The notes under the pieces were generated by a model. It did not search any database. It was not told the origin of the DNA and saw only the letters and a program-made list of their open reading frames with translations. A program made the translations under genes and the position numbers. This document shows, piece by piece, positions 1 to 45,081 of a stretch of 45,081 nt of DNA. The stretch lies in contig JAUJMR010000016.1 of NCBI GenBank assembly GCA_030446765.1, positions 9,883 through 54,963 of the forward strand, in the 5' to 3' direction. Origin of the DNA: Chloroflexia bacterium. Lineage in GTDB: Bacteria > Chloroflexota > Chloroflexia > Thermobaculales > Thermobaculaceae. Within the stretch, counting starts at the first letter, position 1; the number at the start of each line of letters is the position of its first letter.

Positions 1-1
1 G

Positions 2-358
2 GGTGAGGTCGACAACGTGGTGATGTCCGGCCACGTCGACTACTGGGATGTCGGCCCGGCCGTCTTCTGGACCGTCGCGGATCTGCCGCAAGGCGCGCAG
101 ATCCATGTTCAGGGCGAGAACGGCGCGACTCACACCTTCGAGGTCGAGTGGGTGAAGACCTACGAAGTCGCCGGGCTGACGCCCGAGGTGATCAACGAGA
201 TCGTCGGGCCGACAGACTACCGCGCGATCGCCCTCATCTCCCGCGGCGGCGACTTCAACTACGACACCGGCGAGTATCTCTCGCGGACGATCATCCGGGG
301 GCGCCTCGTCGATGCGGAGGGCGTCACGTCCCGGCTGATTCGGCGATTGGGTTTCTGA
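2..358 (+). CDS. Sortase-like protein, C-terminal part (5' end outside window), catalytic Cys replaced
   Basis: The open frame enters from the window edge and ends at TGA. It contains the sortase His segment (SGHVDYWDVGPAVF) and the last strands of a sortase beta-barrel. In related sortases the catalytic segment reads TLITCGGEF; here the aligned stretch is ALISRGGDF, so the catalytic Cys (TGC/TGT) is Arg (CGC). The downstream conserved Arg (TIIRG) is still present. Sortases cleave and transpeptidate surface proteins, so without the Cys this copy should be inactive, a binding-only homologue, or a base error. Two decayed relatives lie in the window on 36082-36994 and 40846-41505. The family call is strong; the loss of activity is inference. 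Confidence 0.75.
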   Translation, partial: GEVDNVVMSGHVDYWDVGPAVFWTVADLPQGAQIHVQGENGATHTFEVEWVKTYEVAGLTPEVINEIVGPTDYRAIALISRGGDFNYDTGEYLSRTIIRGRLVDAEGVTSRLIRRLGF

Positions 359-432
359 GAGAGGTTTCCCGACGAAACGGTTGGGAATCATGGGGTGACA
401 GCCTTTCACACTCGCCTGCACCGCCTAAACGG

Positions 433-1119
433 TTACGAGGCTGCATCCTCGCTGGGCGACTCGCCCATGACCATCTCGGCGTAGGCGATGGCCTCCTCGG
501 TGGTCATCTGCTCGAGCACGACCGCGCGGACGATGCCGTCGTGGTCGATGAAGACGTGCGTCGGGAAGTTACGGATCTCCCACGTCACGGCGGTCTCGAA
601 CAGGTCGGGGAACGCCTGCGGGTCGGCGACGGCGGTGAGGTAGTTCGGATCGACCGTGATCGGGAAGGTGGCGCCGACCCGCTGGGCGTACGCCACGGAA
701 TCCCGGGGATCCTCCTTTATCGACGCGCCGATCATGATCAACCCTCGCGGTTCCAGCACTTCCCACGCGGCCTGCAGTTCCGGCATTTCCGCCCGGCAGG
801 GCGGGCACCAGCTGCCCCAGAAGTTGAGCCAGACCGGCTGCCCCTTCAGCTCGGAGAGCCGGAAGACCTCATTGTCCCCGGTCGCGTAGAGCGTCATGAA
901 CTCGGGCGCCGGCTCGCCGACCTTGGGCAGGAGGCTGCTGTTGACGCCGCCGTCGCCGAGCTGGCTCGCGCCTTGGGAGCGGGCGACCCAGACACCGGTG
1001 GCGATGACGAGGAGCGCGACAATCACCACGGTCACAATCTGCTGCAAGCGACTTTGCCCCGTGGCTTCTTCGCGGGTACCGGGCGGGGCGATCGCGGAAC
1101 TTGGGACAGGGCTACGCAT
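433..1119 (-). CDS. TlpA/ResA-like membrane-anchored thioredoxin
   Basis: A 228-residue protein with one membrane anchor (about residues 28-46) and an extracytoplasmic thioredoxin-fold domain. The active site WCPPC is at about residues 104-108, with a cis-Pro region near NFPTHVF. TlpA/ResA proteins reduce the apocytochrome c heme-binding cysteines outside the membrane. It is the last gene of the ccdA-resB-ccsB unit, which supports that role: CcdA would pass electrons to it. I chose ATG at 1119 rather than the upstream ATG at 1137, because GGAGGTG lies 9 bases before 1119 and the 1137 start would overlap that ribosome site. It begins 4 bases after the ccsB stop. A paralogue is at 7315-7956. 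Confidence 0.88.
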   Translation of the reverse strand: MRSPVPSSAIAPPGTREEATGQSRLQQIVTVVIVALLVIATGVWVARSQGASQLGDGGVNSSLLPKVGEPAPEFMTLYATGDNEVFRLSELKGQPVWLNFWGSWCPPCRAEMPELQAAWEVLEPRGLIMIGASIKEDPRDSVAYAQRVGATFPITVDPNYLTAVADPQAFPDLFETAVTWEIRNFPTHVFIDHDGIVRAVVLEQMTTEEAIAYAEMVMGESPSEDAAS

Positions 1120-1123
1120 GATG

Positions 1124-2026
1124 CTAGACACCTCCATAGGCGTGGAGACCGCCGAAGAAGTAGTTGCCGTAGTAGGTGAACATCACCGCGGCGAACCCGA
1201 AGAGCAGGATGGAAGCGCTGCGGGTGCCGCGCCAGCCGCGCAGCGTCCGCGTGTGCAGATAGACGGCATAGACCAGCCAGGTGAAGAGGGCCGCCGTCTC
1301 CTTGGGATCCCACGACCAGTAGACGCCCCAGGCGTCGTGCGCCCAGATCGAGCCGAGGATCAAGAGGAGCGACAGCAGCGGGAAGCCGATGCCGACCGCG
1401 CGGAAGGCAACGTCGTCGAGTACCTCCAGGCTCGGGAGCCAGCGGATGCTGCGCTTTTGCTTGATCAGGTAGAGCACAGCAGCGGCAAACGACAGGGCGA
1501 AGGCTGCGTAGGCGAAGATCCCCGAGGCGACGTGAATAGTCATGATCGGGCGGGCCTGCAGCGCCGGGATCAGCGGCGTGATTTCGCGAAGCTCAGCAGG
1601 CAGCGCCCAGATGTAGAGGGTCATCCCGAAGGCGATCGGCAACACGATCGCGCCGAGCTGCCGGATGTTGTACATGCGCTCGAACGCGATGTAGATGATC
1701 GAGATCGCCAGTACGAAGGTCAGGGAGAACTCGTACATGTTCGCCGTCGGCAGCCGCTCGGCCGCGATGGTGCGGAAGAGGACCGCCATGAAGGCGAACA
1801 TCGCGCCGAACCGCGTGAGCAGCGTACCGTACTGCCCCACACTGAGGCTGCCGGGTGCGAAATCGGCCGTGCTGCTGGTGACGGTGGTGCCGGCCGAGGT
1901 GGTCATCATGGCGCGCCGAACCTTCACCCGACCGACCGTGTAGGCGATGTAGCAAAGCGCCGCCGCCCCTAACGCCACCGAGGACGCCGCGAAACAATAG
2001 AAGGACAGTTTGACGAGTGTTTCCAT
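1124..2026 (-). CDS. ccsB: Cytochrome c biogenesis protein CcsB/ResC (heme handling)
   Basis: A roughly 300-residue polytopic membrane protein with the tryptophan-rich YWSWDPKE segment typical of the CcsA/CcsB/ResC family, flanked by conserved histidines (WAHDAWG, YLHTRTLRG). With ResB it exports or presents heme for covalent attachment to cytochrome c (system II). ATG at 2026 is preferred because GGAGAG stands just upstream; a TTG at 2047 would also be in frame. It follows resB (62-base gap) and is followed at once by the TlpA-like gene. A diverged but intact paralogue is at 43587-44504, so the organism has at least two CcsB proteins. Confidence 0.92.
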   Translation of the reverse strand: METLVKLSFYCFAASSVALGAAALCYIAYTVGRVKVRRAMMTTSAGTTVTSSTADFAPGSLSVGQYGTLLTRFGAMFAFMAVLFRTIAAERLPTANMYEFSLTFVLAISIIYIAFERMYNIRQLGAIVLPIAFGMTLYIWALPAELREITPLIPALQARPIMTIHVASGIFAYAAFALSFAAAVLYLIKQKRSIRWLPSLEVLDDVAFRAVGIGFPLLSLLLILGSIWAHDAWGVYWSWDPKETAALFTWLVYAVYLHTRTLRGWRGTRSASILLFGFAAVMFTYYGNYFFGGLHAYGGV

Positions 2027-2089
2027 ATCTGCTCTCCGATCCCGCAACAGCCACGGTCCCGTGGGTGTTGTATATCCTCTGTTCCCGTT

Positions 2090-3577
2090 CTATCGGGTGT
2101 GAGTAGATGGTGCGGCGCCTGCATCCCCATCGTGCCAGTTGCCCTCGTGATCAGGCCGCTTCACCGTCGCCCTGGTGTCGAGCTGCGTCTCGGCCTTCTC
2201 GACGAGGTCGAAAAACTCCCGCTTGCCGCCCCAGTCACGCTTCGCGAGCGGAGTCATGATCAGCGTGCCGCCTTGGGTGGACTCCTGGATGACGCCGCGG
2301 ATGCGTCGCAGCGGGAAGTAGAAGGTGACCGAGAGACCACCGACCAGCAGCACGGACGCGATCAGGAAGATGGGGATGCCGGGGTTGTAGGCGACCTGCA
2401 GCACCGTGAAGCGGGACTCCCGCTCGAACGTCACCGTCAGGTCGCCGACCTCGGCGGGTACCCCTTGATCGAACACGGCCGCCTCCGCGTCAGCGCCGTT
2501 CATCCCCTGGCTCAAGGGCGAGACCTGCACCCACACCTGCCCGTATTCGAGCTGGAGGGTGTCGAGGTCGGGCCGGTTGGCACGGTCGCTGTCCGGCCCG
2601 ACGACGGCGATCTGGACGCCCTGCGCGGGCAGGCGGATCAGGCCGGCGGGGGCGTCCGGATTCTCCCGCAGGGTGAAGAACCCCATCTCCAGCGGCCCGG
2701 CGTAGAGCTCGTTCCCGATGGCGTCCCGGACGAGCATATCGGCCGAGATCCCGAAGCTCCCCTGGTAGAAGGTGGCGACCCCGGCGCTGATCGGGTTGTT
2801 GACCGTGATCGCACCCGACTTCACCTGCTCGCCGTCGTCGTAGATGACGACATCGCTTCGGTACTCCGCTGCGTCACCGGTCGGAACGTAGGTGTCCCGG
2901 AAGCGGACCAGCTCCACGCTCAGATCGGTGCCGTGACCGACCGGCCGGGTCTCCCCCTCGGCGACGGCGAAGTCGACATCGCGGAAGCCGAATACGGAGG
3001 CGACGATACCGCCGACGAGCAGCAGGATGAGGGCGAGGTGGAAAGGGAAGGTGCCCAGCTTCGACCAACGGTTCTTGTCAGCATAGAAGTGCACCTGATC
3101 GCCCACCCGTTCCGTGAAGAAGCGGTACCGCCTGTCAGCGAGGACCGACTGGATGCTTGCTTCAAGCTCCGCGGCGGTGCCGCCAGTCGCGAACCGGGCG
3201 TTCACCTCGGCCCGGTTGATATAGCCGGGCGACGTGCCAACCCGCGGGGTGCTGATCGTCTGCCAGATGCCCGGCACGCGGTTCAACGTACAGACCGCGA
3301 TCGCCACGGCGAGCAGGGCAAGCGTGACCGCGAAGACCGGACTGCCGAAGACGTCCCAGGCGTACCAGCGATCGACCAGCGGCTGGAGCACCGGGGCGGC
3401 GTTCGCCATCCATTGGGGAACGTCGCTGCCGCGCAGCGTGCCGATCAGGACGAGGAGCGCGAGGAAGCTGATCTCATAGACCGCGGCGCGCACGGAACAG
3501 AAAAAGCGCCAGACGCGGTCGACGACGTCGAGCGGTGAGCGGGACGGTCTGCCGGCTGTCGTGGTGATCTCTGCCAT
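2090..3577 (-). CDS. resB: Cytochrome c biogenesis protein ResB/Ccs1
   Basis: A 495-residue protein. The N-terminal part has the ResB start pattern (DRVWRFFCSVRAAVYEI, then a hydrophobic helix with LIGT), with further membrane helices near residues 80-100 and 170-190. A large extracytoplasmic domain follows, then a final helix (about residues 400-425) and a cytoplasmic tail. ResB/Ccs1 partners CcsB in system II heme attachment. It lies between ccdA (66 bases upstream) and ccsB, all on the minus strand, consistent with one operon ordered ccdA-resB-ccsB-tlpA. The start at 3577 has no strong ribosome site, so it is somewhat uncertain. Confidence 0.9.
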   Translation of the reverse strand: MAEITTTAGRPSRSPLDVVDRVWRFFCSVRAAVYEISFLALLVLIGTLRGSDVPQWMANAAPVLQPLVDRWYAWDVFGSPVFAVTLALLAVAIAVCTLNRVPGIWQTISTPRVGTSPGYINRAEVNARFATGGTAAELEASIQSVLADRRYRFFTERVGDQVHFYADKNRWSKLGTFPFHLALILLLVGGIVASVFGFRDVDFAVAEGETRPVGHGTDLSVELVRFRDTYVPTGDAAEYRSDVVIYDDGEQVKSGAITVNNPISAGVATFYQGSFGISADMLVRDAIGNELYAGPLEMGFFTLRENPDAPAGLIRLPAQGVQIAVVGPDSDRANRPDLDTLQLEYGQVWVQVSPLSQGMNGADAEAAVFDQGVPAEVGDLTVTFERESRFTVLQVAYNPGIPIFLIASVLLVGGLSVTFYFPLRRIRGVIQESTQGGTLIMTPLAKRDWGGKREFFDLVEKAETQLDTRATVKRPDHEGNWHDGDAGAAPSTHTR

Positions 3578-3643
3578 GGAGCGAAGTATCCAGTCCTAAG
3601 GAGATAGGGCCCGAACCGGGACCGTGCCGGACCAGGGTGATGC

Positions 3644-4390
3644 CTAGATCTCAGGCTCGTAGGGAAGCCACGGGGCCACCCTGACGATCTCGGTGAAGAG
3701 CTGCTCGAAGATGCCGAGCACCATGATCACGCCGACGCCGATCATGACGGCACCGCTGATGGTGGTGACCATGGCCATCCGCCGGTTGAGCGAGCGGAGC
3801 AGCGTCGGGACGGTGCCGAAGGCGAAGGCGATCAGCAGGAACGGGATCGCCATCCCCAGCGAGTAGACGGTCAGGAGCCACGTCGCCTGCTCAATGCTGC
3901 CCTGGCCGGCGGCCATCGTCAGAATCGCGCCGAGGATCGGTCCCACACACGGGGACCACCCTGCTCCGAAGGAGATGCCGACCAGGAACGACGACGGGAG
4001 CGATCCCTGCGCACCGGTGGAGACGTCTGCTCGTCGCGTCTGGTTGAACCCCGGCACGGAGATCCAGCCGAGCTGGTGCAGGCCAAGCACGACGAGCAGC
4101 ACACCGCCGATCCGGACCACCCAGAACCGGTTCTGCGAGACGAAGTCCAGCGATCCCGCGAAGGAGCCGGCAGCACCCAGCGCGGCTCCGAGCGCGACGA
4201 AGACCAGCGAGAAGCCGGCCACGTACGCGACGGCGTGCCGGAGCATGACACTCCGTGCCCGGACGCCGGTCTGCCCCGCCGAACTGCTTGTGACGTGGGC
4301 CAAAAAGATCGGGATCAGCGGCAGACAGCAGGGGGAGGTGATGGAAAAGACGCCGGCGATGAACGCCGCAAGCAATGTCACTTCCGTCAT
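3644..4390 (-). CDS. ccdA: Cytochrome c biogenesis protein CcdA (DsbD-type electron carrier)
   Basis: A 248-residue protein with six predicted membrane helices and the two Cys segments of the CcdA/DsbD core: SITSPCCLPLIP near the N terminus and WSPCVGPILGAIL in the middle. CcdA moves reducing equivalents from cytoplasmic thioredoxin to extracytoplasmic thioredoxins such as the TlpA-like protein at 433-1119. The start ATG 4390 has GGAGAGG 7-8 bases upstream. The intergenic space to the divergent propeller gene carries an inverted repeat (4476-4497) shared with other promoters in the window. A second, frameshifted CcdA-like gene lies at 11407-12389. Confidence 0.92.
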   Translation of the reverse strand: MTEVTLLAAFIAGVFSITSPCCLPLIPIFLAHVTSSSAGQTGVRARSVMLRHAVAYVAGFSLVFVALGAALGAAGSFAGSLDFVSQNRFWVVRIGGVLLVVLGLHQLGWISVPGFNQTRRADVSTGAQGSLPSSFLVGISFGAGWSPCVGPILGAILTMAAGQGSIEQATWLLTVYSLGMAIPFLLIAFAFGTVPTLLRSLNRRMAMVTTISGAVMIGVGVIMVLGIFEQLFTEIVRVAPWLPYEPEI

Positions 4391-4475
4391 CCCGTAATCC
4401 TCTCCACAGCAGCGTTCCTGACCGGCGTAGCTCCACGCCGTCGATCACTGGCCACGATTGCGCGCGCCACACTAT

Positions 4476-4497
4476 ATCCTTACTTGATGTAAGATAC
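4476..4497. promoter_or_regulatory. Inverted-repeat operator, copy 1 (CTTAC-N5-GTAAG type)
   Basis: CCTTACTTGATGTAAGATAC holds TTAC and GTAA arms separated by five bases. It lies between the divergent ccdA (minus) and propeller-blaI-M56 (plus) genes. The same arrangement recurs at 6979-7000, 8896-8917 and 33809-33830. I could not place a convincing -35 here, so which of the two promoters it blocks is open. It may serve both. Confidence 0.7.
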
Positions 4498-4544
4498 AAA
4501 AACAAGGAAGCGTAGCCGGGTTTTATCTTGTCTCAGGGAGCATC

Positions 4545-5525
4545 ATGGCGAGGGCACGACAGCAACGAACACGTGGTAACAGAAAGCAAGCCTTCAGTCG
4601 GGCCCAGCAGGCGAGGTCACGGACGGCCCGTCGCTCCAACCCTCGGTGGCCTGCCTGGAGCGTTCCCCTCATCATCATCGCCGCGCTGGTTGCCGTCGGC
4701 CTCACGACCTGGTGGGCGACGTCCGCGACGACGGGTACCGACGAGACCACCGCCGGCAGCGTGGAACCGATCGCGACGCTCGACACGCCAGACTTCCACT
4801 CCCTCCTCGTCGACCCGCAGGATCCGGAGCACCTGCTCTTCGGTAGCCACAGCGGGATTCGGGAGAGCCATGACGGGGGCGTCACCTGGGAGGAGGGCAC
4901 GCTGCGCAATGCCGATGCGATGCAGCTGAGCGCCAGCCTCAAGGCGCCGCAGACGATCTACACCACGGGCCACGACGTCCTCCAGGTTAGCCACGACGGC
5001 GGGCAGACGTGGCAGCCGCTGGAGCACAACCTGCCGGGCACCGACATCCATGGCTTTGCCCAGGACCAGGGCGACCCCCAGCGGCTCTTCGCCTTCGTCG
5101 TCGGTGCGGGCGTCCTGACATCCGCAGATGGGGGGACCACGTGGGAGCCGCTGCCTACCCAGCCCCCGGGCGGTGGGATGCACGTCGCGCTCGCCGCTGC
5201 TCAGGGGTCGCTCTACGCGGCGACCGACGCGGGTCTCGTGGTGAGCCGCTATGGGGGCCAGTCCTGGGACGCCTTGGAATCCCAGCCGGCCGGCCAGATC
5301 ATCAGCCTGGCCATTCCCGCGAGCGATCCCCAGACGCTCTACGTTGGTACCCCGAGCGGGCTCGCCAAGAGCACGGATGGTGGTGCAAGCTGGATACATC
5401 TCGGACCGGCAGGGGTGCCAGTCCTGGCAGTCGCCACGACACCAGCGGACCCCGACCGAGTCTTCGTGCTCAGTAATGCTGGCGGCATCTACCGCAGCAG
5501 TGATGGTGGCGAAACGTGGCAGTAG
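4545..5525 (+). CDS. Membrane-anchored Asp-box (BNR) beta-propeller protein
   Basis: A 326-residue protein. A very basic N terminus (about 40 residues rich in Arg/Gln) is followed by one hydrophobic helix (about 43-62), then an extracytoplasmic region with six Asp-box repeats of the form S-x-D-G-G-x-T-W (SHDGGVTW, SHDGGQTW, SADGGTTW, a degenerate SRYGGQSW, STDGGASW, SSDGGETW). Such repeats form beta-propellers of the sialidase/sortilin/YCF48 kind. No enzyme residues can be assigned, so a binding or assembly role is more likely than catalysis. ATG 4545 has GGGAG upstream. It is the first gene of a unit with the BlaI-type regulator 10 bases downstream, and faces ccdA across a shared operator. 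Confidence 0.8.
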   Translation: MARARQQRTRGNRKQAFSRAQQARSRTARRSNPRWPAWSVPLIIIAALVAVGLTTWWATSATTGTDETTAGSVEPIATLDTPDFHSLLVDPQDPEHLLFGSHSGIRESHDGGVTWEEGTLRNADAMQLSASLKAPQTIYTTGHDVLQVSHDGGQTWQPLEHNLPGTDIHGFAQDQGDPQRLFAFVVGAGVLTSADGGTTWEPLPTQPPGGGMHVALAAAQGSLYAATDAGLVVSRYGGQSWDALESQPAGQIISLAIPASDPQTLYVGTPSGLAKSTDGGASWIHLGPAGVPVLAVATTPADPDRVFVLSNAGGIYRSSDGGETWQ

Positions 5526-5535
5526 GTAGGGCGTG

Positions 5536-5961
5536 ATGAAGGATTCGAGCGTGAACATCCATCGGTACAAACTGAACGGGAGCGGCCTGACCCGCGTGCT
5601 GGGCGAGCTGGAGGCGAAGATCATGGAGGCCGTCTGGGCGCTCGGGGCACCGACCGGGAAGCAGATCTGCGAGACACTCGGAGACGATGCCCACTACAAG
5701 ACCGTCCTCACCGTCGCCAACAGGCTTGTGGAGAAGGGGCTGCTCGTGCGTGAGGCTACAGGATCACGCGCATTTCGCTACCGGGCGGCTGAGAGCCGGG
5801 AGGCGTTTCTCGACCGTATTGCCGAGAGTGTGGCTGGCGGGCTGGTGGCGGACTTTGGTCAGCACGGGCTGGCCCAGCTGGTTCGCGCGGCCGAGACGTT
5901 CGACCCGGCCTACCTCGACGAGCTGGAGCGCCTCCTGCGCGAGCGAAAGGAGACAGCATAA
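5536..5961 (+). CDS. BlaI/MecI/CopY-family transcriptional repressor
   Basis: About 141 residues. The winged-helix N-terminal domain has the family signature (LGELEAKIMEAVW, then HYKTVLTVANRLVEKGLL, with a wing containing FRYR) and a C-terminal dimerisation helix region. BlaI-type repressors bind inverted repeats over promoters and are removed by a partner M56 protease. The next gene (stop/start overlap at 5961) is exactly such a protease. ATG 5536 directly follows an in-frame GTG at 5533; ATG is preferred. The nearby CTTAC-N5-GTAAG repeats at four promoters are its likely targets (inference). A second member is at 40223-40651. Confidence 0.9.
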   Translation: MKDSSVNIHRYKLNGSGLTRVLGELEAKIMEAVWALGAPTGKQICETLGDDAHYKTVLTVANRLVEKGLLVREATGSRAFRYRAAESREAFLDRIAESVAGGLVADFGQHGLAQLVRAAETFDPAYLDELERLLRERKETA

Positions 5962-6872
5962 TGCCGCGGGACACGCCGAAAGGGGGCTGGCACCGTCATC
6001 TCGCTCTGGTCCCTGCCATAGCGGTCGGATTGGCAATCGCGCTGCTTGCGGCCTATCCCGCGCCGCTCCTGCCGCTGGCTCGCGCCTACCAGGCCCTGTG
6101 CGAGCGGTATCCAATCCTCACCCAGCTCACCTTCCACGCGCCACCGACGCTACTTGTCCTCCTTGGGGGTCTCGTCGGTCTCGGGATCGTCGCCGGCGTC
6201 GGCGCCGGATCGATCGCCCTCTGGCAGACCCATCGTTTCAACCAGCGGGTACGACGCAGTGCGGTCGCCCCGCCAGCACGGCTGGGCCGGGCGGCGGCCC
6301 AGCTAGGGATCACCGGTCGCCTCAGCTACCTCCCCTGGGCACACCCGGCGGCCTGCTGCTACGGCTTCACGCGGCCGGACATCGCTGTCACGGCGGGCTT
6401 TGTGACGCGACTGGACGACGAACAGCTCATCGCCGTGCTCGCCCACGAGCGCCAGCACCTGCGTCGTCGCGACCCCCTGCGCTATCTCGCCCTCTACGCA
6501 CTGAGCGCCGCGACCTTCATGTTTCCGGTGGCGGCCGCGCTCCGGCGGCGGCGAGAGACGCGCATCGAACTGGCTGCTGACCGCGCGGCCCTTGCCGTTG
6601 CGCCCCGCAGGGCGCTGGCGGGCGCGCTGTTGGTTGCGCTCAAGGCCCCTCGGATACCGGTACCGGGCGCGGCTGGCCTGACGCCCACGGAAGCGCGCAT
6701 CGCCCACCTCAGTGGACGAGCCGTCATGCCGGATGTCCCGACTCGGCAGGTGGTCGCCAGTCTGGGGCTGGCCGTGGCGATCATGGGGGCGGTGACCCGT
6801 CTCACGGTGTCCGCAGCCTCCGCCGCACGCGCGGTGGAGACGATCTGCGAGTTCTGCACGCACGTCGTCTGA
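5961..6872 (+). CDS. M56-family membrane zinc metalloprotease (BlaR1/MecR1-like protease part)
   Basis: A 303-residue protein with membrane helices near residues 13-32, 60-85 and 170-185 and near the C terminus. The zinc-protease motif HERQH is at about residues 162-166, followed by LRRRDP as in M56 enzymes. The start overlaps the BlaI stop by one base (taATG), so the two are translationally coupled. In beta-lactam systems BlaR1 carries an extra C-terminal penicillin-sensing domain; this protein ends soon after the last helix and has none. Its signal is therefore unknown, and copper or thiol stress is a reasonable guess from the neighbours. Cys residues (ACCYGF near 131-133, CEFC at the end) could take part in sensing. 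Confidence 0.87.
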   Translation: MPRDTPKGGWHRHLALVPAIAVGLAIALLAAYPAPLLPLARAYQALCERYPILTQLTFHAPPTLLVLLGGLVGLGIVAGVGAGSIALWQTHRFNQRVRRSAVAPPARLGRAAAQLGITGRLSYLPWAHPAACCYGFTRPDIAVTAGFVTRLDDEQLIAVLAHERQHLRRRDPLRYLALYALSAATFMFPVAAALRRRRETRIELAADRAALAVAPRRALAGALLVALKAPRIPVPGAAGLTPTEARIAHLSGRAVMPDVPTRQVVASLGLAVAIMGAVTRLTVSAASAARAVETICEFCTHVV

Positions 6873-6954
6873 CGCGATGCGGTTCGAGCCGTTTTCTGGG
6901 GATCAAGGCGTCCGCGCATGACGATCGTGTTTAAAGTCGATCGGCGGTCCAGTC

Positions 6955-7000
6955 TTGGCAAAACCAGCCCGCGTGCTGTATCTTACACATCGTAAGTATT
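6955..7000 (+). promoter_or_regulatory. Promoter with operator copy 2 over the -10
   Basis: A -35 element TTGGCA (6955-6960), 18-base spacer and -10 TATCTT (6979-6984). The -10 is the left arm of the inverted repeat TCTTAC-ACATC-GTAAG (6981-6995). It drives the small membrane protein, TlpA-like and SCO1 genes. Repressor binding here would cover the -10. Confidence 0.75.
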
Positions 7001-7028
7001 AGGGATGATTCTGAGGGAGGGATCGACC

Positions 7029-7337
7029 ATGGAGTTTACCCTGGCGGCGTTGCCGTATCTGTTCTTCCTGGCCTGTCCGCTGATGATGGTCTTCTGCGTT
7101 GTTGGCATGCGGAAGGCGGGGTGCAGCTCATCGTCCGCAACCGCCCAGGACACCTCGGGACAGCCCCGGGAGGCGCGGGTTGTGGCGCTGGAGGGACAGC
7201 TCGCCATGATCCACGCGGAACTCCAGGCGTTACGGGCGGAGGACGCGAGCACAACTGCCGGGTTAAGCGCGGGCGTGGGCTCGCTTCGTACCGACCGGCA
7301 TCCCGAGGTGGACCATGCCGCACGGCAGCTCGCCTGA
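7029..7337 (+). CDS. Small membrane protein with CPLMM motif and C-terminal coiled coil
   Basis: A 102-residue protein: a hydrophobic N terminus (FTLAALPYLFFLACPLMMVF) with a short basic GMRKAG end, then a polar stretch and a heptad-like helix (RVVALEGQLAMIHAELQALRAED). Small proteins with a CPLM(M/H) helix often occur in metal-resistance clusters; function is not known. ATG 7029 is chosen over the upstream ATG 7005 because GGGAGGG lies 8-13 bases before it. The end overlaps the next gene by 23 bases. A broken relative with the same operator-plus-small-gene layout is at 33830-33979. Confidence 0.72.
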   Translation: MEFTLAALPYLFFLACPLMMVFCVVGMRKAGCSSSSATAQDTSGQPREARVVALEGQLAMIHAELQALRAEDASTTAGLSAGVGSLRTDRHPEVDHAARQLA

Positions 7338-7956
7338 CGACCGTGCCGCCGATGAGGACGCTGGCCAGCTGCAGGAACCGTCGCGCTTTCTCGCCGCCGT
7401 CACGGCTGGCATTGTTGCGCTCGTCGTTGTCGCGTCAGCTTGGTATGTCGTTGAGGGCCAGGGGGTTGACCAGATCGGTCAATCCCGTCCGAGCACGGCC
7501 GCCCTCCCACAGGTCGGCCAGCTCGCTCCTGACATCGAAGTGACGGTTATCGACGAGTACGGGGAACCGCGGGACCGCGTGCGCCTCTCGGACTTTGCGG
7601 GCCGGCCGATCTGGCTCAACTTCTGGGGCTCGTGGTGCCCGCCGTGCCGAGAGGAGATGCCGGAAATCCAGGCGGCCTACGGGGAGGAGCTGGCCCCGCG
7701 AGGACTGGTGTGGCTTGCCGTCTCCCTGGATGAACCGGCCGAGGACGCGGCGGCCTTCGCCGCGCGCCACAATACGACCTTCACGATCGCCTCCGATCCG
7801 CATCGCGCCGATATTGGGACATTGTACCCGATCGCCTACTTTCCGACCCATATTCTGATCGACGCGCAGGGGATCGTCCGCGACGTCGTCATTGCCCAAT
7901 TGGACCAAGCGGAGATCGTCACACGAGCCGAGCAGATCTTGGTGCCGTCACCGTGA
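7315..7956 (+). CDS. TlpA/ResA-like membrane-anchored thioredoxin, second copy
   Basis: A 213-residue protein with a single anchor helix (about 26-44) and a thioredoxin-fold domain, WCPPC at about 107-111, and YFPTHILID around the cis-Pro. It is related to the protein on 433-1119 (shared QPSTAALPQVG-type linker and VWLNFWGSWCPPC-like core). Likely roles are reduction of apocytochrome c or of copper-site cysteines, since SCO1 follows. GAGGTGG precedes ATG 7315. The last ten codons including the stop are duplicated in tandem just downstream (7925-7984), so the encoded end is unaffected. Confidence 0.87.
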   Translation: MPHGSSPDDRAADEDAGQLQEPSRFLAAVTAGIVALVVVASAWYVVEGQGVDQIGQSRPSTAALPQVGQLAPDIEVTVIDEYGEPRDRVRLSDFAGRPIWLNFWGSWCPPCREEMPEIQAAYGEELAPRGLVWLAVSLDEPAEDAAAFAARHNTTFTIASDPHRADIGTLYPIAYFPTHILIDAQGIVRDVVIAQLDQAEIVTRAEQILVPSP

Positions 7957-7984
7957 GCTGAGCAGATCTTGGTGCCGTCACCGT
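7925..7984 (+). repeat. 30-bp tandem duplication of a gene end
   Basis: Two consecutive 30-base units (7925-7954 and 7955-7984) differ by one base (gagccg versus gagctg). Each contains the last codons and TGA stop of the TlpA-like gene (EQILVPSP*). The second unit is in the same frame but lies after the first stop, so it is untranslated spacer. Confidence 0.9.
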
Positions 7985-8094
7985 GAGCCGCGCCGATGCG
8001 GCGGTGTCGGCACGTTTGCGCTGTTCGGAAGCGAGCGGTCAGGATCCGTCCCCACGCACGCATCAGCCTCGGCATCTGCCAAGGAGAGACGACA

Positions 8095-8775
8095 TTGCGG
8101 GACCGACAGGCATCTCGAACACGAATCGCTGGCAAACGCCAGCGCTATCTGCTGCCCGCGGTGGCCGTCGGCGCGGCGGTGATCGCCCTGTTTGCGCTCG
8201 TCATGCTCCGCGGCAGCGGCGCGCCGGCGCTGGCCGGGACCGAGCTCAACGGCAGCCCCGCGCCCGACTTCACTTTGACCGACTACCGGGGGCAGACGGT
8301 CAGCTTGAGCGACTTCCGTGGCAAGGTGGTCGTGTTGACCTTCATTTATACCCAGTGCCCGGACGTGTGCCCCGTGATCGCGCGCAATCTCCAGACGGCG
8401 TACGAGCAGTTGCCTGCGGAGACCCGTGACGACGTGGCGCTCATCGCCATCACCCTCGACCCCGAGCGGGACACCCCCCAGGCCTTGGAGGAGTTCTCCG
8501 AGCGGCACGGCCTTTCCGAGAACCCCAGCTGGTACGCGCTGCGGGGCAATCCGGCAACGCTCGAGCAGGTGTGGCAGGCCTACGGCATCTATCCGGGCAG
8601 GACTACGAACCCGGCCACGCCCGCGCACGGCAGGGGGACGCCTGTGCCGGGTGGTGGCGAGGGGCATACGGATGCCATCTATGTGATTGACCCTGATGGG
8701 CGCCAGCGCGTGCTGATGCGCGCGTACCTCGAGCCGGCGTCGGTGGCGCACAACATCGAAGCCCTGGCCGACTGA
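8095..8775 (+). CDS. SCO1/SenC/PrrC-family copper chaperone or thiol-redox protein
   Basis: About 226 residues: basic N terminus, one membrane anchor (about 20-38), then a thioredoxin-like SCO domain. The copper-binding CPDVC motif is at about residues 88-92 (TQCPDVCPVIA) and the distal His is in GHTDAIYVID. SCO proteins deliver copper to the CuA site of cytochrome oxidase or reduce its cysteines. I chose TTG 8095 because AAGGAGAG stands 6-7 bases upstream; longer in-frame starts run into Arg/Cys-rich sequence without a ribosome site. It ends the unit that starts at promoter 6955-7000. Confidence 0.9.
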   Translation: MRDRQASRTRIAGKRQRYLLPAVAVGAAVIALFALVMLRGSGAPALAGTELNGSPAPDFTLTDYRGQTVSLSDFRGKVVVLTFIYTQCPDVCPVIARNLQTAYEQLPAETRDDVALIAITLDPERDTPQALEEFSERHGLSENPSWYALRGNPATLEQVWQAYGIYPGRTTNPATPAHGRGTPVPGGGEGHTDAIYVIDPDGRQRVLMRAYLEPASVAHNIEALAD

Positions 8776-8871
8776 CCTGCTCCGTCACGGCAAAGACAAT
8801 GGCCACCCAATGCCATCTGCGAGGCCGTGATCGCTACAGCCTCCGATCGTGCAATAAGCGACCCTCTTATC

Positions 8872-8917
8872 TTGACGCTGGTCGGCAACCCCCTTAATCT
8901 TACGTATCGTAAGATTT
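8872..8917 (+). promoter_or_regulatory. Promoter with perfect-palindrome operator copy 3
   Basis: A -35 element TTGACG (8872-8877), 17-base spacer, -10 TAATCT (8895-8900). The inverted repeat AATCTTACG-TAT-CGTAAGATT (8896-8916) has 9-base perfect arms and covers the -10. A further half-site TCTTAC is at 8923-8928. It lies upstream of the Met-rich and Cys-rich small genes. Confidence 0.82.
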
Positions 8918-9007
8918 CGAGGTCTTACGTCGCAACAACGCGGAGGATACGCATCCAGCCAGCAGTTCGCGGAAAAAACACCATTATCGGCGCATCCATC
9001 GGCCAGC

Positions 9008-9262
9008 GTGGTGCTCCTCGCGGCGAGCTCAGGGTCAGCGGTTGTTCACACCGACAGTGCACCCCCCGTTGCCACGACGGCGAGTGATCACAGGGGCGTG
9101 GCCGCAGCCGTCACGCCAATGGTCGGGACGGCGGATGCCGCCCCAAGAGCCGAGCAGATGGACGAGATGATGCGGCAGGGCATGGACATGATGGAGATGA
9201 TGGGCAACATGCCCGGGATGATGCCCGACGACGGTTCGGCGGAACCGTTCATGCAGCGGTAG
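9008..9262 (+). CDS. Small Met-rich secreted protein (possible, start uncertain)
   Basis: The frame begins with GTG GTG and a signal-like stretch (VVLLAASSGSAVVHTDSA), followed by a Thr/Ala linker and a methionine-rich C-terminal segment (MDEMMRQGMDMMEMMG, then NMPGMMPDD). Met clusters of this kind bind Cu(I) in extracytoplasmic copper proteins. No ribosome site precedes 9008. A good GGAGG lies at 8942-8946, followed in another frame by a basic stretch that would make a sensible signal-peptide start, so the 5' end may carry a frameshift or lost start codon. The perfect operator upstream argues that something here is expressed. No homologue recognised. Confidence 0.45.
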   Translation: MVLLAASSGSAVVHTDSAPPVATTASDHRGVAAAVTPMVGTADAAPRAEQMDEMMRQGMDMMEMMGNMPGMMPDDGSAEPFMQR

Positions 9263-9319
9263 GTGCGTGGCTTACAGCGTGTAGGCCTGTGGCAATTATC
9301 TCCAAAGGAGGCAAACACC

Positions 9320-9523
9320 ATGTGTATGAGTTGTGGCTGTGGCGCACCGAACGACGACCACGGCGACGAACGCAACATTACCCAGGACGACCTCGACCGG
9401 GCGGCAGCGGCGGCGAACATCAGCCGGGAGCAGGCCGCGGAGAACATCATGGGCTGCTGTCAGCCGCAACGCGCCGATGACGCCGGTCAGCAGCAGAACG
9501 CCAGCCAGCAGCGCTCGACCTAG
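9320..9523 (+). CDS. Small Cys-rich conserved protein (MCMSCGCG type)
   Basis: A 67-residue soluble protein beginning MCMSCGCGAPNDDHGDERNI, then a helical segment (ITQDDLDRAAAAANISREQA) and ENIMGCCQPQ near the end. The ribosome site AAAGGAGG is near-perfect. Five cysteines in the first and last thirds, with Asp/His between, suggest metal or redox binding like a minimal metallothionein. I recall similar short proteins in other bacteria but know of no assigned function. It lies downstream of the operator at 8896-8917. Confidence 0.75.
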   Translation: MCMSCGCGAPNDDHGDERNITQDDLDRAAAAANISREQAAENIMGCCQPQRADDAGQQQNASQQRST

Positions 9524-9555
9524 TTCGGTAGCGCTGCGGTAGTGAAAGGTCCAGT

Positions 9556-9597
9556 CCCTTCCGCTAGTGGGCGTGAGACGCCACCGGCGGGAAGGGG
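9556..9597 (+). terminator. GC-rich stem-loop
   Basis: CCCTTCCGC pairs with GCGGGAAGGG around an inner GTGGGCG/CGCCAC stem. It follows the Cys-rich gene by about 30 bases. No U-run follows, so termination strength is uncertain. Confidence 0.55.
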
Positions 9598-9643
9598 CTC
9601 TGAAACACAACGGCTGAGCAGAACAACCGTATCGGAGAGAGGC

Positions 9644-9865
9644 ATGAACGATACCACCCGCACCGTCCTCATTGCCCTCGGTATCGCACTTTTGGTCATT
9701 GTTCTGGTTCCGCTGCTTTTCATGGTGGGGATGATGGGGGCCATGACCGGCGGCATGGGGGGGATGATGAACGGTGGCGGCGCCTGGATCATGGGCGGCC
9801 TGGTACTGCTGATTCTGGTGGCGGGCATCGCGCTCATCGTCATCAGCACTGGGGGACGGCAGTGA
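9644..9865 (+). CDS. Small two-helix membrane protein with Met/Gly loop
   Basis: A 73-residue protein: helix about 8-30 (VLIALGIALLVIVLVPLLFM), a loop rich in Met and Gly (MMGAMTGGMGGMMNGGG), then a second helix about 48-68. GGAGAGAGGC precedes ATG 9644. The Met-rich loop between two helices fits a small copper-contacting membrane protein, in line with the neighbouring cupredoxin and DUF305 genes. No family recognised. Confidence 0.68.
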   Translation: MNDTTRTVLIALGIALLVIVLVPLLFMVGMMGAMTGGMGGMMNGGGAWIMGGLVLLILVAGIALIVISTGGRQ

Positions 9866-9971
9866 CGACACCACGCACTGTGCCCCGTGATTAGAAGCGA
9901 CTCGATGGGAGGCTCAACGGGCCGTTGCACATCGGCCGATCGACAGCACCGGTTCAGCACATTGGAAATGC

Positions 9972-9997
9972 ACACGCGTTAGTTACACGCGTTAGTT
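9972..9997 (+). repeat. 13-bp tandem duplication before the cupredoxin gene
   Basis: ACACGCGTTAGTT occurs twice in direct succession (9972-9984, 9985-9997), ending at the ribosome site AGGAGAAG of the cupredoxin gene. Confidence 0.88.
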
Positions 9998-10010
9998 AGG
10001 AGAAGAGCAC

Positions 10011-10520
10011 ATGTCCCAGACACCACAGTTCGACCGACGGACGTTTCTCGGTGCAGGGTTGGTGGTCAGTACGGCCGGGGCGGCCCTCGGCCTCCGCGCC
10101 GTCCTTGCCCACGAGGGTGAAGACCATGGGAGCACACCGACAGCAGCCACGCCGGGGGCCACCCCTAGTGCGACGCCGGGAGCCACACCCGCGGCCACGC
10201 CTTCGGCAGGAGCCACCCACTTGGTGGAGATGAACGATCAGCTCCGGTTCGATCCTGAGCAGCTGACAATCCGGGTGGGGGATACCGTGACCTGGCGCAC
10301 CGTCGGGGCCATTCCCCATACCTCGACCGCTGACCCCGACAAGGCCAACAACCCCGAGGAGCACGTCCAGCTCCCTGAGGGGGCGGAAACCTGGGACTCG
10401 GGGATCGTCAGCACGGACGAGGAGTACAGCCGTACCTTCGACGTGCCCGGCGAGTACACCTACTTCTGCATTCCCCATGAAGCGGCCGGCATGATCGGCT
10501 ACCTGACCGTCGAGGAATAA
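10011..10520 (+). CDS. Tat-exported plastocyanin/cupredoxin-like copper protein
   Basis: A 169-residue protein. It has a twin-arginine signal (DRRTFLGAG) with hydrophobic core to about residue 35, an Ala-Thr-Pro repeat linker (about 40-65) and a cupredoxin domain. Type 1 copper ligands are visible in order: His in AIPHTS, then Cys and His in FCIPHE, and Met in AGMIGYL. Such proteins shuttle electrons or bind copper outside the membrane. AGGAGAAG precedes ATG 10011. A stem-loop pair follows at 10536-10587, so it is probably a single-gene unit. Confidence 0.92.
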   Translation: MSQTPQFDRRTFLGAGLVVSTAGAALGLRAVLAHEGEDHGSTPTAATPGATPSATPGATPAATPSAGATHLVEMNDQLRFDPEQLTIRVGDTVTWRTVGAIPHTSTADPDKANNPEEHVQLPEGAETWDSGIVSTDEEYSRTFDVPGEYTYFCIPHEAAGMIGYLTVEE

Positions 10521-10535
10521 CACGAACGGCGGACA

Positions 10536-10587
10536 ATCGGTTGATGAACCGATGAAGGGGCGGACTTGCGAAGCCGGGATCCGCCCC
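10536..10587 (+). terminator. Two consecutive stem-loops after the cupredoxin gene
   Basis: ATCGGTT/AACCGAT (10536-10553) and GGGGCGGA/TCCGCCCC (10557-10587). The second is a strong GC stem. No clear U-run follows. Confidence 0.6.
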
Positions 10588-10674
10588 CGATGAGCCGTGC
10601 GGACCTGACCATCCCGGATCTCGTACAGGCAGCCGTCAACTCGGACCTATTTTGGTAAGGAGAGCAAACCTAGG

Positions 10675-11364
10675 ATGTTGAAACGTCAAATCATCGCCAT
10701 CTTCGCTGTCGGATTCCTCTTGCTCGGTGGATTCACCCTGGTTGCCGGTGGGTTCGGCGCACTCGCCCACGACGGGGAGAGCTGCGGGACCCCGACGATT
10801 GGTGACAGCCCATTCATGGGGATGAGCGACCCAGACGCGCCCTACGATCTGCGCTTCATCGACGAGATGGTGATGCACCACCAGGGCGCTATCATGTCCG
10901 CCGAGATGATGATCGCCGACTCCGAACACCCCGAGCTTCGCGATCTCGCCCAACGCATCCGGGAGGATCAGCAGCGGCAGATCGACCAGATGCTCGCCTG
11001 GCGCGCCGAGTGGTATCCGGACGCCGCCACGCCGGCTATGGCCCTGGAGCCGGGCAATGGATCCATGGGCGGGATGATGGACGGCGGGATGATGGGTGGC
11101 ATGATGGATGGCGAGATGGCCGATCGCATGTTCCTGCGCATGATGATTCCCCACCACGAGTTGGCCATCGATATGGCCGAGGATGCGCTGATCAACGCCG
11201 AGCACGAGGAGCTGAAGACACTCGCGCAAGAAATCATCGATGGCCAGTCGGCGGAGATCGAGGAGATGGAAGGGTACCTGCGCGAGTGGTACGACGAGGC
11301 ATCGACCCGCGATGCTGCCGACGACATGCTGGCGATGATGCAGCGCATGAGGGGCGGATGCTGA
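10675..11364 (+). CDS. DUF305 Met/His-rich exported protein
   Basis: A 229-residue protein: signal peptide (about 1-30), then two homologous helical halves. The first has FIDEMVMHHQGAIMSAEMM; the second has MFLRMMIPHHELAIDMAEDAL. Both contain the family's M-x-x-HH pattern. They are joined by a Met/Gly-rich linker (SMGGMMDGGMMGGMMDG). DUF305 proteins are ferritin-like, occur in metal-resistance clusters and bind metals; a copper role is likely here. AAGGAGAG lies upstream of ATG 10675. A CcdA-like gene starts 42 bases downstream. Confidence 0.9.
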   Translation: MLKRQIIAIFAVGFLLLGGFTLVAGGFGALAHDGESCGTPTIGDSPFMGMSDPDAPYDLRFIDEMVMHHQGAIMSAEMMIADSEHPELRDLAQRIREDQQRQIDQMLAWRAEWYPDAATPAMALEPGNGSMGGMMDGGMMGGMMDGEMADRMFLRMMIPHHELAIDMAEDALINAEHEELKTLAQEIIDGQSAEIEEMEGYLREWYDEASTRDAADDMLAMMQRMRGGC

Positions 11365-11406
11365 TCGTGAGCGGTTGTACCCATCGATTCCACGGGGACG
11401 ATCGTC

Positions 11407-12389
11407 ATGGATAGCAGCCTCTTCTTCGGGGGCTCGGCCATTGCCGCGGTCGTGGCCGGCGTGATCGCGCTCTTCGCGCCCTGCTGCATCTCGGTCATGC
11501 TCCCGGCCTACTTCGCTACGTCGTTCCAGAACCGCCGTACCCTCGTTGCCATGACCTTCCTGTTCGGGGCAGGGGTGGCGACGGTCATCCTCCCGATTGC
11601 CATGGGCGCAGCTGCGATTCGACAGTTGCTCACAGAAGAGCACACGGCGATCTACGTGATGGGCGGGCTCCTCATGCTCGGGCTCGCAGCGTACGTCCTG
11701 CTTGGCGGCCGACTCCATCTCCCGATGCCCGGACAGCGTGCCGGGGGGCGTGCCGGGCCGCTGAGCACGTACTCACTGGGGATCTTCTCCGGGGTGGCGA
11801 GCGCCTGCTGCGCCCCGGTGCTGGCCAGCGTGATCGCCCTCTCTGGCGTGGCGTCATCGTTTGGGGTGGCGCTCGGGCTCGGCACTGCGTACGTGTTCGG
11901 CATGGTCGCTCCCCTCTTCGCCATCTCGCTCCTGTGGGAGCGCTTCGACTGGCGGTCGAGCCGGCTCTTCCGGCCGCGCTCGTTCACCTGGGCCGCGGGC
12001 CCACTCCGGCGGACGATCACCGCCACCGACCTCGCCACCGGACTACTGTTGGCGCTGGTGGGAGCAGGGATGCTGTGGATCGGGGTGACCCAGGAGGCGA
12101 TGCCGTCATCGACCGGCTGGCAAGCGAGATTCGCCGGCCGCTTGCAGCACACCGGTCAGGAGATCACGGATGCGCTGGCCTGGCTGCCGGCTGGGCGGCC
12201 GGCGCCGTGGGGGCCGTCATTGCCCTCCGCGCGTGGCACGCGTCGCGACAAGTCGGGTGGCTCGGGCCACACGGTGACGATGGCGTGGCGGAGGTCGGGG
12301 TCGACGGGTGGCCGACGGCTCCAGGACATGAGATCGATACCGGAGATCAGATTAGGGACAGGAGCGACACGCTTGAGCACAGCGTCTAG
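11407..12389 (+). pseudogene. CcdA/DsbD-like membrane protein, one frameshift near the 3' end
   Basis: Residues 1 to about 260 read cleanly: membrane helices with Cys pairs LFAPCCISVMLPAY (near the start) and ASACCAPVL (middle), as in CcdA-like thiol carriers. Around 12185-12195 (ctgccggctggg) the frame breaks. The next frame continues with a sensible last helix (GWAAGAVGAVIALRAW) and ends at 12389, overlapping the next gene's TTG start. One missing G would restore a single protein. Electrons could be passed to the redoxin and glutaredoxin-like proteins that follow. Whether the lesion is biological or a sequence error cannot be decided from one read of the sequence. Confidence 0.72.
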
Positions 12390-13117
12390 GCAACACACGT
12401 CGGTACCGAGTAACGGGGCGACATCGCAGTCGCCGATCGCTGCCGGGAAGGTCAGACGCCGGAAGCATCAGGGCCGGGCGCGCACGCGTCGCTCCGGCAG
12501 CCGGTCGAGCGGTTGGATCAAGGCCGTCGTTACTATCGGGGTCGCGATCGCAGCCCTCGCGATCTTCTATGTCAGCAGCACGAGCGGCGGGGGTCGTGCT
12601 GGAGATGACCTCTACCCCTTTGTGGTCGGAGACCCGGGGCCGGGCGAAACCGCCCCCGATCGTGCTGCCATCCACCGATGGTGGCACATTCGACCTGGCC
12701 GACGCGCGCGGCCAGACGGTGCTCCTGTACTTCCAAGAGGGGTTGATGTGCCAGCCCTGCTGGGACCAACTCGTCACAATCGAGGACAATTGGGATCAAC
12801 TCGATGCGCTCGGGATCGACAAGATCGTGACCATCACGACCGATCCGCTCGACCTCCTCGAACAGAAGGTCGCTGACGAGGGACTCTCCTCCCCTATCCT
12901 GTCCGATCCCGACCTCGCCGTTTCACGAGCCTACGAAACTAACCTCTACGGGATGATGGGAACCTCGTACAACGGCCACAGTTTCATTCTCATCGATGCG
13001 GACGGTGCGATCCGGTGGCGCTCGGACTACGGTGGCGCACCCAAGTACACGATGTACCTGCCGATGGATCGCCTCGTGGCGGACATCCGCGAAGGACTCT
13101 CGACAGGGGAGATGTAA
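12373..13117 (+). pseudogene. Membrane-anchored redoxin (AhpC/TSA-like, CQPC), one frameshift in a C run
   Basis: The start is TTG 12373 with GGAGCG upstream. A basic N-terminal region and one helix (WIKAVVTIGVAIAALAIFYV) are in frame 1, and a redoxin domain follows in frame 2: TDGGTFDLADARGQTVLLYF, then LMCQPCWDQL with a CxxC active site. The break is at about 12650 (aaccgcccccgatc). Removing one C from the five-C run joins the parts as GETAPIVLPSTDGG. The product would be an extracytoplasmic thiol-disulfide protein served by the CcdA-like protein just upstream. A homopolymer indel is a classic sequencing error, so the gene may in truth be intact. Confidence 0.72.
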
Positions 13118-13121
13118 TATC

Positions 13122-13382
13122 ATGGAAGTGACCGTCCTCAGCCAGGACAACTGCAGTTACTGCGACCAGGCGCATGAGATTCTTGGCCGGCTCGCGGGCA
13201 AGTACCCGCTCTCCATCACGACCGTGGACCTGGGTCAGCCCGAGGGACAGGCCCTCGCCGAAAGCACCGGCATGTTCTTCACCCCGGGCATCTTCATCGA
13301 TGGCGAAGCCTTTTCCTTCGGACGCACGTCTGAAAAGCAGCTCCGGCGCGAGATCGAACGGCGCCTGGCGGCCGAGGAATAG
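13122..13382 (+). CDS. Glutaredoxin/thioredoxin-like small protein
   Basis: An 86-residue cytoplasmic thioredoxin-fold protein with CSYC near the N terminus (VLSQDNCSYCDQAHEIL), TPGIFIDGEAF around the cis-Pro and a basic C-terminal helix. Such proteins reduce disulfides or pass electrons to CcdA-like carriers; the two preceding genes encode such a carrier and an outer redoxin. ATG 13122 follows the redoxin stop by 4 bases and has GGGGAGA upstream. Confidence 0.87.
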   Translation: MEVTVLSQDNCSYCDQAHEILGRLAGKYPLSITTVDLGQPEGQALAESTGMFFTPGIFIDGEAFSFGRTSEKQLRREIERRLAAEE

Positions 13383-13504
13383 CGCCGCGGGCTTGAAATG
13401 CCAACCGGATGTTGGCGGTGATGCCGCGCATGGTGGGCACGTGCGACTCCATTGCCACTGATTGCGCGATCCCGGCCAGACCGAACTCACAGGTGGAACA
13501 TCAC

Positions 13505-14079
13505 ATGCAATCCATCGGGACTTAGTCCATATTCTGGGGATCACGGCGGCGCTGCTGAGCCTGCTCGTCGGCAGCACCGTCTCCGGCTTGGCGCACGAGG
13601 GCGAGGAGCACGGGGCGACGCCGACTGCAAGCCCAGACGCCGAGCAGGTGGAGGCGATGCCGGGCCACCCCGCCCATATCCATCTAGGCACGTGCGATTA
13701 GCTCGATCCGGCCCGGCTCCACACGCTGTCCAGCCTGCAGTTCCCGCCGGAGCCCAACGGGACACCGACTTCTCCCGAGGCGGCGGACACGCCGCCTCTC
13801 CCCGGGATGACGAGCGTCACCACGCTCGACGCCAGGCCGGCCGACTTGCTCGCCGGTGACCATCCCATCGACATCCATGCCAGAGCCGAGCAGCCCGACG
13901 TCGTTCTCGCCTGCGGTGGCAGCGGCGGGATGCCAAGCGAGAACGATCAGTACGTCGGTCTCCAGGCGCGGAACAGCAGCGCACACTCAGATATCGCTTG
14001 GCTGCATCGGAACCAGGATGGAACGACCACCGTCGCGCTCATGCTCGCCCACGGCCTCGCTGGCACCGAAGGGTCGTAG
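13505..14079 (+). pseudogene. Secreted 'PAHIHxGTC' protein, broken by a frameshift and an in-frame TAG
   Basis: ATG 13505 with AGGTGGA upstream opens a frame (MQSIG) that stops at once. Frame 1 carries the rest: a signal-peptide core (HILGITAALLSLLVG), cleavage region GLAHEGEEHG, a Thr/Pro linker and HPAHIHLGTCD. A TAG at 13699-13701 interrupts; the same frame then runs on sensibly to 14079 (PIDIHARAEQPDVVLACGG and a C-terminal TTVALMLAHGLAG). The HPxHIHxGTC segment is typical of small exported CHRD-like proteins. Two independent lesions suggest real decay. Function unknown. Confidence 0.6.
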
Positions 14080-14235
14080 CAGACTTGATACTTGGGTCGA
14101 TTATCCTCATGAGTTCGACAGGCTGCACGAGACGACGACCCGTATCTTCGTCGCTAAGAGTCTCGCCGTGGCGAGGCACCCGGCCACCAGGAGCACGTCG
14201 GCCCGTGAGGATTCAACACGCAGGGAGTGGAAAGC

Positions 14236-14862
14236 ATGGCACGCCGAGGCGAGACAGCTCGCGTCCAGCGGCTCTACGACAAGGCGGCCGAGTCGTACGA
14301 CCGCTTCATTGTGATCCCGGAGAAAATGCTCTTCGGCGAGGGACGCCGCTGGGTCGCCTCGCAAGCGGACGGCGACACGCTTGAGATTGCGGTCGGCACC
14401 GGCCGCAATCTGCCCTACTACCCCACGGCCGTGCGGCTGACCGGCATCGACCTGAGCCCGGCCATGCTCGACGTCGCCCGTGACCGGGCACGTGCGTTGG
14501 GGCGCGAGATGGACCTCCGCGTCGGTGACGCCCAAGCGCTCGACTTTCCAGACGCGCGGTTCGACACGGTTGTCTCCACCCTTGCGCTCTGCACCATCCC
14601 CGATGCCCGCCAAGCCGTGGCGGAGGCGAGGCGGGTGCTGCGACCCGGGGGACGGTTGGTCCTGCTGGAGCACGTCCGCAGTCCGAATCCTGTCGTGCGC
14701 GCGGGCCAGCGGATCCTCGACCCGCTCTTCGTGCGGTTCCAGGCCGACCACCTGCTGCGTGAGCCATGCGACGATGCCGAGGCGGAGGGGTTCGCGGTCG
14801 ATCGGCGCGAGCGATCGAAGTGGGGCATCGTCGAGCGACTGGTGGCCCGGAAGCCAGGATAA
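14236..14862 (+). CDS. Class I SAM-dependent methyltransferase (UbiE/PMT-like)
   Basis: A 208-residue protein with the Rossmann SAM-binding motif LEIAVGTGRNLPYY (about 54-67), acidic GIDLSPAML, motif GDAQALDF and a post-motif RRVLRPGGRLVLLEHV. The N-terminal YDKAAESYDR pattern is shared by UbiE- and phosphatidylethanolamine-methyltransferase-like enzymes. The substrate cannot be told. GGGAGTGG precedes ATG 14236; an in-frame GTG at 14227 is less likely. Confidence 0.85.
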   Translation: MARRGETARVQRLYDKAAESYDRFIVIPEKMLFGEGRRWVASQADGDTLEIAVGTGRNLPYYPTAVRLTGIDLSPAMLDVARDRARALGREMDLRVGDAQALDFPDARFDTVVSTLALCTIPDARQAVAEARRVLRPGGRLVLLEHVRSPNPVVRAGQRILDPLFVRFQADHLLREPCDDAEAEGFAVDRRERSKWGIVERLVARKPG

Positions 14863-14916
14863 TCGCCGGAACCCGAGTGTCTGCGGCGGCCGGTCTGGTG
14901 TAAGGAGGTACGGAGC

Positions 14917-14976
14917 ATGAATCTCGGCATCATCCACCTAGTCATCATCGCTGGCGGCGCCACCTTGCACGACTGA
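14917..14976 (+). other. 19-codon ORF with perfect Shine-Dalgarno
   Basis: TAAGGAGG (14901-14908) stands 8 bases before ATG 14917. The ORF encodes MNLGIIHLVIIAGGATLHD and stops. The first 13 residues look like the start of a membrane helix, so this is either a truncated small membrane protein or a short leader before the MBL-rhodanese gene. Confidence 0.4.
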
Positions 14977-15043
14977 AGTCCGACCGCTGCGGGGCGACCG
15001 ACTGCTCGAGCGAGAGCGTCGTGCCACGAGGGAGTGCTCGCGC

Positions 15044-16450
15044 ATGATTATCGACCGTATCTTCACCCCGGGCCTCGCCCAGGTCGCCTATCTGGTCGCC
15101 GACAGCACGGCCCGCCAGGTCGCCGTCATCGACCCGCGCCGCGATATCGACGCCTACACCACTTGGGCCGACCAGCACAACGTCGAGATCGTGGCCATTC
15201 TGGAGACCCACGTCCACGCCGACTTCGTCTCGGGGGCACGAGAGCTCGCCGCGTCCACCAGAGCCCCCATCTACGCCAGCCGCCTCGGCGCGCAGGCGTT
15301 TCCGTACGAGCCCCTCGACGACGGCGACGAGATCACCGTTGGCGCGGTGAACCTCCGCGCGCTTTGGACGCCCGGGCACACGCCCGAGCACATGAGCTTC
15401 CTGGCGATCGACCCCGCGAAGGGCGACGAGCCGGTTGCAGTCTTCACCGGAGACGCCCTCTTCGTCGGCGAGGTGGGGCGCCCGGACCTGCTAGGCGAAG
15501 AGGAGACCCAGCGCCTGGCCGAGCAGCTCTACGAGTCGGTCACCGACCGCTTCAGCACCCTCGACGACGCGGTGGTGGTCTATCCCGGCCATACCGCCGG
15601 GTCGGCCTGTGGCAAGAAGATCGGCGCCGCACCGCACACGACCATCGGCCAGGAGAAGTTGGTCAACTACGCCTTCCGGATCCGGGACGAGGCCGCGTTC
15701 GTCGAGACCGTGCTGGAAGGGATGCCCACGCCCCCAACGTATTACCCGGTGGTCAAGCGGGTCAATAAGGTCGGCCCAGCGCTCCTGTCGGCGCTGGCAC
15801 CCGGTGATGTCTTCACCGCAGACGGCGTAGCCGCGCGCCAGGAGGCAGGGGCGCTGGTGGTCGATGCACGCTCTCCGGAGGCCTTCGGCGCAGGGCACAT
15901 CCCCAAGGCCATCTTTTCCGGGCTGGGTTCGAACTTCACCGCCTGGATGGGCTGGCTGGCTCCCTACGACCGCGATCTCATCATGGTCCTTGACGAGCAG
16001 GAGGGTGCGGCACAGTTCGCGGAAGCGCGCACGGAGCTGCGGCGGATCGGGCTGGACCGCGTCGTCGGCTATCTTGATGGAGGGATGGTGGCGTGGCAGT
16101 CCGAGGATCGCGAGGTCGTGACACTGCCCCAGGTGTCTGTGCATGATCTGGTAGACCGGCTCGCCGCGCCACAGGACGGGCTGACCGTGCTCGACGTTCG
16201 CAGCGACGATGAGTGGACGGACGGCCACATCGCCGGGGCGGCCCACCGATACGCCGGCGAGATCCTCCAGGGCGCTGAACCGCCAGTCGATGGGGCGTCG
16301 CAGGTCGCCGTGGTCTGTGGCAGCGGCTACCGCTCCAGTGTCATCTCAAGCCTGCTCCAGGCACGCGGCCACCAGAGCCTGATCAACGTGGCAGGCGGCA
16401 TGGGCGCCTGGCATGAGGCGAAGCTGCCAACAAGGCAGGACGATAAATAA
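15044..16450 (+). CDS. MBL-fold hydrolase fused to two rhodanese domains (persulfide dioxygenase type)
   Basis: A 468-residue protein. The N-terminal metallo-beta-lactamase domain has THVHADF (about 55-61), further His ligands (TPGHTPEHM) and an acidic ligand in FTGDALF. Two rhodanese domains follow (about 255-355 and 365-465). The first lacks an active Cys; the second has the catalytic loop VVCGSGYRS. Proteins of this design oxidise glutathione or protein persulfides and move sulfane sulfur. A second sulfurtransferase gene is at 34064. GGGAG precedes ATG 15044. It is an intact gene between lesioned neighbours. Confidence 0.92.
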   Translation: MIIDRIFTPGLAQVAYLVADSTARQVAVIDPRRDIDAYTTWADQHNVEIVAILETHVHADFVSGARELAASTRAPIYASRLGAQAFPYEPLDDGDEITVGAVNLRALWTPGHTPEHMSFLAIDPAKGDEPVAVFTGDALFVGEVGRPDLLGEEETQRLAEQLYESVTDRFSTLDDAVVVYPGHTAGSACGKKIGAAPHTTIGQEKLVNYAFRIRDEAAFVETVLEGMPTPPTYYPVVKRVNKVGPALLSALAPGDVFTADGVAARQEAGALVVDARSPEAFGAGHIPKAIFSGLGSNFTAWMGWLAPYDRDLIMVLDEQEGAAQFAEARTELRRIGLDRVVGYLDGGMVAWQSEDREVVTLPQVSVHDLVDRLAAPQDGLTVLDVRSDDEWTDGHIAGAAHRYAGEILQGAEPPVDGASQVAVVCGSGYRSSVISSLLQARGHQSLINVAGGMGAWHEAKLPTRQDDK

Positions 16451-16498
16451 CGATCGCAACACGTGTCACATGCGTCAGGCAGAATGGAGGGCAGGTTT

Positions 16499-17010
16499 AT
16501 GCGCGGCATGCAAGTGGACCCTGAGCACGCCGCGGGGACCAACGAGAACAACGGCGCCGACGAATTGAGCGAACGGGTACGAATGCTGGCCCTGCCGGAG
16601 TTGAACGTCGTCATCTTCGCCTTCCTGCTCAACTTCGTGTGGGAGTTCTGGCAGGCTCCCTTCTACCGGGGCATGCCCTCTGCCCCACATTGGCAGGCGA
16701 CGAAGGTTTGTTCCCTCGCAGCCGTCGGCGATGCAGCAATCACACTGATGTCATTCTGGGTCGTCGTGGCTTTTGGACACACGCGCACATGGGTACGGGA
16801 GCCGCCCACCACACAGGTGGTCATCTTCACGATGACGGGAATCGTGGTCACTGTGATTGCGGAACGGGTGGCGACGGAACAGTTCCAGATGTGGGCCTAC
16901 GCCGACCGGATGCCGACGCTACCCCTGCTCGGCACCGGTCTGCTCCCCTGCTCCAGTGGCTGATCCTGCCACCATTGGTGATCTGGTTCGTCAAACGGCA
17001 GCTGAGGTGA
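16499..17010 (+). pseudogene. Four-helix membrane protein of unknown function, frameshift in a C run
   Basis: GGAGGG precedes ATG 16499. Hydrophobic segments include VVIFAFLLNFVWEFWQAP and helices near ITLMSFWVVVAF and VVIFTMTGIVVTVIA. The frame ends at 16963 with an abrupt PCSSG. In the next frame the natural end continues as LLQWLILPPLVIWFVKRQLR to 17010. Adding one C to the four-C run at about 16947 restores the gene. The NFVWEFWQAPFYRGM segment seems conserved in character, but I do not recognise a named family. A sequence error is as likely as a true lesion. Confidence 0.65.
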
Positions 17011-17086
17011 GCAGGCAGACTGCCGTACAGCTATGGCACCCGGCTTGCGCGCTGCCGTCACAACATCTGATCGCCGGAGGAGCCCA

Positions 17087-18463
17087 GTGGACCAGCAACA
17101 CCCACACCAGAACAACGACCACCAGATGGGCCCGAACGAGATGATGCGCAAGCAGCGGGTACAGACCCTGTGGATGTACTTCGCCAACATCATCCTTGGG
17201 CTGTGGCTGCTCGGCAGTGCCGCGGCGTCCGACTACCAGGACACCGCGCTCGCCTGGAGCGATACCCTCAGCGGTGCCGCGATTGTCGCGCTCGGTATCG
17301 TAGCGCTCTTCCCGCGTGGCGATTTCTGGGGCCGTTGGGGGATCTGCCTCGTCGGCATCTGGCTCCTCTTCGCCCCGCTCCTCTTCTGGGCACCAACAGC
17401 CTTCGTCTACGCCAACAACAGCCTGGTTGGCGGGCTCGTCATCTCCCTCGCGATCCTGGCGCCGATGATGCCGGGCAAGGCGCATCACATGGCGATGATG
17501 CAGCCGGGACCGGAGACCCCACCCGGCTGGACGTACAACCCCTCCAGCTGGTGGCAGCGCGGCCCGATCATCGCCCTCGGCATCGTCAGCTTCCTCATCT
17601 CGCGCTATATGGCCGCCTACCAGCTGGGTCACATCGGCGCTGTCTGGGATCCGTTCTTCAGCCCCGGCACCGCGAGAATCCTCACCTCCGATGTGTCGAA
17701 GGCCTGGCCGGTTTCCGACGCCGGCCTCGGCGCAACCTCCTATCTCCTGGAAGCGCTGTCGGGGTTCATGGGTGGTGTTAGCCGGTGACGCACCATGCCG
17801 TGGATGGTGCTGATGTTCGGGGTCCTGGTCGTCCCGCTCGGGATCACGAGCATCGCCCTCGTCGTGATGCAGCCGGTTTTGGTCGGCACCTGGTGCACGC
17901 TCTGCCTCCTCACCGCTCTCCTCATGCTGGTGATGATCCCGCTCGCCCTCGATGAGATCTGGGCGATGGTCCAATTCATGATGCAGGCGCGCCGCGACGG
18001 CAAGCCGATGTGGCGGACCTTCTGGGTGGGCGGCACGCTCGAGGGCGGCAGCAAGGACGAGCGCTCCCCGCAGTTCGACAAGCCCCGCCCGTCCATGGTG
18101 CCCTCCATGGTGTGGGGCGTCTCGATTCCCTGGCCACTCCTGATCAGCACGCTCATCGGTTTCTGGCTGATGGCCGCCCCGCCCGTTCTCGGCGCGAGCG
18201 GTGCCATCGCCAACAGTGACTTCCTTGTCGGGCCGGTTGTGGCCGTCACGGCCGTGGTCGCGATGGCCGAGGTTGCGCGCTCGCTGCGTTTCCTCAACAT
18301 CGTGCTCGGCCTCTGGCTGGTCGCCGCACCCTTCCTGCTCGGGGGCGACACGACAACCTCGACCGTCAACGACGTCGCTGCCGGCGTCGCGCTGATCGCG
18401 CTGAGCCTGCCGCGCGGCTCGGTTCGGGAGCGCTACAGCAGCTGGCAACCGTACATCGTGTGA
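17087..18463 (+). pseudogene. VKOR/SPW-repeat membrane protein split by an in-frame TGA
   Basis: GTG 17087 has GGAGGAG just upstream. Residues 1-233 hold an SPW-type repeat (YFANIILGLWLLGSA, later FAPLLFW) and the conserved LTSDVSKAWPVSDAGLGA stretch. A TGA at 17786-17788 then interrupts, and the same frame continues (RTMPWMVLMFG) with the CxxC segment LVGTWCTLCLL and a second SPW repeat (LRFLNIVLGLWLVAAPFLL) to 18463. Related proteins, as I remember them, are single chains with Trp at the stop position, so TGG to TGA explains the split. The C-terminal part could start afresh at ATG 17795, but no good ribosome site precedes it. The predicted role is thiol-disulfide chemistry. Confidence 0.7.
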
Positions 18464-18612
18464 TCAACAACACTCGCGACACTCTCACCGGGATAGCGTA
18501 GGTAAAGCCCCATCAGCTCGAGGTCGACAAAGCCATCCCGGACCTTGAGTGCCCGCCGCTCAACGTCGAAGGGCGGAGGGCCTAGGAGACATAGAGCGCA
18601 CGAGTAGTCGGG
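18441..18612 (-). pseudogene. Unrecognised protein fragment
   Basis: A stop-to-stop minus-strand frame contains protein-like text (DVERRALKVRDGFVDLELMG, then LYLRYPGESV) without a start. It overlaps the end of the VKOR/SPW gene on the other strand. It could be the tail of a lost gene or chance coding in GC-rich DNA. Confidence 0.22.
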
Positions 18613-18790
18613 TCAGGGGCTAGCCCGCTCTTCGGCGCCGGAGCATTGGAAATGCCGGTGCATCGGGGTTATCGAGGCGACGGATGGCGATGGCGTCTGA
18701 AGTTTCGAACCCCGGACGCAACGCCGCCACGTGTCCATGATCTGTGAGCTGTTTGACGCAGGCCGTGCACACCTTTCTGGATAGATGCGA

Positions 18791-18812
18791 AGCCGACCCC
18801 TGCGGGGGTTGG
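18791..18812 (-). terminator. Stem-loop after the L,D-transpeptidase relic
   Basis: GCCGACCCC pairs with GGGGTTGGC around a short loop (one G-U pair). It lies about 12 bases past the transpeptidase stop in its direction. There is no U-run. Confidence 0.5.
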
Positions 18813-18823
18813 CTCGGACAGCG

Positions 18824-19993
18824 GTCAGCTTACGATTTGCGCCAGGATGTACATCGGTGTCCAGTCGTACAGGACCGAGGCAACATCCATGGGCAGGTTG
18901 ACGCAACTGTGGCTCATCACCGCACCAAAGTTATTGTGGAAATAGGTGCTGTGTAATGCGTGCCCGCCCGTCGCGAAGTACATCACATCGGTCACCTTGT
19001 AGTACTACCCACCAATAAAGCTCTCCATTCAAGCTCTCCATGTCCTGAATAGGGACTTTCTTGCTAATGGAGAACATGCCGGTTGGGGTATCAAACCTAG
19101 GCTTGCCGGTACTGACCAGTGAGGTGAGGAACAGCGTATCGCTCTCGTACGCCCACATGCGCTGCTGGCCAATGGACACGACGATCGACTGCGCGGTGCC
19201 TGGCACGGGACCCAGACCGTACGGTGCGGCGGCAGGTGCAGGAGGCGGCACGAAGAGTTCTTCGCTGTAAGTTGGGATGTTGCCCTGCGCCACCAGCTCC
19301 AGAGGGAGGCCGTATTCGTTGGCGAGAATCTCCCCCACGGGCACCATCCAGGCATCTTGGCCGTTCTCCCAGGCAAGCTGCCCGCGCTCGAACACCTGAT
19401 AGGTGACGCCGTCGACGACGTACTCCTCGGTGAGGGGGGTTGCCGAGGTAGGCGGTCGCGCCGGTTGCCTCCCAGAAGTCGAGGAAGGCGTAGCGTACCG
19501 TGTGGCCCGTCACTCCGACGTAGCGGATCTGCGAGGACTCGGTTGCGGGCTGATCGATCGGCAACCACGGCCGGATGAACGCCGCGTTTGTCGCGGCGGC
19601 ACCGGCGGGATCGGAGCTTCCCGTCGTGGTGAAGCTGGCGATGGAGCGCTGGAGACTGAAGGGACGAAGCTCCTCACCGATGTCGCCGAGCGCGAAGTAG
19701 TTGCCCTCGGCATTACCTTTCGGGTAGTACTCAAACCGCGCGTACTGCAGGTACTGCACGATCGTACCGTCGTCGAGCGTGATCTCCGGCGTGATCGGAT
19801 ACCCGTACGTCGAGGCACCGCCGGCTTCGCGCCACTGGTCGAGGGTGTGCCCGGTCTCGGGGATGTAGACCGACCGCGGTGTGGGCCATTCCTGCGCTTG
19901 CTGGCCGGAAACCATGGTTAGAGGCGCGATCAGCATGCTTGTGAATAGCAGAATAAAGGCGTGATGGAGTCTCGGCTTGCGTGAACTGATCAA
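18824..19993 (-). pseudogene. L,D-transpeptidase (YkuD), decayed by at least two frameshifts
   Basis: The N-terminal signal peptide and a TGHTLDQWREAGGASTYGYP region read in one frame from ATG 19993. Near 19430 a run of six C shifts the frame; the continuation (FERGQLAWENGQDAWMVPVG, then SIVVSIGQQRMWAYESDTLF) is the start of the YkuD domain. A second break near 19010 separates it from the catalytic end: HALHSTYFHNNFGAVMSHSC, with SHSC where active enzymes have SHGC. These enzymes make 3-3 peptidoglycan cross-links. Two frameshifts plus a changed active-site glycine support real decay. A paralogue begins at 44890. Confidence 0.78.
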
Positions 19994-20643
19994 AAGGTGA
20001 GGCCGACCTGCGCTGTCAGGCAGGATGGAAGGTCCGGATAGTGGACGACCAGGTGTCCCTTCACGGCAACGGGATTCCGCGATGACGAGGTGCGGACAAA
20101 TCCGGCCGGATGGAGTGATCGGATCAGTTCAGGAACACTTGGAGCCTGGTGCGGCGTTGTATGGCAGAGAGAGGAGGCACAGACGTGGGTTCAACCGTCC
20201 GTGCGTCACCCAGGAGCCGGTGCTGGTGCTCAGCGTCCGCAAGGACGGCGGGCAACGCCAGGCGATCTTGTCCCGCCGCAACTAATGAGTCTGCGTCTGC
20301 ATGGCACTCTGACTGAGGCGCCTTGTCGCTCTGTGCAAACGCAGACTGTGGGTGCTCACCGCCAACCAGAGAATCAGAGGATGGGTCATCAGCGTAGTAG
20401 GTGCTCGTAAGCGCCATGCCTGCGTCGTAGCCGAGCTACGCGAGCAGGACTGCGAGGCTGACAACACCTCTGAAACGATGCACCCGGCAACGCATTGTCG
20501 TCTCCGAATGTCCCATAGTGTTTCCCTGCGGGGCAGTTGATTGCGCTGCTGTCAATGCTATCAGCCGATAGGCTGGTCCACCAACGAGACGGCGCCTCAC
20601 CCGACCTCTGCATTGCGCAAGATCGCGGAGTGGCAGGACAGGT
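19994..20643. other. Gap of about 650 bases without a recognisable gene
   Basis: It lies downstream of nuoN and upstream of the transpeptidase relic. Open frames exist on both strands, but none has a ribosome site plus protein-like composition. It would hold the relic's old promoter. No tRNA-like or repeat structure was found. Confidence 0.5.
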
Positions 20644-22026
20644 TCAAGTCATGCTGGTGAGGTACTCGACTCCGAGCCCGATGGTGAGCGTGAGGACGAG
20701 CGCGGTGCCCCAGACGAGCCACGGACGCTGGCCGAGTGGGCGCTCCATCTCCGGCTGCTGGTACATCGGGACGATGATGCGCAGGTAGACGGCGAGCGAG
20801 AGCACGCTGTTCAGGATGCCGATGACGGCGAGCCATGTGTACCCGGCCTCGATCGCCGCGCCGAAGAGCAGCACCTTGCCGAAGAAGCCGGCCATCGGCG
20901 GGATGCCCACCAATGAGAAGAGAAAGATCGCCATGGCCGCGCCCATCCCCGGGCGGGCACGGCCGACCCCCCGGTAGGCACCGAGGTCACGTCCCACGGC
21001 GCCGGCGACGGCGAACGCGCCGAGGTTCATCGCCGCGTACGCGGCGGCGAAGACGACGAGCGACTGCATCGCCAGCTCATCGCGTGCGATGGCGACCACG
21101 CCGACCAGGAAGTAGCCGGACTGGGCGATGGACGAGTAGGCGAGCAGCCGGACGACACTCGTCTGCACGAGCGCCGTCAGGTTGCCGTAAGTCATCGAGA
21201 TCGCCGCCAGCACGGCGATGACCGTCCGCCAGTCGACCACGCCGGCCGGCAGCTGCTGGCCGATGACTGCCAGCGCGAAGATCGCCCCGATCTTCGGCAC
21301 GATCGAGAGGTAGGCCGCCGTCACCACCGGCCCGCCGTCGTAGGCGTCCGGCGCCCAGAAGTGGAACGGCGCCGCTGCCGCCTTGTAGCCGAGGCCGACG
21401 ACGACCGCCACGAAGCCGGCGGTGGCGGCCAGCGTGCGACCCTCAAGCTGACCGAGGTCCGTCAGCAGGGTCGACCCGCTGCCACCGAACCAGAAGGTCA
21501 ATCCGAAGATCATCACGGCGCTGGTGACGGAACCGTAAACGAAGTACTTCATGGCCGCCTCGGTCGCGCGCTCGTCCCGCGGGTACGCCACGAGCGTGAA
21601 CGAGCCGAGGCTGGCCAGCACGGTGCCCAGCACCAGGAACATGGTGTCGCCTGCGCCGGCGAGCGCGAGCGCACCGACCGTCGTCAGCGAGAAGAGGCTG
21701 TAGACGGTCGCCTCCCGATCGGTGCCCCGAACCTCGGGGACCGCCATGAGCGCCACCAGGGCGGTGGTCGGCAGGAGCACCAGTTTGGCCCAGACGGCGA
21801 GGTCGTCGATCCGGTAGGTGCCCATGAAGACCGTGGTCTCCTTCCCGAGCAGGGGGATCGCGAGTGCCGCCGCGACCAGGGTGCCGACGACGGTGGTCGG
21901 CATCGCGACGGCATGGCGGCGCAGCATGCCGGCGACGAGGGTCGCGACGCCGGTCAGGACCACCACGATCTCGGGCAGGAGCAGGCCCAGGTCGCGGCTC
22001 ATGTCCATGGTCATCGTGTCGTTCAC
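20644..22026 (-). CDS. nuoN: Complex I membrane subunit NuoN-like
   Basis: A 460-residue antiporter-like subunit with about 13-14 helices and typical NuoN text: PFHFWAPDAYDGGP, a Lys in GLGYKAAAAPFHFW, LLAYSSIAQSGYFLVG and SLVGIPPMAGFFGK. NuoN is one of three proton-pumping subunits of complex I. GTG 22026 overlaps the nuoM stop (GTGA), with GAGGTG 8 bases upstream; longer in-frame extensions to 23301 are shadow sequence of nuoM. It is the last gene of the nuo unit. A decayed duplicate of its 3' end is at 38964-39240. Confidence 0.93.
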   Translation of the reverse strand: MNDTMTMDMSRDLGLLLPEIVVVLTGVATLVAGMLRRHAVAMPTTVVGTLVAAALAIPLLGKETTVFMGTYRIDDLAVWAKLVLLPTTALVALMAVPEVRGTDREATVYSLFSLTTVGALALAGAGDTMFLVLGTVLASLGSFTLVAYPRDERATEAAMKYFVYGSVTSAVMIFGLTFWFGGSGSTLLTDLGQLEGRTLAATAGFVAVVVGLGYKAAAAPFHFWAPDAYDGGPVVTAAYLSIVPKIGAIFALAVIGQQLPAGVVDWRTVIAVLAAISMTYGNLTALVQTSVVRLLAYSSIAQSGYFLVGVVAIARDELAMQSLVVFAAAYAAMNLGAFAVAGAVGRDLGAYRGVGRARPGMGAAMAIFLFSLVGIPPMAGFFGKVLLFGAAIEAGYTWLAVIGILNSVLSLAVYLRIIVPMYQQPEMERPLGQRPWLVWGTALVLTLTIGLGVEYLTSMT

Positions 22027-23492
22027 GGGAGGATCACCTCGCTCGCCGTGCGCACCAGGTCGAGCACCAGCCGGGGCACGACACCGATGAGCACGGTCAG
22101 CACGAGGAGCGGCACGACGGCCCAGAGGTCCGCACGCGTCATGTCGTGCATGCGTGCCCATCGCTCCGGTACCTCGCCGAGAAAGACCGCCTGGATGGCG
22201 CGCAGGTAGAGACCGGCGGTGACCGCGATCCCCACAATCACGATCGCCGCGAGCACTGGCCAGACGTCGAGCGTGCCGAGGAACATCTGGAACTCCGCGG
22301 GGAAGTGCGCCAGCCCGGGCAGGCCCAGTGAGGCGAAGGCGGCCAGGATGAAGAGCCAGCCCATCACCGGTGTCGTGCGGAGCAACCCGCCGAACGCGTC
22401 CATATCCCGGGTGTGCGCCCGGTTCTGGAGCATGCCCACGAGGAGGAAGAGGGCTCCCGTGACGATGCCGTGGCTGACCATCTGCAGGACCGATCCGTCG
22501 ATGGCGGTCGCGCGCGTGGCCGCGTCGGTCGTGGCCGCCGCCGCCGCGACGGCAACGACGATATACCCCATGTGGTTGACGCTGGTGTAGGCGACGAGTC
22601 GCTTCAGGTCCCGCTGGGCCAGCGCCACGAGGGCACCGTAGACGGCCGAGAAGGCGCCAACGATCGCGACCCACAGCGCGGCCTCCCGGAACGCGTCCGG
22701 CGTCATCTGCAGCGCGAAGCGGATGAGGCCGTAGGTGCCGAGTTTGAGCAGCACCCCCGCGAGCACCACGCTGCCGGTGGTGGGCGCCTCGACGTGCGCC
22801 GCGGGCAGCCAGGTATGTACCGGGAACACCGGCGTCTTGATCGCGAACGCGATCAGCAGCGCCAGCAGCGTCAGGCCGGCGGCGACGCCGGTGAGCGGCG
22901 GGGCGGCGATGATCTCGCGCATGTCGAAGGTCCGCGGGTCCGAGCCGAGATAGAGGGCGAGGATGGCCAGCAGCAGTGGCAGGCTGCCGAGCAGGGTGTA
23001 GATGAAGAACACCAAGGCCGCGCGCTGGCGGTCCTCGTACCCCCAGCCGGCGATGATGAAGTACATCCCGACGAGCGTGACCTCCCAAAAGACGTAGAAC
23101 AGGATGAGATCCAGGGAGACGAAGACACCGAGGCAGGCGGTCTCCAGCAGCAGGAAGAGCGCGACATAGGTCGGGGCGCGGTCGGTGATGTGTGTCGAAA
23201 ACACGAGGGATACGATGAAGAGCAGGGCCGTCATCAGTACCAGGGGAACGCTCACGCCGTCGACGCCGACACGGTAGGCCACCTCGAGCGAGGGGATCCA
23301 CGCCGCCTCCTCGACCTGGGAGAACCCCGCTCCGTCGACGCCGCGAATCCAGATCGCCAGCGCCCCAAGCAGGGTGACACCGGAGGCAGCGAGTCCAACG
23401 GTGTGCGCGGCCCGCGGCGCGCTTCCACGCATGCCGAGCAGGATCAGGGCGCCGACCAGGGGCGTGAAGATGGTGATGGTGATCAGCGGCAT
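22023..23492 (-). CDS. nuoM: Complex I membrane subunit NuoM-like
   Basis: A 489-residue antiporter-like subunit. Typical features are LFYVFWEVTLVGMYFIIAGW (with the conserved Glu of the proton path), AFAIKTPVFPVHTWLPAAHV (conserved Lys and His), GTYGLIRFALQM and LVAYTSVNHMGYIV. Conserved charged residues for pumping are kept. It sits 19 bases after nuoL and overlaps nuoN by 4 bases. It looks fully functional, in contrast to the reduced peripheral arm of this complex. Confidence 0.94.
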   Translation of the reverse strand: MPLITITIFTPLVGALILLGMRGSAPRAAHTVGLAASGVTLLGALAIWIRGVDGAGFSQVEEAAWIPSLEVAYRVGVDGVSVPLVLMTALLFIVSLVFSTHITDRAPTYVALFLLLETACLGVFVSLDLILFYVFWEVTLVGMYFIIAGWGYEDRQRAALVFFIYTLLGSLPLLLAILALYLGSDPRTFDMREIIAAPPLTGVAAGLTLLALLIAFAIKTPVFPVHTWLPAAHVEAPTTGSVVLAGVLLKLGTYGLIRFALQMTPDAFREAALWVAIVGAFSAVYGALVALAQRDLKRLVAYTSVNHMGYIVVAVAAAAATTDAATRATAIDGSVLQMVSHGIVTGALFLLVGMLQNRAHTRDMDAFGGLLRTTPVMGWLFILAAFASLGLPGLAHFPAEFQMFLGTLDVWPVLAAIVIVGIAVTAGLYLRAIQAVFLGEVPERWARMHDMTRADLWAVVPLLVLTVLIGVVPRLVLDLVRTASEVILP

Positions 23493-23511
23493 CGGGGACG
23501 ATCTCCGGGCT

Positions 23512-25477
23512 TCAGACGATCAGGACGAGGATCAGGATGACGGCCGTGCCGCCGGCGGTGAGCAGGAGCTCACGGTGGACGAGACCGGACTGGAGCTGCC
23601 GAGCCCGTCCACCCAGCGCCAGGGTGCGGGTGACCAGCGCGCGGATCGCCCCGTCAATGCCGGACACGTCGAGATCCTCTGCAGAGCGCGCCACGTCCAT
23701 CGTGCTCCGGCCCGTCAGGATCACGCCATCGTGGACGCGCTCGTCGGTGCGGTGAGCCATCCGGGCCATGGAGAGAGCGGCGCGGCCACCGCCCAGCACG
23801 GCGGCATGGATGCCGTCGTCGGTGCGGTGAGCTATCCGGGCTATGGAGAGGGCGGCGCGGCCACCGCCCAGCACCGCGGCATGGATGCCGTCGTCGATCC
23901 CATCACACCATCGCGCGACCGCAAGAGCGGGCCCCACCGCCCAGTCCATCCAGCCGTCACCGATGCGGAACCCCGAGCGCGCCGCCTCGACGGTGGGACC
24001 GAGGAGCCGCTCGGCCGGCACCAGCCACCCGGCCAGCAGGCCCACCGCCGCGGCAGCCAGGCCGAGGCTCATGGCCAGGGTTGACTCGGGCAGCTCCGCA
24101 TCGATCAGGTGAGCGTATGGCTCCGCCAGCAGCCCGACGGTGGCCGCCAGGATCACGAGGATGGTGAGCCCGCCGCCCATCAGGCATCCGACCACGCCAT
24201 CACTGCTGCGGTCGGGAGCGGGCTGGTCGCCCCACAGCAGCCGGAGCGCGCGCCCGGTGGACGCCGGTCAGGGCCGAGGCCACGACGGCGAGGGGAGTGA
24301 AGGGAGCGGGGTGGGGCGACTCCAGCGTCGCTGCGATCACCGCGTCCTTCGACCAGAACCCGGCCAGCGGTGGCAGGCCGGCGAGGGCGAGCCCCGCGAC
24401 GGCGAACGCGGCGAACGTCAGACGCCGCTCCCGGCCGACGCCCGCGAGCTCGGCGAAGCCGGTCGCGTGGCGGTCGTGCTGGAACACGCCGGCGGCGAGG
24501 AAGAGCGAGCTCTTCATGGCGGCGTGGGTCGCGAGATGGAAGACCGCCGCCGGGACGGAGCCCGCCCCGATCGCGAGGAGCATCAGACCGAGCTGGCTGG
24601 AGGTCGACGCCGCCAGCAGGCGCTTCAGGTCCTGCTGGGCGATGGCGGTGAGTCCGGTGACGACCGCCGAGAACCCCGCTACCAGGCCGACGACGAGCAG
24701 CACGCCGCTCGACATGAGCGGGAACGCGCGAGCGAGCAGCACCACCCCCGCGACCACGAGGGTCGCCGCGTGCAACAGCGCGGAGACCGGCGTCGGGCCG
24801 GCCATCGCGTCCATCAGCCACCCCTGCAGCGGTGCCTGCGCCGACTTGCCGGCCGCGGCCAGCAGCAGGGCGAGCCCGGCGGTCGCCCCGGCGCTGCCGT
24901 CTACCGCGCCGGTGGCAGCCATGGCGCTGGTGCCGGTTTCCACGATGATGATCAGCACGCCGAGATAGAGGCCGAGGTCCGCCGAGCGGGTGATGAGAAA
25001 CGCGCGCGTCGCCGCCGCACCGACACGGGGTTGCGTGAACCAGAAGCCGATCAGCAGGTAGGACGCCAGGCCGATCAGCTCCCAGGCCGCCAGCAGCAGG
25101 AGCCAGTCGTCGGCAAACACCAGCGCCTGCATGGCTGCGACGAAGAGGGACATCGCGCCGAAGAAGCGCGCGGTGTCCCGCTCGCCCGCCATGTAGCCGA
25201 CGGCGTAAAGCAGTACGAAGGTGCTCACCACGGCCACCACGGTGGTGAGCACCGCGCCGAGCGGGTCGACGGCGAGGCGCAGGGGGAGGCTGGGGAAGCC
25301 TGGAAGCGTGGTCGTGACGCTGTCACCACGCTCGACACGCATGAGTGTCGTCAGCGCGGCGAGAAGCCCGGCTGTGGCACCGAGCATGGCAACCAGGCCC
25401 GCGCGATGGCGCACGAACGGCACGAGGATGGCAGCCGCCAGCGGGCCGATGATGGCGAGCGCAGCGATACCCACCAT
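23512..25477 (-). pseudogene. nuoL: Complex I membrane subunit NuoL-like, one frameshift in the C-terminal third
   Basis: From ATG 25477 the first 400-odd residues match NuoL: ADDWLLLLAAWELIGLASYL, GKSAQAPLQGWLMDAMAGPT, LKRLLAASTSSQLGLM and ATHAAMKSSLFLAAG. Near 24265 (GTCCACCGGGCGCGC on the minus strand) the frame breaks and would end at 24200. The adjoining frame continues with ALRLLWGDQPAP and C-terminal helices to 23512. Two lost bases or one extra base would explain it. The C-terminal region holds a 25-residue tandem repeat (23741-23890). If the lesion is real, the complex lacks a normal lateral helix; if it is an error, NuoL is about 655 residues. Confidence 0.85.
23741..23890 (-). repeat. 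75-bp tandem repeat within nuoL
   Basis: Two near-identical 75-base units (23741-23815 and 23816-23890) with the beginning of a third. Each encodes 25 residues around GIHAAVLGGGRAALS, then ARIAHRTDD. They add an amphipathic, Arg/His-bearing stretch to the C-terminal part of NuoL. Confidence 0.9.
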
Positions 25478-25478
25478 G

Positions 25479-25787
25479 TCAACCCTTCAGCTCCGCGGCC
25501 TCTTCCATCTCAACCGAGCCCTTCGCCCGGAAGCGGGCGGTGCCGAGGCCGAAGCCAACCGCCGCCTCGACCGCCATCACGGTCATCACGACCAGCACGA
25601 ACATCTGCCCGGCGTAGACGTCCGGGTGCAGAAAGCGCCAGAAGGCAACGAGATTCACCATAGTCGCGCCGAGCATGAGCTCGACGCCCATCATGATCAT
25701 CACCAGGTTCGTCTGGCTGAGCGCGCCGTAGAGGCCGATGCCGAAGAGTACTGCGCCAATGATGAGCGCGAGGATCAGCGTGGTCAT
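25479..25787 (-). CDS. nuoK: Complex I membrane subunit NuoK-like
   Basis: A 102-residue protein with three helices. The two conserved membrane glutamates of NuoK are both present (IMMGVELMLGA and MAVEAAVGFGL). They belong to the proton path linking the antiporter subunits. The ATG overlaps the nuoJ stop (ATGA), and it ends 1 base before the nuoL start. The C-terminal tail is short and acidic. Confidence 0.93.
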   Translation of the reverse strand: MTTLILALIIGAVLFGIGLYGALSQTNLVMIMMGVELMLGATMVNLVAFWRFLHPDVYAGQMFVLVVMTVMAVEAAVGFGLGTARFRAKGSVEMEEAAELKG

Positions 25788-26290
25788 CGTTTCGGCTCCC
25801 TGGCGACCGCCACCGCGATCGCCGCGATCATTGAGACGAGGATGGTCACCCCGACCGTTTCGAACAGCAGCATCGAGCGCTCCATGATCTCGATGCCGAG
25901 CGCCCGCAGTTGGACGGTCGTCGAGTCGACCTCCTTCGCGACCGTGCCCCAGTTCACCAGCAGCGCGACCGCGACCGCCAGCAGGGTGGCGACGATGCCG
26001 GCCGCGAGCGCCTCGCGCTGCTGGTGCGACATGTCCATCTGCCCTAGGCCGCCGGGGTCCATCATGTACATCACCATGAAGATCGCCATGATGCTCATCT
26101 CGGTGGCCATCATCATCAATTGGAGCACGCCGAGGAACTCCGCCTCCATGGCGAGGAACATACCGCCGATCGCGGCCATCGCGCCGAGGAGCGAGAGCGC
26201 CGAGCGGACCATCGAGGAAGTCTGGAACACGCGCACGCCAAACCAGATCGCGGCTGCGCCGAAGAGGGCGATGAAGATCGTCGGCATCAT
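25784..26290 (-). CDS. nuoJ: Complex I membrane subunit NuoJ-like
   Basis: 168 residues with five hydrophobic helices. The family's third-helix pattern is visible as FLAMEAEFLGVLQLMMMATE, followed by an unusually Met-rich stretch (MSIMAIFMVMYMMDPGG). ATG 26290 overlaps the nuoH stop (ATGA); an upstream in-frame start at 26368 is shadow. NuoJ lies between NuoK and NuoA/H in complex I. The Met-rich helix and loop are noteworthy beside copper genes, but may only reflect drift. Confidence 0.9.
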   Translation of the reverse strand: MMPTIFIALFGAAAIWFGVRVFQTSSMVRSALSLLGAMAAIGGMFLAMEAEFLGVLQLMMMATEMSIMAIFMVMYMMDPGGLGQMDMSHQQREALAAGIVATLLAVAVALLVNWGTVAKEVDSTTVQLRALGIEIMERSMLLFETVGVTILVSMIAAIAVAVAREPKR

Positions 26291-27189
26291 CGGTCCACCG
26301 CCCAGAGGGTGACCCCCACCCACAGAATGTTGACCAGCGCGAGCGGGATGCCCAGCTTCCAACTCCATGCCATCAGGTGCTCCGAGCGCACCCTAGGGAC
26401 CCACCGGCCGAGCCAGAGCATGGCGGCGACCACTGTCAGCGTCTTGACGGCCGTCCACGCCGACGCCGGCAGCCAGGGACCGAGCCACCCGCCGAGGTAG
26501 AACACCACCACCGCCGCGGCGAGCGTCAGGATCAGCGTGAGGCGTCCCAGCCGGAAGATCGCCAGTCGCACGCCGGTGTACTCGGCGGTGACGCCGCCGG
26601 CGAGTTCGGTCGGCGCGACGGGGTGGTCGAAGGGCGGCAGAAAGGCGACGGCCATCGCCGCCAGCCAGAAGAGGACGAAGCCCAGCGGCTGCGTGATGAC
26701 GTTCCATGTGCCGCTCGCCTGCGACTCGACGATGGCGGTGGTCGACAGCGACTCGGCGCGCATCGCCACGGCCGTGATCGGCATCACCGTCAGCATCGCG
26801 TAGGCGATGAGCTGGGCGAGGAACCGCCACCCGGCGACCATTGCGTAGGCACCGTTCGGACCCCAGCCGGCCATGATCAGCGCGACGACGACATAGACCC
26901 ACGCCGCGTTGACGAAGAGACCACCGGTGGCCAGGTCGATGACGATCACTTCCGCCGCGAGCGGCAGCACGGTGGTCGCCGCGATGCCCGCCGCGAGCAG
27001 GATCGGTGGGGCAATCTCGAAGAGGATGCGGTCCGGGCGCCGGGGCACCAGCGACTCCTGCCCCAGCATCGCCACGGCGGCGGCGAGGGGGCGACCGGGG
27101 CGGAAGCGTCCGGTCGAGACCCACGATTCGAGCGTGGCGACCACCCAGATGCCCACGACGATGGGGACAATCATGAGGAGCATGGTCAT
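26287..27189 (-). CDS. nuoH: Complex I membrane subunit NuoH-like, divergent quinone-channel residues
   Basis: A 300-residue protein with about eight helices. Recognisable parts are AMLGQESLVPRRPDRILFEI, AGWGPNGAYAMVAGWRFLAQ and PPFDHPVAPTELAGG followed by AEYTGVRLAIF. In ordinary NuoH the text is AQMISYE with an essential Glu, and PFDxPEAExELVAG with acidic residues. Here these read AQLIAYAML and PFDHPVAPTELAGG, so several acidic residues of the quinone/proton channel are missing. ATG 27189 overlaps the stop of the upstream fusion gene (ATGA). The divergence matches the loss of redox residues in that fusion protein. Confidence 0.88.
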   Translation of the reverse strand: MTMLLMIVPIVVGIWVVATLESWVSTGRFRPGRPLAAAVAMLGQESLVPRRPDRILFEIAPPILLAAGIAATTVLPLAAEVIVIDLATGGLFVNAAWVYVVVALIMAGWGPNGAYAMVAGWRFLAQLIAYAMLTVMPITAVAMRAESLSTTAIVESQASGTWNVITQPLGFVLFWLAAMAVAFLPPFDHPVAPTELAGGVTAEYTGVRLAIFRLGRLTLILTLAAAVVVFYLGGWLGPWLPASAWTAVKTLTVVAAMLWLGRWVPRVRSEHLMAWSWKLGIPLALVNILWVGVTLWAVDR

Positions 27190-29243
27190 CGGTCGATCTC
27201 CCACGGCGAGAGGTCGAGCGACGCGATGCTGACAAGCGCGTCGGCCAGCTCGGCCTGCCCAGTGACGATCGGCACAAGGTCCATGAGGGCGCGCGACGGC
27301 GTGGAGATATGCGCCTCCGTGATCTCGCCGTGGTGCGCGACGAGGTGCAGGCTCGCGGCTCCGCGTGGTGTCTCGACGGTCGCCATACCGCTCCCCGAGA
27401 GGTGTGCCGGCACCTCAGGGAGAGTGAGACCGATGGTGGCGCTCACGGCGATGAGGTCGAGGCTCTGGTGGATCTCGGCGAGCCGGGTCTGGAGGCGGGC
27501 GTGGGTGTCGCCGCGCTCGCGCGCAATGGATTCGAAGCCGAGTGCGAGGTAGGCGGGACTGTCGGCGCGGCCATCCACCGGCCGACCGGAGGCCCGTGTG
27601 ACGGGGCCGGACGCGTTGTGGAGCGCCTCGCTGTCGAGGCGGCCGATCCCGGCGGTCCGTCGCCTGAGCATCGGTGTTCGCCCCACATCGCGGGTCAGGC
27701 GCTCGATCCTGGGACGCAGCGTGAGCATGGCGCCGGTGTCGGCCGCCTGGGCAGCCGCGAGGTGCAGCCGGGCGGCGAGGGCTGCCAGCGCGCTCATGCC
27801 GAGGAGTTCGAGAAACGCCGTCAGCCACCCAAGGTGGCTGACGACGCGCTCGCGCTCCAGCGCCCCGATGCTGGCCCGGTCGACAGTATCGGGGCGCTCC
27901 GCACCCTGGATCGCCGCGATCCCCTTCGCCGCCAAGACGCAGTAGACGATCGGCGAGAGCGGGTCGAGTGTGGCGAGACGGTCCATCAGCGTCGCCGCCG
28001 GCCCGGGCAGCGAGGCCGCGATCCCGCGGTGGACGTGACCGGTATCGAGCGTCACGGCGGCAACGGTGTCACCGTCGAGCGTGAGCCTGACGGCAAGGCC
28101 GGCCGGCAGACCGGGGAAGAGGGGACCGAAGGCAGTCTCGGCCCACTCCATCGGCAGGCCGTCCCGGCTGCGGGGCAGCCCCTGCGTCATCGCGACCATC
28201 GACATGAACCTGCTGTCCATCATGTGGTGGTCGTGGCCGGACATGTCGTGCCCCATCGCTCCGAGATCCATGCCTCCATGGGCGTCGTGGCTCATCTCGG
28301 CATGGTGATCGTGTGCCATCTCGGGTGAACCGTCATGATGCACGGTCACGTGGGCGTGCGCAGAATCGTCGGAGGGTACGGGGTAATCATCACGGTCCAT
28401 GCCGATGTGGTACTCATGTGGGCCGTTCTCCGGCCTCTCCTGACGAGCATGACCCATTGCCGCGCGATCGCCATGGATCATGGCTTCGGAGGCACCATGG
28501 TGGGCGCCATGGTCAGGTTCGCTGTGCTCGCCGTGGTGATCGTGACGCTCGGGCGGTGGGCTCTCGGTGGCGTGGTGGGGGTGCTCGCCATGACCCGCGT
28601 GCGGCCCAGACGCCGGCCCTTCCGGATCTTCCATTCCATCGTGGTCGGCATGATCGTCCTGAGGTGCCACGTGGGTGTCGTGGGCTGCGTGCTCCTCGCC
28701 AATCGTGTCGTGCCCGGAGGCAGTCTCGTGGCTCGTGCGTTCGTCATGGGGCATGTCGTGCCCGGCGTGACCGCCATGTCCGTGAGCACCGTGGTCCATG
28801 CCGACGTCGTCCGCGTCAGCCGCCTCGAGCACCTCAGCGGTGAAGGGGGCGACCGTCTCAGACCAGGTGTGCGATGCGACCAGCGCGCGGGTGCGCGCCA
28901 GCCCCTCCTCGAGCCCGGCCTGGTCGAGGGTCACGACGACATCTGCCGGGGGGAGGGGTGCGGTGGTGCCGGAGCCGATCGCGAGGATGACACGAGGGCG
29001 TGGCATCTGGGCGTAGACGATCGCAGTCGCCGCGCGCAGGCCCTCTGGCAGCTCCCCGACGACGAGGAGCACCGAGGCGTGCCGTGGTGTGGGGGCGACA
29101 TCGACCCCGGCCGCTCCCAAGTCCAGGCCCGCGTCGCGAGCCATACGGGCGTCCGGAACGACGTAGGCGGTCAGGGTGCGCGCCATCGCGCGAGCGACAA
29201 GGCGGCGCACGGTGGTGGCGGGTGCCGATCGCGAACCGATCAT
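27186..29243 (-). CDS. Fusion: NuoB-like domain, His-rich linker, NuoD-like domain (no Fe-S or quinone ligands)
   Basis: A 685-residue protein; its start overlaps the nuoA stop (ATGA) and its end overlaps nuoH. Residues about 1-125 resemble NuoB (PRHASVLLVVGELPEG, YAQMPRPRVILAIGS) but contain no cysteine, so the four N2-cluster ligands are absent. Residues about 148-345 form a low-complexity linker with about 42 His in 200 residues plus Asp, Glu, Gly and Met (HGAHGHGGHAGHDMPH, for example). Residues about 366-610 resemble NuoD: GHVHRGI, NASGPVTRASG and LAEIHQSLDLI. The GPQHPxxHG quinone-site motif is replaced by GPLFPGLPAG, and the only Cys is near residue 435. It probably docks on NuoH/NuoA as a structural or metal-binding cap; electron transfer by the usual route seems impossible. 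Domain matches are from memory. Confidence 0.82.
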   Translation of the reverse strand: MIGSRSAPATTVRRLVARAMARTLTAYVVPDARMARDAGLDLGAAGVDVAPTPRHASVLLVVGELPEGLRAATAIVYAQMPRPRVILAIGSGTTAPLPPADVVVTLDQAGLEEGLARTRALVASHTWSETVAPFTAEVLEAADADDVGMDHGAHGHGGHAGHDMPHDERTSHETASGHDTIGEEHAAHDTHVAPQDDHADHDGMEDPEGPASGPHAGHGEHPHHATESPPPERHDHHGEHSEPDHGAHHGASEAMIHGDRAAMGHARQERPENGPHEYHIGMDRDDYPVPSDDSAHAHVTVHHDGSPEMAHDHHAEMSHDAHGGMDLGAMGHDMSGHDHHMMDSRFMSMVAMTQGLPRSRDGLPMEWAETAFGPLFPGLPAGLAVRLTLDGDTVAAVTLDTGHVHRGIAASLPGPAATLMDRLATLDPLSPIVYCVLAAKGIAAIQGAERPDTVDRASIGALERERVVSHLGWLTAFLELLGMSALAALAARLHLAAAQAADTGAMLTLRPRIERLTRDVGRTPMLRRRTAGIGRLDSEALHNASGPVTRASGRPVDGRADSPAYLALGFESIARERGDTHARLQTRLAEIHQSLDLIAVSATIGLTLPEVPAHLSGSGMATVETPRGAASLHLVAHHGEITEAHISTPSRALMDLVPIVTGQAELADALVSIASLDLSPWEIDR

Positions 29244-29602
29244 TGTCGCCCGATGCCCCGCTCGCTCCAGCCGTAGAGAATGCCCAGGAAGAGGATCGCG
29301 AGGAAGACGCCCATGTCGAGGAGGGCGACGAGCCCCAACTCGCGGTAGACCACGGCCCACGGGTACATGAAGGCCATCTCCATATCAAAGGCAAGGAAGA
29401 GTAGGGCGAGGGCGTAGTACCGGAAGTGGTAGCGGACCCAGACCGGCTTCGGCTGCAGCGTACCGCCCTCGAAGGGCACGTCCTTCGCCGGCTCATCTTG
29501 GGAGCGGCCGATCGCACGCGCGAGGAGGTGCAGCACGGTCACGAGGCCGATCGTGCTCGCGACGAACGCCGCCAGCAGGGCGTTCTGTTCGAGTGCGCTC
29601 AT
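29240..29602 (-). CDS. nuoA: Complex I membrane subunit NuoA-like
   Basis: 120 residues and three helices. The core reads VRYHFRYYALALLFLAFDME, then FMYPWAVVYRELG and a third helix ending LYGWSERG. In typical NuoA the loop before helix 2 has ECG; here it is FEGG, so the conserved Cys is Gly. It is the first gene of the nuo unit, with its stop overlapping the fusion gene's ATG. No dedicated promoter was obvious in the 155 bases to copZ, which hold a stem-loop. Confidence 0.92.
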   Translation of the reverse strand: MSALEQNALLAAFVASTIGLVTVLHLLARAIGRSQDEPAKDVPFEGGTLQPKPVWVRYHFRYYALALLFLAFDMEMAFMYPWAVVYRELGLVALLDMGVFLAILFLGILYGWSERGIGRQ

Positions 29603-29694
29603 GGCGTCGAGTCCTCCTCTTATGGATCCGGGCGCCCATTATGCGTGCCCTGCTTGTGGGCAAGTGCGCTTTGGGTCGCTTCCCGGTAACACAG

Positions 29695-29726
29695 CGGGCT
29701 GGTACGACGCAATCGTGTCCAGCCCG
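29695..29726. terminator. Stem-loop between copZ and nuoA
   Basis: CGGGCTGG pairs with CCAGCCCG, extended inside by ACGA/TCGT. It lies downstream of copZ and upstream of nuoA (both minus), so it may separate copper and nuo transcription or act as an attenuator. There is no clear U-run. Confidence 0.55.
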
Positions 29727-29757
29727 CAGGTGCTGGCGGACTCGGCACTCGCCGGTG

Positions 29758-29967
29758 TTACGACTTCGCCGGGTATCCCGCTGCTTCGAGCGCTGCTGTG
29801 ATGGCAGCGACATCGGTGTGGCTGGCGTCGTAGGTGACGTTGACGTCCCTGGAGGCGGCGTCGGCGGAGACGGCCTGAACGCCGTCGATCTTCCCGACCG
29901 CCTGCTCCACGGTGGCGACGCAGTGCTCGCAGCTGATGTCCGGGGCGTTGAGGGTGATGGTTTCCAT
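29758..29967 (-). CDS. copZ: CopZ-like copper chaperone (single HMA domain)
   Basis: A 69-residue heavy-metal-associated domain with the metal site APDISCEHCVATVEQA (CxxC) in place of the usual GMSCxHC, and a C-terminal ALEAAGYPAKS typical of the fold. CopZ carries Cu(I) to CopA and to CsoR; both genes are next door. AAGGAAAC precedes ATG 29967. A promoter with a CsoR-type box lies 50-80 bases upstream. Confidence 0.9.
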   Translation of the reverse strand: METITLNAPDISCEHCVATVEQAVGKIDGVQAVSADAASRDVNVTYDASHTDVAAITAALEAAGYPAKS

Positions 29968-30014
29968 GCTGTTTCCTTTCTGTTCGCCAGGCGGCGATTC
30001 GTCCGATCTTAGGG

Positions 30015-30044
30015 TACCCTAGAGGGGTACTTAGGCGTTGTCAA
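30015..30044 (-). promoter_or_regulatory. copZ promoter with CsoR-type box
   Basis: On the minus strand: -35 TTGACA (30039-30044), 17-base spacer, -10 TAGGGT (30016-30021). The inverted repeat TACCC-TAGAG-GGGTA (30015-30029) covers the -10 and the adjoining spacer. The same TACCC-N5-GGGTA pattern lies at the copA promoter. Confidence 0.78.
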
Positions 30045-30126
30045 GGAGCTCCCAGGCGCCCATGGTCCGATCCCTGTTCGTGGGGTAGGTTCGCGTACGG
30101 AGGCGCGGGCCTGCGCTGGGGAGCGC

Positions 30127-32898
30127 CTACCTGATCACCCGCTCGACGACGGCGCCGTGCCCGCCCGATGCTGGGTCGGCCATCTCGCCCGCGGTGACGC
30201 CCATGCCGGCGTTCTCGCCGAGCCAGAGCGCCCCGGCGCCGATCAGGATCGCGATCAGGGCGATGCCGACCAGGAAGCCCCACTCCTTGACCCGCTCGCG
30301 GACGGGCGGGAAGAGGATCGCCTCGGCACTCTCCGGTCGCCGGAACGTCCGCAGCCGGAGGGCGTTGGTGACGACGCTGACGCTGCTCATCGCCATCGCG
30401 GCTGCGGCCAGGACCGGGCTGAGCATGATGCCGAAGGCGGGAAAGAGCGCGCCCATCGCGATCGGGATCAGGGCGACGTTGTAGGCGAACGCCCAGAAGA
30501 GCCCCTGCTTGATCGTGTTCACGGTCCGGCGCGACAGCGCGATCGAGGTCACAATCGAGCGGAGGTCGTCGCCGATCAGCGTGATATCGGATGCCGCCAT
30601 CGCGACGTCGGTGCCGGTGCCGATCGCGATGCCGAGCTCGGCCTGCGCGAGGGCAGGGGCGTCGTTGATGCCATCGCCGACCATCGCGACCACGCGACCC
30701 TCGTTCTGCAGCTCGCGGATCTTGGCCGCCTTCTGGTCCGGCAGCACCTCGGCGAGCACGTGCTCGATGCCGACCTGCTCCGCGATCGCGCGGGCGGTGC
30801 GCTCGTTGTCGCCAGTCAGCATCCAGACGGTGAGGCCGAGCGCTTCCAGCTCGTCGATCGCCTCCTGCGACTCCGGCTTGAGCGTGTCCGAGATGCCGAT
30901 CACGCCGGCGAGCCGCCCGTCCACCGCGACGTAGACCGGGGTCGCGCCGCTCTCCGCCATGGTGCTGGAGGCGCCCTCCATCGGCGTCGTCGAGACGCCC
31001 ACCTCGGCGAGCAGCCGCGTGTTTCCGACCAGCACGGTTTGGCCGTCGACCTTCGCGGAGATGCCCTGGCCGGTGATCGCGTTGAACTCGCTGGTCGAGA
31101 CGATCGTGAGCGACCGGGACCGCGCGGCGGAGACGATCGCCTCGCCCAGCGGGTGCTCCGAGCCGGCCTCGGCCGATGCGACCAGCACCAGCAGGCGGTC
31201 ACTGTTGTACCCGTTCGCGGTCTCAATCGCCGTCACCGACGGCTTGCCCCGGGTGATCGTGCCCGTCTTGTCGAGCACGATTGTGTCGACCTTCCGGGCC
31301 ATCTCGAGCGACTCGCCGCCGCGGACGAGCACCCCGTTCTCGGCCGCCTTGCCGGTGCCGACCATGATTGCGGTCGGCGCGGCGAGTCCGAGGGCACACG
31401 GGCAGGCGATGATCAGCACCGCCACCGTCGCCGTCAGCGCGTAGGAGAGCGTCGGCTCCGGTCCGAAGACCAACCAGATCGCGAAGGTCAGCGCGGCGAT
31501 CACCAGTACGATCGGCACGAAGATGCCGGAGATGCGGTCCGCGAGGCGCTGCATCGGCGCCTTGGAGCCCTGCGCGTCCTCCACGAGCCGCACGATCTGG
31601 GCGAGGGTAGTGTCCTGCCCGACCTTGGTCGCGTGGAAGAGGAACGAGCCCGAGCCGTTGATCGTCGCGCCGATGACCTAGTCGCCCGGCGCCTTCTCGA
31701 CCGGGAGGCTCTCTCCGGTCAGTATGCTCTCGTCTACCGTGGATGTGCCTTCGGTAACCTCGCCGTCGACTGGGATCTTCTCGCCAGGCCGGACGCGCAC
31801 GATGTCCGCGACCGCCACCTGCTCGATGGGGATGTCGATCTCCTGGCCGTCGCACACGATGCGGGCGGTGCGCGCCTGGAGGCCCATCAGCGCGCGGATG
31901 GCGTCGCCGGTGCTCTTCTTCGCTCGCGCCTCCAGCCAGCGGCCCATCAGGATCAGCGCAATGATGATCACCGCGACCTCATAGTAAAGGTAGTAGGGCA
32001 GGTTCCACCGCTCGGCGAGATGCGGCCAGAGCGTCACGAAGGCGCTGTAGCCGTAGGCGACCGACGTACCGACGGCGACCAGGGTGTTCATGTTGGTCGA
32101 GTAGTGGCGCGCGGCCGACCATGCAGCGTCGTAGAAGACGCGGCCCGCCCAGAACTGGATGACGGTGGCGGCGATGAGCATGAACGGCGCGAGCGTCAAT
32201 TCGGAAACACGGAGCGGCGGGTACATTAACAGCGCCATCATCATGACGCCGATCGCGAGGCTGGTGAGCGACTTTCGCTTCAGGTCGGCGATGTGCGCGT
32301 CCCGCCTGGCGTCGCGGGGATCGATGTCCGACGACGGGGCCGCCGTACCGGCCGGTACGGCCGGAGCCGCCACGGGTTCCTGGGCGACGGGGCAACCGGT
32401 GTACCCTGCGCCGCTGATCGCGCCGGTCAGATCGTCCCGCGAGACACGCTCGGGATCGTAATCGACCGATGCTCGCTCCGTCGCGAGGTTGACGCTCGCC
32501 AAGCGAACCCCCTCCACCTTCTCCAGCGCCCGTTCGACACGCCGGACACAGGCGGCGCAGGTCATCCCCTCGACGCTGAAGACTAGGTGACCATCGTCGG
32601 CCGGTGCCGCCGGAGCGGGGGAGGGGTCGGCTGGCGACTCTGCGGTCGCCGTATAGCCGGTCTTCTGAACGGCGGTGGTGAGGTCCTCGATCGAGACGGT
32701 CTGTGGGTCGTACGTGACAGACGCGCGCTCGGTTGCGAGATTGACACTCGCAGACTCGATGCCTTCGACCTTCGCCAGCGCCTTTTCGACGCGGCGGACG
32801 CAGGCCGCGCAGGTCATCCCCTCAATCTCGAGCCGCGCTTCGGAACGCGCGGTTTCAGTCGCGCTCGCCTGAGGTGGTGTACGGGGTGTTGTGGGCAT
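30127..32898 (-). pseudogene. copA: Cu(I) P1B-type ATPase CopA interrupted by one in-frame TAG
   Basis: The reading frame is 923 codons long with a single TAG at 31678-31680 (codon 407); both halves are in the same frame. Two N-terminal HMA domains each have CAACVRR. Membrane helices follow, then the actuator region ([19 protein letters not shown]) directly before the stop. After it come [12 protein letters not shown], the transport motif CPCALGL (about 499), phosphorylation site DKTGTIT (about 543) and hinge GDGINDAP. Homologues usually read GDEVIG here, so GAG to TAG is likely. CopA exports Cu(I). If real, the stop removes the ATPase core; the C-terminal half alone could not pump. AAGGAGGG precedes ATG 32898. 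Confidence 0.88.
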
Positions 32899-32951
32899 GA
32901 TCCCTCCTTCGAAGACCCCGGGAACCGCAAGAACATCGTCACGGCTCGTTT

Positions 32952-32980
32952 AATTTACCCCCTAAGGGTATAAGGATCAA
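32952..32980 (-). promoter_or_regulatory. copA promoter with CsoR-type box
   Basis: On the minus strand: -35 TTGATC (32975-32980), 17-base spacer, -10 TAAATT (32952-32957). The inverted repeat TACCC-CCTAA-GGGTA (32956-32970) fills the spacer, the usual place for CsoR binding. It could also affect the divergent csoR gene. Confidence 0.85.
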
Positions 32981-33131
32981 GGGAACTCGACCATACCACG
33001 ATACGGATCGGAAATGGCAGCCCTCCCGGTGGGTTGTGGCTCTGGTCCTGGTTCGCTGGATACGACGCGTGCATCCGGAGCGGATATACTCCGCGCGGGT
33101 GCGCGTACCGACTGGAGGTACAGTAGGTGCT

Positions 33132-33482
33132 ATGAACGAACCTTTATCGGAAACGAACAAGCTGATTACCAACACAAGACACGTAGGTCCCGGCTCCACG
33201 GCCGTTGCTGCCGATCGGGCAAAGATCCTCGCACGCCTCCGCCGCCTGGAGGGGCAGGTCCGGGGCGTCCACAAGATGGTCGAGGAAGATCAGTACTGTC
33301 TCGACATCCTCACCCAGATCTCGGCCATCACTGCGGCGGCGCGGAGTGTTGGCCTGCTGGTCCTTGAGGATCACATCCGCAACTGCGTCATGGGCACGTG
33401 TCACCATGGCCATCAAGACGAGGAAGATCTGTTCGGTGAGCTCTCCGGAGCGATCGAGCGGTTCACTCGGTCCGTCGGCTAG
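33132..33482 (+). CDS. csoR: CsoR-family copper-sensing repressor
   Basis: A 116-residue all-helical protein of the DUF156/CsoR family: LARLRRLEGQVRGVHKMVEE, then the Cu(I) ligands in sequence, Cys in DQYCLDIL and His plus Cys in LEDHIRNCVMG. These three (C-H-C) mark the copper-sensing branch. Without copper it binds pseudo-palindromes at copper-efflux promoters, and Cu(I) releases it. Two TACCC-N5-GGGTA boxes at the copA and copZ promoters fit this. ATG 33132 has GTAGGTG 6 bases upstream. It is divergent from copA. Confidence 0.94.
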   Translation: MNEPLSETNKLITNTRHVGPGSTAVAADRAKILARLRRLEGQVRGVHKMVEEDQYCLDILTQISAITAAARSVGLLVLEDHIRNCVMGTCHHGHQDEEDLFGELSGAIERFTRSVG

Positions 33483-33490
33483 TCGATCAG

Positions 33491-33524
33491 CTAGCGGTTG
33501 AGCCCGACCGCTAGCTGGTCGGGC
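33491..33524 (+). terminator. Overlapping alternative stem-loops after csoR
   Basis: CTAGCGGT/ACCGCTAG (33491-33514) and GCCCGACC/GGTCGGGC (33502-33524) share bases and exclude each other. They lie 9 bases past the csoR stop. The second resembles a terminator stem, followed by CGTTAT. Confidence 0.6.
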
Positions 33525-33785
33525 CGTTATCGATACATACTGCGCTAGCGCACGCTCCTGCTCCCAAGTAGCCACCTTGCGGCTCATCCAGTGCCCGAAC
33601 CACACGGTAAGCGCTTCTTTGCTACGATCCCGAGATAGGAGGCACCTCAGCGGGTGTCTACCGATCCCAATCCGGGAGTCAAGGCCATCACCGCGTTGAC
33701 GTCCCGATTCACAGTCGTCTTTTTAGGAGGGTACTCTCCGGGGCATTGTGATCGGCGAGACCAGGAAGGAAGACGTCATCCAGAT

Positions 33786-33830
33786 TTGACACCAGTGACG
33801 GATCTGGATATCTTACACAACGTAAGCAAT
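33786..33830 (+). promoter_or_regulatory. Promoter with operator copy 4 over the -10
   Basis: A consensus -35 TTGACA (33786-33791), 17-base spacer, -10 TATCTT (33809-33814). The inverted repeat TCTTAC-ACAAC-GTAAG (33811-33826) overlaps the -10 exactly as at 6979 and 8896. It would drive the small-gene remnant and the sulfurtransferase. The 300 bases between csoR's stem-loops and this promoter hold no gene I can see. Confidence 0.82.
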
Positions 33831-33979
33831 TGTGGCTTGCAGGTGAAGGGCGGGGGCAGTGGAATGCCCCGCTGGCAGCCTGCCCACTACCGATGCTGTT
33901 CATGGGCAAGATACGGCTCCAGCAGTTGCAGGCCGTGGAGGCGCAGGCCCATCCCGAGCGAGGCGCTCTGGGCGACTGA
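33830..33979 (+). pseudogene. Remnant of a CPLMM-type small membrane protein
   Basis: From a TTG directly after the operator the frame reads to LAACPLPMLFMGKIRLQQLQ, then AVEAQAHPERGALGD and a stop. This parallels LACPLMMVF...GMRK and the coiled-coil tail of the protein on 7029-7337, which also follows an operator of this type. The normal hydrophobic start is replaced by GEGRGQW and there is no ribosome site, so it is probably broken. Confidence 0.5.
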
Positions 33980-34063
33980 AGGTGGCACGGCCTATCGCAG
34001 TTCGCATGTGACAGCTGCAAGCCGTCGTTGCTGTACAACCGTTACAACCATGAGAGGATCACC

Positions 34064-34948
34064 GTGGCACTTCAAGACACCGAGCAGACGACACGAGGGT
34101 ACGCACGCCCGGAGGTGCTGGTCAGCACCCAGTGGGCGGCCGATCACCTCGAGGATCCCAACGTCCGCATCCTGGAATCGGACGAGGACCTCCTGCTCTA
34201 TGAGGTGGAGCACATCCCGGGCGCGCAGAAGCTCGACTGGGAGACCCAGATGCAGCAGTCGGTCGTGCGCGACTTCGTCGACAAGGAGGGCTTCGAGCGG
34301 CTCTGCCGCGAGCGGGGCATCGCCAACGACACGACCGTCGTCTTCTACGGCGACCGCAACAACTGGTACGCCACCTACGGCTTCTGGCTCTTCAAGTACT
34401 ATGGTCACGAGGACGTGCGGGTGATGGACGGCGGCCGCGCGAAGTGGGAGGCCGAGGGGCGCCCGTACACGCGCGAGGTGCCGAGCTACCCCGAGACCGA
34501 CTACACCGCACAGGAGCCGTCCGGCTCGATCCGCGCCTTCCGGGACGACGTGATGGCCCGGATCGAGGCTGGTGACCCGGCACTGGTCGATGTGCGCTCG
34601 CCGCAGGAGTACACGGGGGAGTTGCTGCACGCCGTCGGCTACCCGCAGGAGGGGGCCCAGCGCGCAGGCCACATCAAGGGCGCCCAGAACATCCCCTGGG
34701 GCACGGCGGTGCAGGAGGACGGCACGTTCAAGCCGGTCGAGGCGCTGCGTGAGCTGTACAGGAGCAAGGGGATCACCGAGGACAAGTCCGTGATCGCCTA
34801 CTGCCGGATCGGCGAGCGCTCCAGCCACACCTGGTTCGTGCTGAACCACCTGCTCGGGTACCCCGACGTGCGCAACTACGATGGCTCCTGGACCGAGTGG
34901 GGCAGCCTCGTCGGCGCGCCGAATGTGACCGGCGACCAGTCGGGATAG
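34064..34948 (+). CDS. sseA: Two-domain sulfurtransferase (rhodanese / thiosulfate sulfurtransferase)
   Basis: A 294-residue protein with two rhodanese domains. The inactive N-terminal domain contains [20 protein letters not shown]. The catalytic C-terminal domain has [11 protein letters not shown] and the active loop [16 protein letters not shown], of the CR(I/V)GERS type found in thiosulfate sulfurtransferases. It moves sulfane sulfur to cyanide or a thiol acceptor. GTG 34064 is chosen because AGAGGATC lies just upstream; an in-frame ATG at 34028 is possible. The operator-bearing promoter at 33786-33830 would place it with the thioredoxin/SCO1 genes under the same repressor. Confidence 0.92.
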
Positions 34949-35244
34949 TGCTACATCCAGGCGCGAGACCGGTCGCGAGCGTTCGCACCCCGGCAACACG
35001 GCGAGGCACTCGGCCGTGACGCCGCCATGCGCTCGACAAGTGGAGAAGAAGGCAGATCGATGGTGCAGCGAACACGCCCTGAGACGGGAGGGAGCTCCGA
35101 CAAGGCGCGTTCGGGATCCTAGCTCGGGCGGACATTCGACTTTCTGGGCCATGCCATGCTACCAGATTACCAGATAGGCGATATGCCCCGCCCCGTGCCG
35201 CGAGCATGGGCGACCCTGTGTCGGCGGCGTTCTCCAACGATGGT
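34949..35244. other. Spacer without recognisable gene
   Basis: About 300 bases between the sulfurtransferase and a MerR relic on the opposite strand. No frame has a ribosome site with protein-like sequence. Confidence 0.5.
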
Positions 35245-35505
35245 TCACAGTCTTCGGCGGTGTTGCATGATTGCGCAGACATTGGCACTTGTCCGGGAAG
35301 TCAGCGCTTCCTCACACAGGGCCCACAAGTCCTGTTGGACACCGCGCACATCGCGCAGCGCCCATAGCTGTCGCTCAACCGCCGCCGGCTTCTGATCCAA
35401 CAGGTCCATCACGTGCGCGCAAGGCCGCTGCCCGTCATCGCGCAAGGTGAGGATCTCGCCGATCTCCTGAAGCGTGAGGCCAATCGCCCGTGCGCACACG
35501 CTCAT
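35245..35505 (-). pseudogene. MerR-family regulator, C-terminal part only
   Basis: The frame reads RAIGLTLQEIGEILTLRDDG, QRPCAHVMDLLDQK and ends near ANVCAIMQHRRRL. This is the second half of a metal-sensing MerR protein: dimerisation helix plus metal-site cysteines (CAHV and VCAI). The N-terminal winged-helix DNA-binding domain is missing; the DNA in its place belongs to an unrelated frame (35435-35767). A deletion probably fused the two. MerR relatives with this Cys pattern sense mercury, zinc or similar metals. Confidence 0.68.
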
Positions 35506-35767
35506 GTTTGACTCCGGCTCGGATCACTTCGTACGCGCCCTCGCGCCACGAAATATCGCTGGGATCCTCCAGAATCTGAGTGATCAGCGTGAGCGCAGTG
35601 TCGAGGTATAGACCACCACGTGAATAATCTAGGACAGCAGCGGCTGCCCAGTGCAGGCTGCGCTCCCAGTCATGGGTATAGATGACGATATCGGCGATGA
35701 GCTGATCGGTCGGCAACGCCTCGTAGGTCGCCATGATACACATGCGTTCCTGTGCCGTATCCATCAT
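35435..35767 (-). CDS. Unrecognised small protein, 3' end running into the MerR relic
   Basis: The frame is 110 codons long. Residues to about 85 look like a real helical protein (YEALPTDQLIADIVIYTHDW, then ILEDPSDISWREGAYEVIRA). The last 20-odd residues are encoded by MerR-derived DNA read in another frame, so the natural end is lost. The ATG start at 35767 may be replaced by a later Met. No family recognised. Confidence 0.4.
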   Translation of the reverse strand: MMDTAQERMCIMATYEALPTDQLIADIVIYTHDWERSLHWAAAAVLDYSRGGLYLDTALTLITQILEDPSDISWREGAYEVIRAGVKHERVRTGDWPHASGDRRDPHLAR

Positions 35768-36081
35768 CCCTCCCGATACACCCTGCGAGAGGACATCGCC
35801 GGCCTCAGCGGACCGGTAGTGCGATCACGGGAGTGCGTGCATGGGGGTTGCTTCTTTCGATGGTCCAGTCCGGGCGGTGTCCAGTTCGATCCCCGGCGAT
35901 CAGGAGAGTCTAGCCGAGGTCAGCTCGCTGTCGGCGTGTTGCGCCATCCTAATGATCAGCGGCCACGCCATGAGTAGTTAGCACACATAGCGAACGATCG
36001 CCTTCACCGGTGCCCCTGATCTGCCCGATTCGGAGATGATGACGTACCGAGGATCACGTGCGCGAACTCTTCGCCTGCTGC
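35768..36081. other. Spacer without recognisable gene
   Basis: About 310 bases upstream of the small ORF and beyond the end of the sortase/SH3 relic. I see no gene, repeat or clear promoter. Confidence 0.45.
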
Positions 36082-36994
36082 CTACTGGGCGAGGTCGATA
36101 TAGTCGTCGACCACCCACCCTTGGTACCGTCGTCCAACCGGACTGGCCACCAGACAAACCCGTCGGCTTCCTGTGAATCGCCGAGGACGGTGACGACCTC
36201 CCCCTGCGACAGCGTCGTCACGACATCACCGGCCGTCGATGCCTCGCTTCGGAGGTTCACCCCGTTATCGTTGACGGTCGCCTGATTACGTCCAGCCACC
36301 GGCTCCTCATTGCTGGTTTCCGGCGTCTCCACGTCCGCCGCCGCCTGGGCATCGCCGGTCTCCGCGCCGACAAGCCGGGCACGGATGATGTCCCGGGAGA
36401 GATCTCACCCGACTCGTAATCGAACTCGCCACCGCAGGTGATCAGGGTCAGGGCAGGGTAATCGGTGTTGCCGACAAGCCGGGGAGTTCAGCTCCTCGGC
36501 GGTCAGCTCGGCGACGTAGACACGCTCGATGTACTCCAGCGCGTAGACATATGTGGCTCCGTCCTGCCCGACGACCCGGATCTCCGCGCCCGGCTGGAGG
36601 TTGGCGACGTTGCGAAAGACGGCGGGACCGACGTCCCAGTAATCGACATGGCCGGACATGATGGAGTTGCCGGTCGTTCCGGCCAGTGCCGTCTGCTCGT
36701 ACACGAGACGACCCACGGGCCGAAGGGTCGAGCATCTGGCCGTCGACGATCTGCCGGATTTCGACTTCGGCATCGACCTCCGCGTCCGGGATGTTGATCG
36801 CGACCGGCGCCTGTCCTTCTACGGTAGCGGTTGTGGTGTTGATGCCGAGCGGTCCCGCCTTTGGCCCTCGCTGCCGATACCTCCCCAGGCAGGGAGTCCG
36901 CGCCACTATTGGCGGCGACACCGGCGGTCAAGCCGATGAGCACGACCATGCTGGCCAGGAGGGGCAACACCCCTTGTCGGATCCTCTGGATCAT
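36082..36994 (-). pseudogene. Sortase-like protein with C-terminal SH3b domain, multiply frameshifted
   Basis: ATG 36994 with GGGGAG upstream begins a signal peptide (LPLLASMVVLIGLTAGVAAN). Pieces in three frames then give VAINIPDAEVDAEVEIRQIV, the His segment SGHVDYWDVGPAVF, VGNTDYPALTLITCGGEFDY (catalytic Cys present) and an SH3b domain (VNLRSEASTAGDVVTTLSQG) ending DDYIDLAQ at 36082. At least four indels are needed to join them. It resembles the fragment at 2-358 and the relic at 40846. The SH3b domain would bind cell wall. The number of lesions points to true decay. Confidence 0.75.
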
Positions 36995-37160
36995 CGTTAC
37001 TCCCCGTGCTGGTACTGCAGTCGAGCTGGACGGCATCTGCCTCTGCCACGGTGCGCCTACCCCTGTGGGAGCGCGCGTGGTTTCAAGGGCAGGATATCTT
37101 ATTTATCAAAAGACTCAGGCGAACGATGTTCGCTGACATGTGGGTCGAGCAGGTTCCGTT

Positions 37161-37677
37161 CTACTCCTGTCCTGCGGGTCTGTTAGCCCACGAAGGGCGA
37201 TCAAGAAGCGCGGTCAGCAGATCGATAGCTGCCTGATCGTCGCCAACATAGAGCACGATCAGGCGTTCGGCCCGAAAAAAGTGGGGTGGCGCGAGCCAAG
37301 TAATCATCATCGTGGGGGATTGCCATCGGGACCGATCTGGGACGCATCGGCTGCAGCACGGTCCGCATCCGCATACTCAAACGACTGCACATCGGCCGCT
37401 TGCGTCGCCGCCGCCGCCGAAGACGCAGGAGCGTTCCCGTCTCGGCGCTCAGGAAGGGCTGTTCGATAGCACCGACGATCTCGACGCTCAGACCACAGGC
37501 GCGCGGAGGGCCTCGACGAAACTGCGCGTGATTTACCACCGACCCCCCATGGTTGAGCCAGTCTGGCGTGGCAACCGGCGTGCCGAGCCGCGAGGTGGGG
37601 GTACTATCGTTCCGCAGGCCACCGACCTCAGGCGTGGCGAACTGTCGCGCGATGGTGACCTGTCCACCGGCGAACAA
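37161..37677 (-). pseudogene. Exported conserved protein of unknown function, frameshifted
   Basis: Coherent segments appear in neighbouring frames: GLSVEIVGAIEQPFLSAETG, then AADVQSFEYADADRAAADAS, and after a break in a five-C run TMMITWLAPPHFFRAERLIV followed by LYVGDDQAAIDLLTALL. This matches my memory of small lipoprotein-like proteins (VQVFEY...TWxAPPHFYR...LIVLYVG) common in several phyla, function unknown. At least two indels separate the parts, and the N-terminal signal is not clear. Confidence 0.58.
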
Positions 37678-38052
37678 TGATCAACATCACCACGACAGCG
37701 CATGTGCGGAATCCCACTGGCATCATCCATGGTGCATCTCCCTGTTGTCATTCGGCGTCCAAGCCCAAGAAACAGACCCGCCGGTGTTTCTCCAACGCAA
37801 AGCACACGATATCGGTGTCTGCCTGACGAAGAACTACCTCGGTCTAGAGCAAAGATCGGAACAAGCACAAGCCCGCTTAGGTGACCAGAATGACCTTTTG
37901 TCGTGTGCTTCTGACCAAGTTCTTTCTCCAGCGACTGAAGAAGGCCATAGCCTTGTCCATCTGATAGACCCTCACCAGGACGGTGATGTAGGCCAGTTGG
38001 TCAACGACGGCTTCTGCCTCTTTCGTATCCACTACCCATCCCTGACGCAACG
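37678..38052. other. Spacer of about 375 bases without recognisable gene
   Basis: AT content is a little higher than in neighbouring genes. Frames present are short or lack protein-like composition. Possibly degraded remains. Confidence 0.45.
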
Positions 38053-38875
38053 TCAGGTCATCCGTCCCTGGCGGCGATCCGGACCTGGAGTGGCGGTCTT
38101 TGGGATATGCCATGGCATCCGCAGTGGGTAGGGGAGCCACCGATTGATGAACAGGGCCAATTGATGAACAGGGCCAACCCGACGACGACCCAACCTCCGA
38201 TGATGTCGATCCAGTAGTGATTGGCGGTCACGATAACCGTGAATGCGATCAGCCCAACAAGCAACAGACTCATCACGCGCCCGGTCCATCGCCATGGCAA
38301 TGCCGCCGAAAGCATGATGCGCATGACGAGCGTCCATCCGCCGTGCATGCTCGGCATGGCGGCGAAACGGTTTGCGGTGACGAGCCCGGATTCCGAGAAA
38401 TAGTTGGGCCCGTAGACGGCCAGCGTATCGACGAACGGCCAACCATACGGCTGCATGAACCTGGGCGGGGCGAGTGGATAGAGTGCGTACCAGGGGAGGG
38501 CGATGATCATGGACAGAATGAAGACTCGCCGTAGGTAGCGGTAACGAGCCGGGGTAAGCACCAGCAGGAGAATCGCACAGGCGTAAACCCATACATGTAG
38601 TACGCGTAAATATAGTTAAACAGCGGGATCAGGTCGCCGCGATCGAGCACCCAGCGCTGGAGGTCGAGTTCGGAATTGGTGCTGAGCGCCCCCTGGATAT
38701 CGAGGATTTGGAGCGCATGGTCGAAGGCGACCGATTCCGCTTGGATGATGAACGTCTTGCGGACTAATTTGTACGCTGCGGAACAGGCCAGGAAGAGAAG
38801 GATCTGCGAGATGCTCCAGGCAAGGATGCGAGCCCACTCCTGCCCTGGGCGGCCATTTGGGTGCGGTGTCGTCAC
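38053..38875 (-). pseudogene. PAP2-superfamily membrane phosphatase/transferase, two lesions
   Basis: GTG 38875 starts a frame with helices (ISQILLFLACSAAYKL and IYAYYMYGF). Near 38575 the frame shifts and continues as ACAILLLVLTPARYRYLRRV, then the PAP2 motifs MPSMHGGWTL and VTANHYWIDIIGGW (catalytic histidines kept). A 17-bp tandem duplication (38144-38177) shifts the frame again just before the end; without it the tail reads LFINRWLPYPLRM. The arrangement resembles inositol-phosphorylceramide-synthase-like PAP2 proteins acting on lipids. It is probably inactive as written. Confidence 0.75.
38144..38177. repeat. 17-bp tandem duplication
   Basis: TTGATGAACAGGGCCAA occurs twice back to back (38144-38160, 38161-38177) inside the 3' end of the PAP2 relic and causes a frameshift. 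Confidence 0.92.
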
Positions 38876-38963
38876 GGTGGGCGAAGAAACAATCGATCAG
38901 CCATCTCTCTGCACATCCCAGGAGGCAGAGGTCCTTGACCTTCCAACCGTCTGATTCTGAAGG

Positions 38964-39240
38964 TCAGGCCCCGAGAGCGTTGGTGAACGGTTCCGCGGCC
39001 AGACCGATGGCAAGCATCAGGACGAGGGCGATGCTCCAGACCACAGCCGGGAAGCGGTTCGCTGGTGTCGCGTGTCTGGATGGACGGTACATCGGCACGA
39101 TGATGCGGAGATAAACGGCCAGGGAGAGGACACTGTTGAGGATCGCGACGACGGCGAGCCAGGCGTAGCCCGCGTCGAGGGCGGCCCCGAACAGCAGGAG
39201 CTTGCCGAAGAACCCAGCCATCGGCGGGATGCCGACCGGC
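38964..39240 (-). pseudogene. 3' remnant of a second nuoN
   Basis: The frame reads VGIPPMAGFFGKLLLFGAAL, LAVVAILNSVLSLAVYLRII and VPMYRPSR before a diverged last helix and stop. It matches the last ~90 residues of the intact NuoN (SLVGIPPMAGFFGKVLLF... YLRIIVPMYQQP). Nothing of the preceding 370 residues is present; the sequence runs into M56-relic DNA near 39240-39340. Either a second nuo operon once stood here, or a duplicated piece was left by recombination. Confidence 0.85.
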
Positions 39241-39338
39241 GAGAGCGTGGCGAGCGCAGCGTACCGATCTCCGACATACGTGTAGTAGCAAGGTCGGTGC
39301 CTGGCTCTCGGCGTCTGCGCGAACAATGGGGTGGGGCA

Positions 39339-40226
39339 TCAGCAGACGGGATGGGATAGCACACCTGCGACAACGGGAATGCCGCCCCGTGCAACCAGGG
39401 GGACAAGAACAACACCTTCTGCCGCCAAGACCAAGGTCCATCGACGCAGCGCCCCGTCGGCAGGCTCATGGGACAGGTCATTGGCAAGCGCCGCAATACG
39501 TCTGTCCGCGTGACCTTCGAATGCGGGGACCGCTAATGGAAGCCCCATGGTTTTCGCCAATGCCGCCGCCAGCCAACGGCGCTCACCCATCGTCACGACC
39601 GCATGGCGATCGGCCGCAATCTCAGCCGCGACGACGTAATCGCGGACGAGCGACACATGGGCGGTGCAAAAAGAAAAACCCGGAAGCGATGATGCGTAAC
39701 AGGAACAGCCGGAATGGATCGCGCTGACGAAGATGCCATCGTTCATGGAGAAGACCGCTTCCAGCTCTCGCCGACTCAGTCGATGTATCAGCGCCGTGGA
39801 GATGCAAATCCGGGGTCGCAACCAGCCGTAGGCAAAGCCGAATGCCGCGGCGATTCCACGACGTCGAGCCGGAATCCACCTCCGTCACGATCGAGGGTTG
39901 CTCGGACTTCGGGAGGCAACGTAGGGCACCTTGCAACGAGCGTCATGGCCCGCAGGTCGGCCACGATCGCGCGCTCTCGGTTCGCCGTACATGCTCCTGC
40001 GACGAGGCTTATGCTGCTGAGGCCCAGCAGGGCGACCGCAAGCAGATGCGCGATGGTGTCGAACGACGAGATCGGTGTGAGCAGGCAGGCGACCGCATAC
40101 AGACCTGAACCCGCCGTGGCAACGACCGGGAACAGCAACACCAGAACAAGGATGCCAATCGCGCTGCTGACTGCCAGAGCTACGACGATGACCAACAAGA
40201 AGAAGGCGATTGGGCGATGTCGTCAC
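39339..40226 (-). pseudogene. M56-family metalloprotease (BlaR1-like), frameshifted
   Basis: GTG 40226 overlaps the stop of the upstream BlaI-type gene (GTGA). Helices (LVIVVALAVSSAIGILVLVL), the zinc motif HERWHLRQRDP (in a second frame) and VAAEIAADRHAVVTMGERRW are all visible, but need at least three frame changes. The protein would be the partner of the repressor at 40223-40651, as the intact M56 is of the BlaI at 5536. If truly broken, that repressor has lost its own inactivator. Confidence 0.78.
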
Positions 40227-40651
40227 GGCTCATCACCCTTGACCATCTGCTCCAGCTGCCGTCGCCGCTTGGGAGAAAGCTCACTGATCTCGGTGATGAA
40301 GTGGGTGATCGCTAAGTCTCCAAACTCCTCGATCAGGGCATGCACCCGCTGTGCGGCGGCATGTTGGAGGAACTCCTCCTCTGTTGCCGCCACCCGGTAG
40401 ATGTGTGCCTTCCCGGACCGCTCGCGAGTCAAGACACCCTTGACGACCAAGCGGCTCATGACGGTCATCACGGTCGTGTACGCCAACGACCGGCCGCTGT
40501 GATTGAGCGCATCGAGGATATCGCGGACTGTGGCGGACTCACGTTGCCACATAAGACGCATGATCGCGGCCTCCAGCTCCCCAAGAGATGATTGATCACC
40601 TCGTCCTGTCTCGCTCGCGATAACCTCATATTCCCATCCTGGCGGCGGCAT
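40223..40651 (-). CDS. BlaI/MecI-family repressor, second copy
   Basis: A 142-residue intact protein: LGELEAAIMRLMWQRESATV, recognition helix region SLAYTTVMTVMSRLVVKGVL, wing IYRVAAT and a C-terminal helix (LSPKRRRQLEQM). It is clearly paralogous to the regulator at 5536-5961 but differs in the recognition region (LAYTTVMTVMSRL versus HYKTVLTVANRL), so it may bind another operator; TACTA-TAGTA palindromes at 40812 and 44799 are candidates. The M56 partner downstream is frameshifted. The ribosome site is weak. Confidence 0.88.
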   Translation of the reverse strand: MPPPGWEYEVIASETGRGDQSSLGELEAAIMRLMWQRESATVRDILDALNHSGRSLAYTTVMTVMSRLVVKGVLTRERSGKAHIYRVAATEEEFLQHAAAQRVHALIEEFGDLAITHFITEISELSPKRRRQLEQMVKGDEP

Positions 40652-40811
40652 CTCTAGGGATGTTGGCTGATCTTGTCGTCATACAGTACACCAATGGATT
40701 GGGGTCATCTTCGCCGATAAACGGTGCGTTTGCTCGATTCCCGTCGTTCACCGGTGATCCCCGGACATTCCTGCTCCAAGCGATCCAGTGCCATATCGAG
40801 AGCACTCGTGA

Positions 40812-40828
40812 TACTATCCTCCGTAGTA
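40812..40828. promoter_or_regulatory. TACTA-N7-TAGTA palindrome
   Basis: TACTATCCTCCGTAGTA lies 18 bases before the start of the sortase relic and about 160 bases from the divergent BlaI-type gene. A similar repeat with 8-base spacing is at 44799-44816. A possible operator of the second BlaI-type protein. Confidence 0.4.
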
Positions 40829-40845
40829 GTTTGGAGACAGTTCGC

Positions 40846-41505
40846 ATGGAGGGGACTGCCTCGTCGCGCAAAGGGACACGGGCACGATGGTTCTGGCACG
40901 TGAGATGGTGGCGAGGGTCTCTCATAGCAATCCTGCTCGCCTTGCCGACGACAGCCCTGGCCCAACCACTGACGATCGACGTCTCACCGACCGGTGGGGA
41001 ACTGCGCGCCGGCCCACTCGGTCTCAATCCTTCTTCCGCTGTATCAGCTGATGAACAAATCCCGATCGCAATCCAGATCGACGAGGCAGCGGTCGACGCC
41101 AAGTCGAGCGGAACCAAATAATCGACGGCCAGATGATCGATCCATCCGGACCTTGGGTTGTCTCATGGTACGAAGAGACCGGTCGCACGGGAGCACAAGA
41201 CAATGCAGTGATGGCGGCCACCTCGACTTCTGGGACGTGGGACCCGCGGTCTTCTATAACCTGGCGAATCTGCAGGAGGGCGACGAGATTCGCGTGACCG
41301 GTGATGGCGGTGACGTGTTCACCTATCAGGTGGTGTGGGGCGTCTCTATCAGCTCGAAGAGCTCAACAGTGCCGCGATCGCTGAAATCGTCGGTTCGACA
41401 CAGCAGGCGAGCCTGACACTGATTACGTGGTGGCGAGTTCGATGAGGCAACCGGACAGTACCTTTCCGCTATGTGGTTCGTGCCACGTTGACTGCCGCCC
41501 CGTAA
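40846..41505 (+). pseudogene. Sortase-like protein, multiply frameshifted
   Basis: ATG 40846 with GGAG upstream starts a signal region (RWWRGSLIAILLALPTTALA). Segments in several frames follow: IPIAIQIDEAAVDAK, IIDGQMIDPSGPWVVSWYEE, GHLDFWDVGPAVFYNLANLQ and AAIAEIVGSTQQASLTLIT. Where TLITCGGEFDE is expected, a two-base deletion gives TLITWWRV; the end reads RYVVRATLTAAP only after a further shift. It is a close relative of the protein at 2-358. At least four lesions make it a true relic. A decayed LysM-C39 gene follows. Confidence 0.78.
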
Positions 41506-41584
41506 GCAGCAAGGCTCGTGACAGGAGACGGGCTCCCGGTCGTGTTCCGGCATTGCCGCGTAGGGACAAGAGGGATAGCAGGGA

Positions 41585-42550
41585 ATGAGTCGACGAATAG
41601 GACTGTTCATGACGGTGGTCGTGGGGCTGAGCTCGGCGTTTGGCGGGGTCAGATCGCGAGCGCCGAAGAACTCCATACCGCTCAAGAAGGCGATACCGTG
41701 GTATCTCTCGCCGAAGCACACGGTGTCTCGGTCGATGCGTTGGCTGAGGCCAATGGCCTCGATCCGGCCGCCGAGCTGTACGCCGGTCAGAACCTCGCAA
41801 TTCCTGATCGGTCCCTCGTCAGCGCAGGTCTACGTCGTCGAGTCCGGTGACACGCTCGCGTCGATCGCCACGGAACGTGGCGTTTCCATCGACGCGATTC
41901 TGGCGTCCAACGACGTGGCGGATGTTCAGAATCTCCGTGTCGGGGGTGGAGTTGGTGATTCCGACCGGCGCGACGTCCGTGACCGCCGCAGACAGTAGCT
42001 CGTCCTCCACGATCCTCGCCGGTGTCTTCGCCTACCAGCAGGCGCGCTCCTTGTCCTGCGAATACGCCTCCGTCTTTATCGCGACGTCCGTCTTCGGCAA
42101 TCCGATCTACGAAGAGGAATACATCGGCTCCATACCATCGAGCGCCAATCCGCACTACGGCTTCCGCGGCAATATTGACGGTGCTGGGGGATTACCGATG
42201 ACTATGGGATCTACGCCGAAGCGCTGGTTCCGCTCCTGGAGCAGCGCGGATACGTCGGCGAGGTGACCTACGATCCTCGCGCTGAGGTGCTGCAGGCACA
42301 GCTCGACATGGGCAAGCCGACGATCGTCTGGATCGCCACGCGTGGCGACACCGGGTTCTACGAGACGGATGAGACGGGGACGTACAAGCTAGTTCCCTAT
42401 GAACACGTCGTGGTCGCCTACGGCTACGATGGCGGCGGCGTCTACATCTCCGATCCGGGCAACGCGTCGCTCACCTACTACAGCTGGGACTGGTTCCTAT
42501 CGGCCTGGTCCGTCATGGACGGCATGGCACTCAGCGTCTATCCGGCCTGA
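41585..42550 (+). pseudogene. LysM-containing C39-like peptidase, multiply frameshifted
   Basis: ATG 41585 starts a signal region (IGLFMTVVVGLSSAFGG). Two LysM motifs appear in different frames (EGDTVVSLAEAHGVSVDALA and YVVESGDTLASIATERGVSI), binding peptidoglycan. A C39-type papain-like domain follows, with Cys in QQARSLSCEYASVF, His in VPYEHVVVAYGYDG and Asp in VYISDPGN. About three indels separate these. An intact version would be an exported, wall-bound cysteine protease. It ends at 42550 before a strong terminator. Confidence 0.75.
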
Positions 42551-42591
42551 TGCCTCGCCGTGTCTCAGCGGTGTCGCTCTCGCCATTTGAC

Positions 42592-42672
42592 CGTCCATGA
42601 TGGCTCGGAGCCGGGGCGTCATGGACGCCGAAAGACAGGGGTAAGGCCCATCCCCTTACCCCTGTCTCTTTA
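42592..42672 (+). terminator. Two stem-loops, the second a strong terminator-like hairpin
   Basis: CGTCCATGA/TCATGGACG (42592-42627), then a perfect 14-base stem AGACAGGGGTAAGG/CCTTACCCCTGTCT (42633-42667) followed by CTTT. It lies 40 bases past the LysM-C39 relic. The stem symmetry would also serve transcription from the other strand. Confidence 0.8.
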
Positions 42673-42848
42673 CGTCCCGGCAGACCGCTGGTGGGTGGGT
42701 GCAGGGTATGGTGTCGTCAAGGGCCTTAATTTCGGCACCAATCATTCGCTGAAGTTGCCGGACGGCACCATCCAGCAAGGATTCAGGAGCAGAGGGAGAC
42801 GGGAGAGAAGATTGCCACCCTTCTTCGACGCCTCCACGAGAGTGATCA

Positions 42849-43543
42849 ATGACCGCTCAAACCAAACGGTTAGCGATCCTCGTGACGGTCGCAGTGGTGA
42901 CGATCGCGGTCCTCTCGGTCCTGTGGCTGGCACGAAGTGAACCCGCTGCTGACCCGCCGATCCCGCGGCTAGTCCGGCGATGATCCTCCAAAGTGACGTC
43001 CCACTGCCGCAACAGTGCAAAACGGCGCCCCGCTCGACCAGCTCGGTGCTCGCGCTGCTGGCCCAGAGCACACCGGTCGCTGCCACGCCCGGGCAAGGAG
43101 TGTTGCCGGATGGCGAACCGGCAGATCCCGGCGTTGCCGCGGCCATCGTCTCGACGTACCTTGAAGCCACGGCGTGCACCAATGCCGGCGACTTTGCGCG
43201 AGCCTTTTCCCTCTTTAGCGACGACTATCTGCGGTCGCTGATATTTGCCGCAAGCCTGGCAACAGAACTCGATCCGCAGCTGATTGCCGTGGCGCTGTCC
43301 ACCCCAACCCCCGCCCAGGTGACCCAGCTGACCGCGATCGTCTCGATTGACAACGTGCAGCGGCTTTCCGACGGCCGCGTCTCGGCGCGCATCCTGACCA
43401 AACCGGCCTGGAAGACGGCGAGCTCGCCAGGCGATCCGAGCGTCGTGGTATTTGCCCGGCAGGGGGATCGATGGCTGATCGACGAGATCATCCAGGCACC
43501 CGGCACCGCGACGCCGGCAACGGGTGTCGCCACCCCCTCATAA
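42849..43543 (+). pseudogene. Exported protein with NTF2-like domain, one frameshift
   Basis: ATG 42849 begins with a basic residue and a signal/anchor helix (LAILVTVAVVTIAVLSVLWL), then stops near 43000 in frame 3. Frame 2 carries the rest: ASPAMILQSDVPLPQQC, a Pro/Thr linker, then a domain like small NTF2/SnoaL folds (AAAIVSTYLEATACTNAGDF, FSLFSDDYLRSLIF, ending VVVFARQGDRWLIDEIIQAP). The break is near 42965. The C-terminal Ala-Thr-Pro tail resembles linkers of other exported proteins here. Function unknown. A single lesion could be an error. Confidence 0.6.
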
Positions 43544-43586
43544 CCGGACGGCACGTTCCGGCGGGATCGCCGCGCCCGGGACGGGC

Positions 43587-44504
43587 CTACATGCCGCTAT
43601 ACGCGTGGAGACCGCCAAACCAATAATTGCCGAAGTAGGTGAAGACGACCGTGCCAAAGGCGATCACGAGGAACACGGCACTTCGTCGACCGCGCCAGCC
43701 ACGCAGGGTTCGCGTGTGCAAGTAGGCACCATAGATCAGCCATGTAAAGAGCGCCGCCGTTTCCTTGGGGTCCCACGACCAGTACGAACCCCATGCCTCA
43801 TGGGCCCAGACCGCCCCGAGGATGAGCAGCATCGCCTGCCCGGGGAAACCGATCGTCACCGCCCGGAATGATGGATCGTCGAAGAGCTCGGTGCTGGGGG
43901 GCCCCAGCCGCGGCCAGCGGTCCGAGATCAGATACAGCACCGCGGCCGCGAAGGACAGGGCGAAGGCCGCGTACGCGATGATCGCCGATGAGACATGGGC
44001 GGTCAGGATTGGCGCGCTGGAGAGGGCCGGGATCAGGCCCCGATCCTCGCGCACCGCCGGCGACAGGCTCCAGACATAGACCACCATGCCGAGAATAACG
44101 GGAAGCGCGATCGACCCGATGACGCGCGTCGTGTAGATGCGTTCCAGCACTACGTAGCCGGCGAGCGCGATAAAGATGAAGCCGACCGAGAACTCGTACA
44201 TGTCCGAGTAGGGCCCATGACCGGTGGCGATCGCGCGGAAGAGCACGGCGAGGCCGGCGCCGATGGTGGCCAATCGTCCTTGCCAGGTGGCCGTCATGAC
44301 CGGTCTGCGCCACGTCCCAAAGGCGTTGTGCGTCTGCGTCGTGGACGGAGTCCGGGTCAACCAGATCGTATCCGTCAGATACAGGACCGTCGCCGCGACG
44401 ACCGCAAGCGATGCCGCCCAGGCGATCGTCAGCGCGAGAAGGGCCTCATGCGGCCTTCCAGCGAAGGCCCTCTCGCTCCGCGGCGTGACACCGGCATCAT
44501 CCAT
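43587..44504 (-). CDS. ccsB: Cytochrome c biogenesis protein CcsB/ResC-like, second copy
   Basis: A 305-residue polytopic protein. The family core YWSWDPKETAALFTWLIYGA and flanking histidines (WAHEAWG, YLHTRTLRG) are intact, as is the ending FGNYWFGGLHAYSGM shared with the copy at 1124-2026 (YGNYFFGGLHAYGGV). It has no adjacent resB, ccdA or tlpA, so it must rely on those at the other end of the window or is an orphan. No ribosome site is clear; ATG 44504 is chosen over the in-frame TTG 44531. It is one of few intact genes in the right-hand part. Confidence 0.88.
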   Translation of the reverse strand: MDDAGVTPRSERAFAGRPHEALLALTIAWAASLAVVAATVLYLTDTIWLTRTPSTTQTHNAFGTWRRPVMTATWQGRLATIGAGLAVLFRAIATGHGPYSDMYEFSVGFIFIALAGYVVLERIYTTRVIGSIALPVILGMVVYVWSLSPAVREDRGLIPALSSAPILTAHVSSAIIAYAAFALSFAAAVLYLISDRWPRLGPPSTELFDDPSFRAVTIGFPGQAMLLILGAVWAHEAWGSYWSWDPKETAALFTWLIYGAYLHTRTLRGWRGRRSAVFLVIAFGTVVFTYFGNYWFGGLHAYSGM

Positions 44505-44798
44505 CCGTGGTGCCGCATCGTCGACGACCAAATCTACGACAGAACGATAGTATGTCCTGGCGGCACCGTCAACGACGATCGCGCATCAGCATATGATCTC
44601 CCGACATGAGCGTTCGGAAAGCGTCAGTCTTTTGGATGATCAAACTGGGCAGCGGCAAGTCAGGTCAAGGGACTTTCTCGCCGAGGAGCCCCCTTGAGAA
44701 ACGCGTTCGGCCATCTGAACCAGGCGGTCGAGTGGCATGCGGCGACGCGATCACCATGGATCGGCATGGCTCGGGGGTTTGACCGAACACGCCGGTTT

Positions 44799-44816
44799 TA
44801 CTATTATCGCGTAGTA
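44799..44816. promoter_or_regulatory. TACTA-N8-TAGTA palindrome
   Basis: TACTATTATCGCGTAGTA lies about 75 bases upstream of the L,D-transpeptidase start at 44890. It resembles the repeat at 40812-40828, with one more spacer base. Confidence 0.4.
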
Positions 44817-44889
44817 GATATGCGGTGGTGAGAGCTGTCCTGGCGGTCTCGAGATCCTGAGTTATACGCCTCGCCTCAAGGGAGAACAC

Positions 44890-45081
44890 GTGACGAGTCG
44901 GATGTTTGGACCACAGCACGGTACATGGCGCTTGGCGATGTTGCTGGCCATTATCAGCCTGCTGCTGTCGGCACTTGAGCCCGCAAGGGGAGCCGCTCAA
45001 GACGAAGCAGAAGGCAACCCAAGCGGCTGGTCGCCGCCACGGACGGTATACCTGGAGGAGACCGGTCATACGCTCGACCAG
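44890..45081 (+). CDS. L,D-transpeptidase-type exported protein, N-terminal part (runs off window)
   Basis: GTG 44890 has AAGGGAG 5-6 bases upstream. The protein starts with a signal peptide (LAMLLAIISLLLSALEPARG) and then SPPRTVYLEETGHTLDQ. This matches the N-terminal region of the transpeptidase relic at 18824-19993 (PTPRSVYIPETGHTLDQ). The catalytic YkuD domain would lie beyond the window, so the call depends on that paralogy. An ATG at 44902 is an alternative start. Confidence 0.7.
   Translation, partial: MTSRMFGPQHGTWRLAMLLAIISLLLSALEPARGAAQDEAEGNPSGWSPPRTVYLEETGHTLDQ

Follow-up and report, generated by a model that had tools for sequence, protein, structure and literature searches.

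The stretch of DNA analyzed here (the window) comprises 45,081 nt from a Chloroflexia bacterium (GCA_030446765.1, contig JAUJMR010000016.1, positions 9,883–54,963 of the forward strand). Between positions 20644 and 29602 its minus strand carries eight genes, in the order nuoA, a NuoB–NuoD fusion, nuoH, nuoJ, nuoK, nuoL, nuoM, and nuoN, with overlapping starts and stops or a spacing within 20 bases; coordinates and Pfam matches both bear out the coupled arrangement given in a preliminary description of this DNA. The seven products besides the fusion all scored above the Pfam cut-off: nuoA-like (29240–29602; PF00507, E = 9e-26), nuoH-like (26287–27189; PF00146, 3e-55), the methionine-rich nuoJ-like gene (25784–26287; PF00499, 6.9e-20), nuoK-like (25479–25787; PF00420, 5.9e-17), nuoL-like (23512–25477; PF00361, 3.2e-60 for its 5' part), nuoM-like (22023–23492; PF00361, 1.1e-67), and nuoN-like (20644–22026; PF00361, 1.2e-55). 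The fusion gene (27186–29243) encodes a protein of 685 residues. Scans of the window for tRNA genes and Rfam families gave no matches.

As described previously, nuoC, nuoE, nuoF, nuoG, and nuoI are absent from the operon, as judged by the Pfam hits of its genes. They are present in this genome only as part of a complete, canonical 14-gene nuo operon on contig C92, the existence of which the preliminary description had left to be settled. The operon in the window is therefore an extra one, and the genes on C92, which belong to the canonical operon, were ruled out as its partners. A second copy of the eight-gene operon is found on contig C65.

Directly upstream of nuoA is a copZ-like metallochaperone gene (29758–29967, minus strand; PF00403, 3.4e-17), whose product is 42.6% identical over 47 amino acids to CopZ of Rubrobacter tropicus. 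Beyond it lies a gene for a CopA-like P1B ATPase (30127–32898, minus strand; PF00403 and PF00122; 53% identity to R. tropicus CopA over 859 columns) with an in-frame stop near 31.68 kb, and a gene for a CsoR-type metal-sensing repressor (33132–33482, plus strand; PF02583, 1.7e-26) is divergent from copA. The operon thus comes after copA and copZ and beside csoR; the arrangement in R. tropicus is copA–csoR–copZ–nuoA and onward.

The nuoL-like gene is read in two frames. The single frameshift noted earlier is indeed there, near 24.2 kb, but it may be an error of assembly rather than a property of the gene, because other genes in the assembly are broken too: the canonical nuoD on C92 is also split, and the paralogous nuoL on C65 is intact and aligns across both frames of its counterpart in the window. 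A remnant of nuoN is present at 38979–39242.

Relatives in several phyla

A genome scan recovered 80 relatives of the operon, distributed among Rubrobacteria, Alpha- and Gammaproteobacteria, Bacteroidota, Deinococcota, and Chloroflexota, and 12 plasmids were found to carry it. The gene order seen in the window, which the preliminary description had proposed to look for in related genomes, recurs identically wherever the contigs are long enough, and the membrane subunits are mostly 55–75% identical across phyla, with invariant motifs. Dozens of genomes have this order and the same substitutions, and the operon is therefore not a product of chance. Might it nevertheless be a decaying copy of complex I that has lost all function? 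The frameshift in nuoL, the stop in copA, and the nuoN remnant in the window would fit such a history, but its conservation across phyla largely refutes it, and the existence of two copies in this genome and the spread on plasmids make it most improbable. The operons of the family are usually present in addition to a normal complex I and often adjoin copper-resistance genes.

Loss of iron–sulfur and quinone ligands

The fusion matched PF00346 above the cut-off (E = 1.3e-19) and PF01058 below it (E = 0.0046). A search with a profile of the family was in keeping with the assignment to NuoB and NuoD made earlier, the best match of the D part being MbhL (6cfw_L, 5e-26) and NuoB-type chains being matched at about 1e-7. 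Structure prediction, on which the preliminary description had let its reading depend, pointed the same way. The NuoB-like domain (residues 1–130; 28854–29243) was modeled by AF2 with a pLDDT of mostly 80–97, and the best 50 Foldseek matches of the model were chains of the NuoB type (PSST/NdhK and homologues from hydrogenases; TM about 0.6). The NuoD-like domain (residues 366–685; 27189–28148) was modeled with a pLDDT of 83–98 over most of residues 410–680, and its best matches were to NuoD (TMt about 0.7). The two ends of the fusion are thus predicted to have NuoB and NuoD folds.

The ligands that these folds hold in complex I are missing. As had been reported, the fusion is poor in cysteine and rich in histidine (one Cys and 56 His), and its NuoB-like part has no cysteine at all. 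None of the four N2-ligating positions of NuoB is conserved as Cys in 38 relatives, and none is Cys in the window. At the former quinone loop of NuoD the sequence is GPLFPGLPAG (28098–28127), in place of the canonical GPQHPxxHG; this substitution, too, had been recognized at the outset, and the pattern GP[LF]FPGLPxG is found in 43/43 fusions. Inspection of the alignment by eye placed a proline at the position of the quinone-site tyrosine in the window. NuoH, likewise in agreement with the earlier description of lost acidic residues in its quinone channel, has no equivalents of E157, E216, E218, and E241 of Escherichia coli, and the helix that formerly carried E157 has gained methionine. One further argument was dropped: the cysteine reported to be missing from NuoA is indeed absent, but its absence is not diagnostic, because canonical NuoA in the same genome (YESG) and NuoA of E. 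coli (FESG) also lack it. Judged by these alignments, the whole family has lost the iron–sulfur and quinone ligands.

The proton paths have fared differently. The glutamates and lysines of NuoK (E36 and E72) and NuoM (E144, K234, K265, and E407) said to be kept are present as equivalents in the alignment, as are E144, K229, K342, K399, and D400 of NuoL, and these residues of NuoK, NuoL, and NuoM are invariant or almost so across the family. NuoN keeps the equivalents of K158, K217, K247, and K395; that of E133 is lost, which amends the first reading. With E133 of NuoN and the E-channel acids of NuoH both gone, proton coupling itself may be altered. The view that the membrane arm was kept and redox coupling dropped holds throughout the family, the NuoB cysteines and the NuoD histidine and tyrosine being absent in the fusions examined, and, judged by its sequences, the operon encodes a complex I derivative of eight subunits (A, a fused B–D, H, J, K, L, M, and N) that has ceased to transfer electrons. 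Redox activity might conceivably have been retained with another cofactor or partner, the electrons being carried by a metal of the linker, copper or another, or the arm being fed by a separate flavoprotein. A gene for a PF07992 flavoprotein lies just upstream of nuoA at some gammaproteobacterial loci, but the loci have no conserved electron carrier in common, and both the quinone histidine and the N2 cysteines are gone in the fusions examined; we regard this explanation as improbable.

Metal-binding features and a putative transport function

What the fusions have gained points to metal. Heavy metal binding domain (HMBD) repeats are present in 39/43 of them, and a profile search links these to the HMBD of a copper P-type ATPase (8ovl). 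The window fusion contains no HMBD detectable with Pfam and has in its place a 200-residue linker rich in histidine and methionine (residues 146–345; 28209–28808) that is predicted to be disordered (pLDDT under 50); its paralogue on C65 has an HMBD, and in a related operon (G225) five HMBDs are carried by a different subunit, NuoJ. The linker is followed by the motif FMSMVxxTxxLPRSxDGLxMEW (28143–28208), in which M347, M349, and M365 are invariant (43/43). The window has all three of the features by which we delimit this HMBD-bearing family of fusions, namely FMSM...GLxMEW, GP[LF]FPGLPxG, and the eight-gene order.

Methionine is also enriched in three membrane subunits of the family, NuoJ (10.9% versus 3.3%), NuoK (9.2% versus 4.0%), and NuoA (4.3% versus 2.1%), and is not enriched in NuoH, NuoL, and NuoM (1.0-fold or less). 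Pairs from the same genome gave the same result for NuoJ (11.3% versus 4.0%, in 12/12) and NuoK (8.7% versus 4.7%, in 11/11). The methionine columns are position-specific, are conserved in NuoJ, NuoK, and NuoA, and form stripes along membrane helices of NuoJ, NuoK, NuoA, and NuoH. In NuoJ the stripe (26060–26116) consists of M58, M59, M60, M64, M67, M71, M73, M75, and M76 and is found in 28/28 relatives; at these positions the residues of canonical NuoJ are mostly different, except for M73, and M60 substitutes for an invariant tyrosine (Y59 in E. coli). In NuoA, M74, M76, and M79 accompany the invariant D73 and E75 (FDMEMAFMYPWA). Methionine is an established Cu(I) entry ligand in CopA (PMC9433437). 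A Limnocylindria-like sister group has the methionines of NuoJ, NuoK, and NuoA and does not have the HMBD, the FMSM motif, or the NuoH methionines, and the stripes may therefore predate any role linked to the HMBD.

Copper genes adjoin the operon on several plasmids of Alphaproteobacteria as well as in Rubrobacteria, and a P1B ATPase gene is present in the flanks of 12/80 loci, as against 0.74 expected (with related loci counted as independent). Among the three roles offered in the preliminary description, that of a metal-handling complex or ion transporter gains most from these findings, namely the HMBDs, the csoR/copA/copZ context, and the methionine stripes of NuoJ, NuoK, and NuoA. We infer, with a probability of about one half, that the operon encodes a putative non-redox derivative of complex I that couples proton flow to the transport of a heavy metal, probably Cu(I). 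On the cytoplasmic face, the linker and the FMSM...GLxMEW motif would collect a soft metal ion, likeliest Cu(I) but perhaps Ag(I); the metal would then enter what was once the quinone cavity and follow the methionines of NuoH, NuoA, NuoJ, and NuoK, and protons moving through NuoK, NuoL, NuoM, and NuoN would drive its movement. The more specific proposal that a methionine-lined metal route arose from the quinone cavity and the E-channel, making a Cu(I)/Ag(I) transporter out of the membrane arm, is somewhat more tentative than the proposal as a whole. Because the neighbors are copper-resistance genes, export (H+/Cu(I) antiport) would be likelier than import. Further considerations count against metal transport: the gammaproteobacterial operons, near which we looked for copper genes and found none except at one locus (cusA/cusB at L091), and the cost of so large a complex as a means of moving a trace metal.

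Alternatively, the complex could be a metal-gated proton valve or stress sensor, in which the B–D–HMBD part would detect metal in the cytoplasm and open or shut the membrane arm, shifting the internal pH or the proton motive force with no metal crossing the membrane. The HMBDs are cytoplasmic by homology, the proton paths are kept, and the metal-binding domains of P1B ATPases are regulatory as well (PMC9433437), but such a device leaves unexplained the invariant methionines in the membrane helices of NuoJ, NuoK, NuoA, and NuoH, and we consider it unlikely. Less likely still is an importer or supplier that uses proton entry to bring copper in or routes copper to cuproenzymes; azurin-like proteins, cytochromes c, and multicopper oxidases are encoded at some loci, but exporters and the repressor CsoR (copA, csoR, cusA, and copB) dominate the neighborhoods.

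Comparison with known systems

Our literature searches found no description of this operon family and no copper transporter built from complex I. A survey of Nuo genes published in 2025 describes plasmids with partial sets, and the word "metal" is absent from its main text (PMC12361115). In current annotation the genes are labeled one at a time, some as "NADH-quinone oxidoreductase subunit" and others as "heavy metal-binding domain-containing protein," and surveys that count Nuo genes may for that reason misread these operons as incomplete complex I. The sequences suggest that in several phyla a complex I pump has been rebuilt into a proton-driven transporter of metal, probably copper. If so, neither this type of metal transporter nor such a fate of complex I would have been described before, and bacterial metal resistance would gain a proton-driven, plasmid-borne system. 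How chemistry at the quinone site of complex I moves protons in the distant membrane arm is still debated, and a natural variant with apparent ion binding in place of electron transfer would offer a direct test of whether the arm can work by conformational or electrostatic coupling alone.

The operon shares with complex I (NDH-1; NuoA–N) homologous A, B, D, H, J, K, L, M, and N subunits, the NuoB and NuoD folds, and the proton paths of NuoK, NuoL, and NuoM. It differs in having no C, E, F, G, or I and no N2 or quinone ligands, in the fusion of B to D through a metal-binding linker, in its methionine-rich A, J, and K, and in its co-occurrence with a normal complex I. The match to MbhL recalls the group 4 [NiFe] hydrogenases and MBH/MBS, but the NuoA- and NuoJ-type subunits are of the complex I type, and the two NiFe-ligating CxxC pairs are absent from the window fusion, which with a single cysteine cannot hold either NiFe ligands or N2. 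The energy-converting hydrogenase related (Ehr) complexes are hydrogenase-type relatives that have lost the NiFe ligands and are thought to keep an iron–sulfur small subunit, whereas the present family has lost the small-subunit ligands and gained HMBDs. Mrp antiporters and DabA–DabB likewise have antiporter-like subunits and no redox chemistry; they are without NuoH, NuoB, and NuoD, which the operon keeps, and Pfam matches revealed no DabA (DUF2309) or MrpE/F/G in the operon. Copper modules (the CopA ATPase, CopZ, CsoR, and CusCBA) have HMBD, His, and Met metal motifs and loci in common with it, although no copper transporter is known to derive from complex I. The eight-gene A-BD-H-J-K-L-M-N operons of other Chloroflexota (L039–L042; nuoA of L039 lies beyond the contig end) have the same order, a cysteine-poor B–D fusion, and the methionines of NuoJ, NuoK, and NuoA, but they are without the HMBD, the FMSM motif, and the NuoH methionines and form a separate clade.

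The operon, its genome, and its relatives

The eight genes (nuoA, a 685-residue NuoB-NuoD fusion, nuoH, nuoJ, nuoK, nuoL, nuoM, and nuoN) run from 29602 down to 20644 on the minus strand, with neighbors overlapping or standing less than 20 bases apart and with nuoL interrupted by a single frameshift. The genome, whose contig C82 is the window, is a draft (4.08 Mb, 89% complete) of a Chloroflexota-like bacterium. It holds a second copy of the operon on contig C65, and a complete 14-gene nuo operon is present on contig C92. The canonical nuoD of C92 (at about 544.9 kb) is split by a frame break, which indicates indel errors in the assembly. Two ORFs at 17033-18463 (plus strand), which jointly bear SPW repeats and a split VKOR-like domain, are possibly a single gene divided by a frame error. 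A nuoN remnant at 38979-39242 (minus strand; 88 residues, 67% identity to the window NuoN) is perhaps the leftover of an older operon copy; close to it is a gene for a BlaI/CopY-type repressor (40226-40651, minus strand; PF03965, 1.3e-27).

With each species represented by one genome, a scan identified at least 80 loci, and the family is almost certainly real. The listed loci come from Rubrobacteria, Rhodobacterales and other Alphaproteobacteria, Gammaproteobacteria, Hymenobacter, Trueperaceae, and Chloroflexota; among the closest by fusion in the matches listed is one from a Thermomicrobiales genome (L124; its best segment is 51% identical). The gene order A-BD-H-J-K-L-M-N, which the preliminary description had picked out, is kept on all sufficiently long contigs. 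Twelve records place the operon on plasmids (Rubrobacter, Roseovarius, Sulfitobacter, Paracoccus, Nitratireductor, and Thioclava), often near transposases of the ISKra4 or other types. In a tree of NuoD domains, rooted at the midpoint only, 43 relatives cluster together (support 99/99), adjoined by eight-gene operons (100/94) that we call Limnocylindria-like, the class name being a guess, and canonical NuoD stands separate. These adjoining operons (L039-L042, Chloroflexota) encode a 440-residue, cysteine-free or cysteine-poor B-D fusion without the heavy metal binding domain (HMBD; PF19335); multicopper oxidase-like genes accompany L041 and L042, as does a CopA-like ATPase gene (a fragment in L042). 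A canonical-looking NuoJ copy also occurs in all 13 relatives' genomes searched for NuoJ. Given this and the nuo operon on C92, the eight-gene operon is an addition and not a replacement.

Residues lost and retained

Against Pfam, the NuoD part of the window fusion scored above the cut-off and the NuoB part matched weakly. In a profile built from the 43 relatives, the C-terminal part matched MbhL (5e-26) and NuoD/NdhH chains, the N-terminal part matched NuoB-type chains (MbhJ, 1.5e-7; NDUFS7, 3.5e-7), and the linker matched a copper ATPase in its metal-binding region (8ovl, 1e-6). AlphaFold2 modeled both ends of the window fusion confidently, with the linker (residues 146-345) disordered. In Foldseek the D end matched NuoD (TMt about 0.7), and the B end, modeled alone, matched NuoB-type chains (TM about 0.6). 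The condition that would have refuted the preliminary description, a lack of these folds at both ends, is thereby contradicted.

In E. coli numbering, all four cysteines of the NuoB part are lost, as are the histidine pair and tyrosine of the NuoD part, NuoN E133, and NuoJ Y59, which is replaced by methionine (28 of 28). The preliminary description was right that NuoH has lost acidic residues (E157, E216, E218, and E241) and that NuoK (E36/E72) and NuoM (E144, K234, K265, and E407) keep those of the proton path. Also retained are E36, E71, D79, D213, E220 (as E or D), and E228 of NuoH, D79/E81 of NuoA, E144, K229, K342, K399, and D400 of NuoL, and K158, K217, K247, and K395 of NuoN. Membrane subunits mostly share 55-75% identity within the family. 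To us this pattern suggests a membrane machine that lacks redox centers and is under purifying selection; redox function has very probably been lost.

Methionines, metal-binding domains, and copper genes

Compared with 9-11 canonical operons, methionine is enriched in NuoJ (10.9% versus 3.3%, in nonoverlapping ranges), NuoK (9.2% versus 4.0%), and NuoA (4.3% versus 2.1%); the ratios for NuoH, NuoL, NuoM, and NuoN are 1.0, 0.66, 1.0, and 1.2. Genome composition is not responsible, because the excess holds within single genomes (NuoJ, 11.3% versus 4.0%, higher in all 12 pairs, p = 0.0005; NuoK, 8.7% versus 4.7%, higher in all 11). Judging from their spacing, M60, M64, M67, M71, and M75 of NuoJ would share one helix face. 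Further methionines are conserved in NuoK, NuoA, and NuoH; those of J, K, and A are common to the Limnocylindria-like group, those of NuoH are not.

HMBD is present in 39 of the 43 fusions, in one to seven copies by motif count. The window fusion (56 histidines) has a His/Met-rich linker instead, and its C65 paralog bears the domain (5.3e-11). F346, M347, S348, M349, T353, D361, L363, and M365, directly preceding the former quinone loop, are invariant in all 43. The related G225 operon (L043, 7387-16890, plus strand; A-B-D-H-J-K-L-M-N, without C, E, F, G, and I) has a separate NuoB with its cysteines and is a possible evolutionary intermediate; its NuoJ carries five HMBD repeats, so a second subunit has gained the same kind of domain.

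Upstream of nuoA, on the minus strand, are genes resembling copZ (29758-29967) and copA (30127-32898; a P1B ATPase gene with an in-frame stop), and a csoR-type repressor gene is divergent from them (33132-33482, plus strand). Rubrobacter tropicus has a close arrangement (copA-csoR-copZ-nuoA), and copper genes also accompany the loci of Rubrobacter marinus (copA, csoR, and multicopper oxidase), Roseovarius (multicopper oxidase, copB, and azurin-like genes), and Sulfitobacter (cusA). P1B ATPase genes flank 12 of the 80 listed loci, with 0.74 expected (1.27 per Mb over 0.59 Mb of flank), a comparison for which kinship of the loci makes the computed p-value too small; any copper gene occurs at 20 of 80. 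Near Gammaproteobacterial loci copper genes are mostly absent. At seven loci of Gammaproteobacteria and relatives (L063, L064, L075, L076, L092, L103, and L119), a membrane protein of about 390 residues (68-89% mutual identity; no Pfam family above cut-off in the members scanned) adjoins nuoN or nuoA, and in Gammaproteobacterial L064, L075, and L083 a PF07992 pyridine nucleotide-disulphide type flavoprotein gene precedes nuoA.

A possible copper transporter

The sequences show that the redox parts are gone and the proton-path residues are kept; they also show conserved metal-binding domains and methionines, and for part of the family a position within copper loci. It is established that methionines can serve Cu(I) as sites of entry and transport, for example in CopA (PMC9433437). 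We propose, with a probability of about one half, that cytoplasmic HMBD, His, and Met sites pass Cu(I) to the FMSM motif, from which it would move, probably outward, through what was once the quinone cavity and along the methionines of J, K, A, and H, driven by proton flow via K, L, M, and N. A metal-handling role in general is likely. We found no description of the operon in open-licence PubMed Central papers, and if the transport reading is true the function would be categorically new. By homology the operon belongs to the complex I superfamily, as a new branch; by their defining tests it does not qualify as complex I itself, as a [NiFe] hydrogenase, as Mrp, or as Dab.
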